Positions 1-40,578 of a stretch of DNA of 40,578 nt are shown here, one piece after another. The DNA is from an uncultured Flammeovirgaceae bacterium (GTDB lineage: Bacteria; Bacteroidota; Bacteroidia; Cytophagales; MED-G16). Position 1 is the first letter of the stretch. Every line of letters starts with the position of its first letter. The notes beneath the pieces were generated by a model. The model did no database searches and had not been told where the DNA came from. It saw nothing but the letters and a program-made list of their open reading frames with translations. The position numbers and the translations under genes were made by a program. Location: positions 1 through 40,578 of the forward strand of contig CAJXDN010000011.1 in NCBI GenBank assembly GCA_913052485.1. Direction: 5' to 3'.

Positions 1-1780
1 AAAGAGATCCAGATATTTTTTCATTTAATAACCTAATGTCTCTGACCTCTTTATCTTTTTCCTTACCTAAAAATATTGATGTACCTAGAGGAGATCTAAC
101 ATATTGATCTATTAAATTAATTATTGCATCTGAAGGATGAATTAGTTTGATATTAAATTCAGAAAATGAATCAGCATTTACATATTCATTAATTCTAACA
201 ATAAGGTTTTTATTACCATAGGTAGAGTGAGATAGTTTACATATTTCCTCATTAATTATATCTGAACAAAAACATATAACTGAGTCAGCTTTGGCATATT
301 CAATATTATCAAAATTGTATTTATCAACGCTTTGAATCTTGATCATATTAATCCCCCTAGGAACCTTGAGAAACTTATTTGTTTCAAAAGTTACTATGTC
401 AACCTCCCAATCTCTAGATTTTAAAAGAGATGCAACAGATAAAGACTGAGGCTCGAGTCCAAAAATTATTACTCTCTTTTTTTTTGACAATAAAAATTTT
501 TTTCTTCTATTGGTTTCTTTCAAATAGTTTAGAGCCCATTTAAAAATTGGGGGGCCAATAAACTGACTAATAATTATGGAAGAAATTAAAATTATTGATA
601 TTTGTCCAGTAATATCATTCTCCCAGTAATGGAACTCTTTCTGAATAAGTTGAATTAATCCTAGTGAGACGCCAGCTTGAGTAATATGGGGAGTCCAACC
701 TAGGAGTCTAAAACTCAATAAATCTTTTGCAAGGTACCCTCCTAAAAATGAAGCTAAGAAAAGCGAAAGAACCCTTATTAGAAAAAATAGGATAGCAAAT
801 TGAAATACTTGAAATACTTGAAATAAATCTAACGATGCACCTATAAGTGTAAAGAAAATAACATAAATATATTTTCCAGAAACATCTATAAAGTCTAAAA
901 ATTCTAATCTCTTGTCAGTTCTATTAATTACATAAATCCCAGAAACCATACATATTAATAGTGGTTCAAAAATTATTTCTTTACTAAGTAGTAGTAATGA
1001 TATTTCCCGTATGTAGTCTGAGAAAACGAAAGCTGAAAAACCAATAATTACTAATAGAAAATATTTTATGTATTTATTTATACTAATACTAAGAAAAAGA
1101 TTTAATAATATGCCGTAGATAAAACCAACAAATATTGAAATAACAACTTCGAAAATTATTATTGATAAACTTAATATTTGAAGTGACCCAGAATCTATAG
1201 ATTTAATTAATGAAAATATAATTGCAAATAATAAGATAACGCCAAAGTCAGAGAGACAAAGTACCCCCATTGAAGTAGATGTAAATTTACCTTTTGCTTT
1301 CAATTCATTTATAACAGCTATGGCTGATGCAGGAGATCGTGCAACAAAAATCGAAGCACTTAAAAGAGACAAATATATTTTGGTATCAAATTGAATATTA
1401 TCAAAAAAACCTAAGGTGTTAAACACAAAAAAAACAAGAATAAAACCTACAGTAAATGTGATAAGTATACTACTTAATGTGTTCCACTTTATACTATTAA
1501 AAGTACCTTTAATTTCCTTAAAAAAAAGTTCAGAACCAGCTGCAAAAGCAATAAAACCTAATGATAAATCAAATACAAATTCAATTTCTTTTATAGCCTC
1601 ATTACTAATTAAACTTAAAAAACTAGGGCCTAGAAATACACCAACAATTATTAAGCCTGTTACTAGAGGTAAACCAAATTTTTTAAGTTCAGAGCTTAAA
1701 TAAAATGAAGATATACATACTATTAAGTATGTTAGGAGGAATAATATTGAGTCCGAAGAAATATTATAAAAAAATTCCAA
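1..1780 (-). CDS. CPA2-family cation:proton antiporter (KefB/NhaP-like) with TrkA-N-like domain, 3' end outside window
   Basis: Reading the minus strand from a TTG at 1780 gives about 593 open codons running off the left edge, with no internal stop. The first ~400 residues are a series of hydrophobic helices of the Na+(K+)/H+ exchanger domain. The CPA2-like stretch VARSPASAIAVINELKAKG is present, followed by a helix with LSDFGVILLF, where a single Asp sits at the position often carrying ion-binding acids. From about residue 430 a soluble part begins (RVIIFGLEPQS), resembling a TrkA-N/RCK nucleotide-binding fold, though the GxGxxG turn is degenerate. An in-frame stop lies shortly upstream and no ATG is available near the N-terminus, so TTG is the best start. 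It is divergent from the LOG gene with a 49-nt gap. The role, Na+ or K+ exchange for H+ at the inner membrane, is inferred from the family; the ion is not decidable. Confidence 0.82.
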   Translation of the reverse strand, partial: MEFFYNISSDSILFLLTYLIVCISSFYLSSELKKFGLPLVTGLIIVGVFLGPSFLSLISNEAIKEIEFVFDLSLGFIAFAAGSELFFKEIKGTFNSIKWNTLSSILITFTVGFILVFFVFNTLGFFDNIQFDTKIYLSLLSASIFVARSPASAIAVINELKAKGKFTSTSMGVLCLSDFGVILLFAIIFSLIKSIDSGSLQILSLSIIIFEVVISIFVGFIYGILLNLFLSISINKYIKYFLLVIIGFSAFVFSDYIREISLLLLSKEIIFEPLLICMVSGIYVINRTDKRLEFLDFIDVSGKYIYVIFFTLIGASLDLFQVFQVFQFAILFFLIRVLSLFLASFLGGYLAKDLLSFRLLGWTPHITQAGVSLGLIQLIQKEFHYWENDITGQISIILISSIIISQFIGPPIFKWALNYLKETNRRKKFLLSKKKRVIIFGLEPQSLSVASLLKSRDWEVDIVTFETNKFLKVPRGINMIKIQSVDKYNFDNIEYAKADSVICFCSDIINEEICKLSHSTYGNKNLIVRINEYVNADSFSEFNIKLIHPSDAIINLIDQYVRSPLGTSIFLGKEKDKEVRDIRLLNEKISGSL

Positions 1781-1799
1781 TAGATTACAACTTCAGATA

Positions 1800-1807
1800 C
1801 AAAGTTA
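1800..1807 (-). promoter_or_regulatory. Candidate Bacteroidota -7 box (TAACTTTG) for the antiporter
   Basis: On the minus strand the bases read TAACTTTG, matching the Bacteroidota -7 consensus TAnnTTTG, 20 nt ahead of the TTG at 1780. A convincing -33 TTG element at the usual spacing is not seen, so this is tentative. Confidence 0.35.
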
Positions 1808-1829
1808 CAAAATTAGAAAATATTAAAAG

Positions 1830-2360
1830 GTGAAGAAAATATGTGTTTTTTGTGGGTCGAGTAAACCAGAAAATATTAATTTAAAGAATGAAGTTATAAG
1901 CCTAGGCAAACTAATGCTTACTAAAAGGATAGAGTTAGTTTATGGGGGGGCTAAGATTGGATTAATGGGACTAATCGCTAAAACCATCCTTGATGGAAAT
2001 GGTAAAGTCACGGGAGTAATACCTAAAATCTTATCTAAAAAAGAAATAATAAATAAAGATGTTACAGAACTAATTGTCACTGAGAATATGCACGAGAGAA
2101 AAAAGAAAATGTATGATTTATCAAGTGCCTTCATTGTACTTCCTGGTGGAATTGGCACCCTTGAAGAATTTTCAGAAATTCTAACATGGAAAATTTTAGG
2201 GATAGAAAGTAAACCAATTTTTCTCCTAAATTTTAATGGTTATTATAACTTTCTTTTAAAGCAATTCAACGAAATGGAGAAAAATAATTTTCTTTATTCA
2301 GATATATCCAAAGAAATCAAAATAATTGAAAATGTATCAGAGCTTGAAAAAATGATATAA
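1830..2360 (+). CDS. LOG family protein (TIGR00730-like nucleoside 5'-monophosphate phosphoribohydrolase)
   Basis: A 176-residue Rossmann-like protein. The LOG signature PGGIGTLEE is at residues 105-113, and the preceding MHERK contains the Arg (R90) that, with a Glu of the PGGxGTxxE motif, is catalytic in LOG enzymes. The early CVFCGSS is also typical. Family members cleave the N-glycosidic bond of cytokinin riboside 5'-monophosphates, but in bacteria many act on ordinary nucleotides such as AMP or have no assigned role. The start is a GTG at 1830, giving the expected N-terminus KKICVFCGSS. The gene ends one base before the oadB stop of the opposite strand. It is divergent from the antiporter. 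The family assignment is firm; the substrate is unknown. Confidence 0.9.
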   Translation: MKKICVFCGSSKPENINLKNEVISLGKLMLTKRIELVYGGAKIGLMGLIAKTILDGNGKVTGVIPKILSKKEIINKDVTELIVTENMHERKKKMYDLSSAFIVLPGGIGTLEEFSEILTWKILGIESKPIFLLNFNGYYNFLLKQFNEMEKNNFLYSDISKEIKIIENVSELEKMI

Positions 2361-2361
2361 T

Positions 2362-3552
2362 CTAACCAAGAAAAGAAATTAGGACGCCTGCTGCCACGGC
2401 AGAGCCAATTACACCTGAGATATTACTAGCCATTGCATAATTCATTATATGATTACTTGGGTCACTTTTGATAGCTATATCATTCGCAACTCTACTAGCC
2501 ATAGGGACAGCACTTAATCCGGTAGCTCCAATTAAAGGATTAATTTTTTTCTTAGTTAAAAGATTAACAAACTTAACAGCTAAAATACCTCCAATAATAG
2601 ATATTATAAATGCAAATAGACCGCCAACAATTATTCCCAAAGTTTGAGTATTTAAAAAAGAATTAGGAGTCATTGTTGCCCCAATAGATAAGCCCAAAAA
2701 GATAGTGCTAGTATTTAAAATATTGTCGGAAGCTGCATTAGATAATCTGCCTGTTGCTGAGCCAATCTCTTTTATTAAATTACCGAACATCAAAAAACCA
2801 ATTAATGTAGTAGATGAGGGAACAATTATTGACACAATAACTGTCATCAGTATAGGAAAAATAATTTTAATACGAGACAGATTTTTTATCTTATAGGAAC
2901 TTGGAAATTTTTCATCCTGTGATTTCATATTTATCAACAACTCTCTTTTTGAAATAGTAAATTTTACAATTAGAGGAATTATAACAGGAACTAAAGCCAT
3001 ATAAGAATAGGCTGCTATCGCAATAGGACCTAATAAATGAGGAGCAAGAATAATTGAAGTATATATAGCAGTAGGTCCATCTGCACCTCCTATAATTGCT
3101 AATGAAGCCGCTTCTTGATTAGTAAACCCAATCATACTGGCAATAATTAAAACAGTAAATATTCCAATTTGTGCTGCAGCGCCAAAAAACACAAGACGCA
3201 AATTCCTTAACATAGGCCCAAAGTCAGTCAGTGCGCCTACTCCCATAAAGATTAACGGAGGTAAAAATCCAGTTTTAATTAAAGAATAATATAGGAAATT
3301 TGTTATTCCAAATTTTTGAGCAATCTCTATTAGGCCAATATTTTCGTCAACTTCTACAACACCTAAATTAGAACCTGGAATATTTGATATTAAAATTCCA
3401 AAGCCTATTGGGACTAGCAGCAAGGGTTCGTATTTTTTAAAAATACCTAAAAACAGTAAAAAAATTCCTATTGCAATCATAACCAAATAATAAGGTTCTG
3501 ACACAAACTCATTAAAACTAGTCATCTCAATAATTTTATCGACAAACTCCAT
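2362..3552 (-). CDS. oadB: Sodium-translocating decarboxylase beta subunit (OadB/GcdB/MmdB family)
   Basis: A 396-residue polytopic inner-membrane protein. The OadB signature GGADGPT is at residues 155-161, with the essential Asp (D158). AAYSYMALVP (around Y182-Y184) and GLSAVPMASRVAND (S347) correspond to the Tyr and Ser regions implicated in Na+ binding in the Klebsiella enzyme. The subunit decarboxylates carboxybiotin carried by OadA and couples this to Na+ export. It is the third gene of oadG-oadA-oadB, starting 4 nt after the oadA stop, with AGGA shortly upstream of the ATG. Length is normal for the family. Whether the complex acts on oxaloacetate or another carboxylic acid cannot be told from this subunit. 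Confidence 0.93.
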   Translation of the reverse strand: MEFVDKIIEMTSFNEFVSEPYYLVMIAIGIFLLFLGIFKKYEPLLLVPIGFGILISNIPGSNLGVVEVDENIGLIEIAQKFGITNFLYYSLIKTGFLPPLIFMGVGALTDFGPMLRNLRLVFFGAAAQIGIFTVLIIASMIGFTNQEAASLAIIGGADGPTAIYTSIILAPHLLGPIAIAAYSYMALVPVIIPLIVKFTISKRELLINMKSQDEKFPSSYKIKNLSRIKIIFPILMTVIVSIIVPSSTTLIGFLMFGNLIKEIGSATGRLSNAASDNILNTSTIFLGLSIGATMTPNSFLNTQTLGIIVGGLFAFIISIIGGILAVKFVNLLTKKKINPLIGATGLSAVPMASRVANDIAIKSDPSNHIMNYAMASNISGVIGSAVAAGVLISFLG

Positions 3553-3556
3553 ATTC

Positions 3557-5377
3557 CTAATTAATTATAAATAAAATATCATCGTCATATATATCTTCTC
3601 CATCTTTAAAACATACTTGCTCTATATTACCAGAAAATTCAGATTTTATGGCATTAACAACTTTCATTGATTCAATATAACAAATTACATCTCCTTTTTT
3701 TATTACATCTCCAACCTTTACCCCCTTTTCACTTGAATCCTTTCTAAGAAATACCTTTCCTTCAATAGGTGATAGAATTTTATTTCCTTTAATTAAAGAT
3801 TTACCATTACTATTTTCAATTTCTTCATTAATAATAAACTCAACCTCATAATTTGAGTCATTGATCATTATTATCTCCTTTTTTTTCTTGTTAATGCTTT
3901 TCTCCTGGGTAAGATTTTCATGTTTTTTAAGGTCAATATCACTTCTTAATTTTTTCATTGCATCTCCAGACTTGTAGTCGATGTATTGGTTTTTATGTAA
4001 TGAAAACTCAAGCAGTTCCTCATCATCCTCTCCCAAATCCCAGTTATTAGATTTCATTTCTTTTCTATTTTGATCTAATACATCATTCACAAGATCTTGT
4101 GGATCCCCACTATAAAAATCTTTACCTAACTTCTTTGATAATTTTATGATTTCATCACCCACGGATCCAGGTAACTTACCTGATTTTCCCAAAAGCATAT
4201 CCCATGTATTATCATCAATCAAACTCCATCTTTCCTTTCCTTTAATACAATTTAGAACATTTACTATTGCTACATTTTTAACATATTGGCTATAAGGAGT
4301 TACAAGAGGAGGATAACCCATAATGGGCCATATATACTTGACTTCATCAAGTAGTAAGGAAAATAAATTATCAATACTTATTTCTTTCTTATTATTTTTT
4401 TGGAGCCATTTATTAATACTAAGGTGACTCTTTTCTAGGTCATTCATCAAACTCCCCATCATCCCACCTGGTAACCCAGATTCAACTAATAAAGAATTCA
4501 TAAGTCTATTTTTTTGATTTATATAAAGACCTAAAAAATCATCTATAAACTCTTGAGTAAGATTCCTAACTTCCATATAGGATTTTCTATCAAAATCTTT
4601 GATTTTAAAACCATCATCTTTTAATATTTCATGGACTGTAAGTAAATCAGCATGCGTTGTACCCCACGATAAAGGCTCCATAGATACATCAATTATATCT
4701 GCACCGCATCGGGCTACCTCAAGAGATGAAGCAACAGAAAAACCAGGACCAGAATGTCCATGATACTGAACTGTAATATCAGGTTTATATTCTTTAATTC
4801 CTCTAACAATTTTTCCAAGCGATGAAGGCCTTCCTATTCCTGCCATATCTTTGATAGCTATCTCTTCAGTTCCAAGATTTATAAGTTCTTTAGCTAAATT
4901 AATATAATATTTAACTGTATGGATTTTAGAATGAGTTATACAGAGACAGGACTGAGAAACCATACCTGCTTTTTTTGCATAATCTATAGAAAGCTTTAGA
5001 TTTCTAACGTCATTTAATCCATCAAAAGATCTAGCTATATCAGTACCCTGTTTCTTCTTGACTGAAAACATTAGTTCTCTTACATCTTTAGAAACAGGTG
5101 ACATACTCAAAGCATTTAGTCCCCTCTCAAGCATTTGAGTTTGGATGCCTGACTCATTAAAAGGTTTTGTCCACTTCCTCAAAACATGGTTTGGATTTTC
5201 TCCAGCCAACAATTGAATTTGTTCAAACCCACCACCATTTGTTTCAATTCTATCCCAGCACCCCATATTAATTATAGGTTCAGCAACTTTTACTAACTGA
5301 TTTGCATTCGGCATATACTTTCCTGATGACTGCCACATATCTCTATATACTAGACAAAGCTTAATTTCTTTTGGCAT
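3557..5377 (-). CDS. oadA: Sodium-translocating decarboxylase alpha subunit: carboxyltransferase plus biotin carrier (OadA, Bacteroidota type)
   Basis: A 606-residue cytoplasmic subunit. Residues ~5-270 form the HMGL-like TIM-barrel carboxyltransferase. The metal ligands are visible as D13 (YRDMWQSS), H206 and H208 (QYHGHSG), and the carboxylated Lys is K176 (AIKDMAG). Residues ~280-450 are the conserved carboxylase region (PYC_OADA). A Lys/Asp-rich linker leads to a biotinyl domain at ~535-606, with the acceptor K572 in ESMKV. YRDMWQSSGKY replaces the LRDAHQS of classical OadA; I recall this form from other Bacteroidota homologues, often labelled oxaloacetate decarboxylase or pyruvate carboxylase subunit B. 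There is no biotin carboxylase domain, which fits a decarboxylase. The start lies 1 nt after the oadG stop, so the genes are likely co-transcribed. The substrate is probably oxaloacetate but not proven. Confidence 0.9.
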   Translation of the reverse strand: MPKEIKLCLVYRDMWQSSGKYMPNANQLVKVAEPIINMGCWDRIETNGGGFEQIQLLAGENPNHVLRKWTKPFNESGIQTQMLERGLNALSMSPVSKDVRELMFSVKKKQGTDIARSFDGLNDVRNLKLSIDYAKKAGMVSQSCLCITHSKIHTVKYYINLAKELINLGTEEIAIKDMAGIGRPSSLGKIVRGIKEYKPDITVQYHGHSGPGFSVASSLEVARCGADIIDVSMEPLSWGTTHADLLTVHEILKDDGFKIKDFDRKSYMEVRNLTQEFIDDFLGLYINQKNRLMNSLLVESGLPGGMMGSLMNDLEKSHLSINKWLQKNNKKEISIDNLFSLLLDEVKYIWPIMGYPPLVTPYSQYVKNVAIVNVLNCIKGKERWSLIDDNTWDMLLGKSGKLPGSVGDEIIKLSKKLGKDFYSGDPQDLVNDVLDQNRKEMKSNNWDLGEDDEELLEFSLHKNQYIDYKSGDAMKKLRSDIDLKKHENLTQEKSINKKKKEIIMINDSNYEVEFIINEEIENSNGKSLIKGNKILSPIEGKVFLRKDSSEKGVKVGDVIKKGDVICYIESMKVVNAIKSEFSGNIEQVCFKDGEDIYDDDILFIIN

Positions 5378-5378
5378 T

Positions 5379-5606
5379 TTAATCTAATTTTCTAAAGCTG
5401 ACAACTTCGGCATTATCACCCGCAATATCTTTTACTTTTTTATTAATGACATCCTCCAATTCACTGTCCTCACTTACTGTTTCCGAATCAAAAAAATATA
5501 TAATTAACTTCCCCAATGAATAAACTAAAAATAGAACAAAAAATACTGTTATCATTCCATTGATTAAAAGGTTAAGTAGAATTGGTATATTTGAAATTTC
5601 CTCCAT
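5379..5606 (-). CDS. oadG: Sodium-translocating decarboxylase gamma subunit (OadG)
   Basis: A 75-residue protein with one N-terminal transmembrane helix at about residues 7-34 (LLNLLINGMITVFFVLFLVY), then a charged cytoplasmic tail ending FRKLD. Size, topology and position immediately ahead of oadA fit OadG, which anchors the alpha subunit to OadB and assists assembly. No further family motif can be checked, since gamma subunits are poorly conserved. The first gene of the operon; a perfect 14-bp palindrome lies 3 nt upstream of its ATG. Confidence 0.8.
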   Translation of the reverse strand: MEEISNIPILLNLLINGMITVFFVLFLVYSLGKLIIYFFDSETVSEDSELEDVINKKVKDIAGDNAEVVSFRKLD

Positions 5607-5609
5607 TGA

Positions 5610-5623
5610 GAAAAATATTTTTC
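5610..5623. repeat. Perfect 14-bp palindrome in the oadG leader
   Basis: GAAAAATATTTTTC is its own reverse complement and starts 3 nt before the oadG ATG (5606). It lies between the start codon and a candidate -7 box at 5641-5648, so it would be in the 5' leader. It could be an operator or a weak RNA hairpin. It is A/T-only apart from the end bases, so chance is possible. Confidence 0.5.
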
Positions 5624-5640
5624 AGGTTAGTGTTAGTTAG

Positions 5641-5648
5641 CAAAAATA
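5641..5648 (-). promoter_or_regulatory. Candidate -7 box (TATTTTTG) for the oadGAB operon
   Basis: The minus strand reads TATTTTTG, matching TAnnTTTG, 35 nt ahead of oadG in the divergent gap with the GNAT gene. There is no clear -33 TTG, only a TTTC at roughly the right distance. Confidence 0.35.
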
Positions 5649-5695
5649 TGAACTAAATTATTGAAACTTTAAATAATATTAGACAATTTTTATAA

Positions 5696-6853
5696 ATGAA
5701 TATTACGAAAGTTGTATCAGAAAAAGACAGAAAAGACTTCATAGATATAGGCTGCTCAATTTATAAAGGTGATAAAAATTGGATACGACCTTTAGATAAA
5801 GATATAAATTTTGTTTTCGATAAAAAGACAAATAAAGCATTTCGAAAAGGGGAGGTTGAAAGGTGGATCTTGAAGGATAATTCTAGGATAATAGGGAGGA
5901 TTGCTGCTTTTTATTCTAAAAAAAACTCAAAAGAAAAAAATAAAGTTGGTGGATGTGGATTCTTTGAGTGCATCGATAACCAAACCGCCGCAAGAACTTT
6001 ATTTGATACTGCAAGAAAATGGCTTGAGAAGAAGGGTTATGATTCGATGGATGGACCTATAAATTTTGGTGAAAGAGATAAATGGTGGGGATGCCTGGTA
6101 GAAGGTTTTGATATTGATCCAAACTATTTGCAAAATTATGGAAAACCTTACTACAAAAATTTATTTGAAGACTATGGATTTCAACTCCTTTTCAGACAGC
6201 TTACATTTTTAAAAAAAGTAAGGTCACCATTATCAGATAGATTAAGTGAGAGAGCAGAAAAAGCCTTAAAAGATCCAAACTATAATTTTAAGACACTAGA
6301 AAAGAAAAATATTGATAAGTATATTAAGGATTTTACAAAAATATATAATGAAGCGTGGTCAAAATATCCAGGTGTATCAAAACTCGAGCTATCTCAAGCT
6401 AGACTTCTTTTCTCACAATTAAAACCGATTCTTGATGAAAAAATTCTATGGTTTGCATACTATAATAATGACCCTATTGGATTTTTTATAAGTATCCCTG
6501 AAATGAATCAAATTTTCAAACATGTAAATGGCAAATTAGATTTGATAGGAAAAATAAAAACATTCTATCATCTAAAAATAAAAAAGTCATGTAAGAAAAT
6601 GGTAGGGCTTGTATTTGGAATCGTACCAAAACATCAGGGTAAAGGAGTTGACGGTGCGCTCATTATGGCAAGCCGAGAGACAATCCAGGAAAAACTTGGA
6701 TATGAAGACCTTGAATTAAACTGGATACCTGACTTTAATAAGAGTATGATCAAGGTAGCTGAACAGACACAAGTAGAGCTTGGAAAAGTTCACCACACGT
6801 ACAGATTTAATTTTGACAGGTCCATCCCAGTAGAGAGGATAACAAAAAAATAA
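5696..6853 (+). CDS. YghO-like GNAT-fold protein, function unknown
   Basis: A 385-residue soluble protein with a GNAT-like layout. The N-terminal part (ERWILKDNSRIIGRIAAFY, then GGCGFFECIDNQTAARTLFDTARKWL) resembles half of an acetyltransferase fold. The middle has MDGPINFGERDKWWGCLVEGF. The C-terminal part carries KMVGLVFGIVPKHQGKGVDGALI, where the Q-G-K-G-V-D stretch resembles the acetyl-CoA loop (Q/RxxGxG/A). These features match the YghO/N-acetyltransferase-like family found across Proteobacteria and Bacteroidota. The acceptor is unknown. The gene is divergent from oadG, and its stop (TAA 6851-6853) abuts the atpG stop on the other strand with no intervening base. Confidence 0.75.
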   Translation: MNITKVVSEKDRKDFIDIGCSIYKGDKNWIRPLDKDINFVFDKKTNKAFRKGEVERWILKDNSRIIGRIAAFYSKKNSKEKNKVGGCGFFECIDNQTAARTLFDTARKWLEKKGYDSMDGPINFGERDKWWGCLVEGFDIDPNYLQNYGKPYYKNLFEDYGFQLLFRQLTFLKKVRSPLSDRLSERAEKALKDPNYNFKTLEKKNIDKYIKDFTKIYNEAWSKYPGVSKLELSQARLLFSQLKPILDEKILWFAYYNNDPIGFFISIPEMNQIFKHVNGKLDLIGKIKTFYHLKIKKSCKKMVGLVFGIVPKHQGKGVDGALIMASRETIQEKLGYEDLELNWIPDFNKSMIKVAEQTQVELGKVHHTYRFNFDRSIPVERITKK

Positions 6854-7702
6854 TTAACTATTTAAGGCTTCAGCACCGCCCACAATTTCTAGTATCTCTT
6901 TAGTGATTGCTGCCTGACGAGTTCTATTATATGTCAATTTTAATTCCTTGAGTAACTCACCAGCATTATCTGTGGCCTGGCTCATAGCTGTCATCCTTGA
7001 ACCCTGCTCTGATGCACTTGACTCTAAAACCGATTTAAGGAGTTGTGTTTTTAATGTTTGAGGAATCAAATGTCTTAGGATTTTATTTTTTTCTGGTTCA
7101 AAAATATAATTTTTAGAACTATTACCTTCACTATCAACCTGAGGAACAGGTAAAAAGTCTTCAGACACAGTTTTCTGGACAGCAACATTTTTAAATTCAT
7201 TATAGATAATTGAAACCTTATCGAATTTTGACCCCAGAAAAGAGTCTATAAGGAATTCACATATCTCAGAGGATTTATCATATGAAAAGTTATTAAGATC
7301 CTCCCAATAATCAAGATTTAATTCAAATTTAGAATTTTTAAAAAAATCATAAGCCTTTTTCCCGATAGGAAGTACCGTTAGATTTTTAAATTTATTTTGA
7401 CTACAAAATGAGTTAAACTCCTTGACTAAACTACTATTAAAACTTCCGCAGAGACCTTTGTCAGAGCTGACAATTACAACCAACACCCTATTAATTTCTC
7501 TGGTTTTAAATAAATCATTATTTATTGAACTAGATAAATTAGATAAAATTTCATTCAGTTTTTTTGAATAAGGCCTCAACTGTAATACCCTATCCTGAGC
7601 TTTTTTTAATTTAGCAGCAGCAACCATTTTCATAGCTTTGGTTAACTGCTGAGTAGATTTTACAGAACCGATTCTATTTTTAACTTCCTTGATACTAGGC
7701 AT
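6854..7702 (-). CDS. atpG: F1F0 ATP synthase subunit gamma
   Basis: A 282-residue rotor-shaft protein. The N-terminal helix KEVKNRIGSVKSTQQLTKAMKMVAAAKLKKAQ and C-terminal helix SRMTAMSQATDNAGELLKELKLTYNRTRQAAITKEILEIVGGAEAL are the conserved coiled-coil halves that turn inside alpha3beta3. The Rossmann-like middle contains VIVSSDKGLCGSFN. It is the last gene of the operon, 5 nt after atpA. The order a-c-b-delta-alpha-gamma without beta and epsilon is the usual Bacteroidota arrangement; atpD and atpC should be elsewhere in the genome. Confidence 0.97.
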   Translation of the reverse strand: MPSIKEVKNRIGSVKSTQQLTKAMKMVAAAKLKKAQDRVLQLRPYSKKLNEILSNLSSSINNDLFKTREINRVLVVIVSSDKGLCGSFNSSLVKEFNSFCSQNKFKNLTVLPIGKKAYDFFKNSKFELNLDYWEDLNNFSYDKSSEICEFLIDSFLGSKFDKVSIIYNEFKNVAVQKTVSEDFLPVPQVDSEGNSSKNYIFEPEKNKILRHLIPQTLKTQLLKSVLESSASEQGSRMTAMSQATDNAGELLKELKLTYNRTRQAAITKEILEIVGGAEALNS

Positions 7703-7707
7703 CTATT

Positions 7708-9285
7708 CTATTTGTAATTTTTTGCAATATCCTTACCAGCATCCTCTAATATTTTAAGGCTTGAATCCTTTAAAATACCATCAGCTAGTTCATCTAGAAC
7801 CTTTTTACATTTTGAATTTACATGCTGTAAAAACTCTTCCTCAAGTTTAGATATTTTATTTAGTTGCACTCCATCAAAAAAACCATTAGATGAACAGTAA
7901 ATAACAGCTACCTGTTCCTCAACCCTAAATGGTGAGTATTGTGCCTGTTTCAAAATCTCCTGATTTATTTGGCCACGATCAATAATTAACTGTGTAGCAG
8001 CATCTAGATCTGATCCAAATTTTGAGAAAGCCTCAAGCTCCCTAAATGCAGCCTGATCTAATTTTAAAGTACCAGCAATTTTTTTCATAGACTTAATTTG
8101 AGCTGAACCACCAACACGCGATACTGATATACCGACATTTATTGCAGGCCTAATTCCTGAATTAAAAAGATTTGACTCAAGAAAAATTTGTCCATCAGTA
8201 ATAGAAATTACATTAGTAGGTATATAAGCAGATACATCGCCTTCCTGTGTCTCAATTATAGGAAGTGCTGTCAAAGAACCTCCTCCTTTGACCTTACCCT
8301 TAAGAGACTCAGGTAAATCATTCATATCTGAAGCTAGCTTATCATCGTTGATAACTTTTGCAGATCTCTCAAGTAACCTTGAGTGTAAATAAAATACGTC
8401 ACCAGGGTATGCCTCACGTCCCGGAGGTCTTCTTAATAATAAAGATACTTCCCTGTAAGACACTGCCTGCTTGGATAAATCGTCAAATATAACTAGAGCT
8501 GGTCTACCAGTATCTCGGAAATACTCTCCTATCGCCGCTCCAGCAAATGGAGCAAAAAATTGCATTGGGGCTGGTGCTGATGAAGGTGCTGATACTACAG
8601 TTGTATAAGGCAATGCACCATTTTTTTCCAGAGTATTAGTTACCTGGGCAACTGTAGAAGCCTTTTGACCACAAGCTACATATATACAGTAGACTGGTTC
8701 TCCCTTATCATAAAATTCTTTCTGATTTAATATAGTGTCAATTGCAACAGCTGTTTTACCAGTTTGTCTGTCACCAATAATTAATTCCCTTTGACCTCTA
8801 CCAATAGGGATCATAGAATCAATTGCTTTGATACCCGTCTGTAAAGGTTCGTTAACTGGCTGACGGTAAACTACCCCTGGAGCCTTCCTTTCAAGAGGCA
8901 TTGAGAAGACCTTACCCTTAATTGGACCTTTACCATCTATAGGATTACCTAAAGTATCAAGAACTCTACCACAAACTCCATCACCTACATCGATTGATGC
9001 AATTTCACCCGATCTTTTTACAGTATCTCCCTCCTTAATATTACTCGATTCACCCATTAGAACGGCACCAACATTATCCTCCTCGAGATTCAAAACAAGT
9101 CCCTTAACTCCACCGTCAAACTCAAGTAGCTCACCTGCTTTGGCATTTGATAATCCATAGATCCTCGCGACACCATCACCAACCTGGAGAATGGTACCAA
9201 CTTCTTCTAACTCTGACTCTGATTTAAAATTTGATAATTGATCTCTAATAATAGAAGATACTTCATCTGGTCTGATATTTGACAT
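7708..9285 (-). CDS. atpA: F1F0 ATP synthase subunit alpha
   Basis: A 525-residue regulatory/catalytic-interface subunit. The P-loop GDRQTGKT is at residues 171-178, preceded by [53 protein letters not shown], with the arginine-finger [10 protein letters not shown], is conserved. Length is normal (about 500-525 in Bacteroidota). Codon use is visibly more G/C-rich than in neighbouring accessory genes, as expected for a highly expressed gene. It follows atpH by 10 nt. Confidence 0.98.
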
Positions 9286-9295
9286 TATTTTTTTT

Positions 9296-9835
9296 TTAGT
9301 TATTTATTAATTTTTTTCTTAAGTTTTTTAATTTGCTTGAGACAGTACAGTCAATCATTCTATCTCCAATCTTTAAATTAAAACCACCAACAATTTCCTT
9401 ATTGATATTATTTTCTAAAATAATATTTTTGTCAGTAATTTTTTCTGTAAAACTCTTAACAACATCTAATGACTTTTGATCTAAATTGAATGTTGTTGTG
9501 ATTGAGGACTCTTCAATATTCATATGAGCATTATATAACTCATTGAATTTACTAAGAATTGACTCAATAAGGCTGTCTCTTTTTCTTATAATCAAGTTTA
9601 ATAATAGGTTCAAGGTATTATTATGGATTTTGCCCGTAAAAATTTTTTTGGTAATATTGATTTTATGCTTTATAGGTATTATTGGACTTAAATACAAACT
9701 TGAAATTTCACGTGACTTTGAAAAAGAATCAATAATTAAATCTATATCTCCCTTAATCTCCTCGGTAATTCTTTCATCGATTGATAGCATCAATAATGAT
9801 TTTGCATATCTTTCGGAAGCACGATTATTTCGCAT
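9296..9835 (-). CDS. atpH: F1F0 ATP synthase subunit delta
   Basis: A 179-residue stator protein. The N-terminus [17 protein letters not shown] is the typical six-helix domain that binds the alpha N-termini. The C-terminal stretch [28 protein letters not shown] matches the conserved delta C-terminus (GGxxxxIGDxxxDxSxxxxLxxL). Its ATG overlaps the atpF stop by one base (TAATG), suggesting translational coupling. Confidence 0.95.
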
Positions 9836-10332
9836 TATTTTGTCTTATTAATTTCCTTGATTAAATCTTCAACATATTTCTTTTGTGAAGAGTCACTACT
9901 TAAATCCTTCTTTATAATTCTTTCTGCAATATCGATAGATAACTCGGCAAGATTATTTTTTACATCATTCATGGCTTTATTCTTCTCTGCCTCAATAACT
10001 TTTTTAGCATCTTCTATGATTTTATCTGCCATATCTTTTGCATTACTTTTTGCATCATCCTTCATCGAATTTGATAGCTTCTTTGCCTCAGAAAGTATCT
10101 TTTCTCTTTCCTTTCTTGCCTCATTTAACAAATCCTCATTCTTCTTCTGAATATTTATCAGCTCCTCTTCCGCCTTTCTTGCCGAATCAAGAGAATCCTC
10201 TATGAATTTTTCTCTCTCCCTTAAGGATTCGGTAATTGGTTTCCAAGCATATTTTGATAATACTAAGAATAGGATAAAAAAAATAATCGCTTGCCAAAAT
10301 AAAAGGCCAGTACCTGGTGTTAATAGTTCCAT
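9835..10332 (-). CDS. atpF: F1F0 ATP synthase subunit b
   Basis: A 165-residue peripheral-stalk protein with one membrane helix at residues ~8-26 (GLLFWQAIIFFILFLVLS). A long, highly charged helix follows (~30-160, e.g. EKFIEDSLDSARKAEEEL) that would form the right-handed coiled coil. The N-terminal helix and ITESLREREKFI are typical of AtpF. It starts 18 nt after atpE and overlaps atpH by 1 nt. Confidence 0.95.
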   Translation of the reverse strand: MELLTPGTGLLFWQAIIFFILFLVLSKYAWKPITESLREREKFIEDSLDSARKAEEELINIQKKNEDLLNEARKEREKILSEAKKLSNSMKDDAKSNAKDMADKIIEDAKKVIEAEKNKAMNDVKNNLAELSIDIAERIIKKDLSSDSSQKKYVEDLIKEINKTK

Positions 10333-10350
10333 TATCTAATAAAAATATTT

Positions 10351-10581
10351 TTACTGGAATAAAACTAATAATGCAACTAGTGCACCTACTAAAGCAATTA
10401 CCTCTACTAAAGCAGCAATAATTAACATAGTGGTGAAAATTTTTGGTTGTGCATCAGGCTGTCTTGCAATTGCAGTCATAGCATTTGCTCCAATCAATCC
10501 AATACCTATACCTGCTCCAATTGTTGTCAAACCAACACCAATAGCAGCTAATCCAACATCTAGTAATAGAAAACTAAGCAT
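10351..10581 (-). CDS. atpE: F1F0 ATP synthase subunit c, proton type predicted
   Basis: A 76-residue hairpin of two hydrophobic helices joined by the conserved loop ARQPDAQ (residues 39-45). The ion-carrying acid is E60 in ALVEVIALVGALVALLV. Sodium-type c subunits carry a Gln in helix 1 and Glu-Ser/Thr plus a Tyr in helix 2. Here helix 1 reads GAGIGIGLIG and E60 is followed by Val-Ile, so H+ coupling is inferred. It starts 35 nt after atpB. Confidence 0.96.
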   Translation of the reverse strand: MLSFLLLDVGLAAIGVGLTTIGAGIGIGLIGANAMTAIARQPDAQPKIFTTMLIIAALVEVIALVGALVALLVLFQ

Positions 10582-10616
10582 AATATTTAATTTTAAAATT
10601 TAACATAATAATTTCT

Positions 10617-11612
10617 TTAATGCTCTTCTTCAGTTGCCAATCCAATATATACAGAAGAGAACATCGTAAATACGTAGGCCTGAATTCCAGCAACCATTAA
10701 CTCTACAAGGTTGAGACCAACAACAAATAAAGCACTGAAAATTCCAACTCCAAAGCTTTGGAAAATAAAAATTAATCCAATGAAGCTCAACAAAACTATA
10801 TGGCCTGCAGTTATAGCTGCAAAAAGTCTTATCATTAATGATATTGGCTTTGAGAAGAGTCCAATTAACTCTATTGGTAATATTATTACTCTCATGATTA
10901 ATGGAATACCTGGGGTCCAGAATATATGTTTCCAGTAGTGCTTATTTCCAGAAAAATTAGTAATCAGAAATGTAAATATTGCAAGCGTCATGGTAACAGC
11001 AATGTTTCCAGTTAAGTTTGCTGCAGCAGGCATAAGCCCTAATACATTACCAAAAAAAATAAAGAAAAATAATGTGAGCATGTATGGAAGATATTTTTCA
11101 TAGTGTGGACCGATATTGGGTTTAACAATATCATCCCTAACAAATAAAATAATTGGCTCAAAAACAGACTGAATCCCTTTTGGGGGAGTGTTTTTTTTAG
11201 AATAACCATTTGCTACAGATATAAAAATTAGAATCATAATTAATGATGTCATAATCAAGAAGGCAACATTTTTTGTAATAGACAAATCAATAAAAGCAAA
11301 CTCCGGATCTACCGGCTTTAATTTTCCGTGGTAATACTTAACCCCATTGTACCCTTCCTCTAGAGCGTTGTGACCTTCATCAAATAATTTGGAGGATGAA
11401 AAAATTTCTAGACCAGAATCAGAGTAAATAATTACGGGAAGTGGAATAGAGACACCATGCATTATTTCATATCTGTAATCATCCAGGACATGATGCATAA
11501 TCATTTCTCCCATATTAAAATCATCTCCTTTTTTTTCTGCTGAAAAAACGTCATGATTAATACTAGTAAATAATAGTAAAATGAGCAGCGAAAATGTTCG
11601 TTTTGAAAACAT
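10617..11612 (-). CDS. atpB: F1F0 ATP synthase subunit a, with Bacteroidota-type N-terminal extension
   Basis: A 331-residue membrane protein, longer than the ~270-residue E. coli subunit because of a ~110-residue N-terminal extension. The extension begins with a signal-peptide-like segment (KRTFSLLILLLFTSI) ending near VFSA, then a periplasmic region with MHHVLDDYRYEI. This extension is usual in Bacteroidota. The proton-path Arg is R262 in SLMIRLFAAITAGH. The Asn normally four residues after this Arg (RLFxN) is Ala here (A266). It starts 3 nt after the AtpI-like gene. Confidence 0.96.
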   Translation of the reverse strand: MFSKRTFSLLILLLFTSINHDVFSAEKKGDDFNMGEMIMHHVLDDYRYEIMHGVSIPLPVIIYSDSGLEIFSSSKLFDEGHNALEEGYNGVKYYHGKLKPVDPEFAFIDLSITKNVAFLIMTSLIMILIFISVANGYSKKNTPPKGIQSVFEPIILFVRDDIVKPNIGPHYEKYLPYMLTLFFFIFFGNVLGLMPAAANLTGNIAVTMTLAIFTFLITNFSGNKHYWKHIFWTPGIPLIMRVIILPIELIGLFSKPISLMIRLFAAITAGHIVLLSFIGLIFIFQSFGVGIFSALFVVGLNLVELMVAGIQAYVFTMFSSVYIGLATEEEH

Positions 11613-11615
11613 CGG

Positions 11616-11972
11616 TTATTTAATATGTTGCAAATTTAATAATAGAATTGTTATTTCAAATATTATGAATAACAAATACACAATTAAAAAATTTAATGTA
11701 AAATTTAGGAGATTATCAACACCAATATATTGTGCAATTAATATAAAAATTATTGATAGAGATAATCTTATAAGTGTTGACATAATACCTTTAATAATTA
11801 CTAGACTCGAATTAAAATTTTGAACTAATACTTTAAATAAAAAATCTATAAAAATGTTAAATAGAATTATGCAGAAAATAAACTCATTAACATATAAATG
11901 ATCTTTTATTATAAGAGCAACGATTAATAATGCAGAATAAAAAAAAAAATTATATCTACTCAGTGCAATCAT
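11616..11972 (-). CDS. AtpI-like small membrane protein of the ATP synthase operon
   Basis: A 118-residue, almost wholly hydrophobic protein with about four predicted helices (~8-25, 30-50, 58-82, 90-112) and few charges. Sequence identity to AtpI is not evident to me. The assignment rests on size, topology and position between AtpZ and atpB, where Bacteroidota usually carry such a protein. AtpI-type proteins help assemble the c-ring. Its ATG overlaps the AtpZ stop in an ATGA, so translation is probably coupled. Confidence 0.6.
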   Translation of the reverse strand: MIALSRYNFFFYSALLIVALIIKDHLYVNEFIFCIILFNIFIDFLFKVLVQNFNSSLVIIKGIMSTLIRLSLSIIFILIAQYIGVDNLLNFTLNFLIVYLLFIIFEITILLLNLQHIK

Positions 11973-12157
11973 AATTCGCTTCTATAAATCCTATAAAGAG
12001 AAAAAATGAACCCAATTATTGGGAATAATAGAGTGAGTAGAGATACTTTACCAAAAAAATACAGATCCATAAAATATCCTACTGAACTAAAGAATATAAT
12101 AACTATAAAAAATTGAAAACTTAGGTTTAGATATTTAATATTGTTACTCTTTTTCAT
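11969..12157 (-). CDS. AtpZ/AtpI-family F1F0 assembly protein
   Basis: A 62-residue protein with two transmembrane helices (LNLSFQFFIVIIFFSSVGYFMD and LLTLLFPIIGFIFSLYRIY), the pattern of the AtpZ/AtpI family. The frame is open further upstream to 12235, but those residues overlap the bactofilin tail in another frame and do not look like an AtpZ N-terminus. MKKSNNIKYLNLSFQ at 12157 is the better start. It overlaps the end of the bactofilin gene by 14 nt and the next gene by 4 nt, so this is a tightly packed operon. Confidence 0.72.
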   Translation of the reverse strand: MKKSNNIKYLNLSFQFFIVIIFFSSVGYFMDLYFFGKVSLLTLLFPIIGFIFSLYRIYRSEL

Positions 12158-12518
12158 TATCAGAGCTAACTTCTTCCTCAACCTCCAACTCCTTTCCCAT
12201 CGAGCAAGCTCCATTAAAGTTTGCCCCTGATTCAATTATTAGGTTTGCAGTATTTATATCACCATGAATTGAGGCAGTTGATTTAAGTATAAGTAATTCA
12301 GAAATATTCACTTTCCCTGTAACTTTCCCAGCTATTTCAGCATTTTCAGCATTAACATTACCATCAACAATAGATGTTTCACCGCAGGCAACTTTTGAAT
12401 CAGAGGATATATCCCCAATTACTTTTCCTTCTAATCTTATATTACCTGATGTACTTAAGTTACCTTTTAAAACACTCCCCTCTCCTATGATATTGTTTGA
12501 TCCATTCGAATTGTCCAC
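12144..12518 (-). CDS. Bactofilin (polymer-forming cytoskeletal protein)
   Basis: A 124-residue protein with the bactofilin beta-helix: repeating hydrophobic/Gly turns in GEGSVLKGNLSTSGNIRLEG, KVIGDISSDSKVACGETSIVDG, NVNAENAEIAGKVTGKVNI and LLILKSTASIHGDI. A short disordered N-terminus and an acidic tail (ELEVEEEVSSDNEKE) follow the family pattern. Bactofilins polymerise into filaments that place cell-wall enzymes. The start is a GTG at 12518; an in-frame stop is just upstream and the nearby ATG at 12523 is out of frame. It lies between an M23 peptidase and AtpZ. Confidence 0.9.
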   Translation of the reverse strand: MDNSNGSNNIIGEGSVLKGNLSTSGNIRLEGKVIGDISSDSKVACGETSIVDGNVNAENAEIAGKVTGKVNISELLILKSTASIHGDINTANLIIESGANFNGACSMGKELEVEEEVSSDNEKE

Positions 12519-12523
12519 GACAT

Positions 12524-12541
12524 TTTATTTATATTAATAAA
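12524..12541. repeat. Inverted repeat upstream of the bactofilin start
   Basis: TTTATT and AATAAA form 6-bp arms around a 6-nt loop, 5 nt before the GTG at 12518. It is A/T-only and short, so it could be chance; listed because of the wider pattern of start-proximal repeats. Confidence 0.3.
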
Positions 12542-12552
12542 GACAAATCTAA

Positions 12553-13398
12553 TTATAATGAGATAAATTCCGAAGGATTTACTGATTTACCATTTAACCA
12601 TAACTCAAAATGTAAGTGAGGTCCAGATGACAGTTCGCCTGTGTCGCCAATGATTGATATCACCTCTCCAGTCTCAACTATCTGACCGGGCTCAACAAAA
12701 ACTTTAGAGTTGTGCTTATAAACTGATATTAAATTGTTTGGATGGACAATACTTATGACATAACCACTATCTTTTGTCCAGGATGACATGAGAACTGTTC
12801 CCTCAAAAACAGATTTAATTGGCTCCTCCTTTTTGCAAACAAAATCTATCCCAAAGTGATCTTTCGAGGGGTCATATGTCGATAATATAACCCCAGATGA
12901 TACTGGAGACATCAATAAAATATTTTGTTCGGTATCAGTTGACCTAATTATTTCTGAAAATGACAAGTTACTTTCGAATTCTTGTCGGAAAAATGAATCA
13001 ATCGCTGAATAATCTCTAGTTAAGTCTTGTAGTTCAAGTTTATCGTCCTCAGATTGATTTTCTAAAAATTGGTTTTCTCCACCTGAAAGGATTATCATGA
13101 TATTCTCAATATATTGATCTTTTATTTCCGACTCAATTATCAAAGAATCAATAGAATTCGATAATTTAATTAACTTTTCATTAGCCTTATTTTCAGCATA
13201 TCTTGGGTCAAACCATTGACTTAATATTGTTGTGGATAAGTTGAATGATATTATAAAAATTAAAGATAAAAAAATAAATGCATAGATAAGTAAACTAATA
13301 TTTGTGAACTCATATAACGAGATATCTTTAAAATCTCTTTTATTTCTAAATATAATTTGAAGTCTATATCTAAACCATTTAATAACTTTGTTTCTCAA
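12553..13398 (-). CDS. M23 (LytM-type) metallopeptidase, membrane anchored
   Basis: A 281-residue protein: a basic cytoplasmic N-terminus, one membrane helix at about 34-56, a coiled-coil-like periplasmic stretch (~65-110), and a C-terminal LytM domain from about 175. The zinc ligands are visible in HFGIDF (H and D) and in HLHFEL near the end. Such enzymes cut peptidoglycan crosslinks, or regulate other cutters when degenerate; here the zinc-site residues look intact. The start is a TTG at 13398, since an in-frame stop is just upstream and no early ATG exists. Its place directly before bactofilin fits the recurrent M23-bactofilin pairing in cell-shape control. Confidence 0.88.
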   Translation of the reverse strand: MRNKVIKWFRYRLQIIFRNKRDFKDISLYEFTNISLLIYAFIFLSLIFIISFNLSTTILSQWFDPRYAENKANEKLIKLSNSIDSLIIESEIKDQYIENIMIILSGGENQFLENQSEDDKLELQDLTRDYSAIDSFFRQEFESNLSFSEIIRSTDTEQNILLMSPVSSGVILSTYDPSKDHFGIDFVCKKEEPIKSVFEGTVLMSSWTKDSGYVISIVHPNNLISVYKHNSKVFVEPGQIVETGEVISIIGDTGELSSGPHLHFELWLNGKSVNPSEFISL

Positions 13399-13406
13399 GG
13401 TATTAT

Positions 13407-13420
13407 TAAATTAAAATTTA
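13407..13420. repeat. Inverted repeat upstream of the M23 peptidase start
   Basis: TAAATT and AATTTA form 6-bp arms around AA, 8 nt before the TTG at 13398. It is A/T-only, so weak on its own. Confidence 0.3.
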
Positions 13421-13422
13421 TT

Positions 13423-13430
13423 CAAAAATA
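13423..13430 (-). promoter_or_regulatory. Candidate -7 box (TATTTTTG) for the M23-bactofilin-ATP synthase operon
   Basis: The minus strand reads TATTTTTG, matching TAnnTTTG, 25 nt upstream of the TTG start of the first gene in the operon. No convincing -33 element is seen. Confidence 0.35.
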
Positions 13431-13440
13431 AATATTTAAT

Positions 13441-13453
13441 AACTACGTTGTAG
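13441..13453 (+). promoter_or_regulatory. Motif AACTACGTTGTAG upstream of porW
   Basis: This 13-mer begins 31 nt before the porW ATG and matches, at 11 of 13 positions, AACTACGTATTAG found 29 nt before the epimerase ATG at 31855. It also contains the small inverted repeat CTAC-GTT-GTAG. It is a possible promoter element or operator, inferred only from recurrence. Confidence 0.3.
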
Positions 13454-13471
13454 CCATTACTCAGATAAAAT

Positions 13472-15931
13472 ATGAGAAAACATATATTATTCCTTCTTCT
13501 ATTGTTTTTTAATCTATCCTGTAATTCTTTAATTAACACAGCCTATAATGATACAGCTGCAAAATATAACGCATACTTTCTTTCTGAAGAATCTATTGAA
13601 GAAATTGAAGATGAGTTACTGTCATTAAATGATGAAAATTATGATAGCCTAATCAATTTATCGTATGAAATTGATACAAATAGAGTCAGTGGTTTAAATC
13701 AAAAGAAAGAGGACATAGTAAAAAAACTATCTATCCTTATTCAGAGGCATGAAGGATCTAAATATGTTTACCCTAGCTATGCCTTAATCGGGAAAGCGAG
13801 GCTTTTATCTCAGGAAATAAATCAGTCTATTACAACTTTAAAGTATGTAAATTCAAAATCCTCTGATCAGTTTTCTAAACAAATGTCACTAATTTATTTG
13901 ATGCGAGCCTATACAGAAAAAGAGGACTTTGGTTCTGCATTGGAAGTTTATAATTTCTTAAAAAAACAAACTATTGATAAGGACCTAGTTCTAGAATATC
14001 ACCTCTATTCACATTACCTATTTAGGAAGACAGAGGATATTGAAGGTGTATTCAATGAACTTTTATCTATAGAAAAATTTGCCAAAAAAAAGAGTTTAAT
14101 CAACAGGGTTTATTTCGCAATAGGACAAGTTTATTTATTGAAGAAAGAATTTAATCTTGCGCAGAGTTATTTCAAGAAATGCCTTTCAAATAATCCTACT
14201 TTTGAAATGGAATTCAATGCTAAATTATTTTATGCAAAATCTCTATCTAAAAGTGATCCTGCTACAATAAATAAATTCTACACTAAACTTATTGGAGATA
14301 AAAAAAATATTGAAGATCAGGACAGAATTTATTATGAGATTGGACTATATAACTTTGAAAAAGGTGATAATGATGAAGCAATTATAAATTTTAAACTGTC
14401 ATCAGAAAAAAATAAAAATAAGACAAAATTACTTTTTTATACTTATTTAAATATAGCCGATATTTTTTATGAGAAAAATTTTGACTATAAATCAGCAAAA
14501 CTTTATTACGATAGTGCTTTGAATAATATCAATAGAGAATACCCTAATTATGAAATATTAAAATCAAAAAGCGAGGTACTAAACGATTTAGTTGAAAATC
14601 TAGATTTAATCAGACTGAATGACAGTTTAATTTATCTAACCACAATTCCAGAATATGACCTTAATGAAATAATTGAAAATAAAATTAAGACAGACAAAAA
14701 AAATAAAAAAGTTAAAATTCAGTCTGAAAAAAAACAAAATTATCTTCCTCAGGAGTCTAAAGTTATTTTAAATAATAGTGGAGGAGAATGGTATTTTAAT
14801 AATGTCTCAATTGTGAGCGTAGGCATTAATGATTTCAAGAGAATATGGGGAAATAGAGATTTAATAGATAACTGGAGATTAGCTTCCAAGATGAGTTTTA
14901 ATAATGAATTAAGTCAGACAGGAATTAAACAAGAAGACTCAAACCCTATTGATTTAAAAGCTGATAATGATGAAGACTTAAGTTTTGATGATATGAGATC
15001 GTCTTTACCTTTTAACCAAAATGAAAAAGATATTTTACTTTCAGAAATCGAAGAAGCAAGCTATAAAGTAGGAAAGATTTATATCCAGAAACTAGAAGAA
15101 ATAAGGAAAGGTGTCGATGTTTATACTAAATTGATTGAAAGGTTTAAATCTTCAAAATACCTAGCAGAAATATATTACCAGCTATATTTATTAGAGGAAG
15201 ATAACCAGAGATATAAGGATATAATCCTAAGTAGTTACTCTGGGACAGAATATTACAAATTAATAATTAACCCATATTATAAAGTAGATGAGTTTCAAGA
15301 ATTAAACTTTTTAAAAAGGTCGTATAATGAACTATATAATAATTTGATAAAAGGTAACAATAAATATGTTATTTCTAAAGTAGATTCCCTTGGTAAGACT
15401 TACGAAAAGAATCCATTTTTTGAAAATTTATTACTATTAAGATCAATAGGTGTTGGAAAAATATCAGGAAACTTTACACTACAATTCGAGCTAAGATCTT
15501 TTTTAAATTTTTCTAGAAATGAGTCCTCTAGAAATTACGCATCAACACTGCTACTCTCGGCAGAAGAAGTTCATAAAAGATTTATTTTTAGTGGTCTTCC
15601 TAAATTCTCTACTAATATAGACTCTAGATATTTTTTTATTATTGTAGCTGATAAAACTGACGAGATAGTATTAACAGTTTTAGATGAGTCAATTCAAAAG
15701 TTAGGAATTCCATTCGATATATATAAATTTAACCTTACTGATAACCTTAGTTTTAATGCATTAACTTATAGTAATTATAAAGTATTAAAAAAATTAGAAA
15801 AGGAATTCAATTTGAATTTAAATAATACAGAATTAAAAGGAAACACTAATTTTGTAGTTGGAGAAAAAAATATGAACTTAATTTTCAAATCTAAAAATTA
15901 TAATGAGTTTAGAAAGTTTTACAATAAATGA
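13472..15931 (+). CDS. porW: T9SS-associated TPR lipoprotein PorW/SprE-like
   Basis: An 819-residue lipoprotein. The signal peptide MRKHILFLLLLFFNLSC ends in a lipobox Cys at residue 17. Next comes NTAYNDTAAKYNAYFLSEESIEE, which resembles the conserved PorW/SprE N-terminus (tAxYNaYFna), then TPR-like helical repeats (e.g. FAIGQVYLLKKEFNLAQSYF, YYEIGLYNFEKGDNDEAIINF). A Lys-rich linker (~415-430) precedes a C-terminal region. SprE/PorW is needed for T9SS secretion and links the GldKLMN ring to the outer-membrane translocon. The stop overlaps the downstream PBP start (ATGA). It lies one gene cluster away from porP-gldKLMN, supporting the call. Another large TPR lipoprotein family cannot be excluded. 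Confidence 0.75.
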   Translation: MRKHILFLLLLFFNLSCNSLINTAYNDTAAKYNAYFLSEESIEEIEDELLSLNDENYDSLINLSYEIDTNRVSGLNQKKEDIVKKLSILIQRHEGSKYVYPSYALIGKARLLSQEINQSITTLKYVNSKSSDQFSKQMSLIYLMRAYTEKEDFGSALEVYNFLKKQTIDKDLVLEYHLYSHYLFRKTEDIEGVFNELLSIEKFAKKKSLINRVYFAIGQVYLLKKEFNLAQSYFKKCLSNNPTFEMEFNAKLFYAKSLSKSDPATINKFYTKLIGDKKNIEDQDRIYYEIGLYNFEKGDNDEAIINFKLSSEKNKNKTKLLFYTYLNIADIFYEKNFDYKSAKLYYDSALNNINREYPNYEILKSKSEVLNDLVENLDLIRLNDSLIYLTTIPEYDLNEIIENKIKTDKKNKKVKIQSEKKQNYLPQESKVILNNSGGEWYFNNVSIVSVGINDFKRIWGNRDLIDNWRLASKMSFNNELSQTGIKQEDSNPIDLKADNDEDLSFDDMRSSLPFNQNEKDILLSEIEEASYKVGKIYIQKLEEIRKGVDVYTKLIERFKSSKYLAEIYYQLYLLEEDNQRYKDIILSSYSGTEYYKLIINPYYKVDEFQELNFLKRSYNELYNNLIKGNNKYVISKVDSLGKTYEKNPFFENLLLLRSIGVGKISGNFTLQFELRSFLNFSRNESSRNYASTLLLSAEEVHKRFIFSGLPKFSTNIDSRYFFIIVADKTDEIVLTVLDESIQKLGIPFDIYKFNLTDNLSFNALTYSNYKVLKKLEKEFNLNLNNTELKGNTNFVVGEKNMNLIFKSKNYNEFRKFYNK

Positions 15932-18219
15932 AAAAATCTAAAAGCTTAATAAATAAGATCTGGTTTTCCCTGATTTCAGGAATTATTGTAATTTCAACAT
16001 TTATTATCTCAATCAATTACAATTTATTTAACTTGTTTGGTGGAATGCCAAGCTTACAGGACTTGGAAAAGCCAGAGTCAGAGTTGTCTTCCGAATTATA
16101 CTCTAGTGATAATAAACTGCTTGGAAAGTATTTTAGATATAATAGATCACCAGTAAAATTTAGTGAACTTTCAGATCAACTTGTGACTACATTATTAGTT
16201 ACCGAAGACATCAGGTTTTATGACCACTCAGGCATTGACTTAAAAGGTTTAATAAGAGCGAGTTATGGAGTTGGTAAAAATATTTTAACTTTTGGGGCAA
16301 GTGGTCTTGAGGGTGGCGGTAGCACAATAACTCAGCAGTTAGCTAAAAACCTATTTAAAATAAGGCGTGAAAAAAAAGGTAAATTAAGTGGTGTGCCTTT
16401 CCTTGGACTTGTTATCTCAAAAGTAAAAGAGTGGATTGTAGCAGTTAAATTAGAAGAGTTTTATACTAAAAAAGAAATACTAACAATGTATTTAAATACT
16501 GCAGAATATGGCAGCAATTCATATGGAATTAAGGTAGCGTCTAAAACTTATTTTAATAAACTCCCATCTGAATTGAATTATAATGAGTCTTCTATCATTG
16601 TGGGCTTACTGAATAAACCAACAAAATATAACCCCTATTTTAATCCAGAAAATGCAAAAGAGAAAAGAGCAGAAATATTTTATAATTTATTCAAGTATAA
16701 AATTATCGATAATGAATATTATGATTCTCTGAAAGTAGTAGATCTTAGTTTGAATTATAAAGTAGAAAATCAAAATGTAGGGCAAGCAACTTATTTCAGA
16801 ACCGTAGTCAGAAACTATCTGATAAATTGGGCAAAAGAAAATGGATTTGATCTTTTTTCAGATGGCTTAAAAATTCATACAACAATTGATAGCAGAATGC
16901 AAGAATATGCTGAAGATGCAGTTAGGGATCAGATGAAAAGACTTCAAAAAATATTTAGTGAACATTGGAAAGGAAAAAACCCCTGGATTGATGAAAAAGG
17001 ATTTGAAATTGAAGATTTTTTGGAAAATACAATAAAGAGAACCAGGTACTTCAAATCTCTTTTAAGAGAAAATGATAACGATACCTCATTTGTTTTTCAG
17101 AAATTAAATGAAAAGAAAAATATGAAAGTATTTAGCTGGGAGGGGGAGATTGATACCGTGTTCAGTATAATGGATTCGTTAAAATATTATAAAAAATTTT
17201 TACAAGCAGGATTCGTATCTATCGAACCTAAAACAGGTTACATAAGAGCATGGGTAGGAGGAATCAACCACAAATATTTTAAATATGATCATGTAAAACA
17301 AGGGAAAAGACAACCTGGATCAACATTCAAACCTATAGTTTATGCGGCGGCAATTGATAATGGATATTCTCCATGTTATCCTGTAGTGGATGCACCAGTA
17401 GTTTTTGAACTCCCAGGTCAGAATCCTCCCTACTGGAGGCCAGATAATCACAATAGCAAATGGACTGGTGAGACCATGACCCTGAGAAGAGCAATGGCAA
17501 AATCTGTAAATTCAATAACTGCATTTATGACGAAAAAATTATCACCAAATACAATTGTTGACTATGCCAAAAAGTTGGGAATTCAAAGTAAACTAGATGC
17601 CGTGCCAGCAGTTTGTTTAGGGGCTGGTGGAGATGTTTCTTTATTTGATCTAGTAGGCGCCTACAGCACATTTATAAATAAAGGAATATGGACAGAGCCA
17701 TTTTTTATATCTAGGATAGAAGATAAATATGGGAATTTGATTCAAGAGTTTATACCAACTAAACAAGAAGCATTAAGTGAAGAAACTGCGTACTTAATGT
17801 TGCACATGCTTAAGGGTTCAAAAGAAGAAGAGGGTGGTACGGCAAGGGGACTAAATCCTGAGTTAACAGAAGATAATGATGTAGGGGCAAAAACTGGAAC
17901 GACACAGAACGCATCTGACGGATGGTTTATTGGTGTTACTCATAACCTTGTATCTGGAGCATGGGTAGGTGGCGACGATAGGAGTATACATTTCAGAGAT
18001 TGGGTCTTTGGTCAAGGAGCACGTACCGCAATGCCTATCTGGCAGCAATATATGCTAAATGTTTATGAAGATATCGATTTAGGTATTGAAAAAGGAAAAT
18101 TTGATAAGCCTACTAAAATAATTAATGTTGAAATAGATTGCTCAACTTACAATAACGATATAAAATCTGATTCACTAGATGTTATCCTTGATAAAATAGA
18201 CGCATCAGATATTTTCTAG
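15928..18219 (+). CDS. Class A penicillin-binding protein (PBP1A-like transglycosylase/transpeptidase)
   Basis: A 763-residue bifunctional peptidoglycan synthase. One membrane anchor is at ~11-34. The GT51 domain has E93 in VTEDIRFYDHSGID and GGGSTITQQLAKNLF (129-143). The transpeptidase domain has the three active-site motifs: S465-T-F-K468, S526-V-N528 and K655-T-G-T658. All catalytic residues are present, so it should polymerise and crosslink glycan strands. It starts inside the end of porW (4-nt ATGA overlap), so the two are probably co-translated; uvrC follows directly. An insertion of ~100 residues between the domains (~320-420) is typical of this class in Bacteroidota. Confidence 0.95.
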   Translation: MKKSKSLINKIWFSLISGIIVISTFIISINYNLFNLFGGMPSLQDLEKPESELSSELYSSDNKLLGKYFRYNRSPVKFSELSDQLVTTLLVTEDIRFYDHSGIDLKGLIRASYGVGKNILTFGASGLEGGGSTITQQLAKNLFKIRREKKGKLSGVPFLGLVISKVKEWIVAVKLEEFYTKKEILTMYLNTAEYGSNSYGIKVASKTYFNKLPSELNYNESSIIVGLLNKPTKYNPYFNPENAKEKRAEIFYNLFKYKIIDNEYYDSLKVVDLSLNYKVENQNVGQATYFRTVVRNYLINWAKENGFDLFSDGLKIHTTIDSRMQEYAEDAVRDQMKRLQKIFSEHWKGKNPWIDEKGFEIEDFLENTIKRTRYFKSLLRENDNDTSFVFQKLNEKKNMKVFSWEGEIDTVFSIMDSLKYYKKFLQAGFVSIEPKTGYIRAWVGGINHKYFKYDHVKQGKRQPGSTFKPIVYAAAIDNGYSPCYPVVDAPVVFELPGQNPPYWRPDNHNSKWTGETMTLRRAMAKSVNSITAFMTKKLSPNTIVDYAKKLGIQSKLDAVPAVCLGAGGDVSLFDLVGAYSTFINKGIWTEPFFISRIEDKYGNLIQEFIPTKQEALSEETAYLMLHMLKGSKEEEGGTARGLNPELTEDNDVGAKTGTTQNASDGWFIGVTHNLVSGAWVGGDDRSIHFRDWVFGQGARTAMPIWQQYMLNVYEDIDLGIEKGKFDKPTKIINVEIDCSTYNNDIKSDSLDVILDKIDASDIF

Positions 18220-18222
18220 GTG

Positions 18223-20037
18223 ATGATAGATATTAGAAAAATTGATCTTCCAAGCTCTCCAGGAGTATATAAATTCATAAATAAAAATTCTGATGTCATC
18301 TATGTTGGAAAGTCAAAGAGTTTAGAGAAGAGAGTAAAATCTTACTTTCAGAAACAAAGCAATAATAAAATTTCAAAAATGGTAAATGAAATTACTAAAA
18401 TTGACTTTGTAATTTCGGATTCTGAGCACGACGCATTACTTCTAGAAAATAATCTGATAAAAGAATATAAACCCAAATTTAACATACTACTTAGAGATGA
18501 TAAGACATACCCATGGGTATGTATAAAGAAGGAAAGATTTCCTAGGGTGTTTCTAACAAGAAAATATATAAATGACGGTTCAGAGTATTTTGGTCCATAC
18601 ACAAACGTAAAATCGATAAATTCATTACTTAATGTAATCAATAACATTTATCCAATAAGGGCCAGTAATTACAATTTTTCTCAAAAAAAAATAAATGATA
18701 AAAAAAAGAAGATTGGACTTATAATTCACTCTAAAAATGGCCACTCACTGATACTTGGCTTTGAAAAGCTTTCTAATGAGAATAAAAATTTAATGTCTGA
18801 GGATACATATATCGAGAACATTAAATATATAAGAGAGATATTAAATGGAAACTTTAAAAATGTGAAAGAACACCTTTTGAAACAGATGAAAAACTTTTCA
18901 AAAAATCTTGAATTCGAGAAATCACAAAACATAAAGGAAAAATTAGACCTATTAGATACCTATCAATCAAAGTCCATTATAGTAAATGATAAATATAGTA
19001 ACCTAGATGTTATAGGAATCATTGAAGATGAAAAATACTATTTTATAAACTATATAAAAATAAATAATGGGATGATTATTGGTTCGGAATCTTTAAAGAC
19101 TAAGAAAAAACTAATATTTATAGAAAAAGAATTGAGACAAATTATTATGGATCTAAAATTCAAATATAATAGTCTAAATAATACAATAATTTCAAATATA
19201 AAATTAGATAATATCTTATCTGGTAATTTAGAATCATATGTACCTAAAGTAGGTGACAAAAAAAAACTTGTAGACATGAGTCTCAAGAATCTTCTTTTTT
19301 TTAAGAAAAACCTATATAATGAGAAGAAAGAAAGAAAAACTAAAAAACTATCAGTCTTAATAGACCTAAAGAATAAACTAAATCTAAAAAAAATACCATT
19401 TCATATTGAATGTTTTGATATATCTAACATTCAAGGGAAAAATACTGTAGCTTCAATGGTACTATTTAAAGATGGATATCCAAATAAAAAGGAATACAGA
19501 AAATATAAGATAAGATCTGTCGATAAACCTGATGATTTTGAGTCGATGAGAGAGGTAGTGTCAAGAAGATACACAAGGGTAATAAGAGAGGGTAACCCCC
19601 TACCAGATTTAATTATTATCGACGGGGGTAAAGGTCAACTTAGTTCCGCCTGCAATATGTTGAAAGAACTTAACATTTACAATAAAATAAATATAATAGG
19701 GATTGCTAAAAAACTTGAAGAGATTTATTTTCCAAACGATTCTATTCCAGTGCTTCTTGGTAAGAAATCTGAACAATTAAAATTGATTCAAAATATAAGA
19801 AATGAAGCCCATAGGTTTGCAATCAATTATCATAAGCAACTTAGAAGTAATACATTTATTCAATCAGAACTAGAAGAAATATATGGGATAGGAGATAAAA
19901 CAAGAGGTAGACTAATTAGAGCCTTTGGATCTATAGAAAACATTAAGAAAGCAGATAGAAAGGATTTGATTAAACTAGTAGGAAAAGAGAAAACGGAGAA
20001 AATAATTAGATACTATTCTAGTATTCCCAAAGGTTAG
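18223..20037 (+). CDS. uvrC: UvrABC excinuclease subunit C
   Basis: About 604 residues. The GIY-YIG nuclease domain is at ~8-90 (SPGVYKFINKNSDVIYVGKSKSLEKRVKSYF). A UVR motif for UvrB contact lies around 210-240 (KNFSKNLEFEKSQNIKEKLDLL). The RNase H-like second nuclease follows (HIECFDISNIQGKNTVASMVLF and LIIIDGGKGQL), and a C-terminal helix-hairpin-helix pair is present (LEEIYGIGDKTRGRLIRAFGSIENIKKA). It makes the 3' and 5' incisions in nucleotide-excision repair. A GTG at 18220, directly after the PBP stop, precedes the ATG at 18223; either may be used. Its last 20 nt overlap the end of gldN on the other strand. uvrA is also in this window (28125-30938), but uvrB is not. Confidence 0.96.
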   Translation: MIDIRKIDLPSSPGVYKFINKNSDVIYVGKSKSLEKRVKSYFQKQSNNKISKMVNEITKIDFVISDSEHDALLLENNLIKEYKPKFNILLRDDKTYPWVCIKKERFPRVFLTRKYINDGSEYFGPYTNVKSINSLLNVINNIYPIRASNYNFSQKKINDKKKKIGLIIHSKNGHSLILGFEKLSNENKNLMSEDTYIENIKYIREILNGNFKNVKEHLLKQMKNFSKNLEFEKSQNIKEKLDLLDTYQSKSIIVNDKYSNLDVIGIIEDEKYYFINYIKINNGMIIGSESLKTKKKLIFIEKELRQIIMDLKFKYNSLNNTIISNIKLDNILSGNLESYVPKVGDKKKLVDMSLKNLLFFKKNLYNEKKERKTKKLSVLIDLKNKLNLKKIPFHIECFDISNIQGKNTVASMVLFKDGYPNKKEYRKYKIRSVDKPDDFESMREVVSRRYTRVIREGNPLPDLIIIDGGKGQLSSACNMLKELNIYNKINIIGIAKKLEEIYFPNDSIPVLLGKKSEQLKLIQNIRNEAHRFAINYHKQLRSNTFIQSELEEIYGIGDKTRGRLIRAFGSIENIKKADRKDLIKLVGKEKTEKIIRYYSSIPKG

Positions 20038-20887
20038 ATTCCCACTCCATAAGATCTTGCTCTACCTTAAAACTTGCCATTATTCCTTCCTTCCTTGATT
20101 TTGCGTACAATTCTGAAACCCTGATGTCATCAGCGTTAGCTATTTTTACTATTATACCTTTAAACAGTCTCAGTAGAAATGCATCTCCTAGATTCTTATG
20201 CTGAGCAATATTATTTTCATTATACCAGATAGCATCTTTATTCATAGATTTAAACAAATTAAATAAATCAATAAACCTGAATGATGCTATAGGCTTCTCA
20301 AACCCAGCAGGATTATAAAAACTATCACCTGGCAGATACATTGTAATAGCTTGAATATCAAAATAAATCCTAGAATGAATTCTGTCAAAGTATAAATCCT
20401 CTTTAATCTCAAATATTGAAAACTCTCTCTTGGGAATATAGATAGGACCAACGGAAATTTCTTCTACCTCCTCAGCAAATGGATCATCCTCTCCAAATCC
20501 AGCAAATGGATCGTCCAAATCAAAACCCTCCTCCTCTTCTATATCATCGTCAGCCTGTTGAATATTCTCAATAAACACTTCCCTTGACATAACATTACTA
20601 TCATTAACTGAATCGCTATCATAAGGAATTAGAACGCCCCTTTCTACAGCTTCGATAATGATTTTTGATATTTCCCTATTTCGCGCAAAGAAAGGCTTAT
20701 TCTGCTTTTCCTTAAGGTCAACCCTCCTCCATAGTGTCTTCTTCCACATCAAATAAGATTCGTGTACCTGCCTCAAAGACAATGGATTGTAACCATTTGA
20801 CTCAGCACTTGATTGAGAATATGAATCCTCTACCGGTAAAAGCGTTAGCAAGACAAAAAGTACAAGAACCTTATTTAAATTTTTCAT
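20018..20887 (-). CDS. gldN: T9SS ring protein PorN/GldN
   Basis: A 289-residue exported protein: signal peptide ~1-25 (LNKVLVLFVLLTLLPVEDSYSQ), then LMWKKTLWRRVDLKEKQNKPFF, which matches the conserved GldN start (R-V-W-R-x-I-D-x-R-E-K-x-N). The C-terminal half has LYFDRIHSRIYFDIQAI and LRLFKGIIVKIANADDIRVSELY. PorN forms a periplasmic ring with the lipoprotein PorK. An acidic low-complexity insert at ~112-143 contains two DDPFA units. It follows gldM by 3 nt and ends the por/gld operon. Its 3' end overlaps uvrC by 20 nt, tail to tail. Confidence 0.93.
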   Translation of the reverse strand: MKNLNKVLVLFVLLTLLPVEDSYSQSSAESNGYNPLSLRQVHESYLMWKKTLWRRVDLKEKQNKPFFARNREISKIIIEAVERGVLIPYDSDSVNDSNVMSREVFIENIQQADDDIEEEEGFDLDDPFAGFGEDDPFAEEVEEISVGPIYIPKREFSIFEIKEDLYFDRIHSRIYFDIQAITMYLPGDSFYNPAGFEKPIASFRFIDLFNLFKSMNKDAIWYNENNIAQHKNLGDAFLLRLFKGIIVKIANADDIRVSELYAKSRKEGIMASFKVEQDLMEWESNLWEY

Positions 20888-20890
20888 AAT

Positions 20891-22498
20891 TTATTTCAGT
20901 GGTATAGTTATGTATCTTGGTGCAAAGTTTTTAAACTCTTCAACTTCACCTCTAAAGTTAGCTCTTGCAACCCTTTTAATTTCAATAACGATATTATCAC
21001 CTTTTCTCTTTCCAGCTAATTTATTAAGGTTAACATCTTTACTATTAACTCTCTGTCTAGAAACACCTCTACCAGCTCTAACTAAATTAACTTCAGCTTC
21101 TCTCACTTGAAATCTAGCATCTTTAGGTAAAAATTCAGCAAAACTTGCGTCAGCAATTGCGTCTAAACTAAAGTTGGGTGTACTAACAGGAATTCCTGTT
21201 TTAGCGTCAATCTCTTTCCCTCTTATCCTAGCTTTTATCTCAGGAGCAGGAATTTGTCTAACTCCAAAAGACTGAGAACCAATAAAATTTCCAGCGTTAA
21301 TAACATTTAAATCAACTTTTTTAGATTTAGGTATAATTGTAACTTGACCAGACTTAGAACCCTTAAGGACATCACCCCCACTTGCTGAAAAAGTTGGATT
21401 ATATTCAGATCCTAGTGCAGGCACATTAACTGTAATCTCATTTCCACAGTTAAGGTATAAAGCTTGAACAGAGGCTGACTGAATTTGGATTACCGGCCTT
21501 GCAACGAAGTATTCAACTGTATCTACAAAAGTTGTATCTCTACCACCAGGTAGTGTAACACTAATTGTACCAACATAACTTTGTTTAGATAAACCCTCTC
21601 TATCATATTGACCACTTTTAGCGGTGAACTCATAATAACCTCTACCGTTAGATACTTCCAAAGTATCACCATCAGCAGTCATTGTAGGAACAATTGCTGA
21701 AGATGCAGCAGACAAGAATAACTGAGTTCTATACTTGGCCCCTGCGGCAACAACCTTCTGATCAGGTAAAGTAGTTAATGAAACAACATCAAACTTAAGG
21801 TCAGCAGCACCAACAGATGCCGCTAATTTATCTAACGCCTTTATTTCTAAGTTAATTATATCTGATTGTAGTTGACTAAGAGTGGCTAAACCTGCACCCG
21901 CAGAGGTACCAAAACCAAAATTTAATTTCTTGAAAGATGGATCAGTAGGTGGTGCATCATCATATAATGGAATTTGATCAGCATTTCTAGCTATGTCAAC
22001 AACACCTGAACTTTCATCTCCAAGAAAAACAGAATCTTGAATAAAATCCGAGAAATCATTAAGTAGAATTTGAACCTCATCACCATTAAGTTTCCCGTCG
22101 TCATCAATATCTACATTCATATATCTGTATACAAAATCAATATCTTTATAACCTTTGATACCACCCTTACCATCACTTCCACCTGTCTCTTCTACTATAG
22201 TACTTTTGATATCACCTAGATAATTTACAAGCTCGCTTGATTTATTTCTAACAGATTCGGATAATGTTAAAACATCTAAATCCTCCTGTCTGTTACCAGA
22301 ATCTTCTACCGCAGATCTGATATTTTCAATCTTTCTTGAATTATCTGTAACTTTCTCAGAATTAGTAGCCTCAAAACTCTGATTTATTAGTAGAAACTTC
22401 TTCAAAACCTTAGTATCTACGTTAAGTGCTAACATAGCAATTAATACCAGATACATAAGGTTAATCATTTTCTGTCTAGGATTACTTCCTCCTGCCAT
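20891..22498 (-). CDS. gldM: T9SS motor protein PorM/GldM
   Basis: A 535-residue protein with one N-terminal inner-membrane helix (RQKMINLMYLVLIAMLALNV, ~8-27) followed by DTKVLKKFLLIN. The first helix is the one that passes through the GldL pentamer. The large periplasmic part is beta-rich and multi-domain (e.g. AAGAKYRTQLFLSA, VTLPGGRDTTFVDTVEYFVARP), consistent with the four D1-D4 domains of the PorM dimer that carries torque across the periplasm. Length is normal. It lies 34 nt after gldL. Codon use is relatively G/C-rich, suggesting good expression. Confidence 0.96.
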   Translation of the reverse strand: MAGGSNPRQKMINLMYLVLIAMLALNVDTKVLKKFLLINQSFEATNSEKVTDNSRKIENIRSAVEDSGNRQEDLDVLTLSESVRNKSSELVNYLGDIKSTIVEETGGSDGKGGIKGYKDIDFVYRYMNVDIDDDGKLNGDEVQILLNDFSDFIQDSVFLGDESSGVVDIARNADQIPLYDDAPPTDPSFKKLNFGFGTSAGAGLATLSQLQSDIINLEIKALDKLAASVGAADLKFDVVSLTTLPDQKVVAAGAKYRTQLFLSAASSAIVPTMTADGDTLEVSNGRGYYEFTAKSGQYDREGLSKQSYVGTISVTLPGGRDTTFVDTVEYFVARPVIQIQSASVQALYLNCGNEITVNVPALGSEYNPTFSASGGDVLKGSKSGQVTIIPKSKKVDLNVINAGNFIGSQSFGVRQIPAPEIKARIRGKEIDAKTGIPVSTPNFSLDAIADASFAEFLPKDARFQVREAEVNLVRAGRGVSRQRVNSKDVNLNKLAGKRKGDNIVIEIKRVARANFRGEVEEFKNFAPRYITIPLK

Positions 22499-22532
22499 AA
22501 CTTATATTTTTATAATATTTATAATGAAAATC

Positions 22533-23279
22533 TTATTTATGCATAGCATCATACATGCCAACATAAATCTTATTTAACTTACTTAAGTTATCAGTAAGAT
22601 CCTGTAGCTCTTTCTGTAATCTAACAGCATCATTTTGTGCGCTAGTCATACTCTTAGCGGTCTCTGTAATTTGACCTGAGGCATCGACAATAGCTCCTAG
22701 AGAGTTAGATGCATTCTTTAAATTTTCTTTGTATTCATGCGTAAGATCAACAGCTTCCTTAACACTAGATGAAGAAGCGGCCAGATCCTGAGCAGTAGAG
22801 GAAATAGCACTATATGATTCATTTACAGACTTTAAAGAATCCGTAGCACTTTTTATACTATCAGAGTATTCTTTAGCAGCCACTGATGAACCTGCCAGCT
22901 CGTTAATATTACTTGCTTGTGTAGCCATTTTTTTCATTCCATCCCCAACACTTTTCAAAACTGAAGAGTCTAATTGAGCTTCCTTCATCATATCCTGAAA
23001 TTGACTGGCGTTTGAACCTTTACCTGGCGACAACTGAGGATAAACTCTACTCCAATCCCACTCGTGGGATGTAGGTGGATCAAAGGCACTGATTGCGAAA
23101 ATTAATGCCTCAGCGGATAAACCAACAATAAGCATCTCATTAGCGAAAGGCCATCCTTGAAGTTTAAATAATGCTCCTAAGATTACCACTGCGGCACCAA
23201 GACCATATAACAGATTCATATTATCTTCATTCTGAATCCATCTTAAAATCGGGTTATTTGAACGTTTTTTAGTTATCAT
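22533..23279 (-). CDS. gldL: T9SS motor protein PorL/GldL
   Basis: A 248-residue protein with two N-terminal membrane helices (NLLYGLGAAVVILGALFKLQG and MLIVGLSAEALIFAISAF) and a long cytoplasmic coiled-coil-like tail rich in Ser/Ala/Lys. GldL is the pentameric stator-like part of the proton-driven GldLM motor. The membrane Glu is E57 and the Lys of helix 1 is K39, matching E49 and K27 of Flavobacterium johnsoniae GldL as I recall it. The His three residues after that Lys (H30 there) is Gly42 here. The YPQLSPGKGS region following helix 2 is also family-typical. Confidence 0.95.
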   Translation of the reverse strand: MITKKRSNNPILRWIQNEDNMNLLYGLGAAVVILGALFKLQGWPFANEMLIVGLSAEALIFAISAFDPPTSHEWDWSRVYPQLSPGKGSNASQFQDMMKEAQLDSSVLKSVGDGMKKMATQASNINELAGSSVAAKEYSDSIKSATDSLKSVNESYSAISSTAQDLAASSSSVKEAVDLTHEYKENLKNASNSLGAIVDASGQITETAKSMTSAQNDAVRLQKELQDLTDNLSKLNKIYVGMYDAMHK

Positions 23280-23329
23280 CTTTTAAAAATTTAATTGTTT
23301 TTTCTTTATATAAATTTAACTTATTTAGT

Positions 23330-24367
23330 CTAAAAGCCTTCTAAATTTCTGCCTAAATGAGGCATAGCTGTTCTAAAACCAATAAATGCTCTTGTAGAGT
23401 CTTTATATTCAAATGTTCTAGTTGCTACTTCAATAAAAAAAGCAATATCTTTCCAAGATCCACCTCTAATAACTTTCTTGTCATTAGTGTCATCTCTGTA
23501 AATTGGATTTAAATCCCAAACCACTGGATTATAAGAATCTATGTATGCGTCTTCACACCATTCTGCAACATTCCCTGACATATCATATAGACCAAAGTCA
23601 TTTGGGAAAAATACTCCTACAGGTGATGTGTATGCATACCCATCATCAACATAGTTTCCTCTTCCAGGTTTAAAATTAGCTAGTACACAACCTCTTGAGT
23701 TTCTTGTGTAAGGGTTACCCCAAGGATACTTTACATTATCTCTCCCACCTCGTGCGGCATATTCCCATTCTGCCTCAGTTGGAAGTCTGAATGAAGGAAA
23801 TGGTAGGAGTCCTTGCTCCTCTCTGTATGAATTTAAAAAACTTGACCTCCACCTTGCAAATTCCTTTGCAGATTCCCAGGAGACACCCACAACAGGATAA
23901 TCATCAAATGCTGGATGAGACCAATAGTAAGCCAGGAGAGGATCACCATAGTGGTTAGTAAAATCACTAGTCCATACTGTTGAATCAGGCTTTAAAGATT
24001 CTAATGTCGTGCCCTCAGATAAATCATATTCTGGATTGTCTTCTATATACTGAATGAATTGCCTATACTCATCGTTTGTGATTTCAGTATCATCCATGTA
24101 AAAAGCACTAATTGTTACCTGCCTGTTAAAATTACTCTGATCAGCTTGAATATTTTCATCAGCTTGCCCCATATAAAATCTCCCAGTTGGGATATAGACC
24201 ATACCGTATTGTGCTGACATCTCGAATCCATCTCTATCTAATGTGCCAACAAGTTGACCCCTTGGATTTTTCTTACTCGAGCCCCCCCCAAGCAGACCGC
24301 AACCTGCTATAAAAAATGCTAAAAGGCAAAGTAATATCTTTGAAATGTTTGATTTGGTCTTAAACAT
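23330..24367 (-). CDS. gldK: T9SS lipoprotein PorK/GldK (FGE-sulfatase fold)
   Basis: About 345 residues. A lipoprotein signal peptide ends LLAFFIAGC. The rest is the formylglycine-generating-enzyme-like (SUMF1) fold: MVYIPTGRFYMG, FYMDDTEITNDEYRQF, FRLPTEAEWEYAARGG, DMSGNVAEWCEDAY, VIRGGSWKD and FIGFRTA. PorK is thought to be structural, forming outer-membrane-linked rings with PorN. The frame also opens at a TTG at 24379, but the ATG at 24367 gives a clean signal peptide. A perfect 9-bp-arm inverted repeat sits just ahead of this ATG. It is separated from porP by 142 nt, the longest gap in the window. Confidence 0.95.
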   Translation of the reverse strand: MFKTKSNISKILLCLLAFFIAGCGLLGGGSSKKNPRGQLVGTLDRDGFEMSAQYGMVYIPTGRFYMGQADENIQADQSNFNRQVTISAFYMDDTEITNDEYRQFIQYIEDNPEYDLSEGTTLESLKPDSTVWTSDFTNHYGDPLLAYYWSHPAFDDYPVVGVSWESAKEFARWRSSFLNSYREEQGLLPFPSFRLPTEAEWEYAARGGRDNVKYPWGNPYTRNSRGCVLANFKPGRGNYVDDGYAYTSPVGVFFPNDFGLYDMSGNVAEWCEDAYIDSYNPVVWDLNPIYRDDTNDKKVIRGGSWKDIAFFIEVATRTFEYKDSTRAFIGFRTAMPHLGRNLEGF

Positions 24368-24376
24368 AATTAAACG

Positions 24377-24397
24377 CAAAGTTAAAACTTAACTTTG
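24377..24397. repeat. Perfect inverted repeat in the gldK leader
   Basis: Arms CAAAGTTAA and TTAACTTTG (9 bp) flank AAC, 9 nt upstream of the gldK ATG. Each arm ends in TAACTTTG, which fits the -7 consensus TAnnTTTG, facing opposite ways. It could be an operator overlapping a promoter, or an RNA hairpin close to the start codon. Confidence 0.55.
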
Positions 24398-24448
24398 AAA
24401 TATCTAAATTATTGTTTTAAACGATAAATATTTAGTTAGAAAGTTAAA

Positions 24449-24456
24449 CAAATATA
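24449..24456 (-). promoter_or_regulatory. Candidate -7 box (TATATTTG) for gldKLMN
   Basis: In the 142-nt porP-gldK gap the minus strand reads TATATTTG, an exact TAnnTTTG match. A promoter here would give gldKLMN its own start with an ~75-nt leader containing the inverted repeat at 24377-24397. No ideal -33 TTG is seen. The rest of the gap holds nothing else I can name. Confidence 0.4.
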
Positions 24457-24509
24457 ATAAAACTAACTACGAAAGTTGAATTTGAGTGTATTTATGGTTT
24501 GTCCTTTTT

Positions 24510-25460
24510 TTAATAGAAAAACCTAGGTGTCCTAACTGGTTTTTTACGTTGAGGAGTTGGAAGATCGTATCTTACAATTAGCTCATGTGAGATCGGAGCT
24601 TTAGCGTCAACGTTATGAACAACGTAATCGAAAGAGTACCCCACAAACAACTTATTTTTTTTCAAAAAATGATATCCTAAAAACCCCACAATTGCTTCAT
24701 CATATCTGTATGAGGCGCCTATACTCATATTGTTCTTATAGGTTGCTAAAGCACTTAAATCAAAAGTGAAAGATTTTAAATCTGACCTTATTAGTAGATA
24801 AGGCTCAATATTTAAATCTCTATCAACCTCTAGTAAATATTTACCTAAAAAAGAAAAATTAACATTGTCTGTATTTTTTAAATCATCTATTCCAAAGCTG
24901 AATGAGGGTTGGGTCAAATTTTTTACTGAAAGACTAAGTAATAATTTTTCATTAAAATATGAAAAACCAAGACCTAGATCTGGTTTAGACTGTGTCTCCT
25001 TTCCTCCAATATTAAAAGGGTCGGAAGGGTTTACAAAAACCAATGAACTAAAATTTAAAGTTGTACTCTTGAAAGAAGGTGAAACACCAAAACTTATAAA
25101 AGAATTGTTAACCTTTCTAGTAATACTTAGGTAGGGAGATAAGTTAAAAACTTCTTTTGGCCCTAGGTTATCCGTGATTACATTCACACCAAATGAGAGA
25201 GATTTCTCTCTATTCTTAAGGTTTAATGATAATATACCAGTATTAGGAGACTCTGATGAGAGTGATAAATTTGTAGGGCTATAATTAGACCATTGATTCC
25301 TGTATACTAAAACAACATTATTATTATCATAAAGTGATGACAGACTTGAGTTGATGATTGAGGGATTTACAAGGTAAGTACTGAAATAAGGATCTTGCTG
25401 AGCTAATAATTTGAAATTAATAAACAAAATGGTAAATAATATTCCAAAAAGCTTATTCAT
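24510..25460 (-). CDS. porP: T9SS outer-membrane protein PorP/SprF family
   Basis: A 316-residue protein. The signal peptide (MNKLFGILFTILFINFKLLAQ) is followed by QDPYFSTYLVNPSIINSSLSSLYDNNNVVLVYRNQW, matching the PorP/SprF start (QDPxFTxYxxNPxxxNPAYAG...RxQW). The remainder is alternating beta-strand sequence ending VGYSFDYVV...HELIVRYDLP, consistent with a beta-barrel. SprF-type proteins handle surface-exposed T9SS substrates. The NPAYAG box is degenerate. It is preceded immediately by hemD (TAAATG, no spacer) and followed by gldK, the usual porP-K-L-M-N order. Confidence 0.9.
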   Translation of the reverse strand: MNKLFGILFTILFINFKLLAQQDPYFSTYLVNPSIINSSLSSLYDNNNVVLVYRNQWSNYSPTNLSLSSESPNTGILSLNLKNREKSLSFGVNVITDNLGPKEVFNLSPYLSITRKVNNSFISFGVSPSFKSTTLNFSSLVFVNPSDPFNIGGKETQSKPDLGLGFSYFNEKLLLSLSVKNLTQPSFSFGIDDLKNTDNVNFSFLGKYLLEVDRDLNIEPYLLIRSDLKSFTFDLSALATYKNNMSIGASYRYDEAIVGFLGYHFLKKNKLFVGYSFDYVVHNVDAKAPISHELIVRYDLPTPQRKKPVRTPRFFY

Positions 25461-26255
25461 TTACTTAATGTTATTAGCCTGCTTAATATACAACTCAATA
25501 GCTCTTGTCATTGATGGCACATCCTTCATGGGCGCTTTTATGTCTAACTTGAGATTATTCTCCTTTATGGCATTTGCAGTATTTCTACCAAAACCAGCGA
25601 TCCTAGTTTCATTCTGTTCAAAATCAGGGAAATTTTTTACAAGTGAATCAATTCCGTAAGGTGTGTAAAAAACTAAAATATCATAAAAAACCTTCTTTAG
25701 CTTTTTCAAATCACTTGGTACAGTGTTATAAATTATAGCCTCGGAATAAGTACAATTATTTTCTTTTAAAAAATCTGAAATTGTATCTCTTGTTATGTTT
25801 GAGCAAGGAAACAGATATTTTTCATCAGGAAATTTTACCATTGTATCTTTCATTACATCTAGTAACTCTGCAATAGTTCTTTCTCCAGTAAATATTTTTC
25901 TCTTCCTTATGACAATATATTTCTGAAGATAATTTGCAGTCTGTTCAGATATACAAAAATATTTCATATCAGTTGGAACAGTTACGTTCATCCCCTCTGC
26001 AATTCTAAAGAAGTGATCAACAGCATTTCTACTCGTAAATATTATTGCAGTATGATTTAATAAATTAATTTTCTGCTTCCTAAACTCTTTGATAGAAACA
26101 GGGTCAATCTTAATAAATGGCTTAAAATCAACCTTTAAATCATATTTTGCGGCTAATCTGTGGAAGGGAGAGTTTTTATCTTTAGGTTCCGGTTGTGATA
26201 CCAAAATAGATTTGACAGGATTAAGTCTTTTTTTATCATATTTTATTTCACTCAT
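25461..26255 (-). CDS. hemD: Uroporphyrinogen-III synthase
   Basis: A 264-residue two-domain protein. Recognisable stretches are VKSILVSQPEPKDKNSPFHRLAAKYDLKVDFKPFI, HTAIIFTSRNAVDHFFRIAE, FCISEQTANYLQKYIVIRKRKIFTG and DILVFYTPYGIDSLVKNFP with RIAGFGRNTANAIKENNL. HemD closes hydroxymethylbilane to uroporphyrinogen III in haem synthesis. This is the divergent Bacteroidota type. It is preceded by DUF4271 (35-nt gap) and its stop directly touches the porP ATG, so haem synthesis and T9SS genes may share a transcript. Confidence 0.9.
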   Translation of the reverse strand: MSEIKYDKKRLNPVKSILVSQPEPKDKNSPFHRLAAKYDLKVDFKPFIKIDPVSIKEFRKQKINLLNHTAIIFTSRNAVDHFFRIAEGMNVTVPTDMKYFCISEQTANYLQKYIVIRKRKIFTGERTIAELLDVMKDTMVKFPDEKYLFPCSNITRDTISDFLKENNCTYSEAIIYNTVPSDLKKLKKVFYDILVFYTPYGIDSLVKNFPDFEQNETRIAGFGRNTANAIKENNLKLDIKAPMKDVPSMTRAIELYIKQANNIK

Positions 26256-26290
26256 AAAGGAAATTTAGTTGTAAAGTTAAATAATTGAAA

Positions 26291-27037
26291 TCAAAATAGA
26301 CCAATTAAATATTTAAAGAAATCAATCAATAATAAATTATCATATAATAGTAGAGATGGAATTAAGTCAGCAATTATAATTAGGTAGATTATTTTTGAGC
26401 TACTATCTATAGATATTTTTTTAAAATATGAATATAAAATAATTGGTCTAACAAAGATTATTATAAGTTTTAAGACATTTAAGAAACTAAAAGCAAAAGT
26501 AAATGAGGTAAATTCATACACTACAAATGAGATAAAAACATTTATCAGGCTTAAGATGATTGTCAGTCTGAGGAAATTCAAAATAAAAATTTTTTTTATT
26601 TTTTGAGATAGGCTTATGAATTTAAGAGTGATCTGAATAATAATTATTCTTAATATGATAAGACCTAAAAGCGGAAATGTAAATAATAACCACTTTTGAA
26701 ATATATTAAATTCTTCAGCTGAATCAATTACTATATAATTAGCGTCCTCAAAAACAAAAACAGAGAAGAAAGATATTATTATTGAGTAAAGTAAAATTGG
26801 GATAGTATTACCAAATGAAATCAGGTCACTCCTAAAAAAGAAATCTTCTTGATTTCCAAGGTAAAAAATATTTTTAAGACTAAAATATTTTTTGAAGAAT
26901 AAAGGATAATTAAGTTTATAAAATGTTATAACTAGAGATATTATAAAAAAAGATAGTAGGATTGAGTTATAATCATAGAATGACTTTTCATAAATTTTGA
27001 TCAATAAATATATAAAGTGGCTGGTATCTATATTCAT
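26291..27037 (-). CDS. DUF4271 membrane protein
   Basis: About 248 residues with several membrane helices (e.g. SILLSFFIISLVITFY, IPILLYSIIISFFSVFVF, WLLFTFPLLGLIILRIIII, LTIILSLINVFISFVVYEF, FLNVLKLIIIFVRPIIL). A charged loop YFSLKNIFYLGNQEDFFFRSDLISFGN follows helix 1, as in DUF4271 proteins of Bacteroidota, which often precede hemD. Function is unknown. ATG at 27037 is used here; it overlaps the divergent hemW start by 21 nt. A TTG at 27004 would avoid the overlap, and a further upstream start at 27079 looks too deep in hemW. Confidence 0.75.
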   Translation of the reverse strand: MNIDTSHFIYLLIKIYEKSFYDYNSILLSFFIISLVITFYKLNYPLFFKKYFSLKNIFYLGNQEDFFFRSDLISFGNTIPILLYSIIISFFSVFVFEDANYIVIDSAEEFNIFQKWLLFTFPLLGLIILRIIIIQITLKFISLSQKIKKIFILNFLRLTIILSLINVFISFVVYEFTSFTFAFSFLNVLKLIIIFVRPIILYSYFKKISIDSSSKIIYLIIIADLIPSLLLYDNLLLIDFFKYLIGLF

Positions 27038-28135
27038 ATTCCCTTCTGTAAAAAAGCTTGTCATTATTGTAATTTTCATTTCAGCACATTAGATAATCAT
27101 GACGAGTTAATTAATACAATTATCCAAGAAATTGAATTCAATCAAAAAAAATTTAATAAAAAAAATATATCCACAATCTATTTTGGGGGTGGTACTCCGT
27201 CTATATTAGAAGATATCTATTTAGAAAAAATCATTAAAAAATTATTTCTAAAATTTAAAGTAAACAAAAAATGTGAAATAACTCTTGAAGCTAACCCTGA
27301 TGATATATCAACAAAAAAATTAAAAAATTGGAAGAAGATAGGGATAAATAGGATTAGCCTTGGTGTTCAGTCTTTTGATGATAAAATTCTAAAAAAATTA
27401 AACAGAATACATAATCGTAAAAAAGCAATGAAATCAATAGAATTAATTAAAAAACATTTTATTAACTATTCGGTTGATTTAATGTTTGGCACCCCTAATT
27501 CATCAACAAAAACTGTTTCTGAAGATTTGAATACCATATCTTTATTTAATCCGCCTCATATTTCTATATATAATATGACAGTAGAGAGACATACTGTTTT
27601 TTACAACCTGTTAAAAAAAAATATATTGTCTTTACCAAAAGAAAATATAGTATTAAAACAATATGATATAATACTTAAAAAACTAAGAGGATTGGGGTAT
27701 GAAAATTATGAAATATCAAACTTTGCCCTTAAAGGGTTTCATTCTCTCCATAATTCAAATTACTGGGCTAATGAGGAATACATAGGCTTTGGACCAAGTG
27801 CCCACACTTACGATAAAAAATTTAGATATTGGAATACTAGTAAAGACAAAGAATACATTGATTTAGTAGGTAAGAGAAAGAAGTATTTTGAGAAGGAAAG
27901 GTTAACTATCAAACAAAAAATAAACGAATACATAATAACAAGAATAAGAACAAAAGATGGCCTAGATAATAATTACCTGAGTCAAAAGTTTAATATCAAT
28001 TTTTTTGAAGAAAAAAATAGTGAAATAACGAAGTTATTGGAAGAGAAGTTAGTTAAGAAAAATAATATAAAATTAAATCTGACAGATAAGGGAAAAAAAC
28101 TATCTGATTTTATTACTGAAAAAATTATGTATTAG
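27017..28135 (+). CDS. hemW: HemW-type radical SAM protein
   Basis: A 372-residue protein. The radical-SAM cluster motif is C11-x3-C15-x2-C18 in HIPFCKKACHYCNFHF. GGGTPS binds SAM, ITLEANPDD and RISLGVQSFDDKILKKLNRIH follow, and VDLMFGTPNSS and YEISNFA are HemW-typical. A short C-terminal HemN_C-like domain ends the protein. HemW is thought to deliver haem rather than act as coproporphyrinogen oxidase. The start is a GTG at 27017. The gene is divergent from DUF4271/hemD and its end overlaps uvrA by 11 nt. Confidence 0.93.
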   Translation: MAGIYIHIPFCKKACHYCNFHFSTLDNHDELINTIIQEIEFNQKKFNKKNISTIYFGGGTPSILEDIYLEKIIKKLFLKFKVNKKCEITLEANPDDISTKKLKNWKKIGINRISLGVQSFDDKILKKLNRIHNRKKAMKSIELIKKHFINYSVDLMFGTPNSSTKTVSEDLNTISLFNPPHISIYNMTVERHTVFYNLLKKNILSLPKENIVLKQYDIILKKLRGLGYENYEISNFALKGFHSLHNSNYWANEEYIGFGPSAHTYDKKFRYWNTSKDKEYIDLVGKRKKYFEKERLTIKQKINEYIITRIRTKDGLDNNYLSQKFNINFFEEKNSEITKLLEEKLVKKNNIKLNLTDKGKKLSDFITEKIMY

Positions 28136-30938
28136 ACAACTCTTTTTTTAGATGGTATCCTGTGTGACTTTCTTTGCACTCCATAATTTTTTCTGGATTT
28201 CCTTGTATAATAATTTTTCCACCCTTATCTCCACCCTCTGGGCCTAAGTCAATTATATAATCAGAACATTTTATCACATCCATATTATGCTCAATTATTA
28301 GAACCGTATTCCCCCTATCAACTAAGCTATTAATCACAAGCATTAGATTCTGAATATCAAAAAAATGTAATCCAGTAGTTGGCTCATCTAAAATGAATAA
28401 TGTATTTCCTGTATCTTTTTTATATAACTCAGATGCTAATTTTACTCGCTGAGCCTCACCACCAGATAACATTGTTGATGGTTGGCCTAAACCTATATAA
28501 CCGAGACCGACTTCATTTAAAGCCTTAAGCTTATTTGAAATTTTAGGTTGTTTACTAAAAAAATCCACAGCATCTGATACTGTCATGTCTAATACATCAG
28601 AGATAGATTTACCTCTATATCGAACCTCAAGGGTATCCCTATTATATCTTTTACCATAACAAGTTTCACAGTTAACAAAAACATTAGGTAGGAAGTCCAT
28701 TTCAACAAGTCTAACCCCAGCTCCTCTACAGGTCTCACATCTACCCCCTTTGACGTTAAAAGAAAAGGCACCTTGTTTCAAACCCCTTATTTTTGACTCT
28801 GTCAGAGATGAGAAAAGATTCCTTATGTCTGTAAACACACCCGTGTATGTTGCTGGATTAGACCTAGGAGTTCTACCAATAGGAGACTGATCAACTTCGA
28901 TTAGTTTATTAATATTTTCTACCCCCTCAATTTTTTTAAATGGCAGAGATTCTTTCTTTGATTTATACAGTTGTCTCTTGAGGTGAGATGCCAAAGTTCC
29001 ATGTATCAATGAAGACTTACCACTCCCTGAAACCCCTGTTACAGATACCATGCACCCAAGGGGTAATGATAAGTTAACATCCAACAAATTATTTCCAGAT
29101 GCACCATACAATTTTAAAAAATTACCATTCCCTAATCTTCGTTTATCAGGAATGGAAATATCAATCAGCCTTGATAAATACTTTGAAGTTAGAGACTTGT
29201 TCTTCATAAAATTTTTAGGATTTCCCTGAGCTACTACATAGCCACCACCAGAACCTGGACCAGGACCGATATCGATTATGTTATCTGCGCTCTCCATCAT
29301 GTCTCTATCATGCTCTACTACTATTACTGTATTTCCTAAATCTCTCAACTCCTTAAGTGAGTCAATCAATTTATTATTATCTCTTTGATGAAGACCAATA
29401 CTCGGCTCGTCCAAAATGTATAAGACACCAACTAGCTTGGTCCCAATTTGTGTTGCCAACCTTATTCTCTGAGCCTCACCGCCAGATAAAGTTCTTAACG
29501 GCCTTTCTAAACTTAAATATTCCAGGCCTAGGTTATACATCAAATCAACTCTCTGCCTAATTTCTTTTATTATTGGCTCCGCAATTACTTTTTGGTTACC
29601 ATCAAGGTTTTTATTTATTGAAAGGACCCAACTTCTTAGTTTTTTAATGTCCATTGAATTGAGTTCAGCAATTGAGGTATTATTAATTTTAAAATATAAA
29701 GACTCCCTTTTCAGTCTATTTCCTGAACATACTGAACATGGGGATTTAGTAATAAAATCATCCATAAAGTCCTTAGATTTCCCGGATCTAAACCTTATTG
29801 TTTTCTTAATAAAACCAGAAACTCCATTATATGAAGTATGCCATAATGTCCCAGGGTACTTGGTAGATTCTACTGCCACGTCAATATTTTCTCCAAATAA
29901 AATATCATCTAATATATCCTCTGGTATATTTTTTATAGGTATAGAGATATCTAACTTATTTTGTTTTAGGATTGCATCAATTTTTTTAAATACCCACATG
30001 TCCCGGTATGGGCCAAGTGGTGCTATTCCACCTCGACTGATACTTAAATTTTCATCTTCAATTATTTTTTCTTTCAATATCTTATCTTCGATACCTAGTC
30101 CTTTACATGATGAGCACCAACCATATGGTGAGTTAAATGAAAAACTATTAGGAGACGGCTCCTCATAAGAAATACCAGAGATAGGATCAACTAAACTTTT
30201 TGAGTAAAATTTTGAGTTATCAGATTCATCAATGACATATAGGGTTCCATCTCCGCTCTTAATCGCGATATCAACAGAGTTGGCAAGTCTATTTAAATTA
30301 TTGTCATCTAACAATAACTTATCCACTACAATCTCAATATCGTGAATGACGTACCTGTCAAGTTGCATATTCTTTTTAATTTCTAATATCTCACCATCTA
30401 CTCTAACATTGGAGAATCCTTTCTTCCTAATCTGAACAAAAAGCTCTTTATAGTGACCTTTTCTTCCTTTAATGACAGGTGCAGCTATAATCACTTTTTT
30501 ATCAAAAAAATCTTTCTTGATATTTTCTATTATCTGTTCTTGATTTTGCTTGACCATTTTCTGGCCTGATTTATAAGAGTATGCGACAGAAGCCCTTGCA
30601 AAAAGTAAACGTAAGAAATCATATATTTCGGTTAAAGTGCCCACAGTTGATCTCGGATTTTTTGACGTTGTTTTCTGCTCTATAGAGATTACTGGGGATA
30701 GACCATTAATTTTATCGACGTCTGGCCTTTCTATATTTCCAATGAAGGATCTAGCATAAGCTGAGAAACTTTCCATATATCTTCTTTGACCTTCAGAGTA
30801 GATAGTATTAAATGCCAAAGAACTTTTTCCACTACCTGAGACACCGGTTATTACCACGAGATTATTCTTTTTAAATTCAAGATCAATGTTTTTTAAATTG
30901 TTCTCGCGAGCACCAAAAATTTCTATTTTATTACTCAT
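28125..30938 (-). CDS. uvrA: UvrABC excinuclease subunit A
   Basis: A 937-residue double ABC ATPase for DNA damage recognition. The first Walker A is GVSGSGKSSLAFNTIYSEGQ, followed by RRYMESFSAYARSF. UvrB-binding and insertion domains follow. Zinc-finger Cys pairs are visible in WCSSCKGLG, CSVCSGNRLKRE, and CETCRGAGV...CETCYGKRYN. Signatures RTLSGGEAQRIRLATQIG and TMLSGGEAQRVKLASELY and a second Walker A GVSGSGKSSLIHGT are present. All parts look intact. Its ATG overlaps the upstream epimerase stop by 4 nt. Confidence 0.98.
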   Translation of the reverse strand: MSNKIEIFGARENNLKNIDLEFKKNNLVVITGVSGSGKSSLAFNTIYSEGQRRYMESFSAYARSFIGNIERPDVDKINGLSPVISIEQKTTSKNPRSTVGTLTEIYDFLRLLFARASVAYSYKSGQKMVKQNQEQIIENIKKDFFDKKVIIAAPVIKGRKGHYKELFVQIRKKGFSNVRVDGEILEIKKNMQLDRYVIHDIEIVVDKLLLDDNNLNRLANSVDIAIKSGDGTLYVIDESDNSKFYSKSLVDPISGISYEEPSPNSFSFNSPYGWCSSCKGLGIEDKILKEKIIEDENLSISRGGIAPLGPYRDMWVFKKIDAILKQNKLDISIPIKNIPEDILDDILFGENIDVAVESTKYPGTLWHTSYNGVSGFIKKTIRFRSGKSKDFMDDFITKSPCSVCSGNRLKRESLYFKINNTSIAELNSMDIKKLRSWVLSINKNLDGNQKVIAEPIIKEIRQRVDLMYNLGLEYLSLERPLRTLSGGEAQRIRLATQIGTKLVGVLYILDEPSIGLHQRDNNKLIDSLKELRDLGNTVIVVEHDRDMMESADNIIDIGPGPGSGGGYVVAQGNPKNFMKNKSLTSKYLSRLIDISIPDKRRLGNGNFLKLYGASGNNLLDVNLSLPLGCMVSVTGVSGSGKSSLIHGTLASHLKRQLYKSKKESLPFKKIEGVENINKLIEVDQSPIGRTPRSNPATYTGVFTDIRNLFSSLTESKIRGLKQGAFSFNVKGGRCETCRGAGVRLVEMDFLPNVFVNCETCYGKRYNRDTLEVRYRGKSISDVLDMTVSDAVDFFSKQPKISNKLKALNEVGLGYIGLGQPSTMLSGGEAQRVKLASELYKKDTGNTLFILDEPTTGLHFFDIQNLMLVINSLVDRGNTVLIIEHNMDVIKCSDYIIDLGPEGGDKGGKIIIQGNPEKIMECKESHTGYHLKKELSNT

Positions 30939-31855
30939 AAATTATTTCTCTTATAAATTTCACCGAGAGCAACATCTAATGATGGAAATTTAAATTGGTA
31001 TTTAGCAGATAACTTTTTGGAAGAGACATTTAGTCCATTTAAAACTAGATTAGATTGCTCTCCAAAAATTAGTTTTATAACAAATGAGGGAGCCTTTACA
31101 AAATTTGGATATGAAAATCTCCCCAAAGTTTTAAGGAGGGATTTTGTAAACTCTGTATTGGTCACCCTTTCAGGCGCAACTACATTAAACTTTCCTGAAA
31201 AATTTGTATTCTCTACGGCTTTAATAATAACATCTACCATATCTTTTTCATGAATCCAGCTAATAATCTGTTTTCCAGACCCAATCGGAACGCCTAGAAA
31301 AAATTTAAATAATGGATATAGTTTTTTTAATACTCCTCCTCTTCTAGACAGAACGAGACCTATTCTTAATACAACTGTTCTGACACCTATTTTCTCGAAT
31401 TTTTCCATTTCCTTTTCCCAATTGATAACTACATTACTTAAGAAATTTTCACCAGGTGGATCCACCTCATTTTGTGGTTTAGATGTATTTTCTTGGTAAT
31501 ACCCTGTGGCGGATGCAGAGACAAATGATTCCGGAAGCTTTGATAGCTGTGAAACTTTACTTTGTAATAGCTTTAAAGAATTAACTCTACTCTCTAGAAT
31601 TTTTCTTTTATACCTACTTGTCCATCTGGAACCATCTATTGACTCACCGGCAAGATTAATAATTGAGTAAAGGTTTCTCACATGAGATATATCTAGCATA
31701 GAATTATCTGGATCCCATTGAATATATTTAATTCCATTTTTATCAGATATTTTTTTTCTAGTTAAAATATAAATTTGATATTCTGATTTATCAAGCTCTT
31801 TAATAAGCCTTGATCCTATTAATCCTGTTCCGCCTGTAATTAAAATAGATTTCAT
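30935..31855 (-). CDS. TIGR01777 family NAD(P)-dependent epimerase (YfcH-like)
   Basis: A 306-residue extended SDR. The N-terminal Rossmann motif is ITGGTGLIGSRLI. INLAGESIDGSRWTSRYKRKILESRVNS, SASATGYYQENTS, RIGLVLSRRGGVLKKLYPLFKFFLGVPIGSGKQIISWIHEKDMV and FNVVAPERVTNTEFTKSL are all signature stretches of the YfcH/TIGR01777 family. The catalytic Tyr is in ATGYY. The substrate is unknown. It is translationally coupled to uvrA by a 4-nt overlap and divergent from an exported hypothetical protein. Confidence 0.93.
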   Translation of the reverse strand: MKSILITGGTGLIGSRLIKELDKSEYQIYILTRKKISDKNGIKYIQWDPDNSMLDISHVRNLYSIINLAGESIDGSRWTSRYKRKILESRVNSLKLLQSKVSQLSKLPESFVSASATGYYQENTSKPQNEVDPPGENFLSNVVINWEKEMEKFEKIGVRTVVLRIGLVLSRRGGVLKKLYPLFKFFLGVPIGSGKQIISWIHEKDMVDVIIKAVENTNFSGKFNVVAPERVTNTEFTKSLLKTLGRFSYPNFVKAPSFVIKLIFGEQSNLVLNGLNVSSKKLSAKYQFKFPSLDVALGEIYKRNNL

Positions 31856-31858
31856 AAT

Positions 31859-31866
31859 ATTGCAAT
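31859..31866. repeat. Short palindrome upstream of the epimerase start
   Basis: ATTGCAAT is an 8-bp perfect palindrome 3 nt before the ATG at 31855. It is short and could be chance. Confidence 0.25.
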
Positions 31867-31871
31867 TAAAA

Positions 31872-31884
31872 CTAATACGTAGTT
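31872..31884 (-). promoter_or_regulatory. Motif AACTACGTATTAG upstream of the epimerase
   Basis: The minus strand reads AACTACGTATTAG, starting 29 nt before the ATG. It matches AACTACGTTGTAG before porW at 11 of 13 positions and nearly the same spacing. It may be a shared promoter or operator element. Confidence 0.3.
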
Positions 31885-31894
31885 AATCAAATTA

Positions 31895-32536
31895 ATGATG
31901 TCACAGATAAATATATTTATCTTATTATATCTAATAATAACTCCTTTCCTTGGCATATGTCAAGTAAATATTGACAGAGTGATACCAAAAAATGTAATCA
32001 GTGAGATAAAGAAATCAGATGCAATATTTAACGATAAAAGCCTTGAGTCCATTTACTTCTCAACAGTGATTCCAAAAAAAATAGTTACTGAGGAGCTGGA
32101 AATGCTTTATGAAGAGTTAGGTAATTTTGAGAAAGAAAAAAAAGTTTATAAGGCTACCATCCAGAGCAAAGGGGAGTTACTCTCACTTCTGACTGTTATA
32201 TCAAAAGATAAAAAACAGACATCAATATTTATTAGTGATAATAAAAAATTAGAGAATAAATCATCTATTGAAAATTTACAGGAGACATTTCAGAAGATTC
32301 TTAAGAGAAGGTTTTTAAACGATTATATTTTTATGCTTGAAAAAAGTATTAAGAAAATTGACAGGAAACAAAATAAAATTATAAGAAACAACCCGAATAA
32401 CTTGATGATGAATTCTGGCTTTTTTTATAAAATTTATCAGAATAACGAGTCCAAAAAAGTTGGCCTAAAATCATCTCTCGAGACTTTGTACGAAGAGCTT
32501 GAAAATATTAAAATTTTGTACAATTCGATAAAATAG
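31895..32536 (+). CDS. Exported hypothetical protein
   Basis: A 213-residue protein I do not recognise. A signal peptide covers ~1-23 (INIFILLYLIITPFLGICQ). The mature part is charged and mostly helical: Glu/Lys-rich segments such as LEMLYEELGNFEKEKKVYKAT, and LETLYEELENIKILYNSIK at the C-terminus, where the YEEL unit recurs. A Cys at 22 lies near the expected cleavage site, but the preceding residues do not form a good lipobox, so a soluble periplasmic protein is more likely. Two adjacent ATGs (31895, 31898) are possible starts. It stands alone, ending 1 nt before the moxR-like stop. Confidence 0.7.
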   Translation: MMSQINIFILLYLIITPFLGICQVNIDRVIPKNVISEIKKSDAIFNDKSLESIYFSTVIPKKIVTEELEMLYEELGNFEKEKKVYKATIQSKGELLSLLTVISKDKKQTSIFISDNKKLENKSSIENLQETFQKILKRRFLNDYIFMLEKSIKKIDRKQNKIIRNNPNNLMMNSGFFYKIYQNNESKKVGLKSSLETLYEELENIKILYNSIK

Positions 32537-32537
32537 C

Positions 32538-33500
32538 CTAAGAATTTATCTCTACCTTTTCCAGGATTTTTCTTATAATTGAGTCTGGCCTAATTCCCTC
32601 CGCTTCGGCCTCATAATTTAATATAATTCTATGATTCAACACATCATTTGCTATCTCTTTAATATCATCCGGCATCACGTAATCCCTATTCGAAAGGAAG
32701 GCGTTTGCCTTGGATGCTAGAGATAAATTAATGCTAGCTCTAGGTGATGCACCGAAAGAAATATAATTACTTAGATCATCAAGACCGACTGATGATGGGT
32801 CTCTTGTAGCGTTTACAAGTTCAATTATATATTTTTGGATTGACTCTGATATGGATACAGAATTTATCTCACCCTGAACTGAGTTTATATCTTTTTTACT
32901 AAGTACAGTTTTAACTGTATTTTTAAAATTTAAATCAGACATCCTCTGCATAATTTTTAGCTCCTCCTCCTTAGATGGATAAGATATATTTAATTTCATC
33001 ATAAATCTATCTCTCTGCGCCTCAGGTAATGGGTATGTTCCCTCCTGGTCAATTGGGTTCTGGGTTGCTAAAACGAGGAAAGGTAATTCCAACTTAAAAG
33101 ATTCTTCACCAATTGTAACTTGTTTCTCTTGCATAGACTCAAGGAGGGCAGATTGAACTTTAGCGGGAGATCTATTAATCTCATCGGCTAAAATAAGATT
33201 TGAAAAAATAGGTCCTTTCTTAACTTCAAAAGAAGATTTTTTTTGATTATAAATCATAGTTCCAATGACGTCTGAAGGTAGTAAATCGGGAGTGAACTGA
33301 ATCCTTTTGAAATTTAGTTTTAGAGCATTGGATAGGGTGTTTACCGTGAGGGTCTTTGCTAATCCAGGCACCCCCTCCAATAAAATGTGGCCTTGAGTAA
33401 AAAGACCCATTAGAAGTCTTTTAATCATGTAATCCTGACCGACAACAACTTTACTGACCTCATCTATAACCTTTTGTATTTTCAAGTAATTAGCACTCAT
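32538..33500 (-). CDS. MoxR-family AAA+ ATPase
   Basis: A 320-residue AAA+ protein. Walker A is GVPGLAKT (residues 43-50), within GHILLEGVPGLAKTLTVNTL. Walker B is LILADEINRSPAKVQSALLESMQEKQVTIG. Sensor 1 is VLATQNPIDQEGTYPLPEAQRDRFMMKL, and the C-terminal lid contains GASPRASINLSLASKANAFL. MoxR proteins act as chaperone-like ATPases with DUF58 and VWA partners. Here no DUF58, BatA/B or CoxE gene adjoins it, unlike the usual Bacteroidota bat operon. It is divergent from the ArsC-like gene. Confidence 0.95.
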   Translation of the reverse strand: MSANYLKIQKVIDEVSKVVVGQDYMIKRLLMGLFTQGHILLEGVPGLAKTLTVNTLSNALKLNFKRIQFTPDLLPSDVIGTMIYNQKKSSFEVKKGPIFSNLILADEINRSPAKVQSALLESMQEKQVTIGEESFKLELPFLVLATQNPIDQEGTYPLPEAQRDRFMMKLNISYPSKEEELKIMQRMSDLNFKNTVKTVLSKKDINSVQGEINSVSISESIQKYIIELVNATRDPSSVGLDDLSNYISFGASPRASINLSLASKANAFLSNRDYVMPDDIKEIANDVLNHRIILNYEAEAEGIRPDSIIRKILEKVEINS

Positions 33501-33502
33501 TT

Positions 33503-33522
33503 TTAAATTTTGACAAATTTAA
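33503..33522. repeat. Perfect inverted repeat in the moxR-like leader
   Basis: Arms TTAAATTT and AAATTTAA (8 bp) flank TGAC, 2 nt before the ATG at 33500. The distal part also reads TAAATTTG on the minus strand (33514-33521), a -7-box match, so a promoter would lie inside the repeat with a very short leader. Confidence 0.45.
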
Positions 33523-33564
33523 CTATTTAATAATCTTTTGAATAGCCAAATACATGCTAAAATT

Positions 33565-33584
33565 TGTTAAAATTACTTTTAACA
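33565..33584. repeat. Perfect inverted repeat abutting the ArsC-like start codon
   Basis: Arms TGTTAAAA and TTTTAACA (8 bp) flank TTAC. The last base is the A of the ATG at 33584. The layout (8-4-8) is the same as the repeat on the other side of this divergent gap at 33503-33522. Confidence 0.45.
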
Positions 33585-34150
33585 TGGATCCTGTTTTTAA
33601 TAAATTTTTCTCTAGAATAGATAGCTTCAACCCGAATCAAAAAAGGAAAAAAAGGTTAGAAAATATAGCTTCAGTTGTTAATGAAAATTTAAATAAGACA
33701 AGATCAATTGTTTTTTTATGTACTCATAATTCGAGAAGAAGTCAACTATGTGAAGTTTGGGGAAAGGTTTTTGCTAAAATTTATAGAAAGAAAATAAATA
33801 TAAGTTCAGCTGGGACATTTAAAACTGAAGTTCATAACCAAGTATATGAGTCTATAATTAAATGTGGTCTAGTAGTTAACGATAAGAAAGAAATTTTTTT
33901 TGATAAAAAAAAGTTTAAACTGAATTCAAAAACTATAGATAGTATCACAATGAAAAATTTCATAGCGGTTATGACCTGTTCTGATGCAGAAAAATCGTGC
34001 CCACACGATCCAAGATCTATAAGAAATATAAAGATGTTTTTTGATGATCCTAAAATATATGATGAAACAAATAAGGTGTCTAGAGAATATCTGAAGACAA
34101 CTACTTACATAGCAGAGGAACTAAACTATATATTTAAAAATATTAATTAA
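33584..34150 (+). CDS. Thioredoxin-type arsenate reductase / low-molecular-weight phosphatase-like protein
   Basis: About 188 residues. The phosphate-binding loop is C46-THNSR-R52-S in FLCTHNSRRSQLCEVW, the form seen in Bacteroidota ArsC/LMW-PTP-like proteins. VMTCSDAEKSCPHDP supplies two more Cys (C132, C139) spaced by seven, as Cys82 and Cys89 of S. aureus ArsC. MFFDDPK holds the Asp-Pro general-acid loop. This redox triad favours arsenate reductase over a plain tyrosine phosphatase. An ATG at 33554 would add ten residues; 33584 fits homologue N-termini better. No arsR, arsB or acr3 gene is nearby, so the true substrate is uncertain. Its end overlaps the DUF4199 gene by 8 nt. Confidence 0.82.
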   Translation: MDPVFNKFFSRIDSFNPNQKRKKRLENIASVVNENLNKTRSIVFLCTHNSRRSQLCEVWGKVFAKIYRKKINISSAGTFKTEVHNQVYESIIKCGLVVNDKKEIFFDKKKFKLNSKTIDSITMKNFIAVMTCSDAEKSCPHDPRSIRNIKMFFDDPKIYDETNKVSREYLKTTTYIAEELNYIFKNIN

Positions 34151-34697
34151 TTCTATCAGATACAGGCTCGTTTTTCTTTACGAAAATAGAAGTAATTGCC
34201 GCAACAATAAAAATAAATAATAGACCCCACGGGGTCGCTTTTATTATCCCCATTGGGGAAGTGTTTTCATCAATTGACTTTTCAATCTCAGGTATTGAGG
34301 CATCAATTGTCTCCTGAGGAGCACCCCAGTTCTCCATCATAGATATCGTATTTTCGACGGTAAGCTGTTTAATTAATTCAGGTAAAGTTGGGTCAATAAC
34401 ATTGTATAATAAAATATTGAAAGATGCACCAACGATATAGGAAACTGTTAAAACTAGAAATGTAAATTTTAATGCGTTTTTGTAGGACATAAATCCGCCA
34501 ATTGTATTTCTAAAGCTGACACCAATGTATATTGTTAACCCAATGCTAATAGCTAATGATATAAGACCATACCACCACTCAACCAACGTCTCAACATTCA
34601 CAACATAAGTCACCATTAAAATTAGAATTGAAACTCCCGCAACAATAAGCCCGCCTTTTAAAACTTCTTCGTTGTAATTAATATTATTTGCATCCAT
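34143..34697 (-). CDS. DUF4199 membrane protein
   Basis: About 184 residues with four predicted helices: GGLIVAGVSILILMVTYVV, WYGLISLAISIGLTIYIGVSF, ALKFTFLVLTVSYIVGASFNILLY and GLLFIFIVAAITSIFV. A periplasmic or cytoplasmic loop with LPELIKQLTVENTISMMENWGAP precedes the last. This layout, with FRNTIGGFMSYKNALK between helices 2 and 3, is that of DUF4199, common in Bacteroidota and without assigned function. The frame is open to 34808, but the ATG at 34697 starts the family-like sequence and avoids overlap with the divergent DUF3050 gene. Confidence 0.82.
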   Translation of the reverse strand: MDANNINYNEEVLKGGLIVAGVSILILMVTYVVNVETLVEWWYGLISLAISIGLTIYIGVSFRNTIGGFMSYKNALKFTFLVLTVSYIVGASFNILLYNVIDPTLPELIKQLTVENTISMMENWGAPQETIDASIPEIEKSIDENTSPMGIIKATPWGLLFIFIVAAITSIFVKKNEPVSDRIN

Positions 34698-34748
34698 ATT
34701 TGCTTTTTTTTTAAACAATATAGTTGAATAAACGTAAGAAAAAAAGAC

Positions 34749-35528
34749 ATGAAAATACAAAGTATAGTTGAACATATTGAAACATCCCAAACTGAACTTG
34801 TTGATCATAACATTTACTCCAAAATATTAACTGTTGATGATTTAAGGGTGTTCATGCAAAATCATATATATGCAGTGTGGGATTTTATGTCTCTACTAAA
34901 AGGACTTCAGGTGAATCTAACCTGTGTAAAAAATCCATGGGTCCCATCAGAGAATACTCAGGCAGCAAGATTTATCAACGAAATAGTTCTTGAGGAGGAA
35001 ACTGATGAAATTAGAGGGGGGAAAGTAGTTAGCCATTTTGAACTATATAAAGCCGCTATGGAACAAGTAGGAGCTGACACCTCTGGTATCAATGAGTTTG
35101 TTAAAAAAGTAAAAGACTCAGATAATTACAGAGATTGTATAAATAGATATAATTTAAATGATAACATCAAAGAGTTTTTAAATTTTACATTTGATGTTAT
35201 TGAGACAAATGAAATTCATAAGATTGCTGCAGCATTCACTTTCGGTAGAGAAAACGTAATTCCAGATATGTTCATAGAGATTGTTAAAGGGCTAAATGAA
35301 AATAACAGTAACATAGCAAGTGAATTCGTATATTATCTGGAGAGACATATTGAGTTAGATGGTGATGATCACGGTCCCATCGCATTAAAAATGATAGAGA
35401 ATTTATGTGGAAACGATCAAAAAAAATGGGAAGAGGTAAAAAATATTTCAAAAAAATCAATAGAAATGAGAATTAAGCTTTGGAGTCATATAACCTCTGA
35501 AATAGAAAATGAAAATAGAAATAATTAA
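34749..35528 (+). CDS. DUF3050 protein, heme-oxygenase-like fold, candidate non-heme iron enzyme
   Basis: A 259-residue, all-helical protein of the DUF3050 family. FMQNHIYAVWDFMSLLKGLQ (H39), FINEIVLEEETDE (E78-E83), SHFELYKAAM (H96), ETNEIHKIAAAFTFGRE (E152-E168) and LERHIELDGDDHGPIAL (H200, D204, H208) are the conserved stretches. Their His/Glu/Asp spacing resembles heme-oxygenase-like di-iron proteins, where ligands come from several helices. A metal-dependent oxidase or oxygenase is therefore plausible, but no reaction is known to me for this family. The last 20 nt overlap the pirin gene, so the two are likely expressed together. Confidence 0.82.
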   Translation: MKIQSIVEHIETSQTELVDHNIYSKILTVDDLRVFMQNHIYAVWDFMSLLKGLQVNLTCVKNPWVPSENTQAARFINEIVLEEETDEIRGGKVVSHFELYKAAMEQVGADTSGINEFVKKVKDSDNYRDCINRYNLNDNIKEFLNFTFDVIETNEIHKIAAAFTFGRENVIPDMFIEIVKGLNENNSNIASEFVYYLERHIELDGDDHGPIALKMIENLCGNDQKKWEEVKNISKKSIEMRIKLWSHITSEIENENRNN

Positions 35529-36267
35529 AAAAGAACATCAGGCAGATGGACACTTTAATGGTGGTGAAATCTTAGAAAAAAAGCCAATCGGATTCCCACA
35601 AGATGGCGGAAAGACTAAACCTTACTCCAATATATTTTATTGGGCACATGCTTGGACTCCTGGTTCAAAAAGTACAATTGGTCTTCATCCCCACCAGGGA
35701 TTTGAAATATGCAGCTTTATTTTAGAAGGTTCAATAAATCATTTTGATACAAAACAGGAAAAATGGATTTCTTTAAAGAAAGGGGACGTACAGATAATAA
35801 GAGCTGGAAGCGGAATCTCACATGCTGAGGAACTTAACGATAAATCCGAAATATTTCAGATATGGTTTGATCCTAATATTCAACTATCAATAAATGAAGA
35901 GGCATCATATGATGACTATAAATCTGATGAATTCTCGGTAACTGAGAGAGAAGGAATCAAAGAAAAAAAAATTGCTGGAGAAGGGTCTCCTATGAAGATT
36001 TTCTCAGAGGGAATTGAAATTAATTCTTATGATGTATCCATCGGCAGTGAACTGAATTTAGAACTTGAGGAGGATTATGTATATTCTCTCTTTATCTTAG
36101 AAGGAACTACCAAAATTGAAGGTCAGTTGGTTAAGAAAGGAGATTTTGTGAAGGTTTCTAATTATAAGTCTTTGTGCGTGATCGCAGAATCAAAAACAAA
36201 AATATTTAATATTAAAAGTCCACTAAGACCTAGCTATTCTACGTACATTGAAAGATTTATGAACTAG
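35509..36267 (+). CDS. Pirin-family bicupin protein
   Basis: A 252-residue protein with two cupin halves. The N-terminal half has the pirin iron site: HPHQGFEI gives the first two His, and SGISHAEE gives the third His and a Glu (the H-x-H...H-x-E pattern). Also typical are HAWTPGSKSTIGLHPHQGFE and GDVQIIRAGSGISHAE. Pirins bind Fe and some act as quercetin 2,3-dioxygenases, while others are redox-sensing co-regulators. The ATG lies inside the end of the DUF3050 gene (20-nt overlap). The gene ends 1 nt before the opposite-strand small gene. Confidence 0.92.
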   Translation: MKIEIIKKEHQADGHFNGGEILEKKPIGFPQDGGKTKPYSNIFYWAHAWTPGSKSTIGLHPHQGFEICSFILEGSINHFDTKQEKWISLKKGDVQIIRAGSGISHAEELNDKSEIFQIWFDPNIQLSINEEASYDDYKSDEFSVTEREGIKEKKIAGEGSPMKIFSEGIEINSYDVSIGSELNLELEEDYVYSLFILEGTTKIEGQLVKKGDFVKVSNYKSLCVIAESKTKIFNIKSPLRPSYSTYIERFMN

Positions 36268-36268
36268 C

Positions 36269-36538
36269 CTACTTCCCGTCTTCTATCTTCTTCCTTCTAG
36301 CCATTTCTTCGACCTCTTTATCTATCTCATCTACTTGCTTAAAAATGATTCTTAATTTACCTTCAAACTCTATTAACTTTTTTCTACTCCTATCATCTAA
36401 ATCGTCTGACTTATATAATTTCATTAAGTTATCTGCAGCTTTTGTAAGCTTCTCTTTACTCGAGTCGACATAATCATCAAAAACCTTAAAAATATCTTTG
36501 TCGTCAGCGTCATTAAATTGAAAACCTATTTTATTCAT
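36269..36538 (-). CDS. Small helical hypothetical protein
   Basis: An 89-residue, highly charged protein with no signal peptide. Sequence such as DDYVDSSKEKLTKAADNLMKLY and RIIFKQVDEIDKEVEEMARRKK suggests two long helices or a coiled coil. I do not recognise the family. Coding is supported by the tight fit between the pirin stop (1 nt away) and the divergent peptidase promoter region, and by balanced codon use. An 8-bp-arm inverted repeat starts 5 nt upstream of its ATG. Confidence 0.65.
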   Translation of the reverse strand: MNKIGFQFNDADDKDIFKVFDDYVDSSKEKLTKAADNLMKLYKSDDLDDRSRKKLIEFEGKLRIIFKQVDEIDKEVEEMARRKKIEDGK

Positions 36539-36543
36539 TTTAT

Positions 36544-36567
36544 TAAATTGTAATTAATAACAATTTA
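36544..36567. repeat. Perfect inverted repeat in the divergent gap, next to the small gene
   Basis: Arms TAAATTGT and ACAATTTA (8 bp) flank an 8-nt A/T loop, 5 nt from the ATG at 36538. It is a candidate operator shared by the divergent pair. Confidence 0.45.
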
Positions 36568-36578
36568 TTATAATTTTT

Positions 36579-36592
36579 ATTTTTTAAAAAAT
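36579..36592. repeat. Perfect 14-bp palindrome upstream of the S9 peptidase
   Basis: ATTTTTTAAAAAAT is self-complementary and lies 12 nt before the peptidase ATG. Being T6A6 with an extra A/T pair, it may simply be a bent A-tract promoter element. Confidence 0.4.
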
Positions 36593-36604
36593 TAAAACTA
36601 TAAG

Positions 36605-38818
36605 ATGCATCAACATATAAAATTCTTCTTTATTATATTTTTTCTAACACATAATTTATTTGGGAGAGTTCTGCCAAGTGATATAATATGGAATGAGAAT
36701 GAGACGGGATATTACACAATCAAAGACAATAATATTATTTTGGTGAGTACAAAAGGAAAGGCGGATAAGACTATTCTACCATCATCTAAGATAAATAACA
36801 TAAACATAGAGTCTTTTACTTTCTCTAAATCGAAAAACAAAATACTTCTTTTCACTAAATCAGTAAAAGTATGGAGGTACAATACTAGGGGTGACTACTG
36901 GGTCTACGACTTTAAGAAAGACAATATCCAAAAATTAGGTAGGAATATGTCAGGCTCAAGTTTAATGTTTGCTAAATTTTCACCCAATGAAAATTTTGTC
37001 GCATATGTCTCAAAAGAAGAAAATGAGAATGAAGTGAGAAATAGTAGCACCAGCGCAAATATATTTCTAGAAAACCTTGAATCCAGAGCAATTAAAAAAC
37101 TAACGAGTTCAAACGGGACAAAAAAACTAATAAATGGGACCTTTGACTGGGTGTATGAGGAAGAGTTTAGCTGTAGAGATGGCTTTATTTTTAACGAGGA
37201 CGGATCAAAGATTGCGTTCTGGCAAATTGATGCAAATCAAGTTAGAGATTTTTATATGATAAATAATACAGACTCAATTTATTCATATAAAATACCTGTT
37301 GAGTACCCTAAAGTTGGTGAAGATCTAAGTCCTGCGAGAATAGGAGTTATTAGTTTAATTGATGAACAAACTACATGGATGAAAATTCCTGGTGAGGCAA
37401 ACAAGTTTTACTTGCCGAGGATGACATGGGTTCCACAAAAAAATAGCTTAATGATTCAGCAGTTAAATAGAAAACAGAACCACAGTAAAATTTATATTGG
37501 AGATGCTAGTAGTGGAGAAGTTGAGCTCCTCACCGAAGAGAGGGATGAAGCATGGGTGGACTTGAGAAGTTCTTGGCCATACCAGGTTCAGGCAGGGTGG
37601 AAATTCATTAATGAAGGGAAAGAGTTCCTATATACAACCGAAAAAGATGGGTGGTCTCATATTTACAGGTTTAATATAAACAAGAAGACAGAGTACTTAG
37701 TGACAAATGGAGAATATGATGTCATAAAACCACTTGCATATGATGAAAAAAATGATGATGTATATTTTATTGCATCTCCTGAAGATCCAACTGAAAGATA
37801 TCTATATAAAACTTCGATAAAAGGTGACGGTGATCTGATAAGAGTGACTCCAAGAATTTTGGAAGGTTCTCATAATTATCAGATAAGTACTAAATCTAAG
37901 TATGCCTTTCACTCATTTTCCAACTATTTCACAAAACCAATGCAGGCGGTTGTCTCCTTGCCTGAACATGAGTTCATAAATAAAGATCAGGATATGGTCA
38001 GAAGATATGACCCAAAGATGAAAAAAAACCATCCTCTTGAATTTTTCGAGATAACTACTGTTGATAACGTTACGATGGAAGGGTGGATAGTTAAACCAAA
38101 AAACTTTGATAAGGAAAAAAAATATCCTGTCTTATTTTATTTCTATAGCGAGCCAGCAGGACAGACTGGAGTGAACAGATATGGTGCCGGTGCGAACGGA
38201 CTTTATGATGGAGACCTTGGTGAAGATGGATACGTCTATGTCACTTTTGACGGAAGAGGAACTCCGTCACCCAAAGGCAGAGCTTGGAGAAAAGCAATAT
38301 ATAGAAATATCGGGAGGATAAATGTAAGAGATATGGCTATGGGCGCAAAAGCTGTCTTTAATAAATATGAATTTATAGATACATCAAGAGTAGCCGTGCA
38401 TGGCTGGAGTGGAGGAGGGACTGCAACATTAAATTGTCTTTTCCAATACCCGGAAATTTTTCATACTGGGATCGCAGTAGCTGCAGTAGCGAATCAACTA
38501 ACATATGACAACATTTATCAGGAGAGATACATGGGTGACCCCAAAGAAAGCTATCAAGACTATGTTGATGGATCTCCTATAAAGTATGCAAAAAACTTCA
38601 AAGGTAATTTGTTATACATTCACGGGACTGGTGATGACAATGTCCACTACCAAAACGCAGAAATGTTAGCCAATGAACTCATAAAACACAAGAAAGTATT
38701 TTATATGTTATCATATCCTAATCGATCGCACGGAATTAGAGAAGATGGGGCATATCCCCACGTAAGGTTAATGTTTACTGACTTTCTTAGAAAGAATTGT
38801 CCTCCTGGAGGTAGGTAA
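36605..38818 (+). CDS. Dipeptidyl peptidase IV-type S9B serine peptidase
   Basis: A 737-residue exported enzyme. The signal peptide is ~1-20 (FFFIIFFLTHNLFG). An eight-bladed propeller (~25-480) holds DWVYEEEF with Glu185-Glu187, the Glu pair that grips the substrate N-terminus in DPP IV. The alpha/beta-hydrolase part has FYSEPAGQTG (oxyanion Tyr region), S602 in GWSGGG, D677 in GTGDDNVHYQ and H709 in NRSHGIRED. All catalytic residues are present, so cleavage of X-Pro or X-Ala dipeptides in the periplasm is expected. GWSGGG replaces the GWSYGG of mammalian DPP IV, a variant common in bacteria. No T9SS C-terminal sorting domain is present. Confidence 0.93.
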   Translation: MHQHIKFFFIIFFLTHNLFGRVLPSDIIWNENETGYYTIKDNNIILVSTKGKADKTILPSSKINNINIESFTFSKSKNKILLFTKSVKVWRYNTRGDYWVYDFKKDNIQKLGRNMSGSSLMFAKFSPNENFVAYVSKEENENEVRNSSTSANIFLENLESRAIKKLTSSNGTKKLINGTFDWVYEEEFSCRDGFIFNEDGSKIAFWQIDANQVRDFYMINNTDSIYSYKIPVEYPKVGEDLSPARIGVISLIDEQTTWMKIPGEANKFYLPRMTWVPQKNSLMIQQLNRKQNHSKIYIGDASSGEVELLTEERDEAWVDLRSSWPYQVQAGWKFINEGKEFLYTTEKDGWSHIYRFNINKKTEYLVTNGEYDVIKPLAYDEKNDDVYFIASPEDPTERYLYKTSIKGDGDLIRVTPRILEGSHNYQISTKSKYAFHSFSNYFTKPMQAVVSLPEHEFINKDQDMVRRYDPKMKKNHPLEFFEITTVDNVTMEGWIVKPKNFDKEKKYPVLFYFYSEPAGQTGVNRYGAGANGLYDGDLGEDGYVYVTFDGRGTPSPKGRAWRKAIYRNIGRINVRDMAMGAKAVFNKYEFIDTSRVAVHGWSGGGTATLNCLFQYPEIFHTGIAVAAVANQLTYDNIYQERYMGDPKESYQDYVDGSPIKYAKNFKGNLLYIHGTGDDNVHYQNAEMLANELIKHKKVFYMLSYPNRSHGIREDGAYPHVRLMFTDFLRKNCPPGGR

Positions 38819-39865
38819 TCAGAGGGTCGACATATCAATTACAAACCTGTACCTAACGTCTTTGTTGATTGTTCTATCGAAAGCTTCATTAATTTTCGAT
38901 ATAGGTATTACTTCAACTTCGGGGTAAATACTTTTTTCATGACAATAATTTATCATTTCCTGGGTTTCTGCAATACTTCCAATTGCCGATCCGACTATCC
39001 CTTTTCTTTTATCTATGAGAGAAAAACTTGATATCTGGAGGGGCTCCATTGGCAGACCTACTAACATGATTAAACCATCAGTTTTAAGGAATGAAAAAAC
39101 CTTCCCCATATCTCTGTTTGCTGAGACTGTATCTAATATATAATCACATGAGTTCATATGTTCCCTTACATCACCAGGTTTATTAATATTGACAAAATGA
39201 TTTGCCCCCATATCGAAAGCCTCTTCTTTTTTTGAGTCAGAAGTACTAAAGACTACAACATCGGCACCAAAGGAAACGGCAAACTTTAGGCCCATGTGAC
39301 CTAGACCACCTAAACCGGCAATACCAACCTTGTGCGATTTATTAATTTTAAAATGCCGAAGTGGAGAGTAAGTTGTAATGCCTGCACAGAGAAGGGGAGC
39401 AGCTTTAGCCATGTCCATTTCAGATGGTATATTAATAACATAATTTTCTTTAACTACAATACTTTTAGAGTAACCACCATATGTGATATTTTTAGTGCCA
39501 TACTCATATGAGTTGTATGTCAAAATAATACCCTCTTCACAGTAATTATCCTTTCCAGAATTACAATTATTACACCTTTCGCAGGCATCTACATATACCC
39601 CAACCCCAACAAAATCTCCAACCTTAAATTTTTTAACACCTGAGCCGACTTCTTTAACCTTCCCAATTATTTCATGTCCAGGAACCATTGGATATATTGA
39701 TGAGTTATTCCACTCATTCCTTGCCATATGTATGTCGGAATGACACACCCCACAAAATAATATATCAATATTGACATCATCTTTATTTATTTCCCTCCTA
39801 TCAATATCATAGAGGTCTAATGGCTTATCAGACTGAAGCGCGGCGTATGACTTAACTTTTACCAT
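38819..39865 (-). CDS. Zinc-dependent NAD(P) alcohol dehydrogenase (YahK/CAD-like)
   Basis: A 348-residue MDR-family enzyme. Catalytic zinc ligands are C38 and H64 (FCGVCHSDIH, VPGHE) with the third Cys in LLCAGITTYSPL. Structural zinc is held by C95, C98, C101 and C109. The nucleotide-binding turn is GLGGLGHMG. ATYSPL and GxGSxxG-like SAIGSIAE regions match the cinnamyl-alcohol-dehydrogenase/YahK group, which usually reduces a wide range of aldehydes with NADPH. Its ATG lies within the end of tdk (14-nt overlap), so the two are co-transcribed. Its stop abuts the S9 peptidase stop with no spacer. Confidence 0.94.
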   Translation of the reverse strand: MVKVKSYAALQSDKPLDLYDIDRREINKDDVNIDILFCGVCHSDIHMARNEWNNSSIYPMVPGHEIIGKVKEVGSGVKKFKVGDFVGVGVYVDACERCNNCNSGKDNYCEEGIILTYNSYEYGTKNITYGGYSKSIVVKENYVINIPSEMDMAKAAPLLCAGITTYSPLRHFKINKSHKVGIAGLGGLGHMGLKFAVSFGADVVVFSTSDSKKEEAFDMGANHFVNINKPGDVREHMNSCDYILDTVSANRDMGKVFSFLKTDGLIMLVGLPMEPLQISSFSLIDKRKGIVGSAIGSIAETQEMINYCHEKSIYPEVEVIPISKINEAFDRTINKDVRYRFVIDMSTL

Positions 39866-40445
39866 TAGATTTTTTTTTCATTTTTATGAATTCTTTTCTA
39901 CTCAAGGCCTCGTATTTTCTAGTATCCCCCAAGAGAATAAGTTCATCACTCTTAGCAATCCGATGAGTGTAGGAGGCCATCTTTCCTGACCTTGTACATA
40001 TCGCATGCACCTTTGTTACGTACTCGGCAATTGCTAATAGGTGAGGCATAGGACCAAAGGGCTTACCCATATAATCCATATCTAATCCTGCTACTATCAC
40101 TCTCTTACCCGAGTCAGCTAATTTGTTACAAACCTCAACGATAGATTCATCAAAAAATTGAGCTTCATCAATTCCAATTATGTCAAACTTTTCGGCGATC
40201 TCAAGAATTTTTGATGGAGAATTTATGGGTTTAGATTTTATAGAGTTATTATCGTGAGAGGTGACCTTTTTTTTACTGTACCTCACGTCTTGCTTCGGTT
40301 TAAAAATTTTTATTTTTTGTTTTGCAAGCTTAGCTCTTCTAACCCTTCTTAAGAGTTCCTCGGTCTTACCAGAGAACATCGAGCCACATATAACCTCAAT
40401 CCAGCCTATATTATTTGCCTGGTTTACAGATCTCTCTAGAAACAT
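39852..40445 (-). CDS. tdk: Thymidine kinase (type II)
   Basis: A 197-residue enzyme of the dNTP salvage pathway. The P-loop is GSMFSGKT (residues 21-28). IIGIDEAQFFDE carries the catalytic D93-E94 region, RVIVAGLDMDYMGKPFGP follows, and the lasso region is AICTRSGKMASYTHRI with a final YEALSRKEF. The zinc-site Cys residues of the classical type II enzymes are not retained (CTRSG in place of CxxC, no second Cys pair); as far as I recall Bacteroidota homologues share this. The N-terminus MFLERSVNQANNIGWIEVICG supports the ATG at 40445. Confidence 0.96.
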   Translation of the reverse strand: MFLERSVNQANNIGWIEVICGSMFSGKTEELLRRVRRAKLAKQKIKIFKPKQDVRYSKKKVTSHDNNSIKSKPINSPSKILEIAEKFDIIGIDEAQFFDESIVEVCNKLADSGKRVIVAGLDMDYMGKPFGPMPHLLAIAEYVTKVHAICTRSGKMASYTHRIAKSDELILLGDTRKYEALSRKEFIKMKKKSNGKS

Positions 40446-40457
40446 TATACAATCAGT

Positions 40458-40578
40458 TACTTGATGAAATCAAATACCCAGTTCCCGTCCTTTATACCAC
40501 CTGACACGGTGAAGGAGGTCCTCAGTGTTGATTCTGTTACCGATATACTCATGACAACCCCGTCATTTCTTTGGAGTT
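40458..40578 (-). CDS. Possible 3' end of an unidentified minus-strand gene
   Basis: Reading the minus strand from the window edge, one frame stays open for about 39 codons and ends in TAA at 40458-40460, 12 nt before the tdk ATG. The peptide ends SGGIKDGNWVFDFIK and alternates polar and hydrophobic residues like a beta-rich domain end. The family is not recognised. The opposite strand is also open from an ATG at 40465 to the edge, so the strand is not certain. The stretch is clearly more G/C-rich than its surroundings. Confidence 0.4.

Follow-up and report, generated by a model that had tools for sequence, protein, structure and literature searches.

The window analysed here is a stretch of 40,578 nucleotides of contig DNA from an uncultured Flammeovirgaceae bacterium (Bacteroidota; Cytophagales). 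On its plus strand a 259-aa protein of the Pfam family DUF3050 (PF11251) is encoded at positions 34749-35528 and is directly followed by a divergent pirin (a bicupin of 252 aa, 35509-36267), assigned from its open reading frame (ORF) and PF02678. The two frames share 20 bases (35509-35528), as had been described in an earlier note on this DNA made from the sequence alone. Both flanking genes lie on the minus strand: a DUF4199 protein (34143-34808), found by Pfam and locus comparison, which diverges from the DUF3050 gene and is also kept in the sister genus, and a small protein of 89 aa with no Pfam match above the cut-off (36269-36538), found by locus comparison, whose orthologue lies directly after DUF3050 in the sister-genus genome G012. 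Among ORFs picked mechanically, 5 of the 20 same-strand neighbour pairs within the window overlap, the DUF3050-pirin pair counted among them, so the frame overlap is ordinary for this window. The longest DUF4199 ORF also overlaps DUF3050, head to head; this second overlap is doubtful because the orthologues that were read are only 184-191 aa long, and the true DUF4199 start probably lies further downstream, with no real overlap.

The DUF3050 protein matches PF11251 over the whole profile (positions 1-233 of 233; 331.3 bits against a cut-off of 22.2, E 4.6e-99) and, in hmmscan, also Haem_oxygenas_2 PF14518 (31.7 bits against a cut-off of 28.9, E 1.6e-07), although the PF14518 genome search missed the window's own genome. 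NCBIfam gave no match for either the DUF3050 protein or the pirin. Among 395 sampled genomes of the window's phylum, 61 were found to carry DUF3050, and no DUF3050 match was found in phage records. An AlphaFold2 model of the window protein, computed from 45 aligned proteins, has a mean pLDDT of 92.5, and its best Foldseek match is PDB entry 9vwb, "HamA, a Heme-Oxygenase-Like Enzyme" (E 1.3e-14), a DUF3050 domain-containing protein released in November 2025; a literature search gave no paper naming 9VWB. The model superimposes on 9vwb over 244 residues with a rmsd of 2.4 and a Z score of 29.3 (VIA-align), and the next structural neighbours are CADD (Z 20.6), HrmI (20.3), UndA (20.1) and FlcD (18.8). 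The model therefore supports a heme-oxygenase-like all-helical fold, which the earlier note had read from the sequence, and the comparison with di-iron heme-oxygenase-like proteins that it had called for brings out CADD, HrmI, UndA and FlcD at Z 18.8-20.6. In a sequence-profile search with the DUF3050 protein, HamA alone was matched among the solved HDOs. TenA and PqqC chains are mostly not known to hold a metal pair, and chains so labelled also reach Z 16-19 against the model (VIA-align), so that the predicted fold by itself is insufficient as proof of a metal site.

The case for such a site comes from residue conservation. Across 45 aligned DUF3050 proteins, taken from 66 non-redundant ones, H39, E78, E83, E84, D86, H96, E168, H200, D204 and H208 are invariant (45/45). 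A second alignment of 11 rows, which overlaps the 45-row set and includes HamA and four other pseudomonadotan proteins, keeps all of these invariant with the exception of E78, which is replaced by D or Q in two rows. H39 is conserved, yet it maps to none of the known metal-ligand positions. Of the ligands first proposed for this protein, then, E78 varies and H39 has no counterpart, and the likely set of putative dimetal ligands is E83 (or E84), H96, E168, H200, D204 and H208. This mapping was made from one weak profile alignment (four proteins), a model published in 2015 and the fold comparison, and it uses the CADD ligand numbering, for which a search of PMC11965152 gave no entry. In the profile alignment (hhalign; probability 33%, E 4e-4), for which the template was a set of four CADD-type or Haem_oxygenas_2 sequences, E83, H96, E168, H200 and D204 pair with the CADD-type E, H, E, H and D, and H208 is one residue out of register because DUF3050 proteins carry H-x3-D-x3-H. 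One of the four template sequences matches 4-aminobenzoate synthase 9pj4 (E 2e-51) and CADD 1rcw (E 5e-44). The third motif of the window protein, H200-x3-D204-x3-H208, is thus one residue longer than the H-x3-D-x2-H of CADD-type proteins and SznF, and the same longer spacing is found in HamA, the solved member of the family. The distance from the first Glu to the His also differs, with 5-6 more residues in DUF3050 than in CADD-type proteins and an E-to-H ligand spacing of 12-13 as compared to 10 in SznF (SznF numbering as given in PMC11705231). The 2015 paper modelled DUF3050 on CADD and predicted a di-iron heme-oxygenase-like site with six ligands spaced E-12-H-72-E and H-4-D-4-H (PMC4520260), which fits E84, H96 and E168, and H200, D204 and H208 of the window protein. 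The suggestion of a di-iron site in the earlier note is in keeping with the way the conserved His and carboxylate residues map onto HDO ligands; it is probably right and is not new, a di-iron prediction having been in print since 2015 according to PMC4520260.

The pirin scores 53.2 bits with PF02678 (cut-off 26.1, E 3.5e-14), and its C-terminal domain stays below the Pfam cut-offs (Pirin_C_2, 22.2 against 22.9 bits; Pirin_C, 14.4 against 27). It shares the N-terminal cupin and the H-x-H...H-x-E motif with YhhW/quercetinase and other pirins (2p17, 6uts, 1tq5) and differs from them in its low score, 53-55 bits against 80-126 for most pirins among the matches listed. The four iron-site residues H60, H62, H105 and E107, already recognised as intact in the earlier note, are invariant in 13 of 13 aligned rows, two of which (L002 and L090) apparently come from one genome, and the pirins of this family are 54-76% identical to that of the window. 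With the iron site intact and the sequence apparently constrained, the pirin is probably a working protein.

Within the window's genus the neighbourhood is stable. DUF3050 was found in 11 of 12 genomes, and in all 11 the pirin lies directly downstream on the same strand; the frames that were read mostly overlap, by 20, 8, 4 or 1 bases, with a gap of 73 bases in G004. The G004 DUF3050 ORF (L136:4623-5312) is short at the C-terminus (229 aa, profile positions 1-212), through either an error in the sequence or decay of the gene, and is followed by an intact pirin. The pirin frame of G007 (L092) has its first standard start codon far inside, and the open frame scores over its full length. G001, the remaining genome of the genus, gave neither a DUF3050 nor a pirin match at 79% completeness. 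The surrounding block from uvrA to a thymidine-kinase-like gene is kept across the genus loci that were read, so that the adjacency of DUF3050 and pirin may be plain synteny. In the sister genus, the block of G012 runs DUF4199, DUF3050, small protein and DPPIV-type peptidase without a pirin, and no pirin match was found anywhere in this genome (89% complete). The G012 locus also has an additional 754-aa ORF between DUF4199 and a phosphatase-like gene (L133:5884-8148), which is missing from the window. In two further genomes, G013 and G014, a pirin of this type (about 56% identity) sits among different genes on short contigs, and neither genome gave a match to DUF3050 (92% and 61% complete, respectively).

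Outside the genus the pairing was not seen. A six-frame search of 127 DUF3050 loci, with two pirins of the window's genus as queries, found a genus-type pirin in 8, all from that genus, two of the positive loci (L002 and L090) having identical scores and apparently representing the same genome. With a genus pirin as query, 13 distinct sequences of solved pirins are recovered (E <=0.01), YhhW and human pirin among them, and ordinary pirins should therefore have shown up in these loci. The loci L082-L100 and L106-L132 reach about 1.5 kb in either direction, and at some others the contig stops short; a pirin further away could have been missed at such loci. In the genome search with PF02678, which covered 80 of the 85 intended genomes (the DUF3050-bearing G228, G259, G275, G376 and G426 were left out), a pirin turned up in at least 74 of the 80, and its presence as such says little; at least 61 of the 66 DUF3050-bearing genomes outside the genus encode a pirin, as do 7 of 7 further genomes reached through the loci. 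Compared by eye, no pirin lies within 10 kb of DUF3050 in the 66 outside genomes among the matches listed, and the nearest same-contig pair outside the genus is about 17 kb apart (G255), again among the matches listed. The survey across Bacteroidota that had been proposed thus found no recurrent DUF3050-pirin neighbourhood outside the genus as far as it was carried. The joint module put forward on the strength of the overlap, the pirin being adjacent in the window's genus only among the contexts read, is unlikely, and a general two-part system is probably not what the two genes represent.

The partners of DUF3050 elsewhere change with the genus (neighbour names were assigned by Pfam on one representative per BLAST cluster). 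In Flavobacterium-type loci a gene of an acyl-CoA dehydrogenase cluster lies directly upstream (30/100 loci); at L021, L024, L048, L079 and others, a methyltransferase and RimM often stand further upstream. In Maribacter/Muricauda-type loci the gene directly upstream belongs to a ferrochelatase cluster (11/100) and a MatE transporter lies downstream; at L005, L009, L010, L020, L074 and others, DUF3050 (match at about position 6001) directly follows, or overlaps, the ferrochelatase-type gene. Other Bacteroidota show, by genus, TrpA with a PLP enzyme, a class II tRNA synthetase or an M24 peptidase. No common pathway was found among the operon partners across Bacteroidota; DUF3050 acts as a gene in its own right that joins various operons, the pirin being its companion locally. 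At one locus (L151:6142-8559, G198), a divergent DUF3050 domain is fused C-terminally to a 2Fe-2S ferredoxin/radical SAM/SPASM protein (806 aa in total) and a fatty-acid desaturase gene adjoins it; this fusion may point the way to an HDO that modifies peptides or metabolites.

We propose that the DUF3050 protein is a stand-alone dimetal oxidase or oxygenase of the HDO type and that the pirin is a separate protein, a shared reaction being unlikely (probability about 0.75), a reading built on family membership, fold, ligand conservation and the genus-limited neighbourhood. Two metal ions, probably Fe/Fe, would be held inside the helical bundle by three His and three carboxylates, namely E83 (or E84), H96, E168, H200, D204 and H208. 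The reduced metal pair would bind O2 to give a peroxo species, which would oxidise a small molecule; amino acids, amines and carboxylic acids are the likeliest substrates. A search of the literature found no substrate for any DUF3050 member, and to our knowledge none has been established. The pirin would be a mononuclear-iron bicupin that, in this genus, took up a place after DUF3050 and probably shares its transcript. The dimetal O2 chemistry of HDO-type enzymes is described in a 2026 review (PMC13108848), and the solved HamA structure together with the conserved ligand set makes the DUF3050 family directly testable as HDOs.

The strongest competitor, to which we give a small but real chance, is a two-enzyme module in which DUF3050 would oxidise (e.g., N-hydroxylate) a substrate and the pirin would complete or rearrange the product, as in SznF, which joins an HDO domain and a C-terminal cupin in one chain (PMC13108848). 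The constant order and strand of the pair in the 11 DUF3050-bearing genomes of the genus, with frames mostly overlapping, and the invariance of both metal sites are consistent with this idea, as is the joint lack of matches in G001, but that genome is 79% complete. A separate DUF3050-cupin overlap also speaks for it: in Burkholderia cenocepacia the DUF3050 gene hamA overlaps the cupin gene hamB by 4 bases (L101:9995-11163), and PMC5878181 states an overlap for strain H111 too. HamB is a 129-aa single cupin and not a pirin, with Cupin_2 and Cupin_7 just under their cut-offs, and according to PMC5878181 hamB is dispensable for valdiazen, which weakens the parallel. The conserved gene block of the genus allows plain synteny as the cause of adjacency, G012 retains DUF3050 and its flanks with no pirin found, G013 and G014 carry the pirin type elsewhere with no DUF3050 match, and no pairing was seen outside the genus among the loci and genomes searched; taken together these points turn us away from the module. 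A narrower form of it, drawn by analogy and in our view unlikely, is a split HDO-cupin enzyme in this genus, in which the dimetal protein would oxidise an amino-acid-like substrate at N or C and the pirin iron would finish the reaction. If true, the genus would have a counterpart of SznF made of two proteins, and an overlap of DUF3050 and cupin genes would have arisen a second time, apart from hamA-hamB. A functional pairing with the pirin would matter for one small-genome genus, for which the sister genome without a pirin offers a ready natural comparison.

A true heme oxygenase or heme-linked enzyme is improbable as well. The fold does resemble that of HmuO (Z 15.5), and H20, just past the first helix and invariant in 45/45 proteins, occupies the position of the HmuO proximal His; a mutant named H20C is among the Foldseek matches. 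The ferrochelatase-type gene directly upstream in 11/100 loci points the same way, but this neighbourhood is confined to one group of genera (Maribacter/Muricauda type). HmuO ranks far under HamA, CADD and HrmI as a structural neighbour, H20 pairs with the histidine in L-x-H-P-F of CADD-type proteins and so is not heme-specific, and the invariance of the six dimetal positions argues against a heme site. A role for the pirin in regulating DUF3050 activity or expression, as a sensor of redox state or iron, would suit its conserved iron site and the iron-dependent, redox-sensitive regulation described for Bacteroides fragilis pirins in PMC11304471, but is improbable for a protein never seen adjoining DUF3050 outside the genus in the loci and genomes searched and for which G012 gave no match.

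For the stand-alone HDO reading, the closest known relative is HamA (9vwb; homologues MgoB and PvfA), which belongs to the same Pfam family, is 37% identical to the window protein and has identical proposed metal ligands. Compared by eye, the 9vwb sequence shown does not differ from that encoded by B. cenocepacia hamA in L101. The ham cluster, which includes hamA, makes fragin and the signal valdiazen (PMC5878181, PMC11659414), and PMC11659414 equates PvfA with HamA; the accounts in PMC5878181, PMC11659414 and PMC11705231 leave the exact HamA step unproven and call the diazeniumdiolate-forming enzymes elusive. MgoB of the mgo operon matches DUF3050, and its disruption is reported to lower, and not to abolish, mangotoxin (PMC3298696). 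A midpoint-rooted tree of 50 proteins joins HamA to those of Burkholderia glumae, Robbsia and Thiodictyon (100/98). The window protein and the other 44 rows of the first alignment form a separate group (97/92) in which L004 is labelled Pseudomonadota, and a Mesorhizobium DUF3050 stands next to this 45-row group (100/98). The tree tool flagged two branches as long and, for their letter composition, all five plasmid rows from Pseudomonadota. With this reserve, the window protein falls outside the HamA clade, and HamA's role should not be copied to it. A search for AurF (PF11583) in the window's genome and 11 related ones gave no match at E 0.001 (0/12, one of the 12 being at least 90% complete). 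With no AurF match and DUF3050 in a different clade, we reject a pathway of the ham type for the window's genome.

Within the HamA clade other gene contexts are seen. On a B. glumae plasmid (L102:7998-12381) DUF3050 is followed by a HalD-type halogenase, an SDR and an AMP-binding protein, and a Robbsia plasmid (L105:5938-10346) has the same gene order, with a "CoF synthetase" or AMP-binding gene; the HalD-type assignment was tested by Pfam in L102. Judged from their gene content, these loci represent an uncharacterised natural-product cluster that joins HDO-like and halogenase genes. We infer from the ham and halogenase contexts that amino-acid-like substrates would suit the DUF3050 family.

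Beyond the family, the window protein has the helical bundle in common with CADD/4-aminobenzoate synthase, UndA, HrmI and FlcD, and the ligand order E/H/E/H/D/H in common with the HDO superfamily including SznF, which was not among the structural matches listed; HDO chains are about 11-16% identical to it. Proteins with HDO-like domains also occur in other settings, such as an Acinetobacter protein that protects against oxidative stress according to PMC13232832. In SznF the HDO and the cupin form one polypeptide, whereas at the locus described here the DUF3050 protein and the pirin are encoded by two separate ORFs.
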